In this document: positions 1 to 64,000 of the stretch, piece after piece | How positions within the stretch are numbered: position 1 is the stretch's first letter | Layout of the letters: each line of letters begins with the position of its first letter | NCBI GenBank assembly: GCA_011045995.1 | Contig: DSBQ01000050.1 | Location: 1 to 64,000, forward strand | Length of the DNA: 64,000 nucleotides | Source: Methanoculleus sp. | Lineage (GTDB): Archaea; Halobacteriota; Methanomicrobia; Methanomicrobiales; Methanomicrobiaceae | Reading direction: 5' to 3' | Program-made: the position numbers and the translations under genes | Notes under the pieces: generated by a model | The model's input: the letters and a program-made list of their open reading frames with translations, nothing else | What the model was told of the DNA's origin: nothing | Databases searched by the model: none

Positions 1-912
1 GATGTGACCTATAACCCCGCCACCGAGATGATGGTGACGACAGGCGCTTCCGAAGCGCTCGATGTCGCCATACGGGCCGTGACCGATCCCGGCGACGAGA
101 TCCTCATCGGCGACCCGAGTTATGTCAGCTACGGGCCGGGTGTAACGCTCGCCGGCGGAACCCCGGTCTGGGTTCCCTGCCGGGCGGAGGATGAATTCAG
201 GATGACGCCCGAGACCCTGATGGAACGGATTACCCCAAAATCGAAGGCGCTATTGATCAACTTCCCGAACAACCCAACCGGCGGCGTGATGTCCCGCGAT
301 GACTACCGCGCGATTGCCGATATCGTCGTCGACCATGACCTGGTGGTCATATCGGATGAAATATACACGGAGCTCACCTATGACGGCGATATGGCGTCGG
401 CCGCATCAGTCCCCGCTCTTCGGGAGCGAACCATCCTCATCAACGGATTTTCCAAGGCCTACGCAATGACCGGATGGCGCATCGCCTATATCTGCGCACC
501 TCAGGAACTTTGCGATGCCGCCCTCAAAATACACCAGTACGTCATGCTCTCCGCTCCCACGATGTCACAGTATGCCGCCATCGGGGCACTGCGGGGGGGG
601 GACATCGCCCGTGAGGAGATGGTGACCGAGTACCAGATGCGCCGCAACATGTTCGTCAGGGGCTTAAACCGCATCGGCCTCCCCTGCCACATGCCCAAAG
701 GGGCATTCTATGCTTTTCCGTCCATACAGGAAACCGGCATCTCTGATGTCGAGTTTGCCGAGCGGCTGGTCACTGAACAGCACGTCGCGGTGGTGCCCGG
801 CAGCGTTTTCGGCCCGGCGGGTGAAGGACACCTCCGATGTGCCTATGCGGTGTCCCGCGATGACCTCAGGACCGCCGTAGAGCGGATCGGCGAATTCCTG
901 GAGAGCCTCTAG
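1..912 (+). CDS. Class I/II pyridoxal-phosphate aminotransferase (aspartate aminotransferase-like), 5' partial
   Basis: This is the C-terminal three quarters of a fold-type I aminotransferase that moves an amino group between an amino acid and a 2-oxo acid using PLP. The frame is open to the first base, so the true start lies left of the window; about 80 residues are missing compared with the usual 380. Visible landmarks are the NFPNNPTGG loop, SDEIYTELTYDG with the cofactor-contacting Asp and Tyr, and the PLP lysine in FSKAYAMTGWRIAY. The conserved substrate-binding Arg is probably in HLRCAYA near the C-terminus. Substrate cannot be told from sequence. Aspartate is the default, but in this lineage the same family converts cysteate to sulfopyruvate for coenzyme M, and the rest of that pathway lies at 24-26.5 kb. 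A T-tract follows the stop. Confidence 0.93.
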   Translation, partial: DVTYNPATEMMVTTGASEALDVAIRAVTDPGDEILIGDPSYVSYGPGVTLAGGTPVWVPCRAEDEFRMTPETLMERITPKSKALLINFPNNPTGGVMSRDDYRAIADIVVDHDLVVISDEIYTELTYDGDMASAASVPALRERTILINGFSKAYAMTGWRIAYICAPQELCDAALKIHQYVMLSAPTMSQYAAIGALRGGDIAREEMVTEYQMRRNMFVRGLNRIGLPCHMPKGAFYAFPSIQETGISDVEFAERLVTEQHVAVVPGSVFGPAGEGHLRCAYAVSRDDLRTAVERIGEFLESL

Positions 913-1379
913 ATGCAGTGGTCCCGTCTCACTTTTTTTGTTCCCATTCTTAATCCTGATTAAATCGCCAACACCCGCGCTCTATTCAGCCCCGACAGAT
1001 TAAGCGGTATTGGTGGTGTTCATTCCCCCTCTCCCCTTTGTGCTGTCCTTCTCCTTTTGCATCTCCCTCTTCTTCTCCTTCTTCTCCATTTTCTTCTGAC
1101 GAAATGACCAAACAGAGAAAAAGAGAACGGTGGAGGGGGGGAAGAGTGCCAGAGCGCCCCACGCTGCTATGGTTTTCCGTCGGTGGATGCAGGCGAGGGG
1201 CGGAAAGGACCTCCCGCATTCGCGCCTCCGCGTGGACCCGTTCTCATAAAACAACGGGTTCCGGAGAAAATGGTTAAGCCTGATGAACCTGTGTCCATGG
1301 AGGAGGATAGGGAGAAGGGGCCCGGAATGGTCAGGCGGTGGCCGGCCGGCGGCCGCCCCCTGGCATTGGGGAATTGGTG
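913..1379. other. Non-coding region, left part, with a polypyrimidine tract
   Basis: No convincing gene. The short open frames here overlap one another on both strands and have low-complexity translations. Positions 1021-1100 are almost pure C/T on the + strand, followed by a purine-rich stretch at about 1108-1143. A 7-bp hairpin (ACCCGTT at 1236-1242 with AACGGGT at 1253-1259) lies further right. The region leads into the ORB-containing segment. Confidence 0.6.
933..939 (+). terminator. Oligo-T tract after the aminotransferase
   Basis: Seven T residues about 20 bp after the stop codon, without a clear stem, fit an archaeal U-tract terminator. A perfect 6-bp inverted repeat (TTAATC, CT, GATTAA) follows at 950-963 and could be an operator or chance. 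Confidence 0.4.
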
Positions 1380-1417
1380 TACAAAGTACTGTCAGAATAT
1401 ACGTTCATCGCCCGCAA

Positions 1418-1440
1418 ACCCCTTTATTTCCACTGGAGAT
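1418..1440 (-). repeat. ORB-like element, copy 1
   Basis: Read on the minus strand the core is CTCCAGTGGAAATAAAGGGG, which agrees with the published archaeal ORB layout of dyad core plus G-string. It is identical over 23 bp to copy 2 at 1620-1642, while the bases either side differ, so the match is a discrete site and not a longer duplication. Confidence 0.7.
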
Positions 1441-1619
1441 TTCCATTTTTCAAAGGAAAGTCTGTGCGGACAGGTGCGCCCGGTTTTCCCGATGGTGTTA
1501 CGAATTGTCCTATTTCGTATGAATGGATCATGTCGGAAAATCCACTCGGGAACAGGTGAGTTAACCATCCTCCCCAGTTGTCCATGATCGATTAAAATAA
1601 ACACTTCCGGTTTGCTCTG

Positions 1620-1642
1620 ACCCCTTTATTTCCACTGGAGAT
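1620..1642 (-). repeat. ORB-like element, copy 2
   Basis: Identical over 23 bp to the element at 1418-1440 and in the same orientation (G-string toward lower coordinates). It lies about 90 bp before purA, so a role in purA transcription is the main alternative. Confidence 0.7.
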
Positions 1643-1729
1643 CCGGCGCAGAGACGGTAGTTCTCTCCCGTGGCATATCACATTGTAAGATTTATCATCC
1701 CCCTTTTCCTATCTCTAAATGATTGAAGA

Positions 1730-2731
1730 ATGAGCTGCACTATCATAGTCGGTGGATTTTTTGGGGATGAGGGAAAGGGCAAGATCGTCGCCCATGTTGC
1801 CCATAAAGATAAGCCCACAATAATATCACGCGGGGGTGTCGGACCAAATGCCGGCCACACCGTTCAGGTCGGGGAGAAGGAATACGGCGTCAGGATGATC
1901 CCCTCCGGGTTTGTCTACCCGGGTGCACGCCTTTTTATCGGCACCGGGGTCCTGGTCAACCCTGACGTGCTGAAGCAGGAGATCGAATATGTCGGCGTAG
2001 AGGGTCGTATCTTCGTTGACAAGCGCTGCTCGGTAATCGAGCCCAAACATATCGAACTGGACAAGGCGGACGCCTATCTCTCCAAGAAGATAGGGACCAC
2101 CGGGACCGGGTGCGGACCTGCGAATGTCGACCGGGTGCAGCGGATCGCACAGCAGGCAAAGGACAATTCCTACCTTGCACCGTATACCATCGATGTTCCG
2201 CTCGAGATAAACCAGGCACTCGACCGCGGGGAGAATGTGATCCTGGAAGGAACACAGGGCTTTGGGATTTCGCTGTACTTCGGTACCTACCCCTTCGTCA
2301 CTTCCAAGGATACCTCGGCATCACAGATCGCCGCCGACAACGGCGTCGGGCCCACCCGCATCGATGATGTGATCGTGGTCTTCAAGGCATACCCGACCCG
2401 GGTCGGGGAGGGTCCCTTCGGGACCGAGATGTCCAGGGAGGAGTCGCACGCCCTTGGCATCGAGGAGTTTGGAACCGTCACACACCGTGAACGCCGGATT
2501 GGCTGCTGGGATGGCGAGATGGCGCGCTATTCTGCGATGATCAACGGGTGCACCATCGCAGCGATCACCGGTATCGACAACGTCGACGAGGCGTGCTTCG
2601 GGGCAACCGGGTACGATCAGCTCACAGAGAAGGCAAAGGAGTTCCTCCGCAAGGCAGAGGAAGATATAGGGGTCCCGATCAAACTAATCTCCACCGGGCC
2701 CGAGATGTCGCAGATCATCGACCTGAGGTAA
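1730..2731 (+). CDS. purA: Adenylosuccinate synthetase
   Basis: The enzyme joins IMP and aspartate using GTP to give adenylosuccinate, the first committed step to AMP, in the cytosol. The N-terminus shows the diagnostic glycine-rich GTP/IMP loop GDEGKGK (residues 12-18) with the catalytic Asp13, followed by [16 protein letters not shown] and EGTQGFG complete the active site pattern. At 333 residues it is the short form typical of methanogens, about 100 residues shorter than bacterial PurA. The ATG at 1730 places the P-loop at the usual distance from the N-terminus. The next gene follows after 4 bp, so the two are probably co-transcribed. The upstream region holds the ORB-like repeats. Confidence 0.96.
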
Positions 2732-2735
2732 GACG

Positions 2736-2945
2736 ATGCGGATATCGACGATAAAGATCCTCTGCTGTCCGGTCTGTCATGGCAGGCTCACCCTTTCGGT
2801 GACCGAAACGACAGTGCTCGAAGACGGCGAGGAGGATATCGTCGGGGGGACACTAACCTGCACTGCCTGCAGGGTCGATTACCCCGTGCGGGAAGGTATT
2901 CCCGAAATGATCCCGCCGGGCGCGGCGTGTAGTGAAGATAAATGA
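2736..2945 (+). CDS. Trm112-family zinc-ribbon protein
   Basis: A 69-residue protein with CCPVCHG near residues 10-16 and CTACRVDYPVREGIPEMI near the C-terminus, the signature of Trm112/UPF0434 proteins. In archaea and eukaryotes Trm112 is a small partner that binds and activates SAM-dependent methyltransferases acting on tRNA, rRNA and release factor. Two CxxC pairs could hold zinc, although archaeal relatives vary in this. Its methyltransferase partners are not adjacent. It sits between purA and a membrane-protein gene in a short run of co-directional genes. Confidence 0.85.
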   Translation: MRISTIKILCCPVCHGRLTLSVTETTVLEDGEEDIVGGTLTCTACRVDYPVREGIPEMIPPGAACSEDK

Positions 2946-2958
2946 GGAGGAGATGAGA

Positions 2959-3498
2959 ATGGGAGAACCGTGTACAATACACCTGAACAACCGCCACATA
3001 AACTCTGTTGAAGTTCCGAAAATTACCCGTGTCGCTGCGGGTGAGAATCTGTATATCAAGTTCATCAACCACGGGGCCCCCACGCATCTCACCCTTCGTG
3101 CCCTCAACGGGAACAACTACACGGACTTTTTCCATGCAAATATCTATGTGCCGGATTTCCAGAAGATCAAGATCCCAATCAAGGAATTCGCTCCTGAGGG
3201 CTCCTTCGTTATCCAGGTGATCGTCGGCTACGGCATGCATGCGGAGGACTGCACCATCGATGTGATCCGTCCCTCCGCACCGGAGGAGTTTTCGGCATCT
3301 CCCGACCTTCCTGACCTTGACCGGCCCGATCGTGACCGCACGGTGCCGGTGATGCAGCTTCTCCCCCTGGTGCTGACAATGGCCCTTTCGCTCTTTTTGT
3401 ATGCTCTCTGGCTCTCCACCGAAACGGCCATCTACAACTACGTCGCCTATGTCCTCATGATCCTCGGGGTCACCGCTGCATGGTCGTCCAGGCGCTAG
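2959..3498 (+). CDS. Conserved hypothetical protein with two C-terminal membrane helices
   Basis: I do not recognise the family with confidence. The start is placed at ATG 2959 because GGAGG at 2946-2950 gives an 8-nt spacing; ATG 2953 and GTG 2932 are alternatives. The first 120 or so residues are soluble and beta-rich in appearance, beginning with TIHLNN and ending in a FVIQVIVGYGMHAEDC stretch. A D/R-rich linker (PDLPDLDRPDRDR) follows, then two hydrophobic segments near residues 135-155 and 157-173 with a basic end. This suggests a domain held at the membrane by a C-terminal hairpin. The stop overlaps the start of cbiB by 19 bp, implying co-transcription and perhaps translational coupling. 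Confidence 0.7.
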   Translation: MGEPCTIHLNNRHINSVEVPKITRVAAGENLYIKFINHGAPTHLTLRALNGNNYTDFFHANIYVPDFQKIKIPIKEFAPEGSFVIQVIVGYGMHAEDCTIDVIRPSAPEEFSASPDLPDLDRPDRDRTVPVMQLLPLVLTMALSLFLYALWLSTETAIYNYVAYVLMILGVTAAWSSRR

Positions 3499-4409
3499 TC
3501 CTCTGGCTGGCGCTTGGGGTCGATCGTCTCTTCTCCGACCCACCGAACCGGTGGCATCCCGTCGCATGGCTCGGGCGCTGGATCGGCTGGTGGGGCCGTC
3601 CCGCCGTCTGGCCGCCTGCCGTCCAGCGGGCGGCAGGGGCGGTAATGGGCGGGTTCACCGCCGTTCTGTTCACGTTTCCATTCTGGTTCTTCCAGACATA
3701 TGCTCCGGTGGTCTTTTTCATCATCGCAGGCCCGTTTGCCCTGAAACTCTGCCTTGCGTGGCGCTGTCTTGAGGAACATGTCACGGCAGTCGAAGAGGCG
3801 CTTGCCGCCGGGGGCGGCAGGGAAGAGGTAGGAATGCTGGTATCCCGCGAGACCGCCACCCTAACTGGCGAAGAAGTGCTCTCGGCGGCGTATGAGTCAA
3901 TGACCGAGAACCTCACCGACTCGATCATCGCCCCGGTTCTCTTCTTCACCGTCTTCGGGCTCGGCGGGGCGGCCTGTTACCGGGCCGTCAACACGATGGA
4001 TGCGATGCTCGGGTACCGGGACGAGCGTGCCCGGCTGGGATGGTTCGCCGCCAGAGCCGATGATGTCCTCTCCTTTCTTCCGGCACGGTTTGCCGGGCTC
4101 TGCCTGCTGGTATGGTTCGCCGGTCAGGGCCGGGCGGGGGCGGCGCTGCGCATCTTCCGCCGCGACCGGAAGAAGCGGCCCGGGTTCAACGGCGGCGTAA
4201 CGATGTCGCTCATCGCCGGTGGTGTAGGTGTGTGTCTTGAGAAGAAGGGGGTCTATGCCATCGGCGATGCAGACCGCCCCCTCGCGGAGGCGGGAGAGGA
4301 GATCGTCCGGACGCTCCGCGGGGCAACGCTGATCGGGGCGGTGATCTGCACCATTCTCATCATGGGTAGTGCCCTTATTGCCGGGGAGTTGGTACCCCTC
4401 CTTCCCTGA
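3480..4409 (+). CDS. cbiB: Adenosylcobinamide-phosphate synthase CbiB/CobD
   Basis: This integral membrane enzyme attaches the aminopropanol arm to adenosylcobyric acid in cobalamin synthesis. The N-terminus VDRLFSDPPNRWHPVAWLGR is the family hallmark, and further family blocks are SMTENLTDSIIAPVLF, YRAVNTMDAMLGYRDER and NGGVTMSLIAGGVGV. Several membrane segments are visible (about residues 45-80, 150-168, 200-215 and a C-terminal one). The length of 309 matches the family. It begins inside the preceding gene. Methanogens need corrinoids for the Mtr methyltransferase, and this window also holds corrinoid-uptake and cobalt-transport loci, but no other corrin-ring gene is adjacent. Confidence 0.95.
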   Translation: MVVQALVLWLALGVDRLFSDPPNRWHPVAWLGRWIGWWGRPAVWPPAVQRAAGAVMGGFTAVLFTFPFWFFQTYAPVVFFIIAGPFALKLCLAWRCLEEHVTAVEEALAAGGGREEVGMLVSRETATLTGEEVLSAAYESMTENLTDSIIAPVLFFTVFGLGGAACYRAVNTMDAMLGYRDERARLGWFAARADDVLSFLPARFAGLCLLVWFAGQGRAGAALRIFRRDRKKRPGFNGGVTMSLIAGGVGVCLEKKGVYAIGDADRPLAEAGEEIVRTLRGATLIGAVICTILIMGSALIAGELVPLLP

Positions 4410-4439
4410 CGGTCCGCCCGGGATGATGGTTCCCTCTTC

Positions 4440-4447
4440 TTTATAAG
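4440..4447 (+). promoter_or_regulatory. TATA box of pdxS
   Basis: TTTATAAG lies 26-33 bp before the pdxS ATG at 4473, the distance expected from an archaeal TATA box to the transcription start. The mRNA is therefore predicted to be leaderless or nearly so. Confidence 0.65.
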
Positions 4448-4472
4448 CTATCATGGACAACGCATAGTCGCA

Positions 4473-5369
4473 ATGAAACTGGAAGAGCTCAGGTTCGGGA
4501 CCGAACTTATCAAGAGAGGTTTTGCCTCGATGCAGAAGGGCGGCGTCATCATGGATGTCGTGGACGCCGAACAGGCCGTCATCGCCGAGGAGGCGGGCGC
4601 TGTCGCGGTCATGGCACTGGAACGGGTGCCCTCAGATATCAGGAAAGCGGGCGGTGTCGCCCGGATGGCCGACCCGTCAAAGGTCGCCGGGATCATCGAT
4701 GCGGTCTCCATTCCGGTCATGGGCAAAGTCCGCATCGGCCACTTTGTCGAGGCGCAGGTTCTGGAGTCGCTCGGCGTCGACATGATCGACGAATCGGAGG
4801 TGCTCACTCCGGCAGACGAAGAATACCATATCAATAAAAAGGCGTTTACCGTCCCCTTCGTCTGCGGTGCACGCAACCTCGGCGAGGCATGCCGCCGTAT
4901 CAATGAGGGCGCGGCGATGATCAGGACGAAAGGCGAGGCCGGCACCGGCAACGTCGTCGAGGCAGTCCGCCACATGCGGGCGATCACCTCGGGCATCCAC
5001 GAGCTCCAGGGCATGGATGACATGGAACTCACCGCCCGTGCCCGTGTTCTTGAGGCACCGTTCGAAATACTTGCCGAGTGCCGTGACCTCGGCCGTCTTC
5101 CGGTGGTCAACTTCTCCGCAGGGGGTATTGCCACCCCCTGCGATGCTGCACTGATGATGCAGCTCGGGTGCGACGGCGTCTTCGTCGGTTCCGGTATCTT
5201 CAAATCCGAGGATCCCAGGCGCATGGCGGTTGCTATTGTCGAGGCCGTCAACCACTTCGATGATGCGTCCGTTCTCGCGGAGATCTCAAAGGGACTCGGC
5301 GAGGCGATGCCCGGGCTCGATATTCACACCCTCCCCGAGCATGAGGTGCTCCGGTTCCGTGGGAATTAG
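4473..5369 (+). CDS. pdxS: Pyridoxal 5'-phosphate synthase, synthase subunit PdxS
   Basis: PdxS builds PLP from ribose 5-phosphate, glyceraldehyde 3-phosphate and ammonia supplied by PdxT, in a dodecameric complex. The sequence is a full-length TIM-barrel PdxS: Asp28 in [10 protein letters not shown], the Schiff-base lysine Lys85 in MGKVRIGH, the second lysine Lys153 in [14 protein letters not shown], and the phosphate-binding [10 protein letters not shown] and GVFVGSGIF blocks are all present. A TATA box 26-33 bp upstream supports the ATG at 4473. The end overlaps pdxT by 11 bp, so both subunits are made from one message. Confidence 0.98.
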
Positions 5370-5940
5370 GATCGGCGTCCTGGCACTCCAGGGCAACGTG
5401 AGTGAACACATCCGGGCTTTCGAGAGGGCGCTTGATGCCCTCTCCCTCAAGGGGGAGGTCATTCCCCTGCGCAACGCAGAGGATATCCCGCGATGCGACG
5501 CGATCGCGATTCCCGGCGGGGAGTCAACGACCATCAGCCGCCTGATATCCAAGAACCGGATGCGGGAGCCCCTCAAATCCTTCCACGGGGGTATCTTTGC
5601 GACCTGTGCCGGCATGGTCCTCGTTGCATCGGAGGTGGACGACTCACGGGTTGAACCGCTGGGCCTCATGGACATCACCGTCGCCCGCAACGCCTTCGGA
5701 CGGCAGCGTGACTCCTGCGAGATGCCCATCGTCCTCGAAGGTGACCGTGAACCCTTCCCCGGATATTTCATCCGGGCGCCGGTGGTGGAATCCGTCGGCC
5801 CCGCGGCGACGGTCATCTGCCGGGCAGACCACGTGGTCGGGGCCGTTCAGGGTAAGCACATGGCGCTCTCCTTTCACCCCGAGCTTGGTGGCGACCTGCG
5901 CCTGCATATCCGGTTCCTGAGAAATCTCATTGAAGCGTAA
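5359..5940 (+). CDS. pdxT: Pyridoxal 5'-phosphate synthase, glutaminase subunit PdxT
   Basis: PdxT hydrolyses glutamine and channels the ammonia to PdxS. The class I glutaminase triad is visible: nucleophile Cys83 in FATCAGM, with His173 and Glu175 in SFHPEL. The family N-terminus [12 protein letters not shown] and the oxyanion IPGGEST motif are present. The start is taken as GTG 5359, inside the end of pdxS, because it puts IGVLALQG at the usual N-terminal position; the open frame further upstream reads PdxS out of frame. The resulting 193 residues equal the family's usual length. A hairpin terminator follows the stop. Confidence 0.96.
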
Positions 5941-5957
5941 CTTCCAGATACGTTGAT

Positions 5958-5987
5958 GACGGGAGAGATGCACCCGTCTTTTTTTTT
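5958..5987 (+). terminator. Hairpin plus oligo-T terminator after pdxT
   Basis: GACGGG (5958-5963) pairs perfectly with CCCGTC (5973-5978) across a 9-nt loop and is followed directly by nine T residues. It lies 18 bp after the pdxT stop, where the facing gene at 6052 also ends. A 13-bp direct repeat (AGAATTGCAGACC at 5991-6003 and 6029-6041) lies just beyond it and has no clear role. Confidence 0.75.
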
Positions 5988-6051
5988 CGTAGAATTGCAG
6001 ACCACAGACTTTTTGCGGTCTTACGGGGAGAATTGCAGACCCCAGTGATTT

Positions 6052-8145
6052 TCACTTTTTCTGGGCAGGGATGTGGAAGGTAAATGAGCCCCCCGGCCCC
6101 CCGGTCTCGATGGTGATGGTGCCACGCATCTGCCGGGTCAGGACATTGATGAGCCGGATACCGAGCGAATCAAGGGCAGTAACATCGAAATCGGGGGGAA
6201 GGCCCACCCCGTCGTCTTTGACGGTCAGGAGGTACTCGCTGCCAATCTCGTGCATGGCGATGGAGATGACGCCGTGTTTCCTGCCCTTGAACCCGTGTTT
6301 AAGGGAATTGGATACCAGTTCGTTGATGATGAGCCCACAGGGAAGGGCGGTGTCGATATCCAGAAGGTCAACGTCGATATCGAACTCCAGTTCAACCTCG
6401 GTCTCGAGGGCATACGAGGAGATGACCTCCTCGGCGAGGATCTTCAGGTACTTGGCGGGGTCAATCTCCGCGAGGTTCTCCGACTGGTAGAGCGACTCAT
6501 GGACGAGTGCCATCGATTTGACGCGGTTCTCCGTCTCCCGGAGACGTTCGAGCATGTCCTTGTCCGCGATCTTGTCCGACTGGAGGGAGACGAGCGAGGA
6601 GATGACCTGCATGTTGTTCTTCACCCGGTGGTGGACCTCTTTGAGGAGCACCTCCTTCTCCTTGAGCGAGGCCCGGAGTTCGTCCTCGCTTTGCTTTCTG
6701 CGGGTGATATCAAGGATGGAGGTGACATACCGGGAGGTCTGGGGAATGGGAGAGGTCGTCACCAAAATGTCCCGGGGTTCTCCCTTCCGGTTTTTGATAC
6801 GCATCTCGTACTCGATCGGGGCACCGGCGCCGAGGGGTTCGCCGCCGAAGGGTACCATACCATCCTGCATTTCGCCCTCCCGGTACAGGAAGTCATTCCA
6901 TCGCATCCGCCCTTCGACCTCGTACTTGGAATACCCGGTCATCCGCTCGAAGCGGGAGTTGACAAGAGAGAGGGTCCCGTCGTGTTCCAGGATCGCTGTT
7001 GCGGCACTGCCCGCCTCAAAGAGGGTCCGGTAGTTCTCCTCAGAGATGATGAGTTCATGCTGCATCTGTCTCGCCTCGGTCACGTCTTCCGCCGAGAAGA
7101 GGACGGAAGCGATAAGCCCGCTGCCTTCACGAAGGGGGGTAAAATGCCCGGCAATGATACGCTCCCCCTTCGGGGTCATCACAGGGTGCTCGAATTCGTC
7201 GCCGATGGTTGAACTCCCGGAGATGATCGCGTTGAACCTGCGGCGCTGCATGTCACGGTACTCACGGGGGACAAAGTTTTCGAACCAGTTCCGGCCAAGG
7301 AGTTCCGCCTCCCTGAACCCGAGAACTTCTGCGCATTTGTTATTGACGAGGCCTATCAGGTGATCGGAGCGGACGACAAAGAGCATCACCCCGGCGGTAT
7401 TGAGATAGGTCTGCGCCCGGATACGTTCCTGTTCGCGTTCTTTTTCCGCAATTTTTCTGTCCGTGATGTCCGTTGCGGTAAGCACGAAGGTGGACCCATA
7501 GCCCACACCCACGGAGATAAGAAAGTCCCTCGTTTTCCCGTTGCGGGTCTTGAACTGGGTCTCGACATCAGAGGCAGCCTGAATATCCGCAATGACCGAG
7601 AAAAACCGTTCCATTTCGGTGAAATCCTCCCATATCAGGCCAAGGGAATGGCCTTCGAGTCCTTTTGGGGAGAAGGATACCATTCTGGCAAACCTGTCGT
7701 TAACCTCCTTTATCTCCAGGGTTTTTTTATCAACGAGTAAAATCCCGGCCTGTGAAGTGGAAAATATCGATTCATATCGCCCCTTCTCCTTGGAGAGCTC
7801 TCGCGAGAGGAGGCTGGTGACGGTGCCGGTGCCGACGAGAACGACGGAGTTGACGAATATCAGGTAGGCATCCTCGAGGGTGGGGACAAGCGGATAGTAG
7901 ATGGCGACGAGAAGGAGTCCGACGATGAAGGAGAATGCGATGCCCCGTTCGGGGTAACGGTTCGCGACGAAGATGATGGGAATCAAAAAGAGGTAGGAGG
8001 TGAGATTCGTCGTCCCGATGGAGATGCCAAAATAGATGATGGCTATCGAAATTACGCTGAAAAGGATAATGAGAGCAAACCAGATATCAAAGGTTTTACG
8101 GCGGGAATTGGAGGGTCCGCCCGTATACTCCTTCTTATCCTGCAT
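6052..8145 (-). CDS. Membrane PAS-domain sensor histidine kinase (HisKA_2 type)
   Basis: A 697-residue kinase of the two-component type. Residues about 20-115 hold four or five hydrophobic segments forming an N-terminal membrane module, also found in the sensor at 42694. Three PAS domains follow (about 125-235, 250-370 and 380-480). The HisKA_2 box is EVHHRVKNNMQ with the phosphoacceptor expected at His506, and the ATPase domain has the N-box NELVSNSLKHGF and G-box DDGVGL. Start: the frame opens further upstream at 8292, but ATG 8145 is preferred since an A/T-rich TATA-like stretch (TTTTTATTATTG on the minus strand) lies about 30 bp before it and the membrane module follows directly. It is divergent from another kinase and a response regulator, which are likely partners. 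Confidence 0.9.
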   Translation of the reverse strand: MQDKKEYTGGPSNSRRKTFDIWFALIILFSVISIAIIYFGISIGTTNLTSYLFLIPIIFVANRYPERGIAFSFIVGLLLVAIYYPLVPTLEDAYLIFVNSVVLVGTGTVTSLLSRELSKEKGRYESIFSTSQAGILLVDKKTLEIKEVNDRFARMVSFSPKGLEGHSLGLIWEDFTEMERFFSVIADIQAASDVETQFKTRNGKTRDFLISVGVGYGSTFVLTATDITDRKIAEKEREQERIRAQTYLNTAGVMLFVVRSDHLIGLVNNKCAEVLGFREAELLGRNWFENFVPREYRDMQRRRFNAIISGSSTIGDEFEHPVMTPKGERIIAGHFTPLREGSGLIASVLFSAEDVTEARQMQHELIISEENYRTLFEAGSAATAILEHDGTLSLVNSRFERMTGYSKYEVEGRMRWNDFLYREGEMQDGMVPFGGEPLGAGAPIEYEMRIKNRKGEPRDILVTTSPIPQTSRYVTSILDITRRKQSEDELRASLKEKEVLLKEVHHRVKNNMQVISSLVSLQSDKIADKDMLERLRETENRVKSMALVHESLYQSENLAEIDPAKYLKILAEEVISSYALETEVELEFDIDVDLLDIDTALPCGLIINELVSNSLKHGFKGRKHGVISIAMHEIGSEYLLTVKDDGVGLPPDFDVTALDSLGIRLINVLTRQMRGTITIETGGPGGSFTFHIPAQKK

Positions 8146-8352
8146 ATAACATGATTGGCTTTTCAATAATAAAAACAACACCTCACAGGAGGGAAAAAGC
8201 GAAAATATTCCGATAATATTACGGAAATTGCCTTTTGCATATGGTTTTGCAACGAATACCGTGTGCAATACAATTTCACTATTGCATATCAATTAGACGA
8301 ATTGTTATATAGCAAGACTGTCTATACTCCTCTGACAGGAGCGTACAGCAGA

Positions 8353-9549
8353 GTGTCTCTGGAAATTGATGAGAGCAAGCGGGAGCTCGCCAGGGTGAAG
8401 GAGCTCTTGAAGAATGAGCCGCGTGGCCTCTCCATCACCGATATCTCCCGCATGCTCAATATGAACCGGAATTCGGTCTCGAAATACCTGAATATGCTGC
8501 TTGTATCGGGGCATGTGGACATGCGTTCGGTCGGGGTGGCGAAGGTCTACTTCCTCTCGCAGCGGGTGCCAATATCCGCGATGCTTGACTTCTCCTCCGA
8601 CTGTATCATCGTCATGGACTCGATGCTTCGCATCGTCCAGACGAATGACAACTATGTGGAGTTCTCGGGCATCTCGAGGGATGAGCTGATCGGCATCTCG
8701 GTCCTGGACCGCGACCTGCCGGTCCTTACCGACGCAATTGACGTCCATATCTTCGAGGAGGTGTTGCGGGGACAGGATCTCTCGCGCGAGCTGTGGTGGG
8801 AGTCGGACGGGGAAGCGTTTTACTTTTTGATCAAGCTGCTCCCGACCGTCTTCGACGACGGACAGCCGGGAGCAACGGTGATCCTTGAAAATATTACCGA
8901 TCTGAAACGCACCGAAGAGGAGCTGAAGTTTGCCCTTGCGGAAAAGGAAGAGCTCCTCACTGAAATTCACCAGCGCATCAGAAACAACCTTCAGGTGATA
9001 TCATCCCTGATAAACCTCCAGACCTCCGAGGTGAAGGATCCTGCGGCGCAGCGGATCGTCCAGCAGGCGCAGTCCCGTATCGAGGCACTTGCCCTTGTTC
9101 ATGACAACCTGCATGAATCACCGGATCACATGCATGTGAACGTGGAGGACTATGTGAACGAACTCGTGACCTCGCTCTTCGTGACCTTCCGGGTGGGTGA
9201 CAACATAACCTTCTCGGTCAATGCACCGGGCGTGTTGATCGGTCTCGATACGGCGGTCTCGTTCGGCCTCATTCTCTCGGAACTCGTCACCAATACCATC
9301 AAGCATGCCTTCCCTGAAGGATGGAAGGGCCATGTTGCGATCACCATTGTCAAGGACGACGGCGGCAGGGTGGTAATCTCGGTCAAGGATAACGGGGTCG
9401 GCATGCCGAAGGAGTACCGCAGCGGCGAAGCGCGTGGCATCGGGCTGATGCTGGTCTCCACCCTGGTGGACCGCCAGCTTCACGGAACGATGGAGATCTC
9501 CGTGAACAACGGCACGAGCTATATGATCCAGTTCACCGAGCGCCCCTAA
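8353..9549 (+). CDS. Cytosolic HTH-PAS-HisKA_2 histidine kinase
   Basis: The first 70 residues are a winged-helix-like DNA-binding domain (SITDISRMLNMNRNSVSKYL, then a VYFLSQRVPIS strand region). A PAS domain (about 75-185), a HisKA_2 box and a HATPase_c domain with SELVTNTIKHAF and DNGVGMP follow. No membrane segment is present. The H-box reads EIHQRIRNN: the usual HHR is HQR, so the residue normally phosphorylated is Gln207 and only His206 remains. The start is set at GTG 8353, with CAGGAG 11-17 bp upstream and a TATATAG-like box near 8304; GTG 8263 is the alternative. The HTH-PAS part is paralogous to the protein at 53493. The response regulator at 9588 follows and is a likely partner. Confidence 0.85.
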   Translation: MSLEIDESKRELARVKELLKNEPRGLSITDISRMLNMNRNSVSKYLNMLLVSGHVDMRSVGVAKVYFLSQRVPISAMLDFSSDCIIVMDSMLRIVQTNDNYVEFSGISRDELIGISVLDRDLPVLTDAIDVHIFEEVLRGQDLSRELWWESDGEAFYFLIKLLPTVFDDGQPGATVILENITDLKRTEEELKFALAEKEELLTEIHQRIRNNLQVISSLINLQTSEVKDPAAQRIVQQAQSRIEALALVHDNLHESPDHMHVNVEDYVNELVTSLFVTFRVGDNITFSVNAPGVLIGLDTAVSFGLILSELVTNTIKHAFPEGWKGHVAITIVKDDGGRVVISVKDNGVGMPKEYRSGEARGIGLMLVSTLVDRQLHGTMEISVNNGTSYMIQFTERP

Positions 9550-9587
9550 GGCCGTCAATCAATATAGAATAAGGTAGGAGACGCGAA

Positions 9588-9971
9588 ATGAGGGAAAAAA
9601 TGAAAGTAATGATCGTGGAGGATGACGCGATCATCGGCATGGATATCGAACACCGGGTCCGCAGGCTCGGCTATGAGGTCACGGGAGTGGCGGACAACGC
9701 AAAGGAGGCGATCACCCTTGCTGCCGATACAAAACCGGATATTGCACTGATGGATATCCGCCTGCGGGGTGACATAGACGGCATCGATACCGCTCGTATG
9801 CTCAAAGAGCAGTTTGCCCTTCCCGTAATCTTCATCACCGCATACTCCGACCTGAAGATGCGCTCACGGGCGCTCGACCTCAACCCGGCCGGGTATATCG
9901 TCAAGCCCATTCGGGAAGTTGAGCTGAAAAATACCCTTGAAGAAGCTCGAAAAATAATCTTCGGGGAATAA
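9588..9971 (+). CDS. Stand-alone CheY-like response regulator
   Basis: A single 127-residue receiver domain without output domain. The acidic pair Glu11-Asp12-Asp13, the phosphorylated Asp56 in ALMDIRL, the Thr in FITAYSD and Lys in YIVKPI are all present. The GDIDGID insert after the phospho-site is shared with the receiver at 51384 and is typical of methanogen regulators of this group. GGAGA about 8 bp before ATG 9588 supports this start. It follows the HTH kinase by 38 bp and faces the same way, so the two are probably one operon. An oligo-T run at 9998-10003 may end the transcript. Confidence 0.92.
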   Translation: MREKMKVMIVEDDAIIGMDIEHRVRRLGYEVTGVADNAKEAITLAADTKPDIALMDIRLRGDIDGIDTARMLKEQFALPVIFITAYSDLKMRSRALDLNPAGYIVKPIREVELKNTLEEARKIIFGE

Positions 9972-10243
9972 GGACCCTTCATCCCTCTTTGTTTCTCTTT
10001 TTTGCAGCAACCGAATATGTGTCCTATGCAGGCGTGCGTTTTTCTGGCTGGTCGATGGAGTGATGGTGTGGCCGGGTCGCCCTTTTCTCCCTCCTGGTAT
10101 TGTGTTCTCCCCGGCCCCTGTTGTGCCGTGTGCACCGATTCGGGGCGAAGAACCCGTGGACATACCGGCCCCTTCCCGGTTGATGGCGATTCCCCCTTGC
10201 GGCTACCGGGCTGCCCTGCACTCAGACCTTGCTTCCGGGGCGG

Positions 10244-11449
10244 CTAAAAGGTCCTGAACCGCTGCTGCGGCATGAGGGCGGAGTGGGCGAGGGTAAGGAA
10301 GTACTTGTCCGTCATCCCGGCGATGTAATCGCGTACAAGCTCACCGTTCGAGGCGGACCGGAGATACTCCTTTGCCACCCAGTCCGCCTGAAGGAAGTCC
10401 TTGTAGATGAGCGAGTCCGTCCGCTCCTCCTCGAGATCAGAGAGGAAGGCGGTGAAGAGGAGCCCAAACATCCGCTCGATCTTGTGATCCTCCGTGTGGA
10501 GATCCCTGTTCTCGTAGATATGGGTATAGTTGTAATCCCTGAACGCACCGAGGCATGCGGCCACCTCGGGGGAGAAGCCGATGGCATCGTTCTCTGCCGA
10601 GAAGCCGATCATATCGCGGGCAAACGTGTCGATGATCGCGCCGTTGATCTCCCCCACTCCCTGAAACGGGAAGACCTTGCGGCACTCCTTCGGAAACTCC
10701 GGCAAATCCTTTGGAATCAGTTGGACCTCGACCGCATCCTGGAGGTCCCTGCCCAGGTAGGCGATGGTGTCGGCGAACCGGACGACACAGCCCTCTGCGG
10801 TCGCGGGTATGGGTACACCGCCGGCAGCGGCAATGGCCTTCTTTTCTTCAAACCCGTCCCATGTGCGGCAGCCGTCCGGGACTATCGCGGAGACATGGCG
10901 TTCACCGTCATGGCAGAGGATGGCGTCGAGGACCTGGAGGGTGAGATCGCAGTGCTCGATGTCCTCGAGGAACCGGACGCTCTGGACATTGTGGGAGAAC
11001 CCGCCAATGCCATGCTCCTCGCAGAGGGTGGAGAGGTAGCTCTCGCCGAGGTGGCCGAAGGGGGTGTGCCCGATGTCATGCCCGAGGGCGGCGGCCTCGA
11101 TGAGGTCCTCGTTGAGCCCCAGCGCCCGCCCTATCGTCCGGGCAATCTTGGATGCCAGCTGGACATGGATGACGCGGTGCGTGATATGTTCGTTCTCGAG
11201 CAGGTAGAAGACCTGTGTCTTATCGATGTACCGCGAAAACGCCCGGGAATGAATGATCCGGTCGGCATCACGGAAGAACGGCGGCCGTATCGCCGGGTCC
11301 TCGGGTCTGGTGCTGTAGCGATGCAGCGCATCTTTGTCCCGGCAGGCACGCGGGGAGAGGAGGGCATCGCGGGCCGCCCTTGTGCCGGCTATTGCTGCGA
11401 GGGTGCGGTCGGAGAGGTTCACAGGGAAGTATGCGCCGACCCTGCCCAT
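10244..11449 (-). CDS. HD-domain dNTP triphosphohydrolase (dGTPase-like)
   Basis: Members of this family hydrolyse deoxynucleoside triphosphates to the deoxynucleoside and triphosphate, controlling dNTP pools. The metal-binding HD set is visible: His67 region IIHSRAFSRY, ENEHITHRVIHV with His91, and the LGHDIGHTPFGHLGE signature with His124-Asp125. TQVF and ASKIARTIG are further dGTPase landmarks, and the C-terminal half is helical as expected. The start is uncertain: ATG 11449 (401 residues) puts the HD core at a reasonable distance, but the frame is open upstream to 11617 with another Met at 11530. It is divergent from a gene of unknown function. Confidence 0.88.
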   Translation of the reverse strand: MGRVGAYFPVNLSDRTLAAIAGTRAARDALLSPRACRDKDALHRYSTRPEDPAIRPPFFRDADRIIHSRAFSRYIDKTQVFYLLENEHITHRVIHVQLASKIARTIGRALGLNEDLIEAAALGHDIGHTPFGHLGESYLSTLCEEHGIGGFSHNVQSVRFLEDIEHCDLTLQVLDAILCHDGERHVSAIVPDGCRTWDGFEEKKAIAAAGGVPIPATAEGCVVRFADTIAYLGRDLQDAVEVQLIPKDLPEFPKECRKVFPFQGVGEINGAIIDTFARDMIGFSAENDAIGFSPEVAACLGAFRDYNYTHIYENRDLHTEDHKIERMFGLLFTAFLSDLEEERTDSLIYKDFLQADWVAKEYLRSASNGELVRDYIAGMTDKYFLTLAHSALMPQQRFRTF

Positions 11450-11589
11450 ATTGATTCGGGTCTTCCCATTCCTGGAATGAGGGGTTGGGACAGGATCTCT
11501 CCGGTGCGATCCCCAACCCTGAAGTATCATGCCTGGTTCCCTTTCTAACCCGCAATCTTCATTGTCGAGCAGCCCCTCTCCATTGTACC

Positions 11590-12168
11590 ATGACCGTTCC
11601 CGATACGCATGCGGCACTCACCGCCGATCCCCTCCCCGTTGCACGGGGGCGTGCGGGCTTTTGCGGGTACGGCGTCACCTGGCCCGGGTGCCGTCTCGTC
11701 CGTCTCACCTTCAGGAGAAAACCTGATCTCTCTGCTGACGGTGTGGTGATTCTCCGGGACAGGACCGGGGCGCACCCGGTCGATTCCGTCACCGACGTCG
11801 TCGTCGACCAGCTCCCCCAGCGGGACTGCGACGGCCTTGGGACCGCCATCTCCCGCCTCGCCCGGCGGGCGGGGCCCGACGGGGTGGACGCCCTTCCCAC
11901 ACCATCGATCTGCCGCCTCTTCTCCCTCCTGGGGATGAATCACTACAGCCTGGTGACCGCCATGCATGCTGCGGCCGGTCAGCTCCCGGATGCGACGGTC
12001 GACAGGAACCGGCTCTTCTCGCTTATCGTCTCACATCTCCCCGACGGCGAACCGCGGCCAGACATGCGGTCGATCGATGCGGTGGTGGACCTTACCGGCG
12101 GGTCGGCGGAGGTCCTCTATGATATTTCCGGGCGGTATATGAAGGGGTGCAAGAAGAGGAGGAGGTAA
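11590..12168 (+). CDS. Conserved hypothetical protein
   Basis: I do not recognise this 192-residue protein. It has no membrane segment or signal peptide. The N-terminal half looks like an alpha/beta region with GRAGFCGYGVTWPGCRLVRL, and the C-terminal half is more helical, ending in a very basic tail (KGCKKRRR). It carries codon use like its neighbours and a long frame without competing signals, which supports it being real. ATG 11590 is the first in-frame ATG of the well-behaved part. It is divergent from the dGTPase-like gene, so the shared 140 bp hold both promoters. Confidence 0.6.
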   Translation: MTVPDTHAALTADPLPVARGRAGFCGYGVTWPGCRLVRLTFRRKPDLSADGVVILRDRTGAHPVDSVTDVVVDQLPQRDCDGLGTAISRLARRAGPDGVDALPTPSICRLFSLLGMNHYSLVTAMHAAAGQLPDATVDRNRLFSLIVSHLPDGEPRPDMRSIDAVVDLTGGSAEVLYDISGRYMKGCKKRRR

Positions 12169-12238
12169 GTTTTGTTTTTATTTTTCAATAATTTTATTTC
12201 AATTGAGGCTTGCCTCAGCGATGAAATACGTCCATAAA

Positions 12239-13360
12239 TCACTTCTCAACTTTTTTCCCATGCCCATGCCGGTGATGCAGGTCAGGTACATGGGAGTGTT
12301 CGTGGGCCATTTCATTGTGAATATGCCGGTGGGCGTGGTAGCCTCCCTTGCCGAGGGGCGGGATCTCCGGGCCGTGAACGTGCCCCGCCTCCGTGGTGTG
12401 ATGGGGATCGTCATGGCGGTGGCGGTGGTCGTGCACCAGCCGTTCATGCCGGTGCTGGTGGGAATGGGTCTCGGTAATAAGAAGGCCGGCGCCAAGGACC
12501 ATCACGGCAAACGCCGCATAGAAGAGCGGGCCCGGCATCTCCTGAAAGATGATGAAGGCGACGAAGACGCCGAAGAAGGGGTTCATCGAGAAGAAGGCCG
12601 CCGACCGTGATGCCCCGAGGGACCGAAGCGCCACTAAAAAGCAGATCGTCATAAGACCGCCGAACCCCATCAGGCCGACCCCCATCGCGGCAAGCGCAAG
12701 GCCCGCGGTGGGGGGCATCGGCTGGCCGAGGAGGACAGCGAGGACGAGCATGATCATTCCCCCTGAAAGGCCCTTTATTGATACATAGCGGACCGGGTCC
12801 TTTCCCGAGAAATGGCGCGAAAGGTTTGTATCAAGCCCCCAGCAGAAGGTGGCGGCGATCACCCCGAGGGCGCCCAGAGAGATCCCGAATGCCCCCTCCG
12901 GCTCGTAGGCAAGGAGTACGCAGGCGCCGGTGATGAGGGTGAGAGCCACCCAGACCCGCCGGCCGACGGCCTCATGAAAGAGCCCGGCGGCTATCAGGGT
13001 CGTTGCGACCGCCTCAAAGCCCAGCAGAAGCGAGGCGGTCGTTGCCGGGGTGTGCTGGAGGGAGACCATGAGCACGATGGTTGCGATCACCGCCCCTGTC
13101 AGGATTGACCCGGTGACATATGGAATGTCGGAGCGTTCGAACGGCGCCTGATGCTGGTCGCGCCGGCCGAAACGGCGTGCGAAGGCATAGTAGCCGGAGA
13201 GCACGATGCCCGACCCGAGGTAGACGAACGCCGAGAGCGTCACCGGGGCAATCGCTGTTCCCAGCAGCTTTGCAAACGGAGCAGCCGCTCCGAAGAGCAG
13301 CGCTCCGGTGAGCATATAGAGGGTGGCCGTCGCCCGATCACTGATGTGTGGGAATTGCAT
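12239..13360 (-). CDS. EamA/DMT-family transporter with a histidine-rich cytoplasmic tail
   Basis: The first 290 or so residues form about ten hydrophobic helices in two EamA repeats, as in drug/metabolite transporters, with GALLFGAAAPFAKLLG at the first helix and the second repeat near residue 155. The substrate of such proteins cannot be predicted from family alone. The last 77 or so residues are not part of the family: they contain 23 histidines in HxH and HRH patterns together with Asp and Glu, a composition typical of Zn, Ni or Co binding. This suggests metal sensing or a metal substrate. Its neighbours are two signalling genes on the same strand. Confidence 0.85.
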   Translation of the reverse strand: MQFPHISDRATATLYMLTGALLFGAAAPFAKLLGTAIAPVTLSAFVYLGSGIVLSGYYAFARRFGRRDQHQAPFERSDIPYVTGSILTGAVIATIVLMVSLQHTPATTASLLLGFEAVATTLIAAGLFHEAVGRRVWVALTLITGACVLLAYEPEGAFGISLGALGVIAATFCWGLDTNLSRHFSGKDPVRYVSIKGLSGGMIMLVLAVLLGQPMPPTAGLALAAMGVGLMGFGGLMTICFLVALRSLGASRSAAFFSMNPFFGVFVAFIIFQEMPGPLFYAAFAVMVLGAGLLITETHSHQHRHERLVHDHRHRHDDPHHTTEAGHVHGPEIPPLGKGGYHAHRHIHNEMAHEHSHVPDLHHRHGHGKKVEK

Positions 13361-13459
13361 GAAAAACTAAAAAATATTCGACCTGCTCCCCCATCAATCC
13401 GGCAGGTGGATCTGCAGTGCCCCGCAGGGTTTTTGTATAGGGGCATACCAAAACAAGTC

Positions 13460-14095
13460 TCACCTCGCGGGAGCGCGCTTTGGGAACCGGATCACCCGGC
13501 TCGCACCGTCGCCCGCGTCTCGTTCGAGTATCCCTTTCAGCCGGTAGTGGACAATATGGTCGGCGACCATCATCCCGAGAGCCGCCTCGTCGTCATCCAT
13601 GACCATATCATACCCTGACCTCCCGCTGTCGGCGACCGTTATCGTAAACCCGGTGTCGTCCTCGCGTACGGTGACGATGATTCTCCCCTCCGTCATCCCT
13701 TTGAGGGAGCAGACGACGGATTCGCGGATACATTCGCTCACGGCAAGTGCAAGGGGAACAGCCACGCCGGCGGGAAGCTGCACCGTCCCGGCGTCAACCA
13801 CGGTCTCGATCCATGTCCGCGTACAGTGGGTAAGGCGGGTTGACTTCATGAGTTTCTCCATCAGGCGGCGGGCACTGATCCTGCCGCCGCTGCCGCCCTC
13901 ATAGATTGTCCCATGTGCAAGAGCCATACTCTGTATCAGGCTCCGGACTTCCCGCAGCACCTGAAGGCTTTCCTCCTCTTCAAGCACCGTCATTCTCATG
14001 TCTATCAGGCTTGCTATCACCTGCAGGTCGCCCGCCACGTCTTTATGCAGCAGCCGGCCCTCCTCCTTCGATGGTATCTCGTCCCCGGATGCCAT
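13460..14095 (-). CDS. Degenerate HisKA_2/HATPase protein without sensor domain
   Basis: The 211 residues align with the kinase core of the HisKA_2 proteins in this window (DLQVIASL against NMQVISSL), then an ATPase-like fold (GVAVPLALAVSECIRES, then VADSGRSG). Key positions are lost: the HHRVKNN motif is HKDVAGD, so the expected phosphoacceptor is Lys18 while His17 sits one place early, and the Mg-binding Asn of the N-box is Glu. Part of the G-box remains (DSG). It has no PAS, receiver or membrane segment. It may be an inactive dimerisation partner or a decaying gene. It lies downstream of the kinase at 14209-16143 on the same strand, 113 bp away. Confidence 0.75.
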   Translation of the reverse strand: MASGDEIPSKEEGRLLHKDVAGDLQVIASLIDMRMTVLEEEESLQVLREVRSLIQSMALAHGTIYEGGSGGRISARRLMEKLMKSTRLTHCTRTWIETVVDAGTVQLPAGVAVPLALAVSECIRESVVCSLKGMTEGRIIVTVREDDTGFTITVADSGRSGYDMVMDDDEAALGMMVADHIVHYRLKGILERDAGDGASRVIRFPKRAPAR

Positions 14096-14208
14096 TGCCC
14101 GTCTCTATGTATCCCACAACGATAAAGAGCACCCCCTTAGGTGGGCATGGCATCCGGACAAACAAAGAACCCTGCTGTTTCGGGGATAAAAAGATGGATT
14201 TCCGGCGT

Positions 14209-16143
14209 TCAGGCAGCAACGTCCTGGCGCCAGCCTCCCGGGGAGACAAGCAGTTCGAACCGTGCGCCCTCATCCGGCGTCCCGGTCTCCGTGATCGAAA
14301 TACCGGTGATTAAGAGGACCTCGCGGACCAGGAAGAGACCGAACCCCGTGTTCTCGCCGATGCCGTTTTCAAAGATCCGCGTCTTCTGATCTGTCGCAAT
14401 TCCCTTTCCGTCGTCCTGGATACATATCTTGAGGGCACCGTCGGCCAACGGGACGGCACTGACCCCGATGCGGGAGACCCGTTCCCCGTGGCGCAGCGAA
14501 TTTTCAAAGAGGTTGTAGAAGGCCTGCTCGAGCATCGGGTCGGCGAGAATCTCGAAATTACCTCCCCTGATATCAAAGGTGACGTCACTGTTCATGAGCG
14601 ACACCACCGCCTTTGTGGCCGTATCAGCCACATTCTGCCAGAAGGGCTCCTTCTGGCCCATCTTATGGTAGTCAGCCGAGAAGTGCAGCTGGCGCTCGAT
14701 CTTGGTGAGTGCATCCTCCATACGGGAGAGTGAAGGTGCGAGAAGGGCGCCGGCCTTCTCGTCGCCTGCGATCTCGTCACGGATCAGTTCCACATACATC
14801 TGGACGATTGCAAGCTGGTTGATGATATCGTGACGGGTCAGGCTCCCGAGGAGGCTGATGCGTGCATTTGCCTCGAGGAGGGCCGCTTCAATCCGTCTCC
14901 GTTCCCCAAGTTCGATATCCAGCGCGTCGGAGGTATCCTGGATCTGGCGGATATCCTCCTTGAGCCGGGTGGCCATGGCACGGATGGAGGTCTCCAGACG
15001 TTCGAGTTCGCGCCCCTCGGTCTGGCGGATTTCGTGGTCGAGGTCCCCCTGTGCGATGGCGTCCACGTCCTCGGCGATCATGCGGACCGGGCGTGCCACC
15101 CTTCGTGAGATAAAGTAGGCAACGATGCCAGCGAAGAGGAGGGAGAGGGCGGTGAGCAGTCCGTATCGCAGCAGGAGGGCGGTCCCGGCGGCATGGTACT
15201 TCTTCACCGAATAGGCGACGACCGCCACGAGGGCAAGTTCATCGGATGACACGGCATCACTGTCGTTTTCAATAAAGATGAACCGAAGCAGAAGCTCTCT
15301 TTCGGGGAGGGGAATTTCACGGGTCTTCCGGTCTTCAAAGGTGGTCTCCACCTCTTCCAGTATAACGGAGAGATCGTCATACCCCAGTCCGGTCGCCCAT
15401 GCCTCGGTTTTGCTGGTGTTCATCCCGATGGCATCGCCGGTGATGTCAAAGATGGTTATGCTTTCAACGTCTGCGTTGCTGTCCCGGATGATGGCGGCGG
15501 CATCGGTATAGGAGAAATACTCCATCCGTGGCTCGAAGAAGACGTCATTGGAGATGCCTGCTTCAAGGATATTCCGGCCGTCAGAACTCGGGAGATAGGC
15601 AAATTTTCGGCGCAGCTCCGGGTTTACGATGCCTGGAATCCAGGCATCTGCAGCAAATGCCCCTGATTGCCGGATAAGGTCAAGCCGCCGGGAAAACCCC
15701 GGATAGCCGGAGAAATCGAATCCCAGTTCAGCGGGTTCTGTCGAGGCGATGATCACATGATCGGCTGAGATGATGTAGAGGCTGAGGTCCCCGTCGATAG
15801 CAGAGTCCAGACGGTCCCGTATGTCCCGTATGTCCACTGTTGCCGGGTCTGCGCCCCCCTCCTCGTAGAGGTCGCTGAATTTCGCGAGGATCTCATACAT
15901 CTGCACATCATAGAACGAATCGAAGATGGCAAGCCCCCGTCCCACCAGGGTCAGCGAACTCTCCAGTGCCGATTCGGTCTGTTCCAGATCTTCGATGAAT
16001 TCGCTTTTCAGCTGCCGGTGTGCATCGATATAGGCTGTACCGCAGGCTATGGATATCAATACGACAAAGGCGATGATGATCGCCGCCATCATCATCGTCT
16101 CGATGGATATGCCCGGGCTCCGCGTCGGTGGGTGGGATGTCAT
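14209..16143 (-). CDS. Transmembrane sensor histidine kinase with extracytoplasmic domain and HAMP
   Basis: A 644-residue receptor kinase. A membrane helix at about residues 18-38 is followed by a 280-residue extracytoplasmic domain (Cache-like in size and pattern, though I cannot name it firmly), a second helix near 325-345, a HAMP domain beginning YFISRRVARPVRMIAEDVDA, and a coiled coil. The kinase core has the H-box LTRHDIINQLAIVQ with His438 and an ATPase domain with FENSLRHGE and DDGKGIA. The H-box differs from the HisKA_2 type used by most kinases here. The gene precedes the degenerate kinase at 13460, which may be its partner. Confidence 0.9.
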   Translation of the reverse strand: MTSHPPTRSPGISIETMMMAAIIIAFVVLISIACGTAYIDAHRQLKSEFIEDLEQTESALESSLTLVGRGLAIFDSFYDVQMYEILAKFSDLYEEGGADPATVDIRDIRDRLDSAIDGDLSLYIISADHVIIASTEPAELGFDFSGYPGFSRRLDLIRQSGAFAADAWIPGIVNPELRRKFAYLPSSDGRNILEAGISNDVFFEPRMEYFSYTDAAAIIRDSNADVESITIFDITGDAIGMNTSKTEAWATGLGYDDLSVILEEVETTFEDRKTREIPLPERELLLRFIFIENDSDAVSSDELALVAVVAYSVKKYHAAGTALLLRYGLLTALSLLFAGIVAYFISRRVARPVRMIAEDVDAIAQGDLDHEIRQTEGRELERLETSIRAMATRLKEDIRQIQDTSDALDIELGERRRIEAALLEANARISLLGSLTRHDIINQLAIVQMYVELIRDEIAGDEKAGALLAPSLSRMEDALTKIERQLHFSADYHKMGQKEPFWQNVADTATKAVVSLMNSDVTFDIRGGNFEILADPMLEQAFYNLFENSLRHGERVSRIGVSAVPLADGALKICIQDDGKGIATDQKTRIFENGIGENTGFGLFLVREVLLITGISITETGTPDEGARFELLVSPGGWRQDVAA

Positions 16144-16830
16144 ATATGCAGGGCGGCACCTCCGGTCGATGAAGGCGCCTTCCTATCAGAGCATTTTTTC
16201 TTCTCAATGATTTACGTTTCGATTTTCCTTCTCAAGGTGATAATGGATGAATAATTCCATGAAATGGAAATATCTGGGTGAAAGCGGAAAAGGAAGTAAA
16301 AACGAAAATTATATTCAGGTCTTGTTCTTCAGGCACATTTCTCGCCTGCACCGTCGTTGTGAGGATGTCATGGGAGGACGGGAGCGCCGATGACGGCGAT
16401 GACAGCCCCAAAAAAGCGGGCATGCATGGTACACCTGCTCCGGATGCGGCGCGGCCAGGAGAAGCTGTTGAATCCCTGCGGCACGGCACGCAACACCATG
16501 CCACGAATAATCGTTTCTAACGGCGTCTGCGCACATATAGTTAAATATTATGTACATGCCAGGAGTGCCGCACCACGAGAAAGTACTACGGGATATTCGT
16601 ATTGCCTCATCTCTCCCTCTCTTTTTTGAGTGATGGCTCTCTCCGGTTATCCCTCAATATCCGATGCATGTTGCCATCAGGGAGTGCAAAATCCATGGTT
16701 CTTCCTTCTGCATCCTGTATCATGTCATGACGGCAACCACTCTCCGAAGAGGCGGTTTTATGCGTCTATTCGAATCTGGTCTCCTAAAGAGCACAAAAAA
16801 TGTTCCCTTGGAATGTCATCGAATACAAAG
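16144..16830. other. Non-coding region between a kinase and a candidate RNA gene
   Basis: No supported gene. Short open frames on both strands have no recognisable domain, no consistent ribosome site and no normal codon pattern. The kinase promoter should lie in the left 100 bp, where A/T-rich sequence is seen at 16190-16215. A pyrimidine-rich run with six T residues lies at about 16606-16628. Confidence 0.55.
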
Positions 16831-16832
16831 GT

Positions 16833-16840
16833 TTTATATA
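16833..16840 (+). promoter_or_regulatory. TATA box upstream of the candidate structured RNA
   Basis: TTTATATA is one of the best TATA matches in the window. It lies 222 bp before trpB2, which has its own box, and about 25 bp before the first of four consecutive hairpins. Confidence 0.55.
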
Positions 16841-16859
16841 ATGAGAGTGTAACTTTACT

Positions 16860-16970
16860 TAATTCTGGTCGGGACACTTCCCCCCAGAATGGTACCAATT
16901 CTTGCAGATTGGGGATGCCGTTTCCCCCCAACGGCATCCTATGTTGAAACCGGAGAGCTCCGGCCATGTC
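16860..16970 (+). ncRNA. Candidate structured small RNA with C-rich loops
   Basis: Four hairpins follow one another: ATTCTGG/CCAGAAT (16862-16868 with 16884-16890), CCAAT/ATTGG (16895-16899 with 16908-16912), a perfect 10-bp stem GGATGCCGTT/AACGGCATCC (16913-16922 with 16930-16939), and CCGGAG/CTCCGG (16950-16955 with 16958-16963). The first and third expose runs of C after TT in their loops. A TATA box lies about 25 bp before the first stem. No open frame with coding character fits. It could be an independent small RNA or a leader that continues into trpB2. The ends are approximate. Confidence 0.45.
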
Positions 16971-17032
16971 ACAGGGCTCTATTGCAATTTCTGACGAGTG
17001 GGAGCCAACCGGAAATATGCCTGTGCAGCAAT

Positions 17033-17040
17033 GTATAAAT
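17033..17040 (+). promoter_or_regulatory. TATA box of trpB2
   Basis: GTATAAAT lies 26-33 bp before the ATG at 17066, so trpB2 has its own promoter and a predicted leaderless message. Confidence 0.6.
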
Positions 17041-17065
17041 ATGTTCGTCATTCTACATATGTGAT

Positions 17066-18421
17066 ATGAGAACGAAGATCCTCCTCGATGAGAATGATCT
17101 GCCGCGGAAGTGGTATAATATCCAGGCAGACCTTCCAAGGCCGCTGGACCCCGCATACAACCCGCAGACCGGTCAGCCGATCGGGCCGGAGGACCTCGCT
17201 CCGATCTTTGCAAAGGAACTGATCAGACAGGAGGTCTCCACCGATCGCTACATCACCATCCCCGACGAGGTACGGGACATCCTGACCCTGTGGAGACCTT
17301 CCCCGCTGTACCGGGCGCACCGCCTCGAGGCGGCCCTCGGGACACCGGCGAAGATCTACTACAAGTACGAAGGCGTCTCGCCGCCCGGTTCCCACAAACC
17401 GAACACTGCGGTCGCCCAGGCCTACTATAATATGAAGGACGGCATCGAGCGTATCGCAACCGAGACCGGTGCCGGGCAGTGGGGTTCTGCGCTTGCCTTT
17501 GCGACCCAGCTCTTCGGCATGGAATGCACTGTCTATATGGTCCGGGGCTCATACGACCAGAAACCGTTCCGCAAGATGATGATGCAGTGCTGGGGCGCCG
17601 AGTGCATCGCCTCCCCCTCACCATTGACCAATGCCGGCCGGGCCATCCTCGAACGAGACCCGGAGACCTCGGGTTCCCTCGGGATTGCAATATCAGAAGC
17701 GGTTGAGGACGCCGCTTCCAAATCCACCACCAATTATTCCCTCGGGTCTGTTCTGAACCATGTCTGCCTCCACCAGTCCGTCATCGGGCTTGAGGCAAAG
17801 GAGCAGCTGGCAATGGACGAGGCGGAGGCCGACATCATCATCGGCTGCGCCGGCGGCGGTTCGAATTTCGCCGGCCTTGCCTTCCCGTTTGTCAGGGAGA
17901 AGCTCGATGGCAGGCGCCCGGACCTCGAGATCATTGCAACCGAACCCACCGCATGCCCGACGCTGACAAAGGGGCTCTATGCCTATGACTATGGCGATGT
18001 CGCAGGCTACACGCCCATCATGAAGATGTTCACCCTCGGTCACGGGTTCATCCCGCCCTCCATTCATGCGGGCGGCCTCCGGTACCACGGGATGGCCCCG
18101 CTCGTCTCACTTCTGCACCAGGAAGGGATCATCGGCTCGCGGGCGTACCACCAGAACGAGGTCTTCGAGGCGGCCGTCCGGTTCGCCCGGACCGAAGGGA
18201 TCATCGTCGCCCCCGAAGCGGCACACGCCGTCAAGGCGGTCATCGAGTGTGCGGATGAGTGCACACGGACCGGTGAGGAGAAGACGATCGTCTTCAACTG
18301 CTCGGGCCACGGGCACTTTGACCTGAACTCGTACGAGGCCTACTTCAGCGGTGCGCTCCCTGACTATGAGTACCCCGCAGAGCTTATTGCAGCGTCGCTC
18401 AAAGACCTCCCCAGGGTCTGA
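17066..18421 (+). CDS. trpB2: TrpB-like pyridoxal-phosphate enzyme, TrpB2 type
   Basis: Tryptophan synthase beta subunits condense indole with serine. This 451-residue protein is the longer TrpB2 form, recognised by the N-terminal extension [13 protein letters not shown] and the block [12 protein letters not shown]. The PLP lysine is Lys111 in GSHKPNTA, and the phosphate loop is GCAGGGSNF. TrpB2 enzymes usually lack the residues needed to bind TrpA, and no trpA is adjacent, so it may act alone on free indole or on phosphoserine. It is transcribed from its own TATA box downstream of a candidate RNA, and followed after 7 bp by an NAD-kinase-like gene. Confidence 0.95.
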
Positions 18422-18428
18422 GGAGACG

Positions 18429-19520
18429 ATGAAGATCGGGTTTCTGATAAATCCCGTGGCAGGGATGGGCGGCGCCGTCGGCCTCAAGGGGACCGACGGA
18501 CAGCATGCCCGGGCCATGGCCCTTGGGGCGCGGCCCGTCGCCCCTGCAAAGGCCAAGGCATTCTGCACTGCCCTGGGCCCCACACTTCATACCTTCCTGA
18601 CAGCCGCAGGGGTGATGGGCGGGGACATCCTCCGCTCCTGCGGCTATGACTGCGAAACCGTCTACCGGCCTGCGGCGGCGACGACCACCCGTGCCGATAC
18701 CATCGCCGCCTGTGAGGCGTGTCGTGCAGCGGGAGCCCGTCTTCTTCTCTTCTGCGGTGGTGACGGGACCGCCCGCGATGTATTCTCCGTCTGTGACCAT
18801 GATCTTCCCCTCCTCGGGATTCCGGCGGGGGTGAAGATGTACTCCGGAGTCTTTGCGACCACACCTGCAGCCGCCGCAGAGATCATTCGCCGCCTCGGGG
18901 AGGCCTCCTGCATTGATGCCGAAGTTCTTGATGTCGATGAGGAGGCCTACCGTCACAACGCTCTTTCGACGACCGTCTACGGCATCGCCGCAACACCCGC
19001 CCTTCCCGGCCTGCGCCAGGCCTCCAAGTGGGCTTCGGACGGCTCTTCAGAGGGTCGGACGCAGGAGGAGATTGCCCGCTTCATCGTGGATATCATGCGA
19101 CCCGGGACCCTGTACCTCCTCGGTGCCGGGTCGACGACCGCGGCAGTCACCGCCCTCCTTGGCCTTGAAGGCACGCTCCTCGGGGTGGATGCGGTATGTG
19201 ACGGCAGGGTGGTGGGACAGGACCTGAACGAGGATGGGATTTGCGCCCTTCTGGAACGCCATCCGGCGGCAAAGATCATCGTCTCCCCCATCGGTGCCCA
19301 GGGGTTCGTCCTCGGGCGGGGCAACCAGCAGTTCTCCCCTGCAGTGCTCCGGCGTGCGGGTCCGGAGAACCTCATTGTCATCGCAACGCCTGCAAAGCTC
19401 TCCCGTACGTCGTCCCTGTACATCGATACGGGGGATGATTGCCTCAATGCGGCGTTCGGGACGTCTATTGCGGTCATCACCGGATACGCGATGGCACAGC
19501 GTATCCCGTTGAAAACCTGA
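18429..19520 (+). CDS. ATP-NAD/AcoX-type kinase family protein
   Basis: A 363-residue member of the NAD-kinase superfamily (COG3199 type), with IGFLINPVAGMGG at the N-terminus and the ATP-binding LFCGGDGTARD motif, then GIPAGVKMYSG. Classical NAD kinase phosphorylates NAD to NADP; this subgroup is longer and its exact substrate is often unknown. An inserted C-terminal part contains LYLLGAGSTTAAVTALL and IIVSPIGAQGFVLGRGNQQ, which are typical of the subgroup. The ATG at 18429 follows a GAGGAG site (18420-18425) and comes 7 bp after the trpB2 stop. Co-transcription with trpB2 is likely. Confidence 0.85.
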   Translation: MKIGFLINPVAGMGGAVGLKGTDGQHARAMALGARPVAPAKAKAFCTALGPTLHTFLTAAGVMGGDILRSCGYDCETVYRPAAATTTRADTIAACEACRAAGARLLLFCGGDGTARDVFSVCDHDLPLLGIPAGVKMYSGVFATTPAAAAEIIRRLGEASCIDAEVLDVDEEAYRHNALSTTVYGIAATPALPGLRQASKWASDGSSEGRTQEEIARFIVDIMRPGTLYLLGAGSTTAAVTALLGLEGTLLGVDAVCDGRVVGQDLNEDGICALLERHPAAKIIVSPIGAQGFVLGRGNQQFSPAVLRRAGPENLIVIATPAKLSRTSSLYIDTGDDCLNAAFGTSIAVITGYAMAQRIPLKT

Positions 19521-19567
19521 AACCTTCCAAGCACATGTTTATTAGCCTCCCCCCTCCACTACTTTTC

Positions 19568-20071
19568 ATGGATGAAGCTGGGTTGAAGACCATTCTTTCA
19601 TATATCCCGTTCATCGTCCTTGGCATATGCCTGATCTGGGGCGCATGGCTCTGGTACACCGGGGGGGATCCGCTCCTCTCAGGTGATGATCCGGCCTCGG
19701 GGGTGGTGTTCGTCACCAGCGATCTTACCGGTCCTTCCGGTGCACTGGTGCTGCATGAGATGACGGTGGATGACGCCGGAAAGGTGGTTATGACTGCATC
19801 ATGCATGAACTCCCTGGATATGCCAGTGACGATCGTTGCCGCAACAGCCCGTCCGGTGGATACCGGCGGCGGGAAAGACCTCATACTATCGGGCCCGGTC
19901 ACTATTCCGGCAGGAGGAGCTGCAAACCTTCATTTTGAAGGGCCGCCGGGAGAAGCGGACAGCCTCTCCGTCTATACCGGTCAGGTCTCCGTTCCCGTAA
20001 CGGTCATCTATGCGGTGGGCGGCATCGAGGTGGACATTGAGACGGTTGCCGTCAGGGAGTCTGCCCTATGA
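19568..20071 (+). CDS. Hypothetical single-span membrane protein
   Basis: Not recognised. One membrane helix (about residues 9-27, SYIPFIVLGICLIWGAWL) is followed by an extracytoplasmic beta-rich domain of about 135 residues with repeated V/T-rich strands, resembling an Ig-like or late-embryogenesis-type fold. The start is set at ATG 19568: GTTTATTA near 19536 lies about 30 bp upstream, consistent with a leaderless message. The stop overlaps the next gene by 4 bp, so the two membrane proteins probably work together. Confidence 0.7.
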   Translation: MDEAGLKTILSYIPFIVLGICLIWGAWLWYTGGDPLLSGDDPASGVVFVTSDLTGPSGALVLHEMTVDDAGKVVMTASCMNSLDMPVTIVAATARPVDTGGGKDLILSGPVTIPAGGAANLHFEGPPGEADSLSVYTGQVSVPVTVIYAVGGIEVDIETVAVRESAL

Positions 20072-20670
20072 CCCACCAGGACGGAGAATGGAATCTGCGC
20101 GATATCAATATCCCGGGTCTTGTCGGGGGGATGTTGATCTTCGCCCTTCCCTTCATGGGCGCCTGGTGGCAGGTCAGGTTCGGCATAACCGCATTTGTGC
20201 TTGACCTCTCGCCATTTACGGTTGCAACCTCGCAGTACGGAACCCCGATCGCATCACCGGTCCTGAGTGTGCTCAGCCTTGCCTTTATGGTCCTCATCCT
20301 CTACTTCGCGGCCCTTCTGGTGGCCGGGTCCATCCTGAGGGCGAACCCCCGGTACCGCACCCTCTCCGACTGGCTGGTCCGGTGGTCGGCGCGAAAGCCC
20401 CTCTATCTCATCATCTTCTTCGTACTCTCGCTCGTCATTACCAGCCTTGCTATGGACTATTCTCTTGGAAAGGCGGGGATTGTAATGAGCCTCCCCATTG
20501 TCATCGGTGAGGCGGTCGGCACCATCAGCGTCAGCGGCCTTGCCGTCACCATCCCCGCGACGATGGAACTGACGATGGCCTTCGGGATTGCTGTTGTCAT
20601 TTCAGTCATTGCGGTTCTTGCCGAGCCCTGTCAGGCACGCAGGCGTCAGGAAGATACCGAAGAAGACTGA
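20068..20670 (+). CDS. Hypothetical polytopic membrane protein
   Basis: Not recognised. The 200 residues contain about four membrane helices (near 14-35, 68-90, 108-130 and 165-190), with an extracytoplasmic stretch after the first that includes LSPFTVATSQYGTPI. The C-terminus is short and charged (RRRQEDTEED). It begins with ATGA overlapping the stop of the single-span gene, which points to a coupled pair. A transport or assembly role is possible but unsupported. Confidence 0.7.
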   Translation: MTHQDGEWNLRDINIPGLVGGMLIFALPFMGAWWQVRFGITAFVLDLSPFTVATSQYGTPIASPVLSVLSLAFMVLILYFAALLVAGSILRANPRYRTLSDWLVRWSARKPLYLIIFFVLSLVITSLAMDYSLGKAGIVMSLPIVIGEAVGTISVSGLAVTIPATMELTMAFGIAVVISVIAVLAEPCQARRRQEDTEED

Positions 20671-20820
20671 ACATATTCCCTCTCTTTTCCCCCTCGTTCT
20701 TCCATGTCTGGATGGGCCGATTAGGAGGTGTAATAGCAAGGATTTTTTACGATAAGGCTAATAAATATAATTATTTGATACTATAAGGAATATATTATGG
20801 ATCAATTGTAGAAAATTCTA

Positions 20821-21621
20821 ATGCCTGCCCCGTCCAACCACTCTGGGATGCACTGTAGCACCGGACATACCATTTCCATTCTTCCCGGCAGAACGCGGAC
20901 CGGTGAGCATGAACCGTTCGATCGCATCGATATCGGACCAGGGGATACGATATCCATCGTGGGGCCGACCGGCTCCGGAAAGAGCGCCTTTATCTCGGAT
21001 ATCGAGGTATTTGCCAGGGGGGACACGGCCACCGGCCGGACCATTCTCGTCGATGGCAGGCTGCCCGATGAGGCATTTGTGAGGGACCCCGCCCAAAAAC
21101 CGGTAGCCCTCATTACGCAGAATACCCGGTGTCTGACCGATCTTACGGTTCGGGACTTCCTGGCAATGCATGTCCGTTCACGCAAGATCGAAAAACAGGG
21201 GATTATCGGGGAGACGATCGCCCTTGCAAACGAATTCACCGGGGAGAAGATCACCGAAGAGGCACGGATGACCGCCCTCTCCGGCGGGCAGACCCGTTCT
21301 CTCATGGTCGCCGATGCCATCATGGTCTCCTGTGCTCCTCTCATTCTCCTCGATGAGGTCGAAAATGCAGGCATATTCAAGGACCGGGTCATCGATGTGC
21401 TTCGTTTGCATCACAAGGCGTTGATCTTTGTTACGCACGATCCCCTCGTCGCGCTGATGTCCGATCGTCGCATTGTGATGAAGAACGGCGGTGTTGCAAA
21501 GGTTCTGGAGCCTAACGGTTCTGAAGTGGCCGCCCTTCGCAGTGCAAAGGAGATGAACGTTCTGCTGAGCCGGATGCGGGAACGAATACGCGAGGGCGAC
21601 CTGATCACCGGTGTCGCATGA
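20821..21621 (+). CDS. ABC-type ATPase without permease, first gene of the coenzyme M operon
   Basis: A 266-residue ATP-binding cassette: Walker A GPTGSGKS (48-55), Q-loop ALITQNTRC, signature LSGGQTRSL, Walker B LILLDEVENAG and switch His in FVTHDP. It differs from transporter ATPases in the ENAG after Walker B and in having no permease gene nearby. Methanogens use soluble ABC proteins such as component A2 to activate methyl-coenzyme M reductase, so a soluble role is reasonable. It opens a run of six genes with overlapping ends that finishes with ComDE. An A/T-rich promoter region with TATAAGG near 20782 precedes it. Its function in CoM metabolism is inference from position. Confidence 0.8.
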   Translation: MPAPSNHSGMHCSTGHTISILPGRTRTGEHEPFDRIDIGPGDTISIVGPTGSGKSAFISDIEVFARGDTATGRTILVDGRLPDEAFVRDPAQKPVALITQNTRCLTDLTVRDFLAMHVRSRKIEKQGIIGETIALANEFTGEKITEEARMTALSGGQTRSLMVADAIMVSCAPLILLDEVENAGIFKDRVIDVLRLHHKALIFVTHDPLVALMSDRRIVMKNGGVAKVLEPNGSEVAALRSAKEMNVLLSRMRERIREGDLITGVA

Positions 21622-22322
21622 AACTGGTAATCGTTGCTGGTCCGCCATCCTCCGGGAAGACAGCGGTGATCCGGCAGATTATCCGTGGCATTCCCGGAAT
21701 GGCGACAGCGTACCTGAAGATCGATGTCACCCGGGCCTTTGAGGTTGAGGAACTGGTACAGGAGTTCGGTATTCCGGCAAAGGTGGTCTATTCCGGAGAT
21801 CTCTGTCCTGACCATGCCGGGGTGATGGTGCTCGCCGACGCCCTTTCCTGGGCAAAAAATGAGGGAGCGGACCTTCTTATCGTCGAGAGCGCGGGACTCT
21901 GCCTCCGCTGTGCCCCGTATACCACCCAGGCACTGGGTCTCGTCGTCCTCTCCGCGACCTCCGGCATACACACCCCTCTGAAGATGGGGTCGATGGTTGC
22001 CCTTGCCGATATTGCGGTGATAACACGGACCGATCTGGTCTCGCAGGCGGAAAAGGAGGTATTTTCGGAGCATGTCCGGGAAGTGAATCCGTCGCTTGAG
22101 CTTATTGAGACCAATGCGGTCCAGGGGACAGGGATGCGCTATCTCCTTAGAGAAGTGGAACAATTCCCCGCAATCACCGATGCCGGCACAATACATCTGA
22201 GAGGGGAACCGCCGCTCGGCGTCTGCACCATCTGCATCGGCAAGAAGGAGATTGGGTGGCAGAACCATTTTGGCGTCGTGCGGACACTGGACGGTGCCGA
22301 TTACCTGTACCGGGGCGACTAG
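21618..22322 (+). CDS. CobW/HypB-like GTPase with cysteine motifs
   Basis: A 234-residue SIMIBI-class P-loop protein: Walker A GPPSSGKT (residues 8-15), a VESAG switch region, and TRTD as the guanine-specificity motif. Relatives (HypB, CobW, UreG) deliver or insert metals in metalloenzymes. Two cysteine motifs, CLRC directly after VESAG and CTIC near the C-terminus, could bind a metal or Fe-S cluster. The ATG overlaps the ATPase gene stop by 4 bp and the next gene starts 2 bp after its stop. A metallochaperone role for the downstream Fe-S or marker 16 protein is a fair inference. Confidence 0.8.
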   Translation: MKLVIVAGPPSSGKTAVIRQIIRGIPGMATAYLKIDVTRAFEVEELVQEFGIPAKVVYSGDLCPDHAGVMVLADALSWAKNEGADLLIVESAGLCLRCAPYTTQALGLVVLSATSGIHTPLKMGSMVALADIAVITRTDLVSQAEKEVFSEHVREVNPSLELIETNAVQGTGMRYLLREVEQFPAITDAGTIHLRGEPPLGVCTICIGKKEIGWQNHFGVVRTLDGADYLYRGD

Positions 22323-22324
22323 TC

Positions 22325-22975
22325 ATGACAGCAGACTGGCAGCCGCCGGGAAAGAACTGCGGTGCCTGCGGCGCACCCTCGTGTGCGGCGTTTCTCCGCC
22401 TGCTGTCAGAGGGAAGAAAAGAGGTCAAAGACTGTCCCTTTGGGCCGGAATCTCAACAAGGAGGGCCGAATGAAGGAGCCTTTGGTACCGGTGATCTGCT
22501 ACACGAGGCGTTCTACGGCACGACGGATTCTGTGGGCAGGGCCTTCGATTTCATCCTGGAACCGCTTCCCGGAGAACCGTCAGCACGGAAGATCGTCCTT
22601 CCCTTCCGTCCGGATATCGTCGAGAAGTGGGGGATCACTCCCGGAGCGATCGTGACCGGGCGGCCGATGGGCGCCGGCTGCCCGGTCCAGCACGTCCTTC
22701 TGGTGCTGGAGGCTTCAGAGGTAACCGGTCTTTTAACCACGCACGTCGTCGGCCCCCGCTTCTCCCGCGGCCGTGAGGTCTTTGCTATCGAGGCCTACCA
22801 TATCACCGGATTTGAGGGATATGCACGACCTGTCCGCCGGGAACCTCAGTTCGGCAGACGAATGCGGTTTTTGCCCGGGTTTTGCATGATGTACCTCGGG
22901 CATACGGGGGTCGTGAACATGGTGCTCAGGAAGGGAGCGGATATACATATTAGAGTGGAGGATATCAGGATATGA
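22325..22975 (+). CDS. Fe-S domain protein (CxxCxxxxC...C type)
   Basis: The N-terminus NCGACGAPSCAAFL with a later DCPF gives the four-cysteine 4Fe-4S (Fes) pattern also seen at the start of CODH/ACS small subunits. The following 170 residues are not recognised; they include a GRPMGAGCPVQHVLLVLE stretch, a THVVGPRF block and a hydrophobic MRFLPGFCMMYLGHTG. The 216-residue protein begins 2 bp after the GTPase gene and overlaps the marker 16 gene by 4 bp. It may supply electrons or a cluster to that protein. Confidence 0.75.
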   Translation: MTADWQPPGKNCGACGAPSCAAFLRLLSEGRKEVKDCPFGPESQQGGPNEGAFGTGDLLHEAFYGTTDSVGRAFDFILEPLPGEPSARKIVLPFRPDIVEKWGITPGAIVTGRPMGAGCPVQHVLLVLEASEVTGLLTTHVVGPRFSRGREVFAIEAYHITGFEGYARPVRREPQFGRRMRFLPGFCMMYLGHTGVVNMVLRKGADIHIRVEDIRI

Positions 22976-24195
22976 AAACCCGGGAAGAGATACAGGACCG
23001 CCTCGCATGGGGTGAGGCCGAGGTCTGGACCGCGATGGAATTCAAGACCCGCGTCCGTGAGGGGGAGGTTCCGGGGGTGGATGAGGTGGATATCGTCACC
23101 TGCGGGACCTTCGGGGTCATGTCGGGGACGGCGGCGGTGATGTGCGTGCCGGTGACAAGACCGGGCATCTTCGAGCGGGCGGATGCCGTCACCATGGAGG
23201 GGGTGCCCTGCTACCCGGGCCCCTGCCCCAACGAGCGCCTCGGCCTCGTCGACCTGATGGTCTACGGGACTGCGAAGGCCTCGCCCCGGTATGGCGGCGG
23301 CCACCTCCTCCGCGACCTCGCCGACGGAAAGGAGGTGGAGGTCATCGTCGAGTCAGGCGGGAAGACCTATGAGCATACCACCCATCTCGACGAGATCCCC
23401 TTTGCCCGGGTGATCACCACCCGCAGTGCATTCAAAAACTATGCGGCATTTGTCAACCGGGCAGCGGGTCCCGTTGATACGATCTTTTCCGTGACACCTC
23501 TGCCGGGGAATGCCTCGCAGGTGACGGTCTCCGGCTGCGGGGAAATAAACCCGCTCGCAAATGACCCCTATCTCACCCATATCACGCCGGGATATCCCCT
23601 GATGCTCAACGGGTCGGCAGGGTATGTGATGGGAGAGGGGACCCGTTCGACCCCGGAAAAGCCGAATATCGCAGCATTCGCCGATCTTTCCGGGATGGTC
23701 AGCGAGTTCATGGGCGGATTTGTCACCTCAGGAGGCCCCGAATGCCTCACCTCGGTCGCTGTCCCCCTGCCGGTGCTCAGTGAGGCGGATATCGCCCGCC
23801 TCTCGGTATTCGACGAGGGCTGCTCCCTCCCTGTCAATGATATCGAAACACGGACGACACTTGCCGAGACGACGTACGCCGATATCTGGCAGGGGACCGA
23901 AACCATGGTGACCGTCCACCCGGAGTATTGCCTCTTCTGCGGGACCTGCACCGCCGCCGAGGCATGCCCGACCAGGGCGATCATGATGGGTGGGGGCATC
24001 ATGCACGCCCGGTGCGTTGCCTGCGGGACCTGTGTCGGGGCCTGCCCGAACGGGGTCTATATGATGGAGATGGGAACGGTTCCCGTGGAGGGTGCCCGCG
24101 TCCCGGTTGCGCTTCGCCAGTCCGACCGGAACCGTGCGGAACGGATCTGCGACTACCTGAAACAGGAGATCCTCTCGGGGGTGTTCCGGTGGTGA
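22972..24195 (+). CDS. Methanogenesis marker 16 metalloprotein (DUF39/COG1900 plus two 4Fe-4S motifs)
   Basis: Residues 1-300 are the DUF39 domain with TCGTFGVMSGTAAVMCVPV and the EGVPCYPGPCPNE block carrying conserved cysteines. Residues about 318-370 hold a ferredoxin dicluster, CLFCGTCTAAEACP and CVACGTCVGACP. Other DUF39 proteins, with a separate ferredoxin, convert aspartate semialdehyde and sulfide into homocysteine in methanogens; the marker 16 form is found in methanogens. Here it directly precedes cysteate synthase and ComDE, whose product sulfoacetaldehyde is also an aldehyde to be made into a thiol. A reductive thiolation of sulfoacetaldehyde to coenzyme M is therefore a specific hypothesis, not a demonstrated function. 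It overlaps both neighbours. Confidence 0.88.
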   Translation: MKTREEIQDRLAWGEAEVWTAMEFKTRVREGEVPGVDEVDIVTCGTFGVMSGTAAVMCVPVTRPGIFERADAVTMEGVPCYPGPCPNERLGLVDLMVYGTAKASPRYGGGHLLRDLADGKEVEVIVESGGKTYEHTTHLDEIPFARVITTRSAFKNYAAFVNRAAGPVDTIFSVTPLPGNASQVTVSGCGEINPLANDPYLTHITPGYPLMLNGSAGYVMGEGTRSTPEKPNIAAFADLSGMVSEFMGGFVTSGGPECLTSVAVPLPVLSEADIARLSVFDEGCSLPVNDIETRTTLAETTYADIWQGTETMVTVHPEYCLFCGTCTAAEACPTRAIMMGGGIMHARCVACGTCVGACPNGVYMMEMGTVPVEGARVPVALRQSDRNRAERICDYLKQEILSGVFRW

Positions 24196-25463
24196 ATAAA
24201 AAGTACCGCCTCCGCTGCCCGTCCTGCGGGATGGAGGTCCCGGACCATTATACGAACTCCTGCCCGGCGGGATGTCCCGGTCTCATCCGGGCTGAGTATG
24301 CTGCCCGCCGTATCACCCCGCACCCATTTCCCGGGATATTTTGCTATGCGGACTGGCTGCCGGTGGAAGGGACGCTTCCCACCCAGGCGGGCCCCGTCAC
24401 CTACTGTTCAACAGAGCTGGCACGCGAGGCAGGTCTGGCCAATCTCTGGATCTGCTTTAACGGGTACTGGCCGGAGAAGGGAGCGCTGATGAGGACCTGC
24501 TCATTCAAGGAGCTCGAGGCATGGCCGACGATGCTGCGCCTCCAGGAGAAGGGAAAAGGCATCATGCAGGTCTCATCAGCGGGAAACACCGGCCGGGCCT
24601 TTGCCGAGGTCTCCGCCCAGTGCGGCTATCCCCTCGTCCTCGCCGTCCCGGTCCGCGGGATCGACCGGATATGGACGACACGCCCGGCAAAGCAGGTCTT
24701 CCTTGTCGCGGTGGAGGGGGACTATACCGATGCCATCACTGTCGGGGACGCACTCTGCTCCCTGCCCGGCCTCGTTCCGGAGGGAGGCGCAAAGAACCCC
24801 GCCCGGCGCGACGGGATGGGAACCGTCATGCTCGACGGGACGCTGACCTGCGGGCGGCTGCCCGACTGGTATGTGCAGGCGGTAGGCAGCGGCACCGGCG
24901 GCATCGCTGCCTGGGAGATGGCCGAGCGGCTCCGAAGGGACGGCCGCTGGGGAGCGGCGCTGCCGCGGCTCCTCCTCTCCCAGAACCTCCCCTTCACCCC
25001 GATGGTGGATGCGTGGCAGGACGGGAGACGCACTCTGCTTCCAGGGGATTTCGTGGATGCAACGTCGCGTATCGCAGACGTCTGGGCCGACGTGCTTACG
25101 AACCGTCACCCCCCCTACGATCTTCCCGGCGGCCTCAGGGATGCCCTTCTGGCGACCAACGGAATGATGGACCCGGTCAGCAACGCCGAGGCGCACGCGG
25201 CAGGCCGCCTCTTTGCCGAGTTGGAGGGATGCGACCTCGACCCCGCGGCGGCGGTTGCGACCGCATCGCTGCTGCGCAGTGCCGAAAACGGAACGATCGG
25301 GAAGAACGATACGGTGCTCCTCAACATTACCGGGGGAGGGTATGAACGGGTCAAGAAGGACTTCACCCTTCACCGGGTCCGGCCGGCCTGCACGGTGCCC
25401 GCCGGTGCCGGGACGGCGGAGGTGGAGCGACTTTTGGCGGGGTGGATGAAGGATTATGCATGA
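24192..25463 (+). CDS. Cysteate synthase
   Basis: This PLP enzyme makes L-cysteate from O-phosphoserine and sulfite, the entry to coenzyme M in Methanosarcinales and Methanomicrobiales. The protein resembles threonine synthase but with a zinc-ribbon-like N-terminus (CPSCGMEVPDHYTNSCPAGC). The likely PLP lysine lies in RTCSFKELEAW, and the phosphate-binding glycine run is AVGSGTGGI. The SSAGNTGRAFA block is typical of the fold. The start is GTG 24192, overlapping the marker 16 stop by 4 bp, giving 423 residues. The next gene, ComDE, acts two steps later in the same pathway. Confidence 0.9.
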   Translation: MNKKYRLRCPSCGMEVPDHYTNSCPAGCPGLIRAEYAARRITPHPFPGIFCYADWLPVEGTLPTQAGPVTYCSTELAREAGLANLWICFNGYWPEKGALMRTCSFKELEAWPTMLRLQEKGKGIMQVSSAGNTGRAFAEVSAQCGYPLVLAVPVRGIDRIWTTRPAKQVFLVAVEGDYTDAITVGDALCSLPGLVPEGGAKNPARRDGMGTVMLDGTLTCGRLPDWYVQAVGSGTGGIAAWEMAERLRRDGRWGAALPRLLLSQNLPFTPMVDAWQDGRRTLLPGDFVDATSRIADVWADVLTNRHPPYDLPGGLRDALLATNGMMDPVSNAEAHAAGRLFAELEGCDLDPAAAVATASLLRSAENGTIGKNDTVLLNITGGGYERVKKDFTLHRVRPACTVPAGAGTAEVERLLAGWMKDYA

Positions 25464-26568
25464 AGAAGAACTGATTCAGGTGGTACGGGAGGCCGGGGCA
25501 GAGGTGATGGCGACCCTCCCGTGTGACAGGACGAAGGATCTCTGCACCCTTCTCCCGCGGCATTTTCGAGAGATCTCCCTCCTGCGGGAGGAGGACGGGG
25601 TGGGGCTCTGCGCCGGCCTTGCCCTTGCCGGCAGGCGGCCGGTGATGCATATCCAGTCGTCCGGCCTGGGGAACATGCTCAACGCCATCCTCACCCTTCC
25701 CTCCCTCTACCGCCTCCCCCTCCCGGTGCTCGCGTCCTGGCGCGGTGTTTACCGGGAGCGGATCGAGGCGCAGGTGCCGTTCAACAGCCGTCTTCCCGGC
25801 ATTCTCGCGGCGGCGGGCATCGCGTGCACCGAGATTCACACGCCAAACGATCTCGCCCTTGCGGGTGAGGTGGTTGCCGACGCCTACGAAGAGAGACGCC
25901 CGCATGTGGCGCTCATCTCCCCCGCCGTCTGGGAGGGGGAGCACTGCGATGCAGTGGTTCCGGCGCCGTTTCCCCTGCGGGAGCGCGAGGTTGTATGTGA
26001 CCTGCACCGGACCATTCATCCGCCGGTGATGCGGCGCTACGATGCGATCGCCGCCGTCGCCCCCCATCTCGGGGATGCCCTCGCCGTGGCAAACCTCGGC
26101 GTTCCCTCAAAGGAACTCTATGCAATCAGGGACCGGCCGGAGAACTTCTATATGCTCGGCAGTTACACTCAGGCGACCCCCATCGGGTTCGGCTGTGCCC
26201 TCGGGCAGGAACGCGATGTGGTGGTCTTCGACGGGGATGGCAGCCTCCTGGGGACGGCGATTTTGCCCGTCATCGCCTCGGAAGCTCCGCCAAACCTGAC
26301 CATCATCGCCCTTGACAACGGCGCCTTCGGGTCGACGGGCAGCCAGATGACCCACGCATGGGCCGGGGCGGACCTCGAACTGATTGCCCGTGGCGCGGGG
26401 TTCGTGAGCACCGCAAAGGTGCAGACGCCGGAGGAACTGGTCGAGGCGTATATGTCCGGGGAGAAGGGGCCGAGGTTTATTCATGCGGTGATCGCTCCGG
26501 GCAATGCGGATGTCCCGAATATCCCGCTCTCGGCTCTCGGGATACGGGATCGGTTCTGCAGGTGCTGA
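25456..26568 (+). CDS. comDE: Sulfopyruvate decarboxylase, fused ComD-ComE
   Basis: The thiamine-diphosphate enzyme decarboxylates sulfopyruvate to sulfoacetaldehyde. Residues 1-165 are the ComD (pyrimidine-binding) part, with the catalytic Glu region LREEDGVGLCAGLALAG and HIQSSGLGNMLNA. Residues about 190-370 are ComE (diphosphate-binding), with GSYTQATPIGFGCALG and the metal motif starting GDGSLLG and ending in DNG. In many methanogens these are two genes; here they are one frame of 370 residues. The ATG lies inside the end of cysteate synthase (8-bp overlap). A T7 run follows the stop at 26593. Confidence 0.95.
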   Translation: MHEEELIQVVREAGAEVMATLPCDRTKDLCTLLPRHFREISLLREEDGVGLCAGLALAGRRPVMHIQSSGLGNMLNAILTLPSLYRLPLPVLASWRGVYRERIEAQVPFNSRLPGILAAAGIACTEIHTPNDLALAGEVVADAYEERRPHVALISPAVWEGEHCDAVVPAPFPLREREVVCDLHRTIHPPVMRRYDAIAAVAPHLGDALAVANLGVPSKELYAIRDRPENFYMLGSYTQATPIGFGCALGQERDVVVFDGDGSLLGTAILPVIASEAPPNLTIIALDNGAFGSTGSQMTHAWAGADLELIARGAGFVSTAKVQTPEELVEAYMSGEKGPRFIHAVIAPGNADVPNIPLSALGIRDRFCRC

Positions 26569-26592
26569 ACGGCGCAGGATATGCCACTCAGC

Positions 26593-26599
26593 TTTTTTT
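26593..26599 (+). terminator. Oligo-T terminator after comDE
   Basis: Seven T residues 25 bp after the comDE stop, before the separate promoter region of the BtuC-like gene. No stem is evident. Confidence 0.45.
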
Positions 26600-26639
26600 A
26601 AAACAAACCTATTTTATTTCTTGCCCGAAACTGTACTGC

Positions 26640-27665
26640 ATGCTTACCGGAGCGAAGAGGAGAAACGGGGCGGTCGCGCTGGTTCTCGTCGGTGCAATGC
26701 TTCTGTCTCTTGTTCTTTCGCTCAGCATCGGCCCGTCGACGGTCCCGATCTCCTCATTCGTTCCTTCGGATCTGTTCGGTGCCCTTGCGGCCTTTCTTTC
26801 CGGGGAGGATGTGGCCCCCTTCTTCCCGGATGAGACAGCATACCTGATCGTCTACTCGGTCCGTATGCCCCGCGTCCTTGCAGCGCTCCTTGTCGGAGCA
26901 GGGCTTGCAGCGGCGGGGACGGCGATGCAGGGCCTCTTCAGGAATTCCATGGCCGACCCCTATATCATCGGCACCTCCTCAGGAGCCGCCATGGGGGCAG
27001 CAGTTGCGATTGTCTTTCTTGGCGGGATGTTTCTCCCTGTTTTTGCCTTTGTGGGGGCGGCGGGGGCGACTTTTCTCGTCTATGCCCTTGCCACGAGAAA
27101 CGGCCGGGCGCCGGTGGAGACGCTCCTCCTTACGGGTGTTGCGCTCTCCATGTTCTTCTCCTCCATCCTCTCGTTTCTGATGTACTCGGCCGGAAAGAGC
27201 CTGCACCAGATAATCTACTGGATGATGGGCGGGTTCTGGACCGTCGGGTGGGACGACGTCGCCCTGTCCATCCTGATAATTGCGGGGTGCGTCATCCTCA
27301 TCGTCTATGCAAAAGACCTCAATATCCTCTCCCTCGGTGAAGAAGACGCCGTGCATCTCGGGGTGAACGTGGAGACCTTCAAGCGCATCCTCCTCTTCGT
27401 CTCGTCATTTATTACCGGTATTGCCGTCGCTATTGCAGGCTCCATCGGGTTCATCGGGCTGATTACCCCGCACGTGATGCGCCTCGTCGTCGGGCCGGAT
27501 CATCGGATGCTCTTCCCTGCCGCCATGGTCGCAGGAGGTATCTTCCTTCTCTGGGCCGACACCGTCACCCGGACGTTTCTGGGGGACATGCCGGTCGGCG
27601 TCATCACGGCGTTTGTGGGCGCCCCCTTCTTCGTCTTCCTCCTGCGCAGGAGGTCGAGGGCATGA
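26640..27665 (+). CDS. BtuC/FecCD-type ABC transporter permease
   Basis: A 341-residue permease with about nine or ten membrane helices, of the family that imports cobalamin, haem and siderophores. Family blocks are YSVRMPRVLAALLVGAGLA, GTAMQGLFRNSMADPYIIG, GTSSGAAMGA and the ATPase-contacting region ending SIGFIGLITPHVMRL. The start is set at ATG 26640, just before the first helix; the open frame upstream reads over comDE. TATTTTATTT near 26609 is a plausible TATA box. It is joined to the ATPase gene by a 4-bp overlap. The BtuF-like and DUF4430 proteins downstream favour a corrinoid substrate. Confidence 0.92.
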   Translation: MLTGAKRRNGAVALVLVGAMLLSLVLSLSIGPSTVPISSFVPSDLFGALAAFLSGEDVAPFFPDETAYLIVYSVRMPRVLAALLVGAGLAAAGTAMQGLFRNSMADPYIIGTSSGAAMGAAVAIVFLGGMFLPVFAFVGAAGATFLVYALATRNGRAPVETLLLTGVALSMFFSSILSFLMYSAGKSLHQIIYWMMGGFWTVGWDDVALSILIIAGCVILIVYAKDLNILSLGEEDAVHLGVNVETFKRILLFVSSFITGIAVAIAGSIGFIGLITPHVMRLVVGPDHRMLFPAAMVAGGIFLLWADTVTRTFLGDMPVGVITAFVGAPFFVFLLRRRSRA

Positions 27666-28912
27666 TGCGTACCGACCACCTCTCGGCAGGATACGGCACA
27701 GAGGACATCATCCGCGGCATCTGCCTCGATGCCGCCGAGGGGGAGTTCATCGGGATCATCGGGCCGAACGGCTCGGGAAAGACGACGCTCATCAAGGCGA
27801 TGAGCCGTGTGCTTGCCACAAGGAAGGGTGCGGTCACCATTGAGGGACGCCTTTTGGATGACTACGACCCAAAGGAGCTTGCCCGGACACTCGGGGTCGT
27901 CCCGCAGGAGACATCGGTGGGGTTCTCCTACACGGTGGGGGACATCGTGATGATGGGCAGGTTCCCCCACCACACGAGGTTCACCCGTGAGAGTCCGGAG
28001 GACTACCGGGTGGTGGAGGAGGCGATGGCGGTCACCGGCATCGGCCACCTGGCCGCCCGTCCGGTAACTGAGATATCCGGCGGCGAACGCCAGCGGGTGA
28101 TCATTGCCCGGACACTTGCCCAGCAGCCCCGCTTTCTCCTCCTCGACGAGGCGACGGCACACCTTGACATCAATCACCAGGTGGAGATCCTCTCGATCAT
28201 CCGCGGGCTGGGGTCCGGGGTGACGAAGATCGGGGTCTTCCATGACCTGAACCTCGCCTCCGCCTACTGCGACCGGATCCTTCTCATGGCGGGCGGCGAG
28301 GTCCGGGCGATGGGCACTCCCGAAGAGGTGCTCACCCGTGAGAACCTCCGGGAGCATTACGGCATCGACGCGCTTATCCAGACCCACCCGGTGACCGGGC
28401 GCCCGATCGTCCTCCCGCTTGAGGGGACGGCACACCGCTCCTCCTCTTCCACAGGATCCCCACCGGCACCATCGACACGGGTCCATCTCGTGTGCGGCGG
28501 CGGGTCGGGGTCGGGGCTCATGTACCGCCTCACCGCCGCCGGGTGTGAGGTGACGGCCGGCATCCTCTGTGACGGCGATTCTGACACCTGCACGGCCGCA
28601 GCGCTCGGCATTGAGTTCCTCTGCATCCCTCCCTTCTCGCCGATCGGGCCGGAAGAGACGGCGGCGCTTAAGGAGATGGTCGCTGCTGCCGATGTTGCGA
28701 TTCTCACGGCAATGCCAATCGGTCCCGGCAATCTCGCCAATCTCGAGGTCCTCTGCGACCAGGAGACGACGCCCGTGATCATCTATATGCCCGAGGGAGG
28801 ACAGTTCACCGATTATACCGGTGGAAAACTCGATGCTGTTCTTAAATGCATTGAGGAGAAGGGGGCGGGGCGTATCAGCCGGGTAGAGGATCTTCTCTCT
28901 TCGTTGAAATAG
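27662..28912 (+). CDS. BtuD/FecE-type ABC transporter ATPase with a C-terminal extension
   Basis: Residues 1-255 are a standard importer ATPase: Walker A GPNGSGKTT, Q-loop VVPQE, signature ISGGERQRV, Walker B FLLLDEATAHLD and switch His in VFHDLN. Residues about 270-416 form an additional alpha/beta domain beginning VHLVCGGGSGSGL, with GILCDGDSDT and IIYMPEGGQFTDYTGG, resembling a small nucleotide- or corrinoid-handling fold. Such a tail is seen on some archaeal cobalamin transporter ATPases, but its job is unknown to me. It pairs with the upstream permease (4-bp overlap). Confidence 0.92.
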   Translation: MMRTDHLSAGYGTEDIIRGICLDAAEGEFIGIIGPNGSGKTTLIKAMSRVLATRKGAVTIEGRLLDDYDPKELARTLGVVPQETSVGFSYTVGDIVMMGRFPHHTRFTRESPEDYRVVEEAMAVTGIGHLAARPVTEISGGERQRVIIARTLAQQPRFLLLDEATAHLDINHQVEILSIIRGLGSGVTKIGVFHDLNLASAYCDRILLMAGGEVRAMGTPEEVLTRENLREHYGIDALIQTHPVTGRPIVLPLEGTAHRSSSSTGSPPAPSTRVHLVCGGGSGSGLMYRLTAAGCEVTAGILCDGDSDTCTAAALGIEFLCIPPFSPIGPEETAALKEMVAAADVAILTAMPIGPGNLANLEVLCDQETTPVIIYMPEGGQFTDYTGGKLDAVLKCIEEKGAGRISRVEDLLSSLK

Positions 28913-28998
28913 AAGAAGAAATGGGGGATGATACCATTTCCGGACCGTCATTATTTTTGCATCCGTTGCTTATCAGAAAAAAATGATATAATTTAAAT

Positions 28999-29018
28999 TA
29001 TCTGGAGTTAACCAGATA
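28999..29018. promoter_or_regulatory. Inverted repeat in the promoter of the DUF4430 gene
   Basis: TATCTGG (28999-29005) and CCAGATA (29012-29018) form a perfect 7-bp inverted repeat with a 6-bp spacer. It follows an A/T-rich TATA-like stretch (28984-29000) and lies 30-50 bp before the GTG start at 29049. The position suits a repressor operator; a hairpin in the leader is the alternative. Confidence 0.45.
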
Positions 29019-29048
29019 TCCATATTAAAAACAAGTGGGGTTTGGTTA

Positions 29049-32000
29049 GTGAAAAAGAATATTTATTTATATGCTTCCTTCGTCTTTGCCGTGGCCCTGC
29101 TCATGGTGCCGGCATCGGCGTTCAGTTATACGGGAAATGTCACCCTGACGCAGGGGATGACCTTCTCCCTCGATGGCACGCATGTGGAATCGACTACCTC
29201 GGGGCTCGGTGCCCTTGAGAACTTTTCGCATACCTATGATAATGGAACGGGGTTTGGCTATGAGGTGACATATTATAGCTGGGGGGCGTTCCTCGATGCC
29301 ATTAATGGGGTTTCAAGCGCTTCTGATTGGTCGGAATACTGGAATTTCTACGTAAACGGCAATGCAAGCGATGTCGGCGCGTCCTCGTATGAATGCACAG
29401 CAGGTGACGTCCTCGTCTTTGCGTACGGGCCGTGGGGAGCCAATGAGACGACCGCCTCCGATGTGGTGAACATCACGGTCGAAGCAATTCACCCCTTCCC
29501 CGGCTGGACGGACGGCGTGATGATGGTAAACGGAACGGCGCTTGACGTTGACGGTCACCGAGAATCGAACACAACGGCCTTTGCCGCATTCCATGAGGCG
29601 TCGCAGGTGGGGAACTTCTCTTACGATTATACGTATTATGACGAATGGGGATTCTTTGTAGGGCCTGTCGGCGGTGTCGACTACACACCGGGGCCTCCTC
29701 AGAAATACTGGCAGTTCTGGTATAATGGCGCCCCATCGATGACCGGTATGTCCGGGGTACAGGTGAAGGCTGGCGATGTGGTGGAACTTCTCTATGGTCC
29801 GGACGGGATGGCGTACGGGGACGCGGAATACGCTGTCTCCATCACCATCGATGACATGCTCGCCTTCCCCGGATGGGAAGGGACGGTCGCACTGGACAAT
29901 TCGACCTTCCTCTTCTCCCCCTCCGAAAACCCGGGGGCGGAGTACCTCGTCAACAACGACACCGATCTCGGCGCCTTGGTCCAGGCCTCCGGGGCCGGGT
30001 TCTTTGATCTCTATACCAGTGACATGTATTATGCCACCTATGGGACATTCTCCCTCGAAGGCATTGCGCATACCAACCAGACCCCTACCTGGTCATATTA
30101 CTGGGCGGTCTACATCAATGACGACTACGCCCCGACAGGCCTTGGCGGCAACAGGGTCGAGACCGGGGATGTCGTACGCTTTACCTATACAGAATATGCG
30201 ACCGGCGCTGAACTGACCCATGTAAATATTACAGTGGGCAATGTGTCAGGAACGGCAGATACAACCGGACCGGCGCACGGCACCGGCCCGAACACCGCCA
30301 CCATCCGCTGGCAGACACAAGTGGAAGAGGCCCCGGACGGATCACCCCTGCTCTATGACGGGAAGGTCTACATTGCAACCTGGCCGGACATGTTCTTTGG
30401 CGAGACGGATGAGGAGATGTACCTCTACAGCTTTGATGCCAGCACCGGGGCACTTGGGTGGAAGAACACCCTTGCAGACGGGTATGGTTCCGTCGCACCC
30501 CTTGCTGTCGGCGCGGATAAAATCTTTGCACGGGGTACCAACGGCGTCCTTTATGCCGTGAACGCCGTATCCGGTGCGACGGTATGGAGCACCCCGCTCG
30601 ATGACCCCGCCGTGGTCATCCCCTGGTCACAGGTGAACTCCGGTCCCTGTGTCTGGAACAATCGTCTCTTCGTCCTCTCGGCCCTGAACGGGACGATGAA
30701 CGTCTTCACTCTCGACGGAGCCCTGATGTACCAAAAAGAGACGGGCGGCACCATCGAGTACTTCACCACCCCCGTTGGGTACGGGGATACCGTCTATTTT
30801 GCCGGAAACGGGACGCACACGCTCTATGCCATCGATGATCTCACCTACCAGGAGCGCTGGAACGTCACCACCCAAGAGCTTATCAGGTCTTCACCCGTCT
30901 GCGGTGGCGGGAACGTCTACTTCTCCACCTATGATTCGCTCTTTGCGGTCAATGCGATAGATGGATCTCCTGGATGGGCGGTTCCAATCAACGGGACTAC
31001 CGGCACTCCCGCCCTGAAGGACGGCTTCCTCTACGTCGGGGAGACGGACGGTCTCCACTGCTACAACGCCGCAACCGGTGCAGAGGAGTGGCACTTTAGC
31101 TCAGCGAAAGTGAGCGTTTCCCCGGCAACAGACGCTGCAAACGTCTACTTTGCAACGAGCAACGCAGCGGGAACGGTCTATGCCCTTGATGCGGTCTCGG
31201 GCGGCGAGGTATGGCACTACACCCAGACGGCACCCTCCGATGGGAACTGGGCGTCGTTCTACTCCTCCTCCCCGGCAACTGCCGACGGCCGCCTCTATAT
31301 CGGCGGCGAGTATTACAACAACGTCTACTGCTTCGGCCCCGCCATCCCTGGTGTAACGCCGGGCGGTGGCGGAGACGGCCCTGATCCCGTTTCCCCCTCC
31401 CCACCATCCGTACCCCTCACCTCCCTCACCCTCACCCCTGGCACCTTCACCACTACGGGCGAGAGCGGGAAGACCTACAACGTGAGCACCACCACCGCCC
31501 TCGGTGTCCTCAACGCTGCCGGGCTCTCGTTCGGGGTGGATGACGGCTTCTACAATGAATACGGCTCGCTCTTCGTCGATGAGATCGGCGGGCTTGCCAA
31601 CAGCGGGTCCTCGGGCTGGATGTACATGGTCAACGGCGCAAGCCCGGGCAGCGGTGCAAACACCTACACCCTTACAACCGGCGATGAGGTGGTCTGGTAC
31701 TGGAGCGAGTCGATGTCCAGCACACCTGCAGCGTCGGACCACGTCTACGGGTATAAGGTGACCATCGCCGCCACGACGGGCGGCAGCAGCGGCGACGGCG
31801 GAACAGGTGGCGGAACCGGCGATACGGCTGCGACCGGCTCATCGACGGTCGGTCGCCTCAGCACCATCGGCCTTCCCGCCGGGGCGTCGCTGACGATCGA
31901 CCATAACAGGATGGTGCTCAGCATAGATATGGCGGCGGCCGCCGCGGCAGGCGAGAATGTCGCAATGGAACAGAATACCTTCATCGTTACGAGAGGCGGC

Positions 32001-32684
32001 GCCACACTCTTCATCCGGTTTGTAGACTACAAAGTGGTCGGCGGGATCATCAGTGGGCAGGTGGAGTCCATCAGGGTAGTGACACTGCCGGTGGGAACCG
32101 ATCTGCCTGATGCGGGCCATGTGACCGTCACGGTAGGCGCGGTGCTCTATTCCATGCCCTTCGGGGCACAGATAATCACCTCGCTCGGCACCGGGCCATC
32201 ACCGGAGGAACTACAGGACTTGCTTGCATCTCTTTCCGATGCGCCCTATCCGGCGGCTGTCGCCTGTGCGGTCGATGTGAGTGAGATACATCTCGTCAAC
32301 GGCGAGGATATCGGAGCGGCAATCGTTACCATCGGGATGGACGAATCGTGGGTGCGTGCCCACGGAGGAGCTAAGAGCCTGTACATCCTACATATCGGAA
32401 ACGATGGGAATGTCGAGATAATCGTCCCCACGGTCAGATTCGAAGGCAGCACTGTCTGCATAGAAGCCGAATCGCCAGCAGGCCTCTCGTCCTTTGTACT
32501 TATTGCAGCAGGGGAGCCTCCGGTAGCGGATATCACATCGGAGGGAGAGGAGACACCTGAAGCGGACGCCGCAGGTGGGGAGACGGAACCGACACAGACC
32601 CCGTTCCCGGCACTTGCCGGCCTTGCCGGTGCAGGACTGGCTATAGCATGGCGGAGTACAGGATATGACAGGAAACAGAACTAG
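29049..32684 (+). CDS. Large secreted DUF4430/PQQ-propeller protein with C-terminal anchor
   Basis: A 1211-residue exported protein. A signal peptide (KNIYLYASFVFAVALLMVPA) is followed by three DUF4430-like domains (about 25-140, 150-270, 275-400), a PQQ-like beta-propeller (about 415-775), a fourth DUF4430-like domain (about 790-905), a glycine-rich linker, a beta-rich domain similar to PGF-pre-PGF regions, and a C-terminal hydrophobic segment preceded by TPFPALAGL and followed by RKQN. DUF4430 is related to the C-terminal cobalamin-binding domain of animal transcobalamin and intrinsic factor. The GTG start at 29049 leads straight into the signal peptide. It overlaps the next gene by 20 bp. 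A surface corrinoid-binding role is inferred from domain type and neighbours. Confidence 0.88.
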   Translation: MKKNIYLYASFVFAVALLMVPASAFSYTGNVTLTQGMTFSLDGTHVESTTSGLGALENFSHTYDNGTGFGYEVTYYSWGAFLDAINGVSSASDWSEYWNFYVNGNASDVGASSYECTAGDVLVFAYGPWGANETTASDVVNITVEAIHPFPGWTDGVMMVNGTALDVDGHRESNTTAFAAFHEASQVGNFSYDYTYYDEWGFFVGPVGGVDYTPGPPQKYWQFWYNGAPSMTGMSGVQVKAGDVVELLYGPDGMAYGDAEYAVSITIDDMLAFPGWEGTVALDNSTFLFSPSENPGAEYLVNNDTDLGALVQASGAGFFDLYTSDMYYATYGTFSLEGIAHTNQTPTWSYYWAVYINDDYAPTGLGGNRVETGDVVRFTYTEYATGAELTHVNITVGNVSGTADTTGPAHGTGPNTATIRWQTQVEEAPDGSPLLYDGKVYIATWPDMFFGETDEEMYLYSFDASTGALGWKNTLADGYGSVAPLAVGADKIFARGTNGVLYAVNAVSGATVWSTPLDDPAVVIPWSQVNSGPCVWNNRLFVLSALNGTMNVFTLDGALMYQKETGGTIEYFTTPVGYGDTVYFAGNGTHTLYAIDDLTYQERWNVTTQELIRSSPVCGGGNVYFSTYDSLFAVNAIDGSPGWAVPINGTTGTPALKDGFLYVGETDGLHCYNAATGAEEWHFSSAKVSVSPATDAANVYFATSNAAGTVYALDAVSGGEVWHYTQTAPSDGNWASFYSSSPATADGRLYIGGEYYNNVYCFGPAIPGVTPGGGGDGPDPVSPSPPSVPLTSLTLTPGTFTTTGESGKTYNVSTTTALGVLNAAGLSFGVDDGFYNEYGSLFVDEIGGLANSGSSGWMYMVNGASPGSGANTYTLTTGDEVVWYWSESMSSTPAASDHVYGYKVTIAATTGGSSGDGGTGGGTGDTAATGSSTVGRLSTIGLPAGASLTIDHNRMVLSIDMAAAAAAGENVAMEQNTFIVTRGGATLFIRFVDYKVVGGIISGQVESIRVVTLPVGTDLPDAGHVTVTVGAVLYSMPFGAQIITSLGTGPSPEELQDLLASLSDAPYPAAVACAVDVSEIHLVNGEDIGAAIVTIGMDESWVRAHGGAKSLYILHIGNDGNVEIIVPTVRFEGSTVCIEAESPAGLSSFVLIAAGEPPVADITSEGEETPEADAAGGETEPTQTPFPALAGLAGAGLAIAWRSTGYDRKQN

Positions 32685-34668
32685 AACAATCTTTTTTTTG
32701 ATAGTGCTGCTCTGCAGCATCGCATGTGTGCCGGGAACCGTCGCGTACCCACTCCCGGCGGACGCACCGCAGATTGAATCAGCCCTTGCGTATATGCAGT
32801 CCTGCCAGCGCGAGGACGGCGGATTCGGCGAGGAGGGCCGGGAGACGAGTGCCGCAACCTCGACGTGGGTGATTATGGCCATCGTCGGCGCAGGCGAGGA
32901 CCCGTCTACATGGACAAAAGGCGGCGTCTCAGCTGTCGATTACCTGCATTCGATAGCCGCGGAGACCGTCGCCATCGACGGTACGGCCGAGACCGCGAAG
33001 ATGATTCTCACCATCCTTGCGGTAGGTGAAGATCCGTATGATTTCGAGGGAACGGACTTCGTCGCCCTCCTGAAGGCGAAGCAGGAATCGTCGGGCTCAT
33101 TTGGCGATCATATCTATACGACGAACTGGGCGTTGATGGCGCTCGCGGCCGCCGGCGAGGACACCTCCAAGGCCGTACAATGGCTCAGCGCCCAGCAGAA
33201 CGCGGACGGCGGGTTCGGGTGGACACCGGGGGCCGAGAGTGACTGCGACGACACCGCCTCTGCTGTCGAGGCCCTTATAGCGGCAGGGACTCCCCGCTCC
33301 TCCCCGGCCATTACAAAGGCAACGGCCTTTTTCCGCACGGTACAGTGCGAGAACGGCGGGTTCAACTACGGCGGCTCGAGTGCGGCAAACACTGCATCGG
33401 ACGCCTGGGTCATCCAGGCGCTCGTTGAGGCCGGCGAGAACCCCGCCAGATGGACAAAGGAGGGAAAAAGTCCCGTGGACCACCTCCTTTCTGCCCAGGC
33501 CGCAGAGGGGTACTTCAAGTGGACCCCGATCCTCACGGACAATCCCTGCCGGATGACGGCGTCGGCCGTTCCGGCACTCCTTGGTCGGCCCTACCCCGTC
33601 CTGCCGGATGACGTCGGCTCCCCGGTTGCCGCCGGGCCCACAGCATCCCCGGCCCCCATCGAATCACCGGCAGTGACTGCTTCTGCATCGGCGGCTCCAC
33701 CACCCAAGGCTGCGACCGGCGGCCCCATCACCGTGACGGATGACTTTGGTGTGACTCTCACCCTTCCGAACGTTCCGCAGCGGATCGTCTCGCTTGCCCC
33801 ATCGAATACCGAGATTGTGTATGCCGTCGGCGCCGGTGACCGGGTCGTCGGCGTGACCGACTACTGCGACTACCCGGCCGCGACCGCGGATGTGGAGAAG
33901 GTCGGCGGGTACAGCACGGTAAACATCGAGAAGGTGGTTGCCGCAAAGCCCGATCTGGTCCTTGCGGCGCTTGGGAATACCGAGGAAGTGGTCACCTACA
34001 TGCAGGGGCTCGGCCTTGCCGTCGTCTCCCTGAACCCTGCCTCCATCCAGGGAGTCGTCGAGGACGTCCGGATCGTCGGGACGGCGACCGGCAATGCACA
34101 GGAGGCAAAGGCCATTGCTTCTTCCATGGAGCAGAGGATTGCGGCGGTCCGCTCGAAGGCATCGGCCGCGACCGAATGGCCCACCGTTGCCCACATCGTC
34201 TGGTACGACCCGATCTGGGTGAGCGGGAGGGATACCTTCCAGGACGAGATGTTCGAGATTGCCCATGCGAAGAACGCCTTTCCGGGTGTCGAAGGATGGC
34301 AGATCGTTGGCCTTGAGGATTTCATCACCACCAACCCGGACATCATCCTCGTCAACTCCGGCAGTGGCATGGGGGAGGCCAGCTATGACCTCATCTACAC
34401 CTATATGATGGAAGAACCACGCCTCCAGGGGGTCACCGCCGTCCGTGAAGGACGGGTGTACATCGTTGAATCGGATATGATTGACCGGGGCGGCCCACGG
34501 ATCGTCGATGCGCTCGAAGTGGTCGCGGCAGACATCCACCCGGACATCTTCGGTGACGCAGGGACCCCCGTTCCTGCTGAGACGCAGAGCCCGATGCCGT
34601 ATGCCGGTGCCCTTGCCGGATGTGCGGCCGGCCTGTTCGTTGGTCTCCGGGGGAGAGGCCGGGCATGA
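32665..34668 (+). CDS. Alpha/alpha-toroid repeat protein fused to a BtuF-like binding protein, membrane anchored
   Basis: After a signal peptide (residues about 8-30), residues 30-310 contain prenyltransferase/squalene-oxidase-type repeats with xxQxxDGGFG motifs (CQREDGGFGEEG, AQQNADGGFGW, QCENGGFNYGG). A Pro/Ala/Ser linker leads to a class III periplasmic-binding domain (about 354-640) with RIVSLAPSNTEIVYAVGAGD and VGVTDYCDYP, as in BtuF. A C-terminal hydrophobic helix ends in RGRGRA. The toroid fold is also the N-terminal domain of animal intrinsic factor and transcobalamin. The BtuCD-type genes two genes upstream supply the matching transporter, so corrinoid capture is the best reading. 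Confidence 0.87.
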   Translation: MTGNRTRTIFFLIVLLCSIACVPGTVAYPLPADAPQIESALAYMQSCQREDGGFGEEGRETSAATSTWVIMAIVGAGEDPSTWTKGGVSAVDYLHSIAAETVAIDGTAETAKMILTILAVGEDPYDFEGTDFVALLKAKQESSGSFGDHIYTTNWALMALAAAGEDTSKAVQWLSAQQNADGGFGWTPGAESDCDDTASAVEALIAAGTPRSSPAITKATAFFRTVQCENGGFNYGGSSAANTASDAWVIQALVEAGENPARWTKEGKSPVDHLLSAQAAEGYFKWTPILTDNPCRMTASAVPALLGRPYPVLPDDVGSPVAAGPTASPAPIESPAVTASASAAPPPKAATGGPITVTDDFGVTLTLPNVPQRIVSLAPSNTEIVYAVGAGDRVVGVTDYCDYPAATADVEKVGGYSTVNIEKVVAAKPDLVLAALGNTEEVVTYMQGLGLAVVSLNPASIQGVVEDVRIVGTATGNAQEAKAIASSMEQRIAAVRSKASAATEWPTVAHIVWYDPIWVSGRDTFQDEMFEIAHAKNAFPGVEGWQIVGLEDFITTNPDIILVNSGSGMGEASYDLIYTYMMEEPRLQGVTAVREGRVYIVESDMIDRGGPRIVDALEVVAADIHPDIFGDAGTPVPAETQSPMPYAGALAGCAAGLFVGLRGRGRA

Positions 34669-35780
34669 AGGCACCGTATGCAATACCCCTCGTTCTCCTT
34701 CTTCTCCTCTGTCTGCCCGCAACGGCAGTCGCAGAGGCAGCCCCACTCTGGACCCACGTGATCGGAGGAAAGGGGGTCAGTGCGGTGGCCATCTCCGGCG
34801 ACGGCACTACTGTATGTGCGGCAGGAGAGGACGGGCTTATCTGCCTCTCTGACGAGGGAACGGTACAGTGGAGCTCTCCGCTGCGTATGTTTGACGTGGC
34901 CCTTTCGGACGACGGGGGCGTTGTCGTCGCCGGGGGATTTGACCTGCATATCTTCGGTGCAGACGGCAGGACGGTCGGGGGAGGAAAGGTTTTCAATGTA
35001 ATCCGAAGTGTTGACGTGCTGCCCGACGGTACGGCATATATCGCATCGACCGACGGGTCGACCATCCTTGAAGGAACGATCCAGAGGGATACGGCGGCAG
35101 AAACGGATACGGGAGAGGATTACTTCGCCGTGGCACTCGTCCCCGGCACCGACTATCTTGCAGCGGGCACGGAGAGCGGGTCGGTGCTCCTCTCCTCCCC
35201 CGGCACGGGCACGGTCTACTGGGAGTACCGGGCATCCCCCAAACCGGTGAACGACATCGCCGCATCGGACGGTGCCCGGACGATCGCGGCGTGCACCGGT
35301 GACGGTATGGTCTACGCGCTCTCCCGCACGGGCCTGCTCCTCTGGTCCCTTCCCTTTGACCGCCCCACAGGGGTCGCGGTGAGCCGTGACGGCGAATCCA
35401 TCGCCGTCTGCGGATCAGAGGGCTTTGCCTTCTATGACCGTTCGGGAACGAAACTGACATCCGTCTCCACAGCAGACAGGTGCAGGGGGATTGCACTGAA
35501 TGCCGATGCCACGCTTGCCGCCGTTGCGAGCATCCGCGATGTCTCGCTCTACTCCCTCGATAATGAGGGGGGGGCGGGAGGTACCGGTGAGGGAGCCCCA
35601 ACAGCAACGATCGCCGGCGACGGTGCAGGAGAGATGCCCTCTGCATCCCCATCACCGGATGGCCTCTTCGCAGCAACCCCGGACAGCCCGGCAGAGCCGG
35701 CACCGACCCGGGCGGCGCCGGCGGCTCTCGTGGCAGTAATGGCGCTGATCGGCCTTGCCGGTCCCGGCAGAAAAATGTGA
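34665..35780 (+). CDS. Secreted beta-propeller protein with C-terminal anchor
   Basis: A signal peptide (APYAIPLVLLLLLCLPATAV) precedes seven or so WD/PQQ-like propeller blades (residues about 30-300), seen as repeats such as VSAVAISGDGTTVCAAGEDG and VALSDDGGVVVAGG. A Pro/Ala/Ser-rich stalk (about 305-345) and a C-terminal helix (APAALVAVMALIGLAG) ending GRKM follow. It starts with ATG overlapping the preceding stop by 4 bp, so it belongs to the putative corrinoid-capture operon. No ligand can be predicted. The propeller may help display or dock the other two surface proteins. Confidence 0.82.
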   Translation: MKAPYAIPLVLLLLLCLPATAVAEAAPLWTHVIGGKGVSAVAISGDGTTVCAAGEDGLICLSDEGTVQWSSPLRMFDVALSDDGGVVVAGGFDLHIFGADGRTVGGGKVFNVIRSVDVLPDGTAYIASTDGSTILEGTIQRDTAAETDTGEDYFAVALVPGTDYLAAGTESGSVLLSSPGTGTVYWEYRASPKPVNDIAASDGARTIAACTGDGMVYALSRTGLLLWSLPFDRPTGVAVSRDGESIAVCGSEGFAFYDRSGTKLTSVSTADRCRGIALNADATLAAVASIRDVSLYSLDNEGGAGGTGEGAPTATIAGDGAGEMPSASPSPDGLFAATPDSPAEPAPTRAAPAALVAVMALIGLAGPGRKM

Positions 35781-35824
35781 AAGGGCCCTCCATTTTTCCC
35801 GAATGTTCTTTTCTCGGGTACGGC

Positions 35825-36313
35825 CTATTCGATCATCCGGACGATCGACTCGAAAGCGCCCACGTACGACTCCGGATTCGGCTTGATGATCGTCACCGGT
35901 ATGTCCACGATTCGCTCTACGAGGGTGGAAAGGATGGGGGCGCAGATGATCCCCGCCGCACCGTCCTTCTCTGCCCGGACGGCGGCTATGATGCATTCTT
36001 CCATCGTATTGGCCGTATAGCCGCGGATACGGTAGGTTTTGCCGCCCGCGGTCTCGCTCGTCCCTTGGAGCTCGTCAAGGAGAAACTTAACGCCGATGAC
36101 CGCGACAAAGTCCCGCTCACGCGGGTCGAGGGCATCGGCGATCGCCTTTACGGTCGAAAACCGGGGGTCGCGCTCCCCGGAAGTGATCTTGTAAAGGGTT
36201 GCCGCCGGGATGCCTGCCCGTTCGGCAAGCTCCTTGATGCTCATATCCTTGCGTTCGAGTTCCTCTTCGAGTGCGGTCCTGAAATCAGTGGTAAAGACCC
36301 GGTGGGAGAACAT
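35825..36313 (-). CDS. HTH transcriptional regulator with C-terminal ligand-like domain
   Basis: A Cro/C1-type helix-turn-helix (about residues 10-65: SIKELAERAGIPAATLYKITSGERDPRFSTVKAIADAL, read in two parts) is followed by a 90-residue alpha/beta domain with TANTMEECIIAAVRAEKDGA and IICAPILSTLVERIVDIPV, which resembles PrpR-N-like sensor domains of methanogen regulators. At 162 residues it is complete. A palindrome overlies its predicted TATA box, suggesting autoregulation. It is divergent from the aldehyde dehydrogenase gene and convergent with the propeller gene, so either locus might be its target. Confidence 0.85.
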   Translation of the reverse strand: MFSHRVFTTDFRTALEEELERKDMSIKELAERAGIPAATLYKITSGERDPRFSTVKAIADALDPRERDFVAVIGVKFLLDELQGTSETAGGKTYRIRGYTANTMEECIIAAVRAEKDGAAGIICAPILSTLVERIVDIPVTIIKPNPESYVGAFESIVRMIE

Positions 36314-36330
36314 ATGGAGTACTATTGGGC

Positions 36331-36342
36331 ATATTATAATAT
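36331..36342. promoter_or_regulatory. Perfect 12-bp palindrome over the regulator promoter
   Basis: ATATTATAATAT lies 18-29 bp before the start of the HTH gene (minus strand) and overlaps its TATA-like sequence. A second A/T inverted repeat (ATTAA, 5-bp spacer, TTAAT) occurs about 25 bp further toward the aldehyde dehydrogenase gene. Both could bind the adjacent regulator. Confidence 0.4.
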
Positions 36343-36425
36343 CATTTTATCCTATGTGGGTAAATTAATCCCCTTAATCAGGACAGAGCGATTGTTTTTT
36401 GACCTGTGAGAAACACTGCTGATGC

Positions 36426-37877
36426 ATGCAAAAGCCGATACCTTGTCTCTCGGGTGGTGTCCGGGAGGCATGTGATGATACCTATGAGGTGCACCGTCCG
36501 TACGACGGGTCCGTGGTCGCCACCGTCTGCCGTCCGGGCCGCCGGGAATGTGGAGAGGCCATCACCCGTGCTGCCGGTGCCTGCGGGGAGATGGCTGACC
36601 TTCCCGCCTACCGGCGTGCGGAGATACTCTCCCGCCTGGCGGATGCCATCCATGCCCGGCGTGAAGAACTTGCCCGCATACTTGTGGGAGAGGCGGGAAA
36701 ACCGCTGAAATACGCCGAATCAGAGGTCATGCGTGCGGCAGCGACGATCACCGTTTCTGCAGAGGAGGCGACCCGTCTCGAAGGAGAGATACTCCCCCTC
36801 GACCGCGATATGGCGGGGGACGGGAGGGTCGGCTTTCTGACGAGGGTGCCCGCGGGGGTGGTACTGGGGATCACTCCCTTCAACTTCCCTCTCAACCTCG
36901 CCTGCCACAAGCTGGGCCCTGCCATCGCCGCCGGCTGCCCGATCATCCTGAAACCGTCCTCTGCAACACCGGTTGCGACCCTGCTTCTGGGGGAGATGGC
37001 CCTCGGTGCAGGGATCCCCCCGGCGGCCATCTCGATTCTTCCCTGCACCGCCGTTGATGCAGAGTGGATGGCGGCCGATCCCCGTATTGCGGTTCTCTCA
37101 TTTACCGGCAGCCCGCAGGTGGGGTGGCACCTGAAGTCCTCCACCGCAGCACGGCACGTCTCCCTTGAGCTGGGGGGCAATGCCGCCGTCATCGTCCACA
37201 GCGACGCCCCGCTGGAGTATGCCGCCGAGCGCATCGTCCAGGGCGGTTTTTCCAACAGCGGGCAGGTCTGTATCTCCACCCAGCGCGTTCTGGTCCACCG
37301 CCCGGTCTATGATCACCTCTGCGATATGGTCACCCGGCGGGTAAAGGCGTTCGTCACCGGTGATCCGGCGGACCCCGCGACCGATATCGGGCCGCTCATA
37401 TCGGAAGGGGCCGCGGAAACGGCGGTGAAGAAGATCATGGACACCGTGGCGGGCGGTGCCGACCTCTGCTGCGGGGGCACCCGGGACGGGCGGATGGTTG
37501 CCCCCACCGTGCTCGGGATGGTGCATGGGGATGCCCCGGCCTGCGCCACCGAGCTCTTTGCCCCGGCGGTGGCCCTCATCCCCTACGAGACGTGGGGGGA
37601 TGCCCTTGCGATTGCGGCGGACACCCCGTACGGCCTGCAGGCAGGGATCTTCACGAATGATATGGCACGTATCATGGAGGCGGTCCGCCGTCTCCCTGTC
37701 GGCGGCCTGATGGTTGGCGACATCCCGACCTTTAGGACGGATGCAATGCCGTACGGGGGCACGCGCCTCTCGGGTCTGGGGCGGGAAGGGCCCCGGTATG
37801 CAGTCAGGGAGATGACCGAGGAGAAGCTCGTCGTCCTCAACCTCCACGGCCTGCACGGCAGATGCGGAGGAGGATAG
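36426..37877 (+). CDS. Aldehyde dehydrogenase (lactaldehyde dehydrogenase-like)
   Basis: A 483-residue NAD(P)-dependent aldehyde dehydrogenase. The catalytic Cys282 in SGQVCIST and general-base Glu248 in LELGGNAA are 34 residues apart as in the family, and the Rossmann loop FTGSPQVGWHL and substrate region TPFNFPLNL are present. It resembles the methanogen enzyme that oxidises lactaldehyde to lactate for coenzyme F420 (CofA), but non-phosphorylating glyceraldehyde-3-phosphate dehydrogenase is a close alternative and no other F420 gene is here. The start is uncertain; ATG 36426 gives a slightly long N-terminus. Confidence 0.88.
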   Translation: MQKPIPCLSGGVREACDDTYEVHRPYDGSVVATVCRPGRRECGEAITRAAGACGEMADLPAYRRAEILSRLADAIHARREELARILVGEAGKPLKYAESEVMRAAATITVSAEEATRLEGEILPLDRDMAGDGRVGFLTRVPAGVVLGITPFNFPLNLACHKLGPAIAAGCPIILKPSSATPVATLLLGEMALGAGIPPAAISILPCTAVDAEWMAADPRIAVLSFTGSPQVGWHLKSSTAARHVSLELGGNAAVIVHSDAPLEYAAERIVQGGFSNSGQVCISTQRVLVHRPVYDHLCDMVTRRVKAFVTGDPADPATDIGPLISEGAAETAVKKIMDTVAGGADLCCGGTRDGRMVAPTVLGMVHGDAPACATELFAPAVALIPYETWGDALAIAADTPYGLQAGIFTNDMARIMEAVRRLPVGGLMVGDIPTFRTDAMPYGGTRLSGLGREGPRYAVREMTEEKLVVLNLHGLHGRCGGG

Positions 37878-37908
37878 GTTTATCAGCCGGGCGGCGGGAT
37901 ACCTTTTC

Positions 37909-38814
37909 ATGATATCCCGGTATCGGGGGTGTATGCTGGGTGCCGCCGTGGGGGACGCCCTCGGGATGCCGGGAGAGACCATGCCTCCCCGTCCTGACCG
38001 GGCGGCGGCGGAGTACCGGGCCGCCCACCGGCGCCACCCGAATGCCGGGCTCGCCCCTAGCAGCTACACGGACGATACCCAGCTGATGCTCCTTGCCGGA
38101 GAGCTCCTTGCCGGAGGGGTCTTCACCCCCGAACGCTATCTCAGGGGGATCAGAGATCTCGTGGACGGTGAGGGGCTCCGGTTCCCCGACGGCCCCGTCC
38201 TGACCGCCTCCTGGAGGTTGGTGGCTGACGGTCCCGGAAGAACAGGGGTGGAGTCGCCAGGTGCCGGGTGCATGCCGCTTGCTGTGCCCTTTGCCCTCGC
38301 CATCGCAGAGCCAGACACCCTGTACCGGGATCTCACCGCCGCCTGTGCGGTCACCCATTCCCACATCGCAGCGCAGGCGGCGACCATCTCGTTTGCGATG
38401 CTTCTTCGGGCGACCCTTGCAGATGAACCGGACCCGGTGCATGTGGCTGAGCTCTGTGCCCGGTCGATGGACCCGCTTCTCTCCTCCCGCATCGCCACCG
38501 CGTGGGACCTCTCGCGTGAGGGCTTCTCCCTCGATGCGGTTCTTCCGGTCATAGGAAACGACATCTCCGTGTACCAGACGCTGCCGATGGCGCTCTATTT
38601 GATCTCCCGGTTCGGGAAGTCCGATGCCCTTCTTCCCGTTGCGGCATCCATCGGCGGCAACAGTGACACCATCGCCTTTCTCTGCGGCGCCTGGCTTGGG
38701 GCACGCTGGGGGACGGGGGCCTTCCCGCCTGCCCTCCTCAATAATCTCGAGAACAACGCGAGGATAGCGGCGCTCGCGGAGAGGCTCATGCAGGTGGGCG
38801 CAGGGAAGGATTAA
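37909..38814 (+). CDS. ADP-ribosylglycohydrolase family protein
   Basis: A 301-residue all-helical DraG-type hydrolase that removes ADP-ribose from proteins or cleaves related O-acetyl or N-glycosidic bonds using two metal ions. The N-terminal RGCMLGAAVGDALGMPGE, the metal site YTDDTQLMLL (Asp55, Asp56) and the C-terminal IGGNSDTIAFLCGAWLGA are all intact, so it should be active. Its target is unknown; no nitrogenase regulator (DraT) is nearby. It follows the aldehyde dehydrogenase by 31 bp. Confidence 0.92.
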   Translation: MISRYRGCMLGAAVGDALGMPGETMPPRPDRAAAEYRAAHRRHPNAGLAPSSYTDDTQLMLLAGELLAGGVFTPERYLRGIRDLVDGEGLRFPDGPVLTASWRLVADGPGRTGVESPGAGCMPLAVPFALAIAEPDTLYRDLTAACAVTHSHIAAQAATISFAMLLRATLADEPDPVHVAELCARSMDPLLSSRIATAWDLSREGFSLDAVLPVIGNDISVYQTLPMALYLISRFGKSDALLPVAASIGGNSDTIAFLCGAWLGARWGTGAFPPALLNNLENNARIAALAERLMQVGAGKD

Positions 38815-38838
38815 CTCGTTTTAAACATACCTTTGATC

Positions 38839-39831
38839 ATGGAGATTGCAATCATCGGCGCATCGGGTTTTACCGGTGGGGAACTCATTCGTCTCTGCGC
38901 CGGCCATTCATCTGCGGAGGTAACCTGTGCGACCTCGCGAAAACTGGAAGGGACCGAAGTTGCCGTCACCCACCCCCATCTTCGGGGCTTCACCGATCTC
39001 CGGTACACGAACCCGGATGTCGGGGAGATCGAGGCGGACGTTGCGTTTCTGGCGGTGCCGCACACCGCGGCGATGCAGTATGCGGGCGGGCTTCTGGAAC
39101 GGGGAATAAAGGTAGTCGACCTCTCGGCCGATTACCGGCTCCCGAAGGACGTCTTCGAGAGCGTGTACGGGGTCGCCCATACCGATTACTTCGAGGCCCC
39201 GTACGGCCTGCCCGAGCTGCACCGCGAGGAGATCATAGGGGCAGAGTTCGTCTCAAACCCCGGCTGTTTTCCGACCGGGGCGACGCTTGCGGCGGCACCG
39301 CTTGCGCCGCGTGCAACGACCATCATCTACGACGCAAAGACCGGCGTCTCGGGTGCGGGGGTGAACCCATCGGCAGTGAACCATTTCTGCAATGCGCATG
39401 ACAACTTCACTGCGTACAAATGGACCTCCCACCGGCACCTTGCGGAGATGAAGATGGAGGCATCGCGGCTCGGGTCTGCCGCATCCGTGCATTTTACCCC
39501 CCATCTCCTGCCGGTGAACCGGGGCATACTTACTACGGCACATATATTACTTGACGACCCGATTACCCATGAAGAGGCGGAAGCGCTCTATAGGGAGTTC
39601 TATGCCGGGGAACACTTCATCCGTCTCCAGCCCCCCTCGCTTGCCGGTGTCCGCGGAAGCAACTTCTGCGACATAGCCGTCGAAGTCGAGGCCGGCGGCC
39701 GGCGGGTCGTCGCCGTCTCGGTGATCGACAACCTGGTGAAGGGAGCGTCCGGCCAGGCAATCCAGAATATGAATATCATCTGCGGCATTCCTGAGACGGA
39801 GGGGCTGGGAGTCGTCCCGCTCCTCCCGTAA
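38839..39831 (+). CDS. argC: N-acetyl-gamma-glutamyl-phosphate reductase
   Basis: ArgC reduces N-acetylglutamyl phosphate to the semialdehyde in arginine synthesis. The N-terminal NADP motif [12 protein letters not shown], the catalytic Cys143 in [10 protein letters not shown] and the SGAGVNPS and HRHLAEM blocks are present, and 330 residues is normal. ATG 38839 is preferred over TTG 38833 two codons earlier. An A/T-rich stretch (TTTTAAAC) lies just 15-20 bp upstream. It begins an argC-CBS-argJ-argB gene group. Confidence 0.96.
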
Positions 39832-39860
39832 AGGCAAGGGCCGCATACGAGGTGTATGTG

Positions 39861-40355
39861 ATGAAAGTCAGTGAAGTGATGACCCGAAATCCGATCACGG
39901 TCCCCCCGGACACCCCGGTCGCCGAGGTCTCGCGTACGATGAAGAAGAACCGCATCGGCGGGTTGCCGGTCGTAGAAGGGGACAACCTCGTGGGGATAGT
40001 GACCGAGACGGATATCCTCACGCTCCTGAACCCCCCGGAGATCAGCGACAATCTCTGGCTTCCGTCGCCCTTTGAGATCTTAGAGATCCCCATCCGCGAG
40101 CTGATGAACTGGGAGAAGACGAAGGAGGCGCTCGCCGACATCGGAAATGTGCCGGTATCCGAGGTGATGACCGATGATGTGATCGCCATCGATGCTGATG
40201 AGGATATCGAGGCGGCGGCCTCCCTGATGATGAAGGAGGGGGTTGCCCGTCTCCCGGTGCTGGAGAACGGGATGCTCGCCGGTATCCTGACCCGTGCGGA
40301 CATCGTTCACGGGCTCGGATCACGCTACAACCCGGATGCATCGGAGGAGGAATGA
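39861..40355 (+). CDS. Tandem CBS-domain protein
   Basis: Two CBS domains (residues about 1-60 and 95-160) make one Bateman module. Each begins with VSEVMT and has the GGLPVVEGDNLVGIVTETDIL or ARLPVLENGMLAGILTRADI pattern. Such modules bind adenosine nucleotides or SAM and usually regulate a partner. With no other domain, it presumably acts on another protein. ATG 39861 has a GAGGTG site just upstream. Its last 4 bp overlap argJ, so it may sense energy charge for the arginine pathway; that is inference from position. Confidence 0.9.
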   Translation: MKVSEVMTRNPITVPPDTPVAEVSRTMKKNRIGGLPVVEGDNLVGIVTETDILTLLNPPEISDNLWLPSPFEILEIPIRELMNWEKTKEALADIGNVPVSEVMTDDVIAIDADEDIEAAASLMMKEGVARLPVLENGMLAGILTRADIVHGLGSRYNPDASEEE

Positions 40356-41524
40356 AGAGTCTCTGCGCCGTGGACGGCGTTTCCTGTGCCGGCATCAAGG
40401 AGGGCAAGTACGGGCTGTGCCTCATAAAGGCTTCCGGGACTGCGGCGGGTGTCTTTACCCGGAACCTCTTTGCCGCTGAGCCGGTGATCCTGATGAAGGA
40501 GCGGATGGCTCAGGGGCGGCTCGACGGTATCATCATCAACTCAGGCAACGCGAACGTCTACACCGGGGAGCGGGGCATGGCCGATGCCCGGCGGATGGCG
40601 GAGATAGGCGCAGCGGCCCTCGGGACCACTCCCGAGATGATCGGCGTCGCCTCGACGGGGGTCATCGGCCGCTTCATGAAGATGGAGATCATCGAGCGGC
40701 AGGCAGCCGTCGTGGCGGGAAAGGTCCGCTCCGATGCGTCCGCGGAGGATGAGGCGGCCGCCGCCATCATGACGACCGACCTCTTCCCCAAGCATGCCTG
40801 TGCAAAGAGGGACGGATTTACCGTTGCCGGCATCACCAAGGGCTCAGGGATGATCGCTCCCAATATGGGAACGATGCTCGGTTTTCTCTATACCGATGCC
40901 GAGGTGACGGCACCTGCCCTCCGGGCGATGCTTACCCGTGCGGTGGACCGGAGCTTCAACCGCGTGGTGGTCGACGGCGACACCTCCACCAATGACTGCG
41001 TCTTCGTGACGGCGACCGGGACGCGGGGCCCTGCAAATCCCGGAGAGCTCTACGATGCGCTCGAGGAGGTCTGTGTCAGCCTTGCAAAGCAGATCGCCCG
41101 TGACGGGGAGGGGGCGACCAAACTCATCGAGGTCAGGGTGACCGGGGGGGCATCCGAGGAGGACGCCGCCGCCGTCGCCCGCACCGTCGTGGGCTCTTCG
41201 CTTGTCAAGACCGCCGTCTACGGGGAGGACCCGAACTGGGGGCGGATCATCGGTGCCGCCGGCAGGGCGGGGGTCGTGTTCGACCCCCTGAAGGCGTCGG
41301 TCACCATAGGCGAGGGCGATGCATTGGTCACCCTCGCACGCCGCGGGGAAATCCTTGCCGACGATCTGGTCAACCCCCGGGCGCTTGCCGCCGCTAAGGA
41401 CCTGATGAAGAGCGACACCGTGATCTTCGGGTTCGATCTCGGGGCGGGAGAGGCGTCCGCCACCGCGTGGGGATGCGATCTCACCGAGAAATACGTGGAG
41501 ATCAACGGCAGGTATACCACCTGA
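40352..41524 (+). CDS. argJ: Bifunctional ornithine acetyltransferase / N-acetylglutamate synthase
   Basis: ArgJ transfers the acetyl group of N-acetylornithine to glutamate, recycling it. The protein self-cleaves before the nucleophilic Thr174 in KGSGMIAPNMGTML; the residue before it is Gly where Ala is commonest. GIIINSGNANVYTG, TTDLFPKHA and DGDTSTNDCVFV are further family blocks. At 390 residues it is full length. The start overlaps the CBS gene by 4 bp. A T-rich run follows the stop. Confidence 0.96.
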   Translation: MKSLCAVDGVSCAGIKEGKYGLCLIKASGTAAGVFTRNLFAAEPVILMKERMAQGRLDGIIINSGNANVYTGERGMADARRMAEIGAAALGTTPEMIGVASTGVIGRFMKMEIIERQAAVVAGKVRSDASAEDEAAAAIMTTDLFPKHACAKRDGFTVAGITKGSGMIAPNMGTMLGFLYTDAEVTAPALRAMLTRAVDRSFNRVVVDGDTSTNDCVFVTATGTRGPANPGELYDALEEVCVSLAKQIARDGEGATKLIEVRVTGGASEEDAAAVARTVVGSSLVKTAVYGEDPNWGRIIGAAGRAGVVFDPLKASVTIGEGDALVTLARRGEILADDLVNPRALAAAKDLMKSDTVIFGFDLGAGEASATAWGCDLTEKYVEINGRYTT

Positions 41525-41705
41525 TCGCCTCTTTTTAGCTGGTTTCCTCTCTTCTTTCCGTCATCATTGCTGACCATCAATGCTTCAGGTGATCCCTGCA
41601 ATGCGGAAGCAGTTTTATCGTATGGTGCTCCAAACCAGTGATGATCAACCCGTGTCCGGTTCCCCGTGGGGGGGCAGGAAAGGCGGGCTCTTGTGAGGAA
41701 GAGGC

Positions 41706-42590
41706 ATGAAACGCGAAGAAGTCCTGATGGAGGCAATGCCGTATATCCAGCGGTTCCACGGCAAGACTATCGTTGTGAAACTTGGTGGGCACGCCATGGT
41801 CGACCCGAAGATACTGGATACGGTGATCCAGGATGTCGTGCTCCTCAGGTATGTGGGCATGAATATCGTCATCGTCCACGGCGGCGGCCCGGAGATCACG
41901 CAGAAGATGGAGCAGATGGGCAAAAAGCCGAAGTTTGTCGCGGGTCTGCGGGTGACCGACGCCGAGACGATGGAGATTGCCCAGATGGTCCTCGTGGGGA
42001 AAATCAACGACGGCATCGTCTCGCTCATCTCAAAGTTCGGCGCCCTCGGTATCGGCCTCTCCGGCAATGACGGCAACCTGATGTTTGCCAGGAAGACGGG
42101 GACCCGCCGCGTTATAGTGGATGACGAGGAGCATGAAGTTGATCTGGGCCTCGTGGGTGATGTGGAGAAGATCAATGCCGGTATCCTTGAGGTTCTGCTC
42201 GAGAAGGGCTATATCCCTGTCGTCTCCCCGGTGGCCATCGACCGGAACGGGCATTCCCTGAACGTCAATGCGGACACGGCGGCATCGGAGATTGCCATTG
42301 CACTCAGGGCGTACAAACTCATCAATCTCTCTGATGTGGACGGGGTCATGAACCAGACCCGGACGCGGACCTACCAGCGCATCCATCTCTCGGAGGCGGC
42401 ACATCTCATCGAGGACGGGACGATCGTTGGCGGCATGATCCCGAAACTCGAGGGGTGCATCAAGGCGCTCATGGGGGGGGTCTCCCACGCCCATATCCTC
42501 AACGGCAACCGTGACCACAGTCTCCTCCTCGAACTCTTCACCGACAGCGGGGTAGGCACGATGGTCCTCAGGGATGGAGAGCAGCCCTGA
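41706..42590 (+). CDS. argB: Acetylglutamate kinase
   Basis: ArgB phosphorylates N-acetylglutamate, the second step of arginine synthesis. The amino-acid-kinase fold is clear: [43 protein letters not shown] and [10 protein letters not shown] are the nucleotide and substrate loops. ATG 41706 has GAGGAAGAG just upstream, a good ribosome site. It lies 181 bp after argJ; a T-run and pyrimidine-rich sequence in that gap suggest it can be transcribed separately. Confidence 0.96.
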
Positions 42591-42693
42591 TATCTACAAA
42601 TATACCTCTATTTAACTTTTAGCCACCGGTAAGCCCTTGTTTTTGGATTTAATTCAGTAAATATATATAAAATCTGGGCCCACCTGTCGTATC

Positions 42694-44880
42694 ATGGACA
42701 AAGTAGAAAAAAGGTTAGAATCCTTCTTAGAGAGTGATTCCATACTTTTTATTTTTGTCATTGGATTTACAACCCTTTTTTCCTTTGCCATCGTTACCGC
42801 CGGGCTTTTGAATGGCATTACCACCCTTCTGCCTCATCTATTTTATATTCCCGTTGTCTTTGCAGCGTACCGGTACCCGCGGGAGGGGATGATCCTCTCT
42901 GTATTGGTCAGTTCGCTCTATCTCGTCCTGGTGCCGCTGATCATGGGCCCTGTTCCCGATGTGATGATCAATGCCTATGGCCATTCTGTGGTGATCGTAG
43001 CCGTGGGGGTCATCGTCTCCGTCCTCTCTTTTCAGCTGAGCAGGGAAAAGGAGATGTATCTTGGTCTCCTTGATGACCAGAATGATCTGATTGCGATGAT
43101 CGCCGGTGACAGTACGTATAGCTTCGTCAACGCCGCCTACTGTCGGTACTTTGATGTTGAACCCGGCGATCTCATCGGCATGCCCTATCGTGAGCACTAT
43201 CCACCCGAGGAGAGCGCCCTTCTTGACGCGTTCTTCAGGAGCCTGAATCCCCAACGCCCGTCGGGGGTTCTCGAGCTCAGCGCCCGTGGTGCCGACGGTG
43301 CCACGCGTATGTTCCAGTGGAACGTGAGCGGTCACTTCGGCGAAAAGGGGGAGACCCTCTCGTATCTCAGCAGCGGGCGTGACATCACCTCCCTCCGTAA
43401 TATGGAGGAGGCGCTTCGTTCGTCAGAGGAGAAGTTCGGGGCCCTCTTCAGCCATGCACGGGACGGCATCCTCGTCAACGAGCTCCGGGATGACCTGACC
43501 CTTGGCCCCTTCTTCGAGATGAACCGGTATACGCTGGACCTCTTCGGCTATGAGCGGGATGAGATGAGCACGATGTCCCCCTTGGACCTTGTCGTGGAAG
43601 CGCCTGCATTCCTGTCCGAATGGCTCGGACAGGTGCAGGAGGGGACAGCACGGTCGTTCCGGGAGGAGGTCATGTGCCGGCGCCGGGACGGGTCGGAATT
43701 TCCTGCGGATGTGACAGCTGTCGCCTTTGAGCTGCACGGGAAAAGGGTCATCCTCTCCATTCTGCGTGATATGTCCCTGAGAAAGGAGGTTCAGGAGAAG
43801 ATCATCCGCTCCGAAGAGCTGTACAGAACGCTCTTTGAGAATACCGGAACGGCGATGCTGGTGGTGGATGACGACGGGACGATACGCAATGCGAACAACG
43901 AGGTCGAAAAGACGTTCGGGTACCGAAAGGAAGCGCTCCTCTCGGGAAGCATGCGGGTTGGCGATATTGTCGTTCCTGAAGAGCGGCACGGGACCATCGG
44001 CACCTTCAGCGCACAGGGGATGATTTCCGGAGGAAGCAGCGGGGAAATGCGGCTTATCGATGCATCCGGGATGTACCGGGACACGTTCTATACCATTGCC
44101 CGCATTCCGGGAACATCGCAGCGGATCCTCTCGATTGCCGACCAGACCGGGACCAGACAGGGGAGTCTTCTTCTTGCAGCGGTCAACGAGATCAACCAGG
44201 CGGTCGTCTATGAACGCGAGAGCAGTGTCCTTATAGACCGGGTATGCAAGGAATTTGCTGCGCTGAACGAATACTATGTGATTGCCGTCTCGCCTCTTGA
44301 AGAGGGCAGGCTCACCGCTCTCACCCCGTCCGTTTCCTCCCTGGAAGAGATGCACGCCTCGTACCTGTATGCCGGCGGAGGAGCGTACCGTGCCGCACGG
44401 AGCGGTCTGGTGGAATATGACGAATGGCCGGCGGCAGATGACGGCGGCGAACCGCCGCTCCAGGTGATCAACTTCCCGATGATCGCCGACGAGGAGATCA
44501 TCGGGGCGATCACCGCCTATCTGCGGCCGAGGGTCTCGATAACCGACCCGGAGATCGACACGCTGCAGGCGCTCGCCAACGACATCGGCTTTGCCATCCG
44601 GTCACGGCGGCTCGAGGAGGAGAAGCTTGAGGCCCTGGAGCAGATTGAGAAGAATATCGAGCAGCTCTCGATCATCAATGATCATATCCGAAATCCGCTC
44701 CAGGTGATCGTCGGGTATGCCGTCCTCGACGACTGGGAGCATACCGAAAAGGTGCTCGGCCAGGCTGAGGAGATCGACCGGATAATCAATCGCCTCGACC
44801 AGAGATGCCTGGAGTCCTCAAAAATACGGGAGTACCTGATCCGCCACTCCGGAATCCATTCGGGCGACCATCCCCGGTAA
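42694..44880 (+). CDS. Membrane PAS/GAF sensor with truncated kinase region
   Basis: The N-terminal 125 residues are the same multi-helix membrane module as in the kinase at 6052 (FYIPVVFAAYRYPREGM against FLIPIIFVANRYPERGI). Three PAS domains (about 130-235, 245-365, 375-490) and a GAF-like domain (about 490-625) follow. A histidine box INDHIRNPLQVIVGY (His664) lies 64 residues from the end, but there is no ATPase domain; no HATPase sequence occurs in any frame before the next gene. A TATA box (ATATATAAAA) about 25-30 bp before ATG 42694 suggests a leaderless message. It may be phosphorylated by another kinase or act through protein contacts. Confidence 0.87.
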   Translation: MDKVEKRLESFLESDSILFIFVIGFTTLFSFAIVTAGLLNGITTLLPHLFYIPVVFAAYRYPREGMILSVLVSSLYLVLVPLIMGPVPDVMINAYGHSVVIVAVGVIVSVLSFQLSREKEMYLGLLDDQNDLIAMIAGDSTYSFVNAAYCRYFDVEPGDLIGMPYREHYPPEESALLDAFFRSLNPQRPSGVLELSARGADGATRMFQWNVSGHFGEKGETLSYLSSGRDITSLRNMEEALRSSEEKFGALFSHARDGILVNELRDDLTLGPFFEMNRYTLDLFGYERDEMSTMSPLDLVVEAPAFLSEWLGQVQEGTARSFREEVMCRRRDGSEFPADVTAVAFELHGKRVILSILRDMSLRKEVQEKIIRSEELYRTLFENTGTAMLVVDDDGTIRNANNEVEKTFGYRKEALLSGSMRVGDIVVPEERHGTIGTFSAQGMISGGSSGEMRLIDASGMYRDTFYTIARIPGTSQRILSIADQTGTRQGSLLLAAVNEINQAVVYERESSVLIDRVCKEFAALNEYYVIAVSPLEEGRLTALTPSVSSLEEMHASYLYAGGGAYRAARSGLVEYDEWPAADDGGEPPLQVINFPMIADEEIIGAITAYLRPRVSITDPEIDTLQALANDIGFAIRSRRLEEEKLEALEQIEKNIEQLSIINDHIRNPLQVIVGYAVLDDWEHTEKVLGQAEEIDRIINRLDQRCLESSKIREYLIRHSGIHSGDHPR

Positions 44881-44898
44881 CCACCGCCGCTCTTCTGT

Positions 44899-45183
44899 TC
44901 AGGGGAGGTTGCCTTCCCCGAGAAACTCGTGTTGCCGTTCCTCGCTCATCTGGATGAGGAGGGCAAAGATGCCCCTCGTCTCCGCCGGGTCGATGTTCTT
45001 CTCCGCGGCATAGTCAAACGCACGGGAGAGGACGGCCTCTCTCTGGTGAGGATCGGTTACCGGCAGCCCTTCGTGGTGCTTGAACTCCGCCATCCGTGCG
45101 GCCAGTCTCTGGCGCTCGGCGATGAGGTCGATGATACGGCGGTCAAGGGATGCGATCTCGTCACGTAACGCCTCAAGTGTCAT
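44899..45183 (-). CDS. Chorismate mutase, AroQ type
   Basis: A 94-residue all-helical chorismate mutase that makes prephenate for phenylalanine and tyrosine. The N-terminal LRDEIASLDRRIIDLIAER helix, the RLAARMAEFK segment and the QREAVLSRAFDYA helix contain the expected Arg and Lys residues. ATG 45183 is preferred over an upstream GTG because it gives the standard N-terminus. The gene stands alone, convergent with the sensor at 42694 and divergent from the protease gene. Confidence 0.9.
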   Translation of the reverse strand: MTLEALRDEIASLDRRIIDLIAERQRLAARMAEFKHHEGLPVTDPHQREAVLSRAFDYAAEKNIDPAETRGIFALLIQMSEERQHEFLGEGNLP

Positions 45184-45306
45184 CACCACTGCTTATGCTC
45201 CCGGATTCATTAATCCTTTTGCCGCAGGGAGCCCTGCGTGTCCCGGCGGTAATGCAGGACCCGACCCTTGATAACCCTTCGGGGCAGAGTACTGAGAAGA
45301 TATCCT

Positions 45307-45963
45307 ATGCAAAAAATGCTCGACCTCATCAGGCCTGAAGAGCGAAAGGACCTGTTAATTGCGTGTGTGGCACTGTCGCTCGCCTTCACCCTCGTCTTTA
45401 TCCGTGGAGGCTGGACTCCGCTCTTTCTGGTTGTCGTCTTTGTAAGTTCGGCCGTCACCGTGGGGCTCGGCTTCATCCTCCATGAGCTGGCCCATAAGTT
45501 TACCGCCGTCAGGTTCGGGTACCGGGCGGCGTTTCGAAAGGACAATCAGATGTTGCTCGTCGCCGTTGCGCTCGCCGCCCTCGTGGGCGTGGTCTTTGCC
45601 GCCCCCGGGGCGACGATGATCTATGTGCCGCCCGGCCGGGAGATGACGAAGGAAGAGAACGGGAAGATATCGGTTGCAGGACCTGTTGTCAACCTCGTCC
45701 TCGGGGCGGTATTTCTGGTGGTCCTTCTTACAGGGGCCGCCTTTGCGCTCTGGCCGCTTATGGTGCTCGGCACGATGGGCCTCTCCGTGAACGGGATGAT
45801 CGCCTTCTTTAACCTGCTTCCGGTAAGCATTCTCGACGGGAGGAAAGTCATCGCCTGGTCGCCGGTGGTCTTTGCCGTTGTCATCGTCCTTGCGCTCGGG
45901 ATGATACTGCTCTCCCTTGATTTTGGGGGCAGTCTGTCGGTGCTTCAGTCGATGGTATCCTGA
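45307..45963 (+). CDS. Site-2-protease-like M50 membrane metalloprotease
   Basis: A 218-residue polytopic membrane protein with the zinc motif HELAH (His59, Glu60, His63) in FILHELAHKFTAVRFGYR, and the third-ligand region NLLPVSILDGRKV (Asp177). This is the minimal site-2 protease core, which cleaves substrates inside the membrane; many archaeal members are annotated as peptidase M50. No PDZ or CBS domain is attached. The start is set at ATG 45307, just before the first helix. The substrate is unknown. Confidence 0.9.
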   Translation: MQKMLDLIRPEERKDLLIACVALSLAFTLVFIRGGWTPLFLVVVFVSSAVTVGLGFILHELAHKFTAVRFGYRAAFRKDNQMLLVAVALAALVGVVFAAPGATMIYVPPGREMTKEENGKISVAGPVVNLVLGAVFLVVLLTGAAFALWPLMVLGTMGLSVNGMIAFFNLLPVSILDGRKVIAWSPVVFAVVIVLALGMILLSLDFGGSLSVLQSMVS

Positions 45964-46229
45964 ATAGCATCACCCTTTTTCAATTTTTTTCACCAATGCC
46001 CTCAGGTTCCCGCTGTGTCGGTCTGCAATGAGCGGTGGCGCTCTTTCCGGTGGAGGGGGCCGAACGGAAGGTCCATATCCCCTTCCTCTCCGGGAGTGAG
46101 GCGCCACTAAAAGGACAGCCGCGCTTACCCGCTCCTCCCTTAAGGCCGGAGGCCGATGTGAACATCGAATGGCAGGTGCAGCCTCCCTGAAAATGATCGG
46201 GTGGAAAAAAGGGGTGTAGCAGGAATGCG

Positions 46230-47342
46230 TCAGCGGCGCATGTTTGCACGGGAGAAGAGAAGAGCGGCACAGCATATGCCGATTGCAGCCATCATTTCCG
46301 GGAAAGGCGTCTGGGTCTGGTCCGGAGTGGGGGTATCGGTGGGGGTTTTTACCGGTGTCTGCGTCGGCACCGTCTCTGTCGGAGTTACGTTCAACGGCTC
46401 TTCGACCGTGATGTAGTCCTCCTTTGTTACCATTCCATGGGACGCATCTCCCGACCACACGCTCATCCTGACGGTATAGGTGCCCGGTTCGGTATAGGTG
46501 TGGACCGGGTCCCTCTCGACGGTTGCGTTGCCGATGGTGCCGTTGTTTTCACCGAAGTCCCAGGCCCAGGTGTCCGCCCCCGGGGCCGAGGAGTTGAACT
46601 GCACGGTAAGAGGGGTTGTGCCGTTCAGCGGTTCGGCGGTGAAGTCCGGCGGGGTCGTAACGGGAATGGCGGGAGGTATCCCCCCGACGATGATGAAGTC
46701 CTCTTTTATCACCACATCCTCACGCCCGCCGGTTCCCCGGATGGAGAGGGAGACGGTATAGGTACCCGGGAAAGTGTAGGTGTGGACGGGGTTGGAGACG
46801 TCGGTGCGCTCGCCGGGGAGGAGGGAAGCGTCCCCGAAGTCCCACAGCCACTCGTTTGCCCACCCGTTCCTCACGTCTGCGGCGTTTGTGCCGCGAAAAG
46901 AGACTTTCAGGGGGGACGGACCGGAGACCGGTGTTGCGGCAAAGTCTGCACGGTTCACCGCCCCCGGTTCGGTGGAGGAGGGGGTGATCCCGCCGGCGGT
47001 GACGACGATGTACGCCTCCTTCTTCTCTGTCCCCAGGTATGTATTGCCGGCATAGGCGGTCAGGCTGACCGTGTAGACGCCGGTGTCGGTGTAGGTATGG
47101 ACCGGCACCTCCTTATCCGCTGTCGAGCCCCTGATGCCGGAGCCGTCGCCGAAGGTCCAGTCCCAGGTGTCGGCGCCTGTGGCGTAGGCGGAGAAGGTGA
47201 CCTCCAGCGGGGGCGGTCCGGTGACCGGGATTGCAGCAAAGTCAACGGCAACCTCCCCGTCCGACGCCAGGGCGGGGAAGGCGCACATGCAGGCCAGAAG
47301 CAGTGCTGCACTGCAGCACAGGATGGTGATTCGTCGGGTCAT
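46230..47342 (-). CDS. Secreted PKD-domain surface protein
   Basis: A signal peptide (TILCCSAALLLACMCAFPAL) is followed by three PKD domains (about 30-120, 130-225, 235-325) with the typical WDFGD and HTYT-x-GTYTV motifs, a Thr/Pro stalk, and a C-terminal hydrophobic helix (after TPFPEMM) ending RANMRR. This is the layout of anchored archaeal cell-surface proteins. PKD domains mediate protein or polysaccharide contacts. A GGAG site 10-12 bp before ATG 47342 supports the start. The gene lies head to tail after another surface-protein gene. Confidence 0.88.
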   Translation of the reverse strand: MTRRITILCCSAALLLACMCAFPALASDGEVAVDFAAIPVTGPPPLEVTFSAYATGADTWDWTFGDGSGIRGSTADKEVPVHTYTDTGVYTVSLTAYAGNTYLGTEKKEAYIVVTAGGITPSSTEPGAVNRADFAATPVSGPSPLKVSFRGTNAADVRNGWANEWLWDFGDASLLPGERTDVSNPVHTYTFPGTYTVSLSIRGTGGREDVVIKEDFIIVGGIPPAIPVTTPPDFTAEPLNGTTPLTVQFNSSAPGADTWAWDFGENNGTIGNATVERDPVHTYTEPGTYTVRMSVWSGDASHGMVTKEDYITVEEPLNVTPTETVPTQTPVKTPTDTPTPDQTQTPFPEMMAAIGICCAALLFSRANMRR

Positions 47343-47630
47343 CGCGTTCTCACTCCTCGATGATGCTTCGTTCTACCTGCGGGGATATGTAGCTTGCCTT
47401 CATGGTGAGGAGGGACAGAAATGGCCGGAGAATCTGGCGGGAGATCAGAGATCACCGTTACGGGGAAGGTGCGAAGGGAAGGGTGTGCCGTGCGCCGATG
47501 ATGGTAAGGTGGCACGTGCGAAGATCATAAAAAATACATGGACCTGCACGGTATCCGGGAAAGATCTTACATGGGCAGCGGAGAGGGGAAAATGGGACAG
47601 GTGCCCTGCCCGAAAAAACGGTGGTATGAA

Positions 47631-49778
47631 TTATTCACGCCGGCAGGCAAACCATGCGGCACAGGTGCCAAGTGCGGTTACGATGCCTGCCAGAGGTGCG
47701 GGTGCTTTGTGGGTCGGCGTCGTCTCCGGGACGGGGACCGTCACCGACGGGATGGGGGTAGCGGTCGATTCAGGGGTGGCGGTGGTGTTTGCTCCCGCGG
47801 GGGTATTCTCGGGAGCCGGTGTCGGGGTCTGCTCATCCACGCTGGACATGTTCTCTTCGATCACCTGTTTGAGTTCAGGCAGGTCACGGACGGAGGCCTT
47901 CTCGTCAAAGATGATCGCAAAGTAAGAAAAACCGGGGGTATAGGCCCGGTAATAGAGATAGGCCCCCTCCTTTTTCTCAAATATCGTCGGGAGGCGTTCC
48001 CACCCGTCATCGGTCAGGTGCACGAGGGCGACGTCCTCAGGGCCGTAACCGTAAGATCTGACCACCTGTTCAGGGATGCGGAAGCTCACGTAGGCTCCGA
48101 GCACATCATTCTTCATGATGCCTGCAAGGCTCATCTCGAGGTATTTCCAGACCGTCCCGGAAGGAGTGGTCTCATCCGGCGCTCCTCCCAAAGTGAGCAC
48201 CGATGCGGTCGTTTCTTCGGGGATAACATAGCCGAGAATCTCAATAGTTTTCACGGGATCGCTACTGAAGCTGAATGAGGCCAGTGTCGCGTTTCCGTCG
48301 GCGTCAGGCTCCGTGGAGGAGGCCCGATGGATCTCCGGTTCGGGAAGGCCGCTGGAGCCACTGTCGGAAAAGAGCGCCCCCCCGGTGACGCTGACCGTCT
48401 GTTCTTTGGTCACAGTAGCCGTCCCGTCGGTTGCGGTCATCCTGATGGTATACGTCCCGGCATCGGTATAGATCGTGGAGTCCGTCGTCCCGGTGCCGGT
48501 GTCACCGTTGCCGAAGTCCCATGTGACCCCTGTGGGGGTCACAATCGAGTGCACCGTCACGGTGACGCTGAGGGGGGCATCGCCCGAGGCGGGGGTGGAG
48601 GTGAAGGTTGGATTGAATACGGGGCGGATAACGTACACCGCGTTGTTGCTGTACCCTGTACCGATGAGCGGCATGGCCTGCGCATAGGAGATCGAGAGAG
48701 AGGCGAACAGATAGGCAGCATCGGTGGAGTCGGCAACGGGAGAGGTCTCCGGAGTTCCGCTGCTATCGGTCAGATACCGCAGGGAAGATGTGGTATTGGT
48801 GACATCCGACACGGCGTAGACCCCATGAACACTATTCCCGTTCATTACGATATCCACTCCGGGGAAGTAGGTGGTTGCCGAGACTCGTTCATCCACGAGG
48901 ATTGCTGCCCCCCATCCACTACCGGTCTTTTCCACGAGATACAGCCTGTCTCCGGCAATGCCGTCGGAACGCGCCGCCGTAAAGAGCACCCGGGCGTAGC
49001 CGTCATCTCCGACGGCGATGGCATTCTCCGTCCCGATGGCGGTTTCCCCCGCTCCGATGGTATAGGCCGTTTCTGCTTTCCAAGAGGATCCATCATACTC
49101 GATGACCATCAGCCGATCGGCGGCCGTGTCGTCGTAACTGACAACCAGACCTCCTCCCGTTGTTGGCGCAATGGAGGATACCGGACCTGCATTTGTCCCG
49201 ATGATTTCTGGTATGTCCGGGGTTGCCGTTCCCACATCATACCGTACATAGGTAAGCTCATCCGAAGAGGGATTTGTGAAGATAATATGGGCATCCCCGG
49301 ACTCGTCCAGCGTCATAGCCGTCCGGTAGCCGGGTTGATAGGCTATCCCGTTCATGGTATCGACTGTTACATTGGTCCAGCTTCCTCCTCCATTGGAGGC
49401 AAGGCCTACCTCGAGCGCTGAGGTGGTGTTGATAAAGTGGCTGACATAGACCTCATTCGTCGTCCCGTTGACGGCAATCGCAGGGCCGTATCCCAGGGTG
49501 GTGCCGGGTTCGGTGCTTCTGTCGGCTATCTCCACGACCGCGGATAAAACCCCTGGTGGCGTCTCATTTCTATACATGAGTTTCAGTTCATCGGCATTCT
49601 GTACAACTACATGCGCAAGACCGTCGGTTCCTGTACCGACTACTGACCAGTTCGTCGTCCCGGTATAGGCCTCGGTACTGGACCAGTTCGCATCATCGAC
49701 CGGGAGTCCGGCCGCCACCGCCGGCACCACCAGCAGCAGGACGAGGAGGATCCCCGGCAGTATCTGATAGTTCTTCAT
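47631..49778 (-). CDS. Secreted propeller-PKD-PGF-pre-PGF surface protein
   Basis: A 715-residue exported protein: signal peptide (ILPGILLVLLLVVPAVAAG), a beta-propeller-like region of repeated sequences (about 30-390), a PKD domain (about 395-475, WDFGNGDTGTG), then a PGF-pre-PGF domain (about 490-650) with VSFRIPEQVVRSYGYGPEDV and YLYYRAYTPGFSYFAIIF. A Thr/Pro stalk and a short C-terminal helix ending ACRRE follow. It is surface located. GGGGTGA just before ATG 49778 is a good ribosome site. Confidence 0.87.
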   Translation of the reverse strand: MKNYQILPGILLVLLLVVPAVAAGLPVDDANWSSTEAYTGTTNWSVVGTGTDGLAHVVVQNADELKLMYRNETPPGVLSAVVEIADRSTEPGTTLGYGPAIAVNGTTNEVYVSHFINTTSALEVGLASNGGGSWTNVTVDTMNGIAYQPGYRTAMTLDESGDAHIIFTNPSSDELTYVRYDVGTATPDIPEIIGTNAGPVSSIAPTTGGGLVVSYDDTAADRLMVIEYDGSSWKAETAYTIGAGETAIGTENAIAVGDDGYARVLFTAARSDGIAGDRLYLVEKTGSGWGAAILVDERVSATTYFPGVDIVMNGNSVHGVYAVSDVTNTTSSLRYLTDSSGTPETSPVADSTDAAYLFASLSISYAQAMPLIGTGYSNNAVYVIRPVFNPTFTSTPASGDAPLSVTVTVHSIVTPTGVTWDFGNGDTGTGTTDSTIYTDAGTYTIRMTATDGTATVTKEQTVSVTGGALFSDSGSSGLPEPEIHRASSTEPDADGNATLASFSFSSDPVKTIEILGYVIPEETTASVLTLGGAPDETTPSGTVWKYLEMSLAGIMKNDVLGAYVSFRIPEQVVRSYGYGPEDVALVHLTDDGWERLPTIFEKKEGAYLYYRAYTPGFSYFAIIFDEKASVRDLPELKQVIEENMSSVDEQTPTPAPENTPAGANTTATPESTATPIPSVTVPVPETTPTHKAPAPLAGIVTALGTCAAWFACRRE

Positions 49779-49918
49779 TCTTCATTCACCCCAAAAGACC
49801 CGCAGGTACTTAATAATAGGAGATTTTTACCATTCCTTATATCTCTTCCGAAAAACAGGGCAAATTAAAAAAATTATGGGTCATGCCGGTAGCATATTCT
49901 CGGATATTTCCTTTCTTT

Positions 49919-50410
49919 CTAGAGATAGCACTCCTGAATGGCGACGACCTCCGCCGAGTCGCGGGCGGCGGCGTACTCGCGCAGGGGTTCGGCGTTCACC
50001 TCCAAAAAGCGCATCCCCCAGCCGAAACGGGCGAGGATCTCCGTTGCCTGCTCCTCCTCGCCAAGAATCCATAGGGTGGCGGCAAGCGCCTCGACCGAGT
50101 TGAGCATGCAGGGGCGCCCGAAGTGACCCGGGTTTGCGGCGACGAGGAAGGGAAGCGCCCGCCGCAGCGGCCAGGTCCGCACCACGATATCGTCGAGCAC
50201 CTCCCATGAACAGTCCAGCACCGTGACGGACGGGACACCGCGGTCCGCCGGGGAGAGCGCATGATCTGCATTCGGGTCGAGAATAAGGCTTGATTTCGGG
50301 ATCTGTCTGAGAGAATCGACCACTTTGACGTACCCGAGGCGGCCGAGTTTTTTTACCGAGCACTTCTTCGGGTCGCAGGAATTGTCGCGGTAGGCAAGCA
50401 GGGGTATCAT
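49919..50410 (-). CDS. Tsr3/DUF367 rRNA aminocarboxypropyltransferase
   Basis: Tsr3 transfers the 3-amino-3-carboxypropyl group of SAM to a hypermodified uridine in the small ribosomal subunit RNA. The family N-terminus YRDNSCDPKKCSVKKLGRLG, the block LDCSWE, and the SAM-site run LVAANPGHFGRPCMLNSVEA are visible. The start is taken at ATG 50410 (163 residues), because the additional 12 upstream residues are not conserved in type and the gene is closely divergent from the next. Confidence 0.93.
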   Translation of the reverse strand: MIPLLAYRDNSCDPKKCSVKKLGRLGYVKVVDSLRQIPKSSLILDPNADHALSPADRGVPSVTVLDCSWEVLDDIVVRTWPLRRALPFLVAANPGHFGRPCMLNSVEALAATLWILGEEEQATEILARFGWGMRFLEVNAEPLREYAAARDSAEVVAIQECYL

Positions 50411-50445
50411 GAATCTTACATGGGATAAGAACAATAGCAATATCA

Positions 50446-51279
50446 ATGTATGTCCTTGTAAGCCCCTGCATATGCGATCCGTCCCTTCGTGCGGACGGGA
50501 TCACGCATGAAGAGGATCTCAGGGCCTTCCAGGCGGCGCTTGACCGCTGCAGTAGGTTCGGGGTGGAGGTCGTCCCCCTCCCCTGTCCGGAGACCATCTA
50601 TCTCGGCACACCCCGGCGCCCCGGCCCCTACCGCGGCCGGCTGGACACCCCGGGATTTGCCGCCGTCTGCGACGAGGCGGAGCGAAAGGTCCGCGACCTG
50701 ATTGCCCGGCGGGGCCCGCCCGTCTGCATCGTAGGCGTCAATTCATCGCCTGCCTGCGGGGTCGACCGCTGGTACGAGACCCATGAATTCCGGCGGGACG
50801 GCCGGGGGGCCTTTCTGGCACGGTTCCCGGACATTCCAGCAATCGATGTCATGGACTTTGCCCGGTACCGCGTCTACTTTGCCGCGCCGCTCTTTACCGC
50901 AGCAGAACGCGATTTCAACCGGCTGGTGGCAGGTCTCATCGAAGCCCACTGGTTCAGCGTGCACCTTCCGCAGGATACGGGGGACAGTTCGGCGGAACGG
51001 ATGGCGGATCATACCCGTGCCATCTATGACCACAATCTGGAGGCACTGGCCCAGGCCGACCTTATCGTCGCGGTGATCGACGGGGCGGACGCCGATTCGG
51101 GAACGGCCTGGGAGATGGGCTACGCCTCGGCGATGGGCATTCCGGTGATCGCACTACGGACGGACTTCCGCCACGCCGGGAGGCATGAACGGGTCAATCT
51201 CATGCTTGAGGAGTCGTCGGTTGTCACGGGATCAGCGGATCACCTGCCTTCTCTCATGAAAAGCCCGTTAACCATCTGA
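50446..51279 (+). CDS. Fusion of a TudS/DUF523-like domain and a nucleoside 2-deoxyribosyltransferase-like domain
   Basis: Residues 1-125 resemble DUF523/TudS proteins: cysteines at LVSPCIC (Cys8, Cys10), LPCPE (Cys47) and NSSPACG (Cys104) match the three positions that hold an Fe-S cluster in 2-thiouracil desulfurase. Residues about 140-277 look like the nucleoside 2-deoxyribosyltransferase fold: YFAAPLFTAAERDFN, a LIVAVIDGADADSGTAWEMG block with the likely catalytic Glu, and ASAMGIPVIAL. The combination suggests salvage or repair of thiolated nucleosides or bases. Function is inferred from domains alone. It is divergent from tsr3. Confidence 0.75.
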   Translation: MYVLVSPCICDPSLRADGITHEEDLRAFQAALDRCSRFGVEVVPLPCPETIYLGTPRRPGPYRGRLDTPGFAAVCDEAERKVRDLIARRGPPVCIVGVNSSPACGVDRWYETHEFRRDGRGAFLARFPDIPAIDVMDFARYRVYFAAPLFTAAERDFNRLVAGLIEAHWFSVHLPQDTGDSSAERMADHTRAIYDHNLEALAQADLIVAVIDGADADSGTAWEMGYASAMGIPVIALRTDFRHAGRHERVNLMLEESSVVTGSADHLPSLMKSPLTI

Positions 51280-51383
51280 TCAAAGGCAATGCCAATTATT
51301 ATCTGGATTACTGAGATAGTATTCTCTGAACAGGTTTCCGGGGAGCGGGTGCGCCCGCGCTTCCCGTGATCCCGGGGTGAGGC

Positions 51384-52766
51384 ATGCCAAAACGGAAGAT
51401 ACTGGTAGTAGAGGATGAGGCGATCATCGCTATGGAGCTCAAGGAGACACTTGAGCACCTTGGATATCTGGTGCTGCGGACGGTGTTTCGCGGGGAGGAT
51501 GCCGTCGTCCTCGCCGAGAAGACCCATCCTGATATCGTGCTGATGGATATTCACCTGAAGGGAGACGTCGACGGCATCACCGCTGCAGAAGAGATTTCGA
51601 CCCGTTTCAACATCCCGGTCATCTTCATCACCGCCCATTCCGACAAGGAGACCCTCGCCCGCGCCATCCGTTCCCGTCCATACGGCTACCTCATCAAACC
51701 CTTCAACGAGCGGGACCTCTACTCCAACATCGAGATGGCCATCCACAAGCACCGGGTCCGTTCAAAACTGGAAGAGAATGCGCCTGACATGGTGGATTCG
51801 GCCCTCAATATTATTCCCGAGGCGGTAGTCATCGCCGATCCGCGTGGCCGTATTGTCCGCATGAACCTCGAGGCAGAGCGGCTCACCGGGTATAATCTCA
51901 AGGAGGTAAAGGGCATGCAGGTCTTCACCGCCCTCGGTGTTACCATCCCCGGGAGGGACACCCTGATGGAGAAGCTTCTTGTATCTACCGAGCACGCGGG
52001 ATCGATGATCTCCTTCCCCTCCATGATCAATATCCGCACAAAGCAGGGGGAACGCCTCCCGATGATGCTCTCTACCGGCCTCATCCGTCAGGAGGGGAGC
52101 ACGCGGATTATGGAAATTGCCTTTGTCATGGAATTTCCTCCCCATACCTCGGTTCCGGTCCGGGCCGGGGCGGCCTCCGGCGGGAGCATAGATGCCCTTA
52201 TACGGGCGATGCGGCCGCCCTTCGTCAGTGTGGCAGGCGATCTCTCCATCACCTCTTTTAATGACTCGTTTGCCCGTCTGTGCCGGTATTTCGGGAGAGA
52301 TACCCCGGAAGAAGGCATCGGACTGCACCGGGCGCTGCCCGAATTTTTCATAGGTGATGCCGGCATCATCGAGGAGATCATCAACGATGCCCGGAGCTTT
52401 GCCACCGAAAAGGCGGTCAAGACCAGCACAGGGGCGGCGGTCTTCGCCCTCGAGTATATGCCCTATTCGTCCACCAACGGTGTGCTGGACAGTGTTGCCA
52501 TCCAGATTCGAAATATATCCGACGAGAAGCTCGCTGTCCACCGCTATGAAAAGATCCTCCGGGATTTCCGGACCTCGGAAAAGATCATCGGTGAGGTCGG
52601 GGACCTCTGTGCCTCCCTCAAGGCGACCGTCGCAAGGATGTCCCAGGTGACCGAGGAGGAGGGGGGTATCTCCCAGGATATGAAGCGGGAGTTTGCGGCC
52701 TCGAAAAATACCCTCGAGGAGATCGATATCCGGCTCATTGAGCTCGAGGGGTACCGGAAGCAGTAA
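51384..52766 (+). CDS. Response regulator with PAS domains
   Basis: A receiver domain (residues 1-122) with Asp55 in IVLMDIH, the GDVDGIT insert, FITAHSD and YLIKPF is followed by two PAS-like domains (about 135-250 and 265-385) and a C-terminal helical, probably coiled-coil, region. There is no kinase or DNA-binding domain, so the output is presumably through protein contacts. ATG 51384 follows a GGGGTGAGG site. It stands alone; its kinase is probably one of the others in the window. Confidence 0.9.
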   Translation: MPKRKILVVEDEAIIAMELKETLEHLGYLVLRTVFRGEDAVVLAEKTHPDIVLMDIHLKGDVDGITAAEEISTRFNIPVIFITAHSDKETLARAIRSRPYGYLIKPFNERDLYSNIEMAIHKHRVRSKLEENAPDMVDSALNIIPEAVVIADPRGRIVRMNLEAERLTGYNLKEVKGMQVFTALGVTIPGRDTLMEKLLVSTEHAGSMISFPSMINIRTKQGERLPMMLSTGLIRQEGSTRIMEIAFVMEFPPHTSVPVRAGAASGGSIDALIRAMRPPFVSVAGDLSITSFNDSFARLCRYFGRDTPEEGIGLHRALPEFFIGDAGIIEEIINDARSFATEKAVKTSTGAAVFALEYMPYSSTNGVLDSVAIQIRNISDEKLAVHRYEKILRDFRTSEKIIGEVGDLCASLKATVARMSQVTEEEGGISQDMKREFAASKNTLEEIDIRLIELEGYRKQ

Positions 52767-53492
52767 GGTGGACGGTTGAACAGTTGGTATTCAGGAATAC
52801 ACGCATTCGGTTTCTTTCGTTTTTATTCTCCCATTCTGGTGGTCCACGCTGTTTTGGCCATTCCCTCCCTCGTCGTCGCGCCAGGTCGGATGAGCTGATT
52901 CGGGTGCTGCAGGGATACGGGCTTTGCAGTGGTTGAAATTCTCAAACGGCTGAAAATGACGTAAGGATGTGAAATGCCGCAAGATTGGAAAATGTGTACA
53001 GGCTGCTTCAAGGGGAAGCATGAAAAGGGAGATCAACAAAAATGCCTTCGCATCATGTGCAGAAGGTTTGGTGTGAGGTGATATGGCATCACACTCATGG
53101 GGGGATTGGTGCAGTTGTCGGGGGCGGTTCCTTGTGATTGATTATGGTGGTACGTGTGTTGGTGTTTCGTGTTGCGTGTTGTTGAGAGGTGTGAGGTATG
53201 GATTGCCCCCGACCGTCCCTGGTTCACTGGTTCAGGAGGTGGGTTACGGATTGTGGCCCCGGTGGGTGGCCGCCTCCGTGTCATTCCTGGTTGGTGTAGG
53301 TGAAAGACCTCGCTGGAATGATGTATGGTATCGGTTCCCAGCCGCTTGGGACTGGTACTGATCAAAGGTATGCCTCATATGTATTTAATACTTTCTCTCA
53401 ACGCCTTGCATTGGGTGAAGCATTGTGACCTTGCGTTATACGAAGCATCAACGAAATCTATAATAAACGAGGTGTATAATATCTGTTGAACT
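52767..53492. other. Non-coding region including a strongly GT-rich block
   Basis: No supported gene. A hairpin (TGCTTC at 53004-53009 with GAAGCA at 53015-53020) lies in the left half. Positions about 53040-53360 are strikingly rich in G and T on the + strand, unlike the balanced sequence around. Open frames on both strands there have no domain, unusual composition and no ribosome site. The right end (53380-53490) is A/T-rich and carries promoter-like sequence (CTATAATAAAC near 53460) for the next gene. Confidence 0.55.
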
Positions 53493-54806
53493 ATGGGCTG
53501 CGACTTTCCTGAAGAATTATCCCGGATTCTTGAGATCCTCAAAGCTAACCCCAAAGGAATGTCGGTGTCCGATATTGCCGGAGAAATATCGGTCAACCGG
53601 AATACGGTCTCCCGCTATCTCGATATGCTGCTGATCTCGGGGCAGGTGGAGATGAAGACCTACGGCAAGGCAAAGGTCTTTTACCTCTCGCAGCGCGTTC
53701 CCATCTCCTCGATGATGAACTTTGCCTCGGACATGGTCTTTGTACTGGACCGGGATTTCATCGTCGTCGAGACCAACGCCGCTCTCTGCCGGTTCGTCGG
53801 GGAGTCGCGGGAAGCCATCTGCGGGATTCCCATGCGTGACTCCGCGCTGGTGGCTTTCGACCATCCCCTGATTACAGCGCGCCTTCGCGAGGCGATGGAA
53901 GGTACCGAATCGACCGATGTACTGCGGTATGTCCGTGTTGACAAGGAACTCTTCTACCGGGTCAAGATCATCCCGACCGTCCTCAATTCCGGGATTCCCG
54001 GGGTGACGGTGATGCTTGAGGACATCACCGAACGACGGCGGGCGGAAGATGCGCTCAGGGAATCGGAACAGAAATACCGTGCCCTTGTCGAGCAGATCAA
54101 TGATGCAATCTGGATCATCGACGACGAGTGGGTCTTCACGTATGCAAGCCCAAGGACGGAGCGGATTCTCGGGTACGCGCCTGAGGAGCTCCTTGGCCGC
54201 AACATATCCGATTACGTACTCCCCGGGGAGCATGAGAAGGTCGTCGCCCGTCTTGCCGATGTGGTTGCAGAAGGCAACGGGGGAGCGGTGGTCAATGTCG
54301 CGATGCGGCACCGTGACGGGCATACGATTGATGTTGAGGCGAGTATCTCCCCGGAGTTCGATGAACTGGGCACCCTCGCCGGGTTCCGGTCGGTATGCCG
54401 TGATGTGTCCGAACGGCGTGCCGCTTCACGCAGGGTTCTCAAGTGGAAGACATTTCTCCATTCCATTCTCCAGAATATCCCCGCGATGGTCTTCGTCACG
54501 GAATCACGCACGCACAATATCATATTTTTCAACCGATCATTCAGGGAAAATTTTGGTGCAGATTCGGATCTTGTCACCGGAAAACAGTGCGTCGAGATAT
54601 TCCCTCCCGATCTGTGCCGGGTGCTTGCAACGGGGAACAACGAGGCGATCACCACACGGCAGGAGTTTAAGACGAATGCGATGGCCTGCACCATCCCCGG
54701 CAGGGGCGAGCGCACCGTGCGCATCAAAAAGGTGCCGCTCTTCTCCTCCTCCGGAGATCTCAAGTATGTGCTCGGGATCGTAACAGACGTAACTTCGTCG
54801 GCATAG
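53493..54806 (+). CDS. HTH-PAS sensor regulator without kinase domain
   Basis: A 437-residue cytosolic protein: an N-terminal helix-turn-helix (about 1-65; SVSDIAGEISVNRNTVSRYL) with a VFYLSQRVPIS strand region, then three PAS domains (about 72-190, 195-310, 320-435). The HTH and first PAS are clearly paralogous to the kinase at 8353, but the kinase core is replaced by further PAS domains. It is probably a one-component transcription factor responding to a ligand bound by PAS. A TATA-like box about 30 bp before ATG 53493 suggests a leaderless message. Confidence 0.88.
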   Translation: MGCDFPEELSRILEILKANPKGMSVSDIAGEISVNRNTVSRYLDMLLISGQVEMKTYGKAKVFYLSQRVPISSMMNFASDMVFVLDRDFIVVETNAALCRFVGESREAICGIPMRDSALVAFDHPLITARLREAMEGTESTDVLRYVRVDKELFYRVKIIPTVLNSGIPGVTVMLEDITERRRAEDALRESEQKYRALVEQINDAIWIIDDEWVFTYASPRTERILGYAPEELLGRNISDYVLPGEHEKVVARLADVVAEGNGGAVVNVAMRHRDGHTIDVEASISPEFDELGTLAGFRSVCRDVSERRAASRRVLKWKTFLHSILQNIPAMVFVTESRTHNIIFFNRSFRENFGADSDLVTGKQCVEIFPPDLCRVLATGNNEAITTRQEFKTNAMACTIPGRGERTVRIKKVPLFSSSGDLKYVLGIVTDVTSSA

Positions 54807-55093
54807 GCCGCCGCAGTCATTCCCTGACCATTACACCATCTCCTCAGCTCTTTTTCCGGAAGAATAAGGCGGGAGGGAACCATCGGGGGCAGTGGTCTCT
54901 GGCCAGGCAGGCCGCAATCCTGAGCAGGTAATGCCATTACCGAACGGTTTCCCGTTGAATGGCCGGCGGCGGTCAAACGCTACAGTATTCTGTGGCAAAT
55001 TCCCCGGTGACGGTGGTCTGGCCGGAATGGTCTTCCCCTGCGGCCCGCCATCGATCAGTGATTTCATACTGCTGAAACGCTTACGGTTGAGGT

Positions 55094-55264
55094 ATGACAA
55101 CCACATCGGCCTGCTGTGCCCTCTGCGGGAGGGAAGGGACCTCGTTTGCAAAGGTGACCCACCAGGAAGAGGGTGAAATTCTCCTCTGCGCCGTCTGCCT
55201 CGTACGGGCCCTGCAGGAGGGGCATCTGGTTTCGAAGCATGAGAACGGCGGATGCGACTGCTGA
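55094..55264 (+). CDS. Small zinc-ribbon-like protein
   Basis: A 56-residue frame beginning ATG 55094 encodes a cysteine-rich protein with CCALC near the start, CAVC in the middle and CDC at the end, a layout typical of small zinc-binding proteins. The residue mix (charged helix QEEGEILLCAVCLVRALQEG) looks like real protein. No good ribosome site is seen (GAGGT abuts the start), so the start or leaderless expression is uncertain. It stands alone between a PAS regulator and a rhomboid-type gene. Confidence 0.6.
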   Translation: MTTTSACCALCGREGTSFAKVTHQEEGEILLCAVCLVRALQEGHLVSKHENGGCDC

Positions 55265-55404
55265 AGCGATGAACCCTGCATGGCTGACCTGCCTCACCAG
55301 CTCCCTCTTCTTCCGGGTGCCGGGATGGTTCATCGCAATCCCTGCAATGTTCCCAAGACTCCCTTACGCCGAATGATTAATATGATAGACGGCCACTGGA
55401 GTGT

Positions 55405-56190
55405 ATGTTCCCGAACCCGGCAAGGGATGGGCCGCCGCCCCGCTTCGATTGTGGCATTGCAGCTCTTGCGCTCTTACTTCTGGTCGGTGGAGCGCTTGCG
55501 GGTATCTACTTCCTGAATGAGTCGGGGGCCTTTGCTCCGGGGGTGTATCAGGAGACGTTCTACCTGCGCTATGACGCCCCGTCTCTTCCGAATATGTTCC
55601 TTGCCAATTATGGGTACGAAGACGGAAACCATCTTCATTTCATAGGAAATTTTCAGGCATATGTGCTGCTTTCGCTTCTCCTGCTCCTGCTCTACCTGGC
55701 CATCGGACCCCTGCTGGGCATCCCCGGTCCGTTTTCACGGTGTTTTTTCTTCTGGTCGCTGGTCACCATGATGACCGGGGGGGCATTGCTCATTACCGGG
55801 TTCAGCCTCTGGGTGCATTCCGGTGATGCCGCATACGGGGTCGGATTTTCAGGAATAAATCATGAATTGATGGGATTTTTCGTCTTTACCCTCCTGATTG
55901 GAGCTGAATACATGGTCGGCCGGCGGCGGTGGTCGCGGCGTCATCCGCTCTTCTTTACCTGGGTTGCCATGATTGCGGGGATGACTATTTTTCTGGCATG
56001 GGTTGAGTTCTCCATCCGCATGGATATCGCCGATATCGGGGGCATCAACGCCGCCCACCTGGCAGGGTCAATCCTCGGATTTACCCTGCCGTCGGTTGTT
56101 TTTCTCGTTCAGGCATGGAAAGGGTCGACGAGAGATACTGGTGGAGGCCCGGTTCGTGAGGAGTCGCAGGAAAAAAACAATGCGTTCTGA
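55405..56190 (+). CDS. Rhomboid-family intramembrane serine protease
   Basis: A 261-residue protein with six or so membrane helices. Three rhomboid landmarks are in order: HxxxN in the second core helix (His78, Asn82 in HFIGN), the nucleophile Ser149 in GFSG, and His218 in NAAHLAGSILGF, giving the AHxxGxxxG dyad motif. The overall similarity to well-known rhomboids is weak, which is usual for archaeal members. It would cleave membrane proteins within the bilayer. The substrate is unknown; the anchored surface proteins in this window are possible targets, but that is speculation. ATG 55405 precedes the first helix. Confidence 0.75.
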   Translation: MFPNPARDGPPPRFDCGIAALALLLLVGGALAGIYFLNESGAFAPGVYQETFYLRYDAPSLPNMFLANYGYEDGNHLHFIGNFQAYVLLSLLLLLLYLAIGPLLGIPGPFSRCFFFWSLVTMMTGGALLITGFSLWVHSGDAAYGVGFSGINHELMGFFVFTLLIGAEYMVGRRRWSRRHPLFFTWVAMIAGMTIFLAWVEFSIRMDIADIGGINAAHLAGSILGFTLPSVVFLVQAWKGSTRDTGGGPVREESQEKNNAF

Positions 56191-56411
56191 TGCTTCTGAT
56201 GGAAGCGGTGCCCCGTTTCGCCGTATCAGCGGGTGTGATACGAAAAAACACTGAAGTGGGGCCGGGTGGTGATCAGGGTGCGTCTGCCCCATCCATGGCC
56301 TTCCCTCTCATCAAAGGTGAAGAGGATAAGGTATTTTGGGGGGGCGGATGCAATGCATAACAGAAACCGGGGGACGCAGGTGTCCCCGTGGTACAGGAGA
56401 TGAAGTAAACC

Positions 56412-56894
56412 ATGGCACCAAAGGTACGCCTTGAAACGACGGAGGGCGACATTGTCATCGAACTCTACGATGACATGCCCGTCACGGCAGGGAATTTCAA
56501 AAAACTTGTTGAAGAGGGATTTTACGATGGGATCATCTTCCACCGGGTCATTCGCAACTTTATGATCCAGACCGGCTGTCCCCTAGGCAGCGGCACCGGG
56601 GGGCCGGGATACACCATTAAAGACGAGAAGGTAAAGGGCCACGCGAATGCCCGCGGCACCCTCGCTATGGCAAACACCGGCCAGCCGAACACCGGCGGGT
56701 CGCAGTTCTTCATCAACCTCGTCGACAACAGCTACCTCGACTGGGACAACCCCCAGACTCCCTACGCCCACCCCGTCTTCGGCGAGGTGACAGAGGGTAT
56801 GGATGTGGTCGACAAGATTGCCCTCAGGCGAACGGACAAGTATGACAAACCGGTGCAGGAGGTAAAAATCCTCCATGCAACGGTTCTCGAATAA
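56412..56894 (+). CDS. Peptidyl-prolyl cis-trans isomerase, cyclophilin type
   Basis: A compact 160-residue cyclophilin that speeds proline isomerisation during protein folding, probably in the cytosol since no signal is present. Hallmarks are FHRVIRNFMIQTG with the catalytic Arg and Phe, MANTGQPNTGGSQFFI, and HPVFGEVTEGMDVV. A CAGGAG site 14 bp before ATG 56412 supports the start. A T7 run follows 3 bp after the stop. Confidence 0.96.
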   Translation: MAPKVRLETTEGDIVIELYDDMPVTAGNFKKLVEEGFYDGIIFHRVIRNFMIQTGCPLGSGTGGPGYTIKDEKVKGHANARGTLAMANTGQPNTGGSQFFINLVDNSYLDWDNPQTPYAHPVFGEVTEGMDVVDKIALRRTDKYDKPVQEVKILHATVLE

Positions 56895-56897
56895 TTC

Positions 56898-56904
56898 TTT
56901 TTTT
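56898..56904 (+). terminator. Oligo-T terminator after the cyclophilin gene
   Basis: Seven T residues begin 3 bp after the stop codon, with no stem, as in many archaeal terminators. Confidence 0.5.
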
Positions 56905-57064
56905 GCTGACCGCTTCTGAGGTTCTTTTGCAGACCGTCAGGTCATGAGGGTGCGGGCGCCTCCAGGCCTCCCATCAGTGGCTTTCATTACCACACCGGCT
57001 CAGGGATAGGGAAGATATGCATCCGTTGCCTGTGTCCGGGAAAAAAGAGATACACAATGTGTCC

Positions 57065-57619
57065 CTACGGCCATCTCCGCCGAAGGGATAGCAGTGCCAC
57101 TCCGGTGCCCAGCGCCGGGATGATCATCGCCACCGGTGCGGGGGACCCGGCGGGTTCAGGGTCCACCTCTTTTACCGTCTGGCCGGGCGAGGGCGGGGGA
57201 GATGGCGTAAACGCCGTTGCCGCCGGTGAGGCCGTCGTTGGTACAGGGTTCGTCCCGGTGATGGTGAGGGTTCTCAGCTGCACGGATGAGGATCCGTAGG
57301 GGTAATCGGCATTCCGAACCACCTGGACTTTGTAGGTGCCGCTCATAAATCCGGTGGTATCGTACGTGACCTCCCAGGAACCGTTCGCCCGGACGGTCGC
57401 GGGCAGGGTGGCGACGAGTACAGACTGGAAATTCGGCACGTCCCTGTAGAGCTGTATTTCGACCGTCGCGCCGGCGGGAAGGTTGCTCTTTCCCTGCACC
57501 ACGAGGGGTGTTCCCGCATCAAGGTCCGGCGGGAGAGTAAAACTGATGATATAGGCCGATGCCATGCCACAGGCAAGACACAGGATAAGGGGGCAGCACA
57601 AAATACATCGCAGGTACAT
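57065..57619 (-). CDS. Secreted protein with Ig-like domain and C-terminal anchor
   Basis: A signal peptide (CILCCPLILCLACGMASA) precedes a beta-sandwich-like domain (about 25-125) with WEVTYDTTGFMSGTYKVQV, a Pro/Thr/Ser-rich stalk, and a C-terminal helix (PVAMIIPALGTGVALLSL) ending RRRWP. The layout matches archaeal surface proteins. ATG 57619 is preferred, with GGAGG 8 bp upstream; a TTG codon precedes it. Function beyond surface location is unknown. Confidence 0.8.
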   Translation of the reverse strand: MYLRCILCCPLILCLACGMASAYIISFTLPPDLDAGTPLVVQGKSNLPAGATVEIQLYRDVPNFQSVLVATLPATVRANGSWEVTYDTTGFMSGTYKVQVVRNADYPYGSSSVQLRTLTITGTNPVPTTASPAATAFTPSPPPSPGQTVKEVDPEPAGSPAPVAMIIPALGTGVALLSLRRRWP

Positions 57620-57893
57620 CAACTCATCCTCCAGGGTGTCCTTTGGACACTACTGTTGATGACATACTCTCGGCTGCGGATGATAAAAAGTATGGGTACG
57701 CGAACCGGCCGGGTGCCGACCACGGGGCACATGCAGCCGGTTCCGGTGGCGCAACCGCGTATATGCGCCGGGCCGGTGCGATTGTGGGGAACCCTGTGGC
57801 GATGCGTCGTGGCCTCCCATCCACCGGTTCTAAATGTAAAAACTAACAGAACGGAAAATGAAGCGACGAGAGGGGCTGTATCCCTATGGTAAA

Positions 57894-58712
57894 TTAGACC
57901 GCTGACGTATAGAGCAGGACGGGCAGCGCAACAAAGAAGGTGATCATAAGGACCGCGATGCCCCACTGCCGGGAGGGAACCGGTCGTTTTGGGAGTGCAT
58001 CGTAGGTGCGTGTGCCATATCCCCGGCACTGCATGCAGATGAACGTGCGCTCCCCCTGTTCATAGCTGCGTAAAAAGAGCGAACCGATGGCATAGGCAAG
58101 GGTGGTCAGCCGGTACCAGTAGGGGAGCTTACGTTCAAACGCCGCAAAATGGCGCAGGGCAAGGGCACGGTTGATGTTCACATACATATCCGCAAAGACG
58201 AAGAGGTAGCGGATCATCATCCCGAGCGAGACGGCCATCACCGAGGGGAGGCCGAGGCGCCGCCCGCCTTTGAGCAGTTCCTCCATCGGCGTCGTCGAGG
58301 AGAGCAGGATAATCCAGATGATGCATGCGGTAAACTTCATCGCGAGGATGGCGGCAAACTCCACGGACTGGACATAGACGGTTATGCCCAGCGGGAGGGC
58401 AAGGAGCGGGGTGAAGGTGTCATAGTACGGGTTCTCGAAGAATATCTGGAAGATGATGATGAAGAGCCCGAAGGGAAGCGTCAGCAGGTACCGCCAGAGC
58501 AGGGTCTGAAGGGGGAGGCGGGAGAGCCCCCACCAGACCGCAAAGATGAACATATAGCCTAAAAATATCGGGGCCACGAGGGTGGAGTACGGGACTGCCA
58601 CCATCGCGATGATGGCGGCAAATGCAATCAGAATCTTTACCCTGGCGTCGAGACGGTGAACCGGGCTGTCCCGGTGGGCATCCTGTTCGATCGTCGCCAG
58701 GTGTTCTATCAT
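57894..58712 (-). CDS. cbiQ: ECF transporter T component, CbiQ
   Basis: CbiQ is the energy-coupling transmembrane subunit of cobalt/nickel ECF importers, transferring motion from the ATPase to CbiM. The 272 residues hold five or so helices with SPVHRLDARVKILIAFAAI at the N-terminus and the two coupling motifs near ALALRHF and EQGERTFICMQCRGYG. The start overlaps the end of cbiO by 4 bp, and the gene order M, small protein, O, Q runs on one strand. Confidence 0.94.
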   Translation of the reverse strand: MIEHLATIEQDAHRDSPVHRLDARVKILIAFAAIIAMVAVPYSTLVAPIFLGYMFIFAVWWGLSRLPLQTLLWRYLLTLPFGLFIIIFQIFFENPYYDTFTPLLALPLGITVYVQSVEFAAILAMKFTACIIWIILLSSTTPMEELLKGGRRLGLPSVMAVSLGMMIRYLFVFADMYVNINRALALRHFAAFERKLPYWYRLTTLAYAIGSLFLRSYEQGERTFICMQCRGYGTRTYDALPKRPVPSRQWGIAVLMITFFVALPVLLYTSAV

Positions 58713-59542
58713 ACCGTCTTCTCCAAAAGTCCGAGCACCGCTGCCTCCATCGCCTCGTAGGAGAGCCCGGCATCGATGGTATGCCCCTCCTCCTGCAGGC
58801 GGCGGCGCAGGCGTGCGAGGATCGGCACATCGAGGCAGGCCCCTTTGAGGAGCTCTTCCTGCATAAAGACCTCTTCAGGTGTTCCCTGGGCAACAACACG
58901 GCCGTCGTCAAGGACAAAGACCGTGTCGGCCATCTCGGGAACGAGGTCGACATGGTGGGTGGAGAAGATCACCGTCATCCCGTACTTCTCGGGGAGCGTC
59001 CTGATGAATGAACAGAGCTCTGCCACCCCTCTCGGGTCGAGACCCGAAGACGGTTCGTCCAGGACCAGGACCTGGGGTTCCATGGCAAGCACTCCGGCAA
59101 GCGCTACCCTTTTTTTCTCACCGCCGGAGAGCTGGTGGGGGGCCCGGTCGGCGAGGTGTTCTATCTCGAGAAGCCTGAGCGCTTCATCGACGCGGTGGGC
59201 GACCGTCTCTGCATCAAGGCCGAGATTGATGGGGCCAAATGCAACGTCCTCGGCGACGGTCGGGGAAAAGATCTGGTCGTCAGGGTTCTGGAAAACCATT
59301 CCCACCGTCCGGCGCACCATCCTCAGGTTCTTCTTTGTGACCTCCTCCCCCTGGATGAGCACCTTGCCCGATGTCGGCTGGAGAATGCCGCAGAAGAGCG
59401 AGAAGAGCGTGCTCTTTCCTGCACCGTTCGAGCCAAGGACAGCAATTCTTGCGTGGCGTGGGATAATGAGGTTTACGTGGTCAAGTGCGGGGATGCCACC
59501 GCGGTAGGTATAGGAGAGGTCCCGTGTCTCGATGATGTGCAT
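58709..59542 (-). CDS. cbiO: ECF transporter ATPase, CbiO
   Basis: The ATPase of the cobalt/nickel ECF importer. Walker A GSNGAGKST, Q-loop FQNPDDQIF, signature LSGGEKKRV, Walker B VLVLDEPSSGLD and switch His in FSTHHVD are intact. QNPDDQ is the Q-loop form of ECF ATPases. The C-terminal 40 residues form the usual extra helical part. A single ATPase gene is present, so it presumably forms a homodimer. It is 121 bp downstream of the small-subunit gene. Confidence 0.95.
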   Translation of the reverse strand: MHIIETRDLSYTYRGGIPALDHVNLIIPRHARIAVLGSNGAGKSTLFSLFCGILQPTSGKVLIQGEEVTKKNLRMVRRTVGMVFQNPDDQIFSPTVAEDVAFGPINLGLDAETVAHRVDEALRLLEIEHLADRAPHQLSGGEKKRVALAGVLAMEPQVLVLDEPSSGLDPRGVAELCSFIRTLPEKYGMTVIFSTHHVDLVPEMADTVFVLDDGRVVAQGTPEEVFMQEELLKGACLDVPILARLRRRLQEEGHTIDAGLSYEAMEAAVLGLLEKTV

Positions 59543-59663
59543 GGCTGGTAACCAATGATAATCGGGGGCAGAGAGTATTAAGATTCTGATATTATGTATG
59601 AAGGTTCGAAAGAAAGAAAAAAAGGATGGATATTTCCCTTAACCATGGTTGTGGTTCCGTCTC

Positions 59664-60005
59664 TCAGGCGACCTTCTTCTTTGAGGCGATGAGTTTGCTT
59701 GTACCGAATCCAAGGATGAACATGATGATGATGCCGGCAAAGACCGCGATGATTTCTCCTGCCTTGCCGCCCTCCTCACCGGTGCTGTAGTCGGGCAGCG
59801 GAGCTTCGTACTCGAAGGTCCCGGCGCCGATTGCTTCAGGGTCACCGTCTTCAGGGGAAGGCCCGGTCAGGGTCTTGTCGCCCTGCACGAAGAGGGCTGC
59901 CGATTCAAGGCCGTCAGGGTCCCCGGAGGCAAGGAAGACGGCAAGGCCGCCAATAATAATGGCAATAATGAGCCCGGCAATCATGAAGGTCTTATTGTCG
60001 ATCAT
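59664..60005 (-). CDS. CbiN-like PDGLE-domain protein
   Basis: A 113-residue protein with a helix at each end ([18 protein letters not shown] and [17 protein letters not shown]) and between them a domain starting GDPDGLE. This is the PDGLE subunit that takes the place of CbiN in some cobalt/nickel ECF systems, where it helps CbiM load the metal. The start is ATG 60005, overlapping the cbiM stop by 4 bp; the longer open frame upstream is cbiM out of frame. Confidence 0.88.
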
Positions 60006-60658
60006 GCAAAAACACCCCCCCCGGACGGCTGCTGGTCCTCCCCGGCCAGGAGGTCCGGCCGTGATGCCGCGAGGAAGTAAATGATGGCCCCGGTGATGAC
60101 GCCTTCGATGATACCTATGACGGCATGGTAGGTACCCATCGCAATCAGGCCGGGTACAAGCGGGAAGGTGCCGGCGACTGCCATCTCCACTGCCGCGGCA
60201 AGGGAAGCGATGAAACACGCGAGCCATGCCGCAACCCCGGCCGAGAGGTACATGTTCGCTCCGGCGGATTTCAGGGCGGTGTAGCCGTAAAACCCTACAA
60301 AACCGCCGATGACGCCCATATTCAGGATGTTTGCGCCCATGGTGGTGATCCCGCCGTCCCCGAAGATGATTCCCTGAATGATCAGAACCAGAGTAAGGAT
60401 GAAGACCGCCGCATAGGGTGACCCGAGGACGATTGCCGCAAGGGCTCCGCCGACCAGGTGGCCGCTTGTTCCCATTGCGACGGGAAGGTTGAAGGCCTGG
60501 ATGGCAAAGATCCCTGCCGCAAGGACCGCAATAAGGGGTATTTTATCTTCAGAGAGTTCGTTTCTCGCCCATCTGAGGGCGAGTGCGACGAAGATGAGGG
60601 CGACAATCCAGTAGATAGCGCTCTGCCATAGTGGGACGAATGCGTCTGGTATATGCAT
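60002..60658 (-). CDS. cbiM: ECF transporter substrate-binding component, CbiM
   Basis: CbiM binds the metal ion in a cobalt or nickel ECF importer. The N-terminus MHIPDAFVP provides the metal site formed by the amino group and His2, so the start is firm. Further ligands are expected in [13 protein letters not shown]. Six or so helices fill the 218 residues. Cobalt and nickel types cannot be separated by sequence here; both metals are needed by methanogens. GAGGTG five bases before the ATG is a good ribosome site. Two inverted repeats cover the promoter. Confidence 0.95.
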
Positions 60659-60671
60659 GGTACACCTCTTA

Positions 60672-60699
60672 GTAATACAATATAGCAGATTCGTATTAC
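60672..60699. promoter_or_regulatory. Inverted repeat over the cbiM promoter (metal-regulator operator candidate)
   Basis: GTAATAC (60672-60678) and GTATTAC (60693-60699) are a perfect 7-bp inverted repeat with a 14-bp spacer, and the TATA-like CTATATTG (minus strand) lies in the spacer. The half-site and spacing resemble NikR-type operators. Binding there would block transcription of the ECF operon. Confidence 0.55.
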
Positions 60700-60707
60700 A
60701 ATGTGTT

Positions 60708-60730
60708 GTTATTTAATCATTTGTAATAAC
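60708..60730. promoter_or_regulatory. Second inverted repeat upstream of cbiM
   Basis: GTTATT (60708-60713) and AATAAC (60725-60730) are an exact inverted repeat with an 11-bp spacer, 8 bp beyond the first. It may be a second operator, or serve the divergent RNase III-like gene. Confidence 0.4.
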
Positions 60731-60897
60731 GATTCCTAAAAAAGCGCATAAGGGTAATAAGAAGACGAACCGCCTCATGCTTGATGTACGGTGGCGGTCC
60801 CGAGAGTCGCCTCCTGCGGATCGGGGGGGCACAGCCGCGAACTATAACATTGGAGGGAGCAGACTATCTGGCAGGAGAATATCCCGGAGGGCGACGG

Positions 60898-61386
60898 GTG
60901 AATGAACCATTGGATGTGAATACGGCACGGGGTATCGGAGCAGGCGAACTGGGCAGGCTGGAGGAGATCCTCGGGTATACCTTTCAGGACAGGGACCTTC
61001 TGCAGCGTGCCCTGACACGCCGGGCCCGGGCACAGGAAGAGGATAGCCCGGACTCCGGCCGGCATATGGATGCCCTTGCAACCCTTGGCGATGCGGTTAT
61101 CGACACTGCTGTACTGGAATCTCTCTATACAGCAGGAGTTTTCGACAAGGGGGAGATCTCGGTAGCGAAGATGAATTTGGTCAATATGTCTTCTCTTAGG
61201 GGGCTTGCGGAGTCAGCGGGGCTCGTTGACTATGTCCTGTGGGGGAAGGGTGAAGCGCACCAGCATGTATGGACGTCCGGGAGGGTGCTTGCCGAGTGCA
61301 TGGAGGCGCTCTGTGGGGCCGTCTACCTTGACGGTGGGATGGATGCGGTAAAAAAGGTCCTGAAAAAGCTCTCTTTTCTCGTTTAG
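60898..61386 (+). CDS. RNase III-like domain protein with altered active site
   Basis: The 162 residues carry the RNase III helical fold: LEEILGYTFQDRDLLQRALT, the signature helix MDALATLGDAVID, and LAECMEALCGAVYLDGG. Of the four acidic residues that bind metal in RNase III, Asp65 and Glu136 remain, the Glu of the LEFLGD motif is Ala61, and the Asp of LADALEA is Glu133. There is no dsRNA-binding domain. The start is set at GTG 60898, with GGAGG seven bases upstream; ATG 60784 is the alternative. It is divergent from the ECF operon. Confidence 0.75.
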   Translation: MNEPLDVNTARGIGAGELGRLEEILGYTFQDRDLLQRALTRRARAQEEDSPDSGRHMDALATLGDAVIDTAVLESLYTAGVFDKGEISVAKMNLVNMSSLRGLAESAGLVDYVLWGKGEAHQHVWTSGRVLAECMEALCGAVYLDGGMDAVKKVLKKLSFLV

Positions 61387-61607
61387 TGGCAAATTTTTAA
61401 CATTTTCCCTTGAAAGCCAGCTGTACGCATCCGGATGCCGGAATGAAAAACAGCGTATCCCCTGTCCGGGCAGGTGAATTTAAGGTTACCTGTAGCTTCG
61501 GGGATTGTTGCAAAATATTTATATACCGTTTATTTTCTTTGCATTGCATAATTATTTATATTGTTGAACGTAAAGATGTGTATTGTCGGCTACAATCTGC
61601 ATGACTT

Positions 61608-62684
61608 ATGGTACTGTTCAGGGGAGGAATAGTGTCCAATATCGCATTTTTTGCGATAATTGCACTATTTTTGAGCATTTTATGCACGGGGGCAACGGCT
61701 GCGCCGGGCAGCAGTGGTGATATCGCATCTGCATATCAAATTAGTAGTCAACAGCATTCGGCACAATCCATCTCCGCAACAACCGGCTCTTCGCTCACCT
61801 GTTTGTTCACGTTCCGTGGAACGAGCTATTCATTTGACATACCTTACGACACTCATCTGTACACCCGCCTGCAGGCAGAACAGAGGCGCTGGCCTGCGGG
61901 CACCTCATGGGAAGATCATGACAGTATCGGGCGCTACTATAACGGGTATGTCCATGACCCTGCCGCTGATGAATTCTTTGCATCACTCATAAAAGGCCTC
62001 CATGAGATCAGGGACCAGGAACGGCTCTCGCCCGATGAATTTGTTGAACTCTGTACCGCCTTTGTCCAGCAGATACCGTACGATGAAAATGCCGGCATCG
62101 TCCCCCGGTCACCGGCTGAAGTCGTCTATGAAAACAGCGGCGACTGTGATGAAAAGAGCCTGCTCCTTATCGGGATCCTGGCCCGAGAGGGGTATGGTAC
62201 AAGCCTCATCGTCTTCCCGGATGAGGCGCATGCAGTCGCGGGCCTCCGGGTGAACGGCACCGTTGTGGGTGAAGACCACATAGTCGCCGGGAACGACGGA
62301 ACTCTCTACTGCCTTATCGAAGCGACTATGCCTGCCTTCATCGGCGAAACCGGCTGCATATATGACCCCGCATCTGCACATGTTTTTTCCACGAGCACCG
62401 GGAAGGAGTATGCCCTGGCCGAAACGGCGGTGGCAGTGAGCGGGTGGAAGCGAGCCGAACAGGGCGATCTCGCGACGGAAAAGCTCCGCCTCAATGAGCT
62501 GAAAGAGGAGATCCAGGCTCTTGGATCATCGGCTGCAGCCCATTCCTATAACGCACTTGTCTCGGTATACAACCGCGGTGCAGCAGATTACAGCCAGCAC
62601 TTTATCATCTACCAGCAGATATGCGCGATGACCGATGACTGTGGCGGCGCCTTTGCGCTTCTTGCAGCAAACGGGTATCTCTGA
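61608..62684 (+). CDS. Secreted transglutaminase-like protein
   Basis: A signal peptide (NIAFFAIIALFLSILCTG) leads into a domain with a transglutaminase-type core: Cys180 in NSGDCDEKS, His208 in PDEAHAVAG, and a later Asp as third residue. Archaeal members are usually thought to act as proteases or protein-modifying enzymes. No C-terminal anchor is seen. The start is uncertain: ATG 61608 has no ribosome site, while GTG 61632 has GGAGG four bases upstream and still keeps the signal peptide. TTATTTATA near 61552 is a possible TATA box. Confidence 0.8.
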   Translation: MVLFRGGIVSNIAFFAIIALFLSILCTGATAAPGSSGDIASAYQISSQQHSAQSISATTGSSLTCLFTFRGTSYSFDIPYDTHLYTRLQAEQRRWPAGTSWEDHDSIGRYYNGYVHDPAADEFFASLIKGLHEIRDQERLSPDEFVELCTAFVQQIPYDENAGIVPRSPAEVVYENSGDCDEKSLLLIGILAREGYGTSLIVFPDEAHAVAGLRVNGTVVGEDHIVAGNDGTLYCLIEATMPAFIGETGCIYDPASAHVFSTSTGKEYALAETAVAVSGWKRAEQGDLATEKLRLNELKEEIQALGSSAAAHSYNALVSVYNRGAADYSQHFIIYQQICAMTDDCGGAFALLAANGYL

Positions 62685-63059
62685 ATGCGCACCTCCGGTG
62701 ATGGTCTGACCCGCCGTATTCTCACTTCTGCCGAAAGATCCAACTCAGCTGTCCTTCTCCGTATGGCCCTTTAATATCCGGTATCTGGCTCCATCTACCG
62801 ATCAGCACCTCCCGCCGGTTCTCCTTCCTGTACCTGCCGGGAGTGGCAACTGAAAAGCCCGGATATATGGGATAAAGAGCGATAATCGTAAAATTGCATC
62901 TCTGAATTTTCTTTTGATTGATATGAATTTTCTGATGGTAATTTAAAATGAGTAGTATGGTACAGAATAAACAAATATCTTCATAATAAGGGATGATTAG
63001 GTCCCAATGTGGTGGGACGACAATGCTTTTGACCGCAAATGGCAATGCTTCTTAGGTGA
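62685..63059. other. Non-coding A/T-rich region
   Basis: No supported gene. The right half is A/T-rich (about 62880-63000). A perfect 6-bp hairpin (GTCCCA at 63001-63006, TGGGAC at 63013-63018) lies 40-60 bp before the next gene and may be an operator or leader stem. Confidence 0.55.
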
Positions 63060-63863
63060 TTGTCCACGAAATATCCTGACCTTACGCCCGGCGAGAAACT
63101 TTTCACCAGTTCACCGTCCGTAAGGGTAAAAGGGCACTTTTTCAATCTTTTTCTGACCAATCGAAGGGTGCTTCTTGCCCTTGTGAATGAGGATGATGCA
63201 GCGCCCGTCGAGGTTGCCCTTTCCCATATCCATGCCATCTCCGCCACAGGGACGGCGGACGGGACTCCCTCCATAACCATGAGCGCCTCTTCTCCGGATG
63301 GTAAACGGGGCCGCATGTTACTCTTGTTCATCGGCGGCGGAGGAATCCCTCCCCATGATGAACGGGATCGTATTCGTCATGCCATCGGGGGCGCGGTGGC
63401 CGCGGCCCGCACGGAGCCGCCCGTGGCTGCGATCCCTGCGGCAAAGGAATCGGGACTGATCTCCGGTCAGGGCATCCCCTCCCGTGGCACACGCATCCTG
63501 CTCTCTGCAGATCATATCCTTGTCAGGGAAAATGAGTATACCTCAGAGCTTACCCGCGACCAGATCATCCTTATATCCGGAAATACCCCCGATGATCCAC
63601 CGCTGACCGTGTCCCGTGATGCGATCTCTGGTGGTGTGGCGGAGAGCACGCCGGCAGGCGATCCTGTCCTGCGCCTGAAGGTCAGGACACCCGGAGGGCT
63701 GGAACGGAGTATGGTTCTTGTCTTCTCCGAGTGGTATGAAGGAGCCCGCGGTCCGGAGCGTGATCGCTGGCTTGAAGTGCTGAGGGGGGGTGCTGTTTCC
63801 GCCGCTTCGGCGAAAGGCCCCGGCCTGCCTCCCTGCATGGACGGGGATCGCCGGCACCTATGA
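63060..63863 (+). CDS. Hypothetical protein with two PH-like domains, 3' end disturbed
   Basis: Two similar halves (about residues 5-110 and 120-235) each begin with a short strand set, LFTSSPSVRVKGHFFNLFLTNRR-like in the first (read in parts) and RILLSADHILVRENEYTSEL in the second, and contain a VALSHIHAISA or TRDQIILISG strand and a helical end. This resembles tandem PH/GRAM-like domains, but I cannot name a family. The start is TTG 63060, with AGGTGA just before it. The last 15 or so residues (PPCMDGDRRHL) look out of place because the +1 frame there encodes a convincing PKD-like strand set. Confidence 0.55.
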   Translation: MSTKYPDLTPGEKLFTSSPSVRVKGHFFNLFLTNRRVLLALVNEDDAAPVEVALSHIHAISATGTADGTPSITMSASSPDGKRGRMLLLFIGGGGIPPHDERDRIRHAIGGAVAAARTEPPVAAIPAAKESGLISGQGIPSRGTRILLSADHILVRENEYTSELTRDQIILISGNTPDDPPLTVSRDAISGGVAESTPAGDPVLRLKVRTPGGLERSMVLVFSEWYEGARGPERDRWLEVLRGGAVSAASAKGPGLPPCMDGDRRHL

Positions 63864-64000
63864 TGGAACCCTCAGAGTCGCGGCCGGTGATGATACGGAC
63901 ACGAAGACGGTGAGAATCACCGTTACGAACCCGGCAAAGGCGTCCACAGCGACACCGGCGGCAACGGCACGGGCGCTGTCGACGGGAGCGGACCTGGTTG
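63784..64000 (+). pseudogene. Half of a PKD/Ig-like domain in the +1 frame, running off the window
   Basis: From about 63838 the +1 frame reads AWTGIAGTYDGTLRVAAGDD then TKTVRITVTNP, the C-terminal half of a PKD- or cadherin-like domain, followed by an Ala/Thr/Pro stalk that reaches the last base. The frame is open from 63784. There is no start codon or signal peptide for it, and the first half of the domain is missing. It is either fused to the PH-like gene through a frameshift or is the remains of another gene. The end lies outside the window. Confidence 0.45.

Follow-up and report, generated by a model that had tools for sequence, protein, structure and literature searches.

A candidate cell-surface corrinoid capture and import locus of Methanoculleus with the transcobalamin domain pair split over two proteins

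Prokaryotic transcobalamin-type domains, their fusions to toroids, and the transport operons that contain them were already described by Burroughs et al. in 2007 (PMC1796856). The authors noted members in Methanosarcina, Methanospirillum, and Archaeoglobus, argued for a bacterial origin of the animal domains, and proposed, given that archaea make B12, that a distinct metabolite is involved there. Their text contains no mention of BtuF, and it describes neither the fusion of toroid and BtuF nor the division of the domains beside BtuCD that is reported here. Beyond that article, nothing was found in the literature on a toroid-BtuF fusion or on archaeal B12 capture, and both arrangements appear to be undescribed so far.

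This study analyzed a 64,000-nucleotide stretch of Methanoculleus DNA (hereafter the window). The initial annotation had assigned positions 26640-35780 to a BtuCD-type transporter, a secreted protein combining four DUF4430-like domains with a PQQ propeller, a toroid-BtuF protein, and a further propeller protein. Pfam and NCBIfam profile searches confirmed this anatomy, with five genes on the plus strand, and established the domain identities and the gene order, with the DUF4430, toroid, and BtuF regions all matched by profiles. The last three genes run into one another, with operon-like overlaps of 20 and 4 nt. The annotation had also described the locus as built from animal domains; this direction has to be reversed, because the animal domains came from bacteria according to Burroughs et al. 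(PMC1796856).

Features of the locus, with coordinates in the window
Feature	Position	Strand	Basis
BtuC-type permease, 341 aa	26640..27665	+	Pfam FecCD 1.3e-89; NCBIfam vitamin B12 permease BtuC 8e-104
BtuD-type ATPase, 416 aa, C-terminal extension of ~165 aa	27662..28912	+	ABC_tran 2e-30; NCBIfam corrinoid ABC transporter ATPase 3e-102
AT-rich element with palindrome, 5' of the surface-protein genes; putative promoter/operator	28985..29017	+	33/33 nt identical in three congeneric genomes, one copy per genome
Secreted protein, 1211 aa: signal peptide, DUF4430 x3, PQQ propeller, DUF4430 no. 4, stalk domain, hydrophobic tail	29049..32684	+	DUF4430 1.9e-39, PQQ_2 6e-33 (Pfam)
DUF4430 domains 1-3	29211..30191 (29211-29426, 29571-29795, 30054-30191)	+	HMM matches; outside toroid-partner clade in domain tree
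PQQ/BamB-type beta-propeller	30279..31343	+	PQQ_2; phmmer to BamB and 3hxj
DUF4430 domain 4, proposed toroid partner	31494..31706	+	54 bits; clade support 98/97
Conserved stalk region C-terminal to DUF4430 no. 4, without Pfam match	31824..32543	+	Aligned in 30 related proteins
Toroid-BtuF fusion protein, 667 aa: signal peptide, linker, hydrophobic tail	32665..34668	+	Pfam, NCBIfam; fusion kept in relatives
Alpha/alpha toroid, six repeats	32746..33594	+	SQHop_cyclase_C (PF13243) 3e-15, Prenyltrans (PF00432) 9e-14; AF2 model of Archaeoglobus homologue
Pro/Ala/Ser-rich linker, toroid to BtuF domain	33595..33774	+	Translation
BtuF-type substrate-binding domain	33784..34473	+	Peripla_BP_2 6e-36
Second propeller protein, 371 aa: signal peptide, hydrophobic C-terminal tail	34665..35780	+	WD40 3e-8, PQQ_2 9e-9

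We interpret the locus as a cell-surface system for corrinoid capture and import, a reading to which we assign a probability of roughly 0.7. A secreted and probably anchored protein would display a propeller surrounded by several DUF4430 domains of the transcobalamin C type, and a second, tethered protein would carry the alpha/alpha toroid, a flexible linker, and the BtuF substrate-binding domain. We infer that the archaeal ligand here is cobalamin, cobinamide, or another cobamide; this corrinoid would be clamped in trans between the toroid and the fourth DUF4430 domain, as in transcobalamin with the two halves on two proteins. The corrinoid would then be released next to the tethered BtuF domain and handed over to it directly, and this domain would dock on BtuCD for ATP-driven import. 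The surface anchors claimed by the annotation are predicted by the hydrophobic, basic C-terminal tails; a PGF-CTERM signal was matched in none of the window proteins.

FecCD permeases and BtuF-like proteins serve many different cargoes. Here, the permease, the ATPase, and the binding protein of a BtuCDF-type importer are encoded together, with BtuC, the corrinoid ATPase, and a PGF-anchored binding protein/BtuF as their top NCBIfam models. The permease scored 348 bits against the vitamin B12 permease BtuC model and 238 against the F420-0 permease, and the ATPase 343 bits against the corrinoid model and approximately 250 against the haem and F420-0 models. Because both scores fall under the NCBIfam equivalog cut-offs (461 bits for BtuC and 537 for the ATPase), the corrinoid label denotes the best model and not a certified assignment. 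The same architecture could serve another cargo, namely another tetrapyrrole (haem or F430), an iron chelate, or F420-0, in keeping with the breadth of the transporter family and with the distinct archaeal metabolite proposed by Burroughs et al. (PMC1796856). The top PDB match of the BtuF domain, the staphylococcal iron-binding protein 4m7o (7e-31), points the same way; Vibrio cholerae and Escherichia coli BtuF were matched at 2e-25 and 5e-23, respectively. On the side of the corrinoid reading, the genome encodes only one other Peripla_BP_2 protein. We regard a different cargo as improbable, given the lead of approximately 100 bits of the corrinoid models and the regulation of the bacterial homologues. 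Among 37 bacterial relatives, 24 have a same-strand cobalamin riboswitch (RF00174) upstream of their first toroid/DUF4430 gene, in most cases at a distance of 16-280 nt, and some bacterial toroid genes stand alone directly behind such a riboswitch, establishing riboswitch control of the bacterial homologues. RF00174 was found neither in the window nor in the archaeal relatives scanned, an absence that is, to our knowledge, expected for archaea. A survey of 80 neighboring proteins revealed no prominent or enriched iron or haem family, and an iron or haem locus was rejected on this basis. The BtuCD models, the bacterial riboswitches, and this survey together support the corrinoid-uptake function proposed by the annotation.

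The locus was also considered as a marker of corrinoid auxotrophy. CbiD, which marks de novo corrin synthesis, occurs in 126 of the 150 genomes of the order, including the genome studied here, and CbiZ is likewise near-universal in the order and present in this genome. The locus is therefore no indicator of auxotrophy, a point that weighs against the corrinoid reading.

All four DUF4430 (PF14478) stretches of the secreted protein exceeded the gathering score, with 134 bits for the whole protein. The identity of DUF4430 with the C-terminal domain of transcobalamin was supported in both directions: human transcobalamin II passes the Pfam model (25.0 bits; gathering score, 23.8), and the best solved match of the archaeal profile is transcobalamin-1/haptocorrin (E=3e-4). 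In the domain tree, the fourth domain clustered with the DUF4430 domains that are fused to toroids in Archaeoglobus and Firmicutes, and it belongs to the toroid-partner subtype. The other three domains fall outside that clade, which favors a corrinoid importer without a clamp in trans, in which DUF4430 domains, propellers, or both bind the corrinoid alone, similar to BtuG, with the toroid serving for spacing or docking. The conservation of two propellers in the locus is also consistent with this alternative, because BtuG of Bacteroides is itself a B12-binding propeller (PMC6143338); however, a phmmer search with the DUF4430/propeller protein returned BamB-type proteins only and no BtuG.

The structural comparisons bear on the same question. 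In a predicted model of a Falkowbacteria protein with toroid and DUF4430 in the transcobalamin order, the 13 best PDB matches were transcobalamin, haptocorrin, and intrinsic factor. The alignment covered both domains at an rmsd of ~24 Å; therefore, the closed animal arrangement was not reproduced, and the lack of a common two-domain packing again favors binding without a clamp. The domain order in Archaeoglobus is permuted, and Foldseek cannot align a permuted order. A toroid serving only as a spacer or docking module is difficult to reconcile with its many invariant residues, with the DUF4430-toroid fusions of Archaeoglobus, Parcubacteria, and Firmicutes, and with the solitary riboswitch-linked toroid genes described above. 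We therefore consider import without the clamp unlikely and retain the two-protein clamp as the preferred reading.

The toroid that would form one half of this clamp is a genuine alpha/alpha toroid, as the annotation had claimed, but its nearest relatives by sequence are not the animal alpha domains. Its closest solved relatives are squalene-hopene cyclases and prenyltransferases. PF01122 (Cobalamin_bind) gave no match to the window toroid in Pfam and none in the PDB search, and a specific sequence kinship with the animal alpha domain was not found (PDB search; hhalign against transcobalamin II was weak). The AF2 model of an Archaeoglobus homologue exhibited pLDDT > 90 across most of the toroid and matched cyclase and FTase toroids.

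The linkage of these domains is conserved. Of the 36 relatives fetched, 34 have the toroid and the BtuF domain in one frame, the other two being a contig end and a frameshifted assembly, and BtuC and BtuD accompany them in 28 of the 36, several of the rest lying on contigs that end. All toroid-BtuF fusions formed one Methanomicrobiales clade (support 100/98), the only one in which such a fusion was found, sister to the Archaeoglobus toroids. Archaeoglobus carries the reciprocal fusion, with DUF4430 and toroid in one protein and BtuF as the next gene. In Methanoculleus UBA430, the second propeller is joined in frame to toroid-BtuF. Among 150 genomes of the order, strong DUF4430 matches occurred in 41 of the 46 with a toroid and in 3 of the 104 others (Fisher p=1.3e-27, without correction for phylogeny), and this co-occurrence indicates that the association is not due to chance. 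The annotation had treated toroid and DUF4430 as cooperating modules, a view that the reciprocal fusions and the co-occurrence support. These linkages argue against the suggestion that adhesion or the S-layer accounts for the toroid, DUF4430, and propeller proteins, with BtuCD as a mere neighbor. That suggestion draws on the SLH anchors of Firmicute homologues, on the presence of DUF4430 and propellers in large surface proteins, and on the AT-rich element, which seems to give the surface genes a promoter of their own; given a toroid in frame with the transporter's binding protein, we consider it very improbable. The 33-nt element was also examined as a regulon marker, and because no second strong copy was found in the genome, it defined no regulon.

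HcyBio, a PALP-family (cysteate synthase-like) gene, and a ComDE-like gene lie directly upstream and abut btuC; Methanogenium has the ComDE-like gene and HcyBio upstream as well. This neighborhood could indicate a role of the locus in the metabolism of coenzyme M or homocysteine, but the core is maintained without these neighbors in Methanoculleus, Methanofollis, Methanocorpusculum, and Archaeoglobus, and we view such a role as extremely improbable.

Corrinoid capture and import thus remains our preferred reading, and it would provide a concrete answer to a question open since 2007, namely the role of the archaeal transcobalamin-like proteins. It further suggests that surface competition for corrinoids persists even among methanogens able to make them. 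One domain pair, kept together through fusion, splitting, and operon, would link B12 capture in animals, bacteria, and archaea. A bolder version, for and against which we hold the balance to be even, is that the archaeal surface carries a transcobalamin put together in trans, whose clamp closes over a corrinoid on the transporter's own binding protein and makes capture and delivery one tethered machine. The Methanomicrobiales and Archaeoglobus versions would then be reciprocal domain shuffles of one device, and the animal B12 carriers its single-chain relative.

Animal transcobalamin II, intrinsic factor, and haptocorrin similarly combine an alpha/alpha toroid with a DUF4430-type beta-grasp domain. 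In contrast to these carriers, the locus splits the domains over two proteins, fuses the toroid to BtuF, and has four DUF4430 domains instead of one, and its toroid is nearer to terpene cyclases by sequence and has no PF01122 match. The SLBB proteins of Burroughs et al. resemble the present ones in their secreted DUF4430/SLBB domains, toroid or propeller fusions, and B12-scavenging operons, whereas those operons encode CbiO/CbiQ (ECF-type) transporters and this one encodes BtuCD (PMC1796856). Toroid and DUF4430 are also on separate proteins in Firmicute operons (e.g., Desulfoscipio L140) and in the SCO2321 family; these systems have SLH-anchored proteins, a cobalamin riboswitch, and ECF-type ATPases (tandem CbiO-type in the Firmicute operons) instead of BtuCD, with no BtuF fusion. 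Bacteroides BtuG/BtuH likewise capture B12 at the surface before the transporter and involve a propeller (PMC6143338, PMC10404256), but the propeller family here differs by sequence, and the locus has no BtuB/TonB system and operates in an archaeal envelope. The BtuCD-F vitamin B12 importer shares BtuC, BtuD, and the BtuF domain with this locus, which adds a toroid at the N-terminus of BtuF, a predicted surface tether at its C-terminus, and a separate surface capture protein.

The host archaeal genome (approximately 1.57 Mb, 82% complete) has its relatives in Methanomicrobiales; among named records, those of Methanogenium and Methanomicrobiaceae come closest. Searches with Pfam and NCBIfam profiles recovered every domain that the initial annotation had assigned to the locus. 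The genes for the secreted, toroid-BtuF, and propeller proteins overlap successively by 20 nt and 4 nt, and the surface anchors of the locus proteins are predicted. Within the host genome, a profile search confined DUF4430 to the secreted protein, and only two Peripla_BP_2 proteins were found, one being the toroid-BtuF protein. BtuD extends approximately 165 aa past its ATPase domain. HcyBio, PALP-family (cysteate synthase-like), and ComDE-like genes lie immediately upstream of btuC; HcyBio and a ComDE-like gene are also upstream in Methanogenium.

Coordinates of the locus and flanking features in the window
Feature	Position	Strand	Support
HcyBio, PALP-family, ComDE-like genes	22972-26568		
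BtuC	26640-27665	+	Pfam/NCBIfam
BtuD	27662-28912	+	Pfam/NCBIfam
BtuD C-terminal extension	28410-28909		
AT-rich element, palindrome ATCTGG-AGTTAA-CCAGAT, 33 nt	28985-29017		33/33 nt identity in three congeneric genomes
Secreted protein, 1211 aa, DUF4430 x4	29049-32684	+	Pfam/NCBIfam
Toroid-BtuF protein, 667 aa	32665-34668	+	Pfam/NCBIfam
Propeller protein, 371 aa	34665-35780	+	Pfam/NCBIfam
HTH_3 regulator gene	35825-36313	-	

Because the palindromic element is identical and occurs once in each congeneric genome, the surface genes are probably driven by a separate promoter there, and the element is a candidate operator of the surface operon. The HTH_3 gene, convergent with the locus and kept in the same position in Methanogenium, encodes a candidate regulator.

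Corrinoid models of NCBIfam matched BtuC and BtuD best by approximately 100 bits, yet below the equivalog cut-offs. The strongest independent evidence for a corrinoid cargo comes from bacteria. Of the 37 bacterial toroid relatives scanned, 24 carry a cobalamin riboswitch (RF00174) that precedes the first toroid/DUF4430 gene in the same orientation, usually by 16-280 nt; many of the others are contigs starting inside the operon. The riboswitch-bearing loci belong to Firmicutes, Chloroflexi, Actinobacteria, and Parcubacteria. As expected, RF00174 was absent from the window and the scanned archaeal loci. An association with iron or haem genes would have pointed to another cargo, and neither family was prominent among 80 neighbouring proteins. 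CbiD (126/150 genomes) and CbiZ (145/150) are widespread and both present in the host, which speaks against simple scavenging; the locus would supplement corrinoid synthesis or recycle corrinoids. We assign a probability of roughly 0.85-0.9 to the locus being a corrinoid uptake system.

The proposed likeness of DUF4430 to the animal B12-carrier domain held: human transcobalamin II (398 residues used, identical to PDB 2bb5) scored 25.0 bits against the Pfam cut-off of 23.8. Among solved structures, the archaeal DUF4430 profile matched transcobalamin-1/haptocorrin best (E=3e-4), followed by intrinsic factor (E approximately 0.3) and transcobalamin-2 (E approximately 1.4), and hhalign against transcobalamin II (E=1.7e-4) covered the correct domain with the invariant Trp aligned. 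By these profile comparisons, DUF4430 is the transcobalamin C-terminal domain. In a tree of 67 domains, the fourth DUF4430 of the window grouped with toroid-fused DUF4430 of Archaeoglobus and some Firmicutes (branch supports 98/97) and is therefore the predicted clamp partner of the toroid; domains 1-3 fell outside this set and look like additional capture domains.

The toroid, claimed as a counterpart of the animal alpha domain, is a genuine alpha/alpha toroid of six repeats, and many of its residues are invariant, but its sequence is nearer to squalene-hopene cyclases and prenyltransferases in a search of solved structures, and hhalign matched the animal domain weakly; the kinship claim for this half is therefore carried by its fold, the domains it is paired with, and its context. 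The AlphaFold2 model of the Archaeoglobus DUF4430-toroid protein (mean pLDDT 86) matched toroid enzymes in the PDB, as expected from its domain order, a permutation of that in transcobalamin. In a relative from Falkowbacteria, a toroid (39% identical to that of the window) is followed by DUF4430; the 13 best PDB matches of the model of this protein (pLDDT 83) comprised only structures of transcobalamin, intrinsic factor, and haptocorrin, and the alignments covered both domains. The modelled protein agrees with the animal carriers in fold and domain order, although at an rmsd of approximately 24 A the closed packing is not reproduced. Other loci encode two or three tandem toroids in one protein (Chloroflexi L163:937-3693, downstream of a cobalamin riboswitch, and L167:2633-4549) or giant proteins with toroid plus DUF4430 (L170:3587-10858 and L179:9746-15379, Methanosarcinales/Methanothrix).

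Across 150 genomes of Methanomicrobiales, strong DUF4430 occurred in 41 of the 46 genomes with a toroid and in 3 of the 104 without one (Fisher p=1.3e-27, a statistic ignoring shared ancestry). Distant relatives were under-sampled because the genome-collection scan relied on two peptide patterns taken from the toroid. Of the 36 loci fetched, 34 have toroid and BtuF in a single frame; one of the two exceptions lies at the end of a contig, and the other comes from an assembly with a frameshift. BtuC and BtuD are present alongside in 28 of the 36, several others being contigs that end. In a tree of 79 toroids, every toroid-BtuF row fell into one clade (100/98), together with four truncated or broken copies, as would be expected if the fusion arose once; the Archaeoglobus toroids are its sister (98/93). 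The locus of Methanogenium cariaci JCM 10550 is disrupted by several frameshifts, probably sequencing error, and a record titled Bacteroidaceae (RGIG9419), whose toroid nearly equals that of Methanocorpusculum RGIG409, is probably a mis-binned contig.

What the analysis shows is the set of parts and how they are linked, the fusions, and, for the bacterial relatives, control by riboswitches. In the proposed mechanism, the multi-DUF4430 surface protein would capture the corrinoid, which would be clamped by DUF4430 no. 4 together with the toroid, passed via a flexible linker to the BtuF domain of the same tethered chain, and then imported by BtuCD. We place this split clamp and hand-off at about even odds. 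Seven loci (L110, L112, L115, L116, L125, L129, and L130) have an extra stand-alone BtuF next to the toroid-BtuF protein, and the pair may form a two-step relay.

Burroughs, Balaji, Iyer, and Aravind (2007; PMC1796856) had already identified prokaryotic transcobalamin-type domains, including those of Methanosarcina, Methanospirillum, and Archaeoglobus, with toroid/propeller fusions and CbiO/CbiQ operons, and proposed a transfer from bacteria to animals; they left the archaeal ligand open because archaea carry their own corrin synthesis. For the toroid-BtuF fusion, the BtuCD partnership, the reciprocal Archaeoglobus arrangement, and the riboswitch link, no description was found in the open-licence papers searched.

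In Methanoculleus UBA430 (L111:9491-13045), toroid, BtuF, and the second propeller occupy one 1185-aa open frame. Adjacent Archaeoglobus genes (L126-L128, L131) encode a propeller with DUF4430, a single-protein DUF4430-toroid, and a stand-alone BtuF. These linkages argue that DUF4430, toroid, and BtuF function together. Whichever came first, the two arrangements are reciprocal: Archaeoglobus joins the toroid to DUF4430 and keeps BtuF separate, whereas Methanomicrobiales join it to BtuF and keep DUF4430 on another protein.
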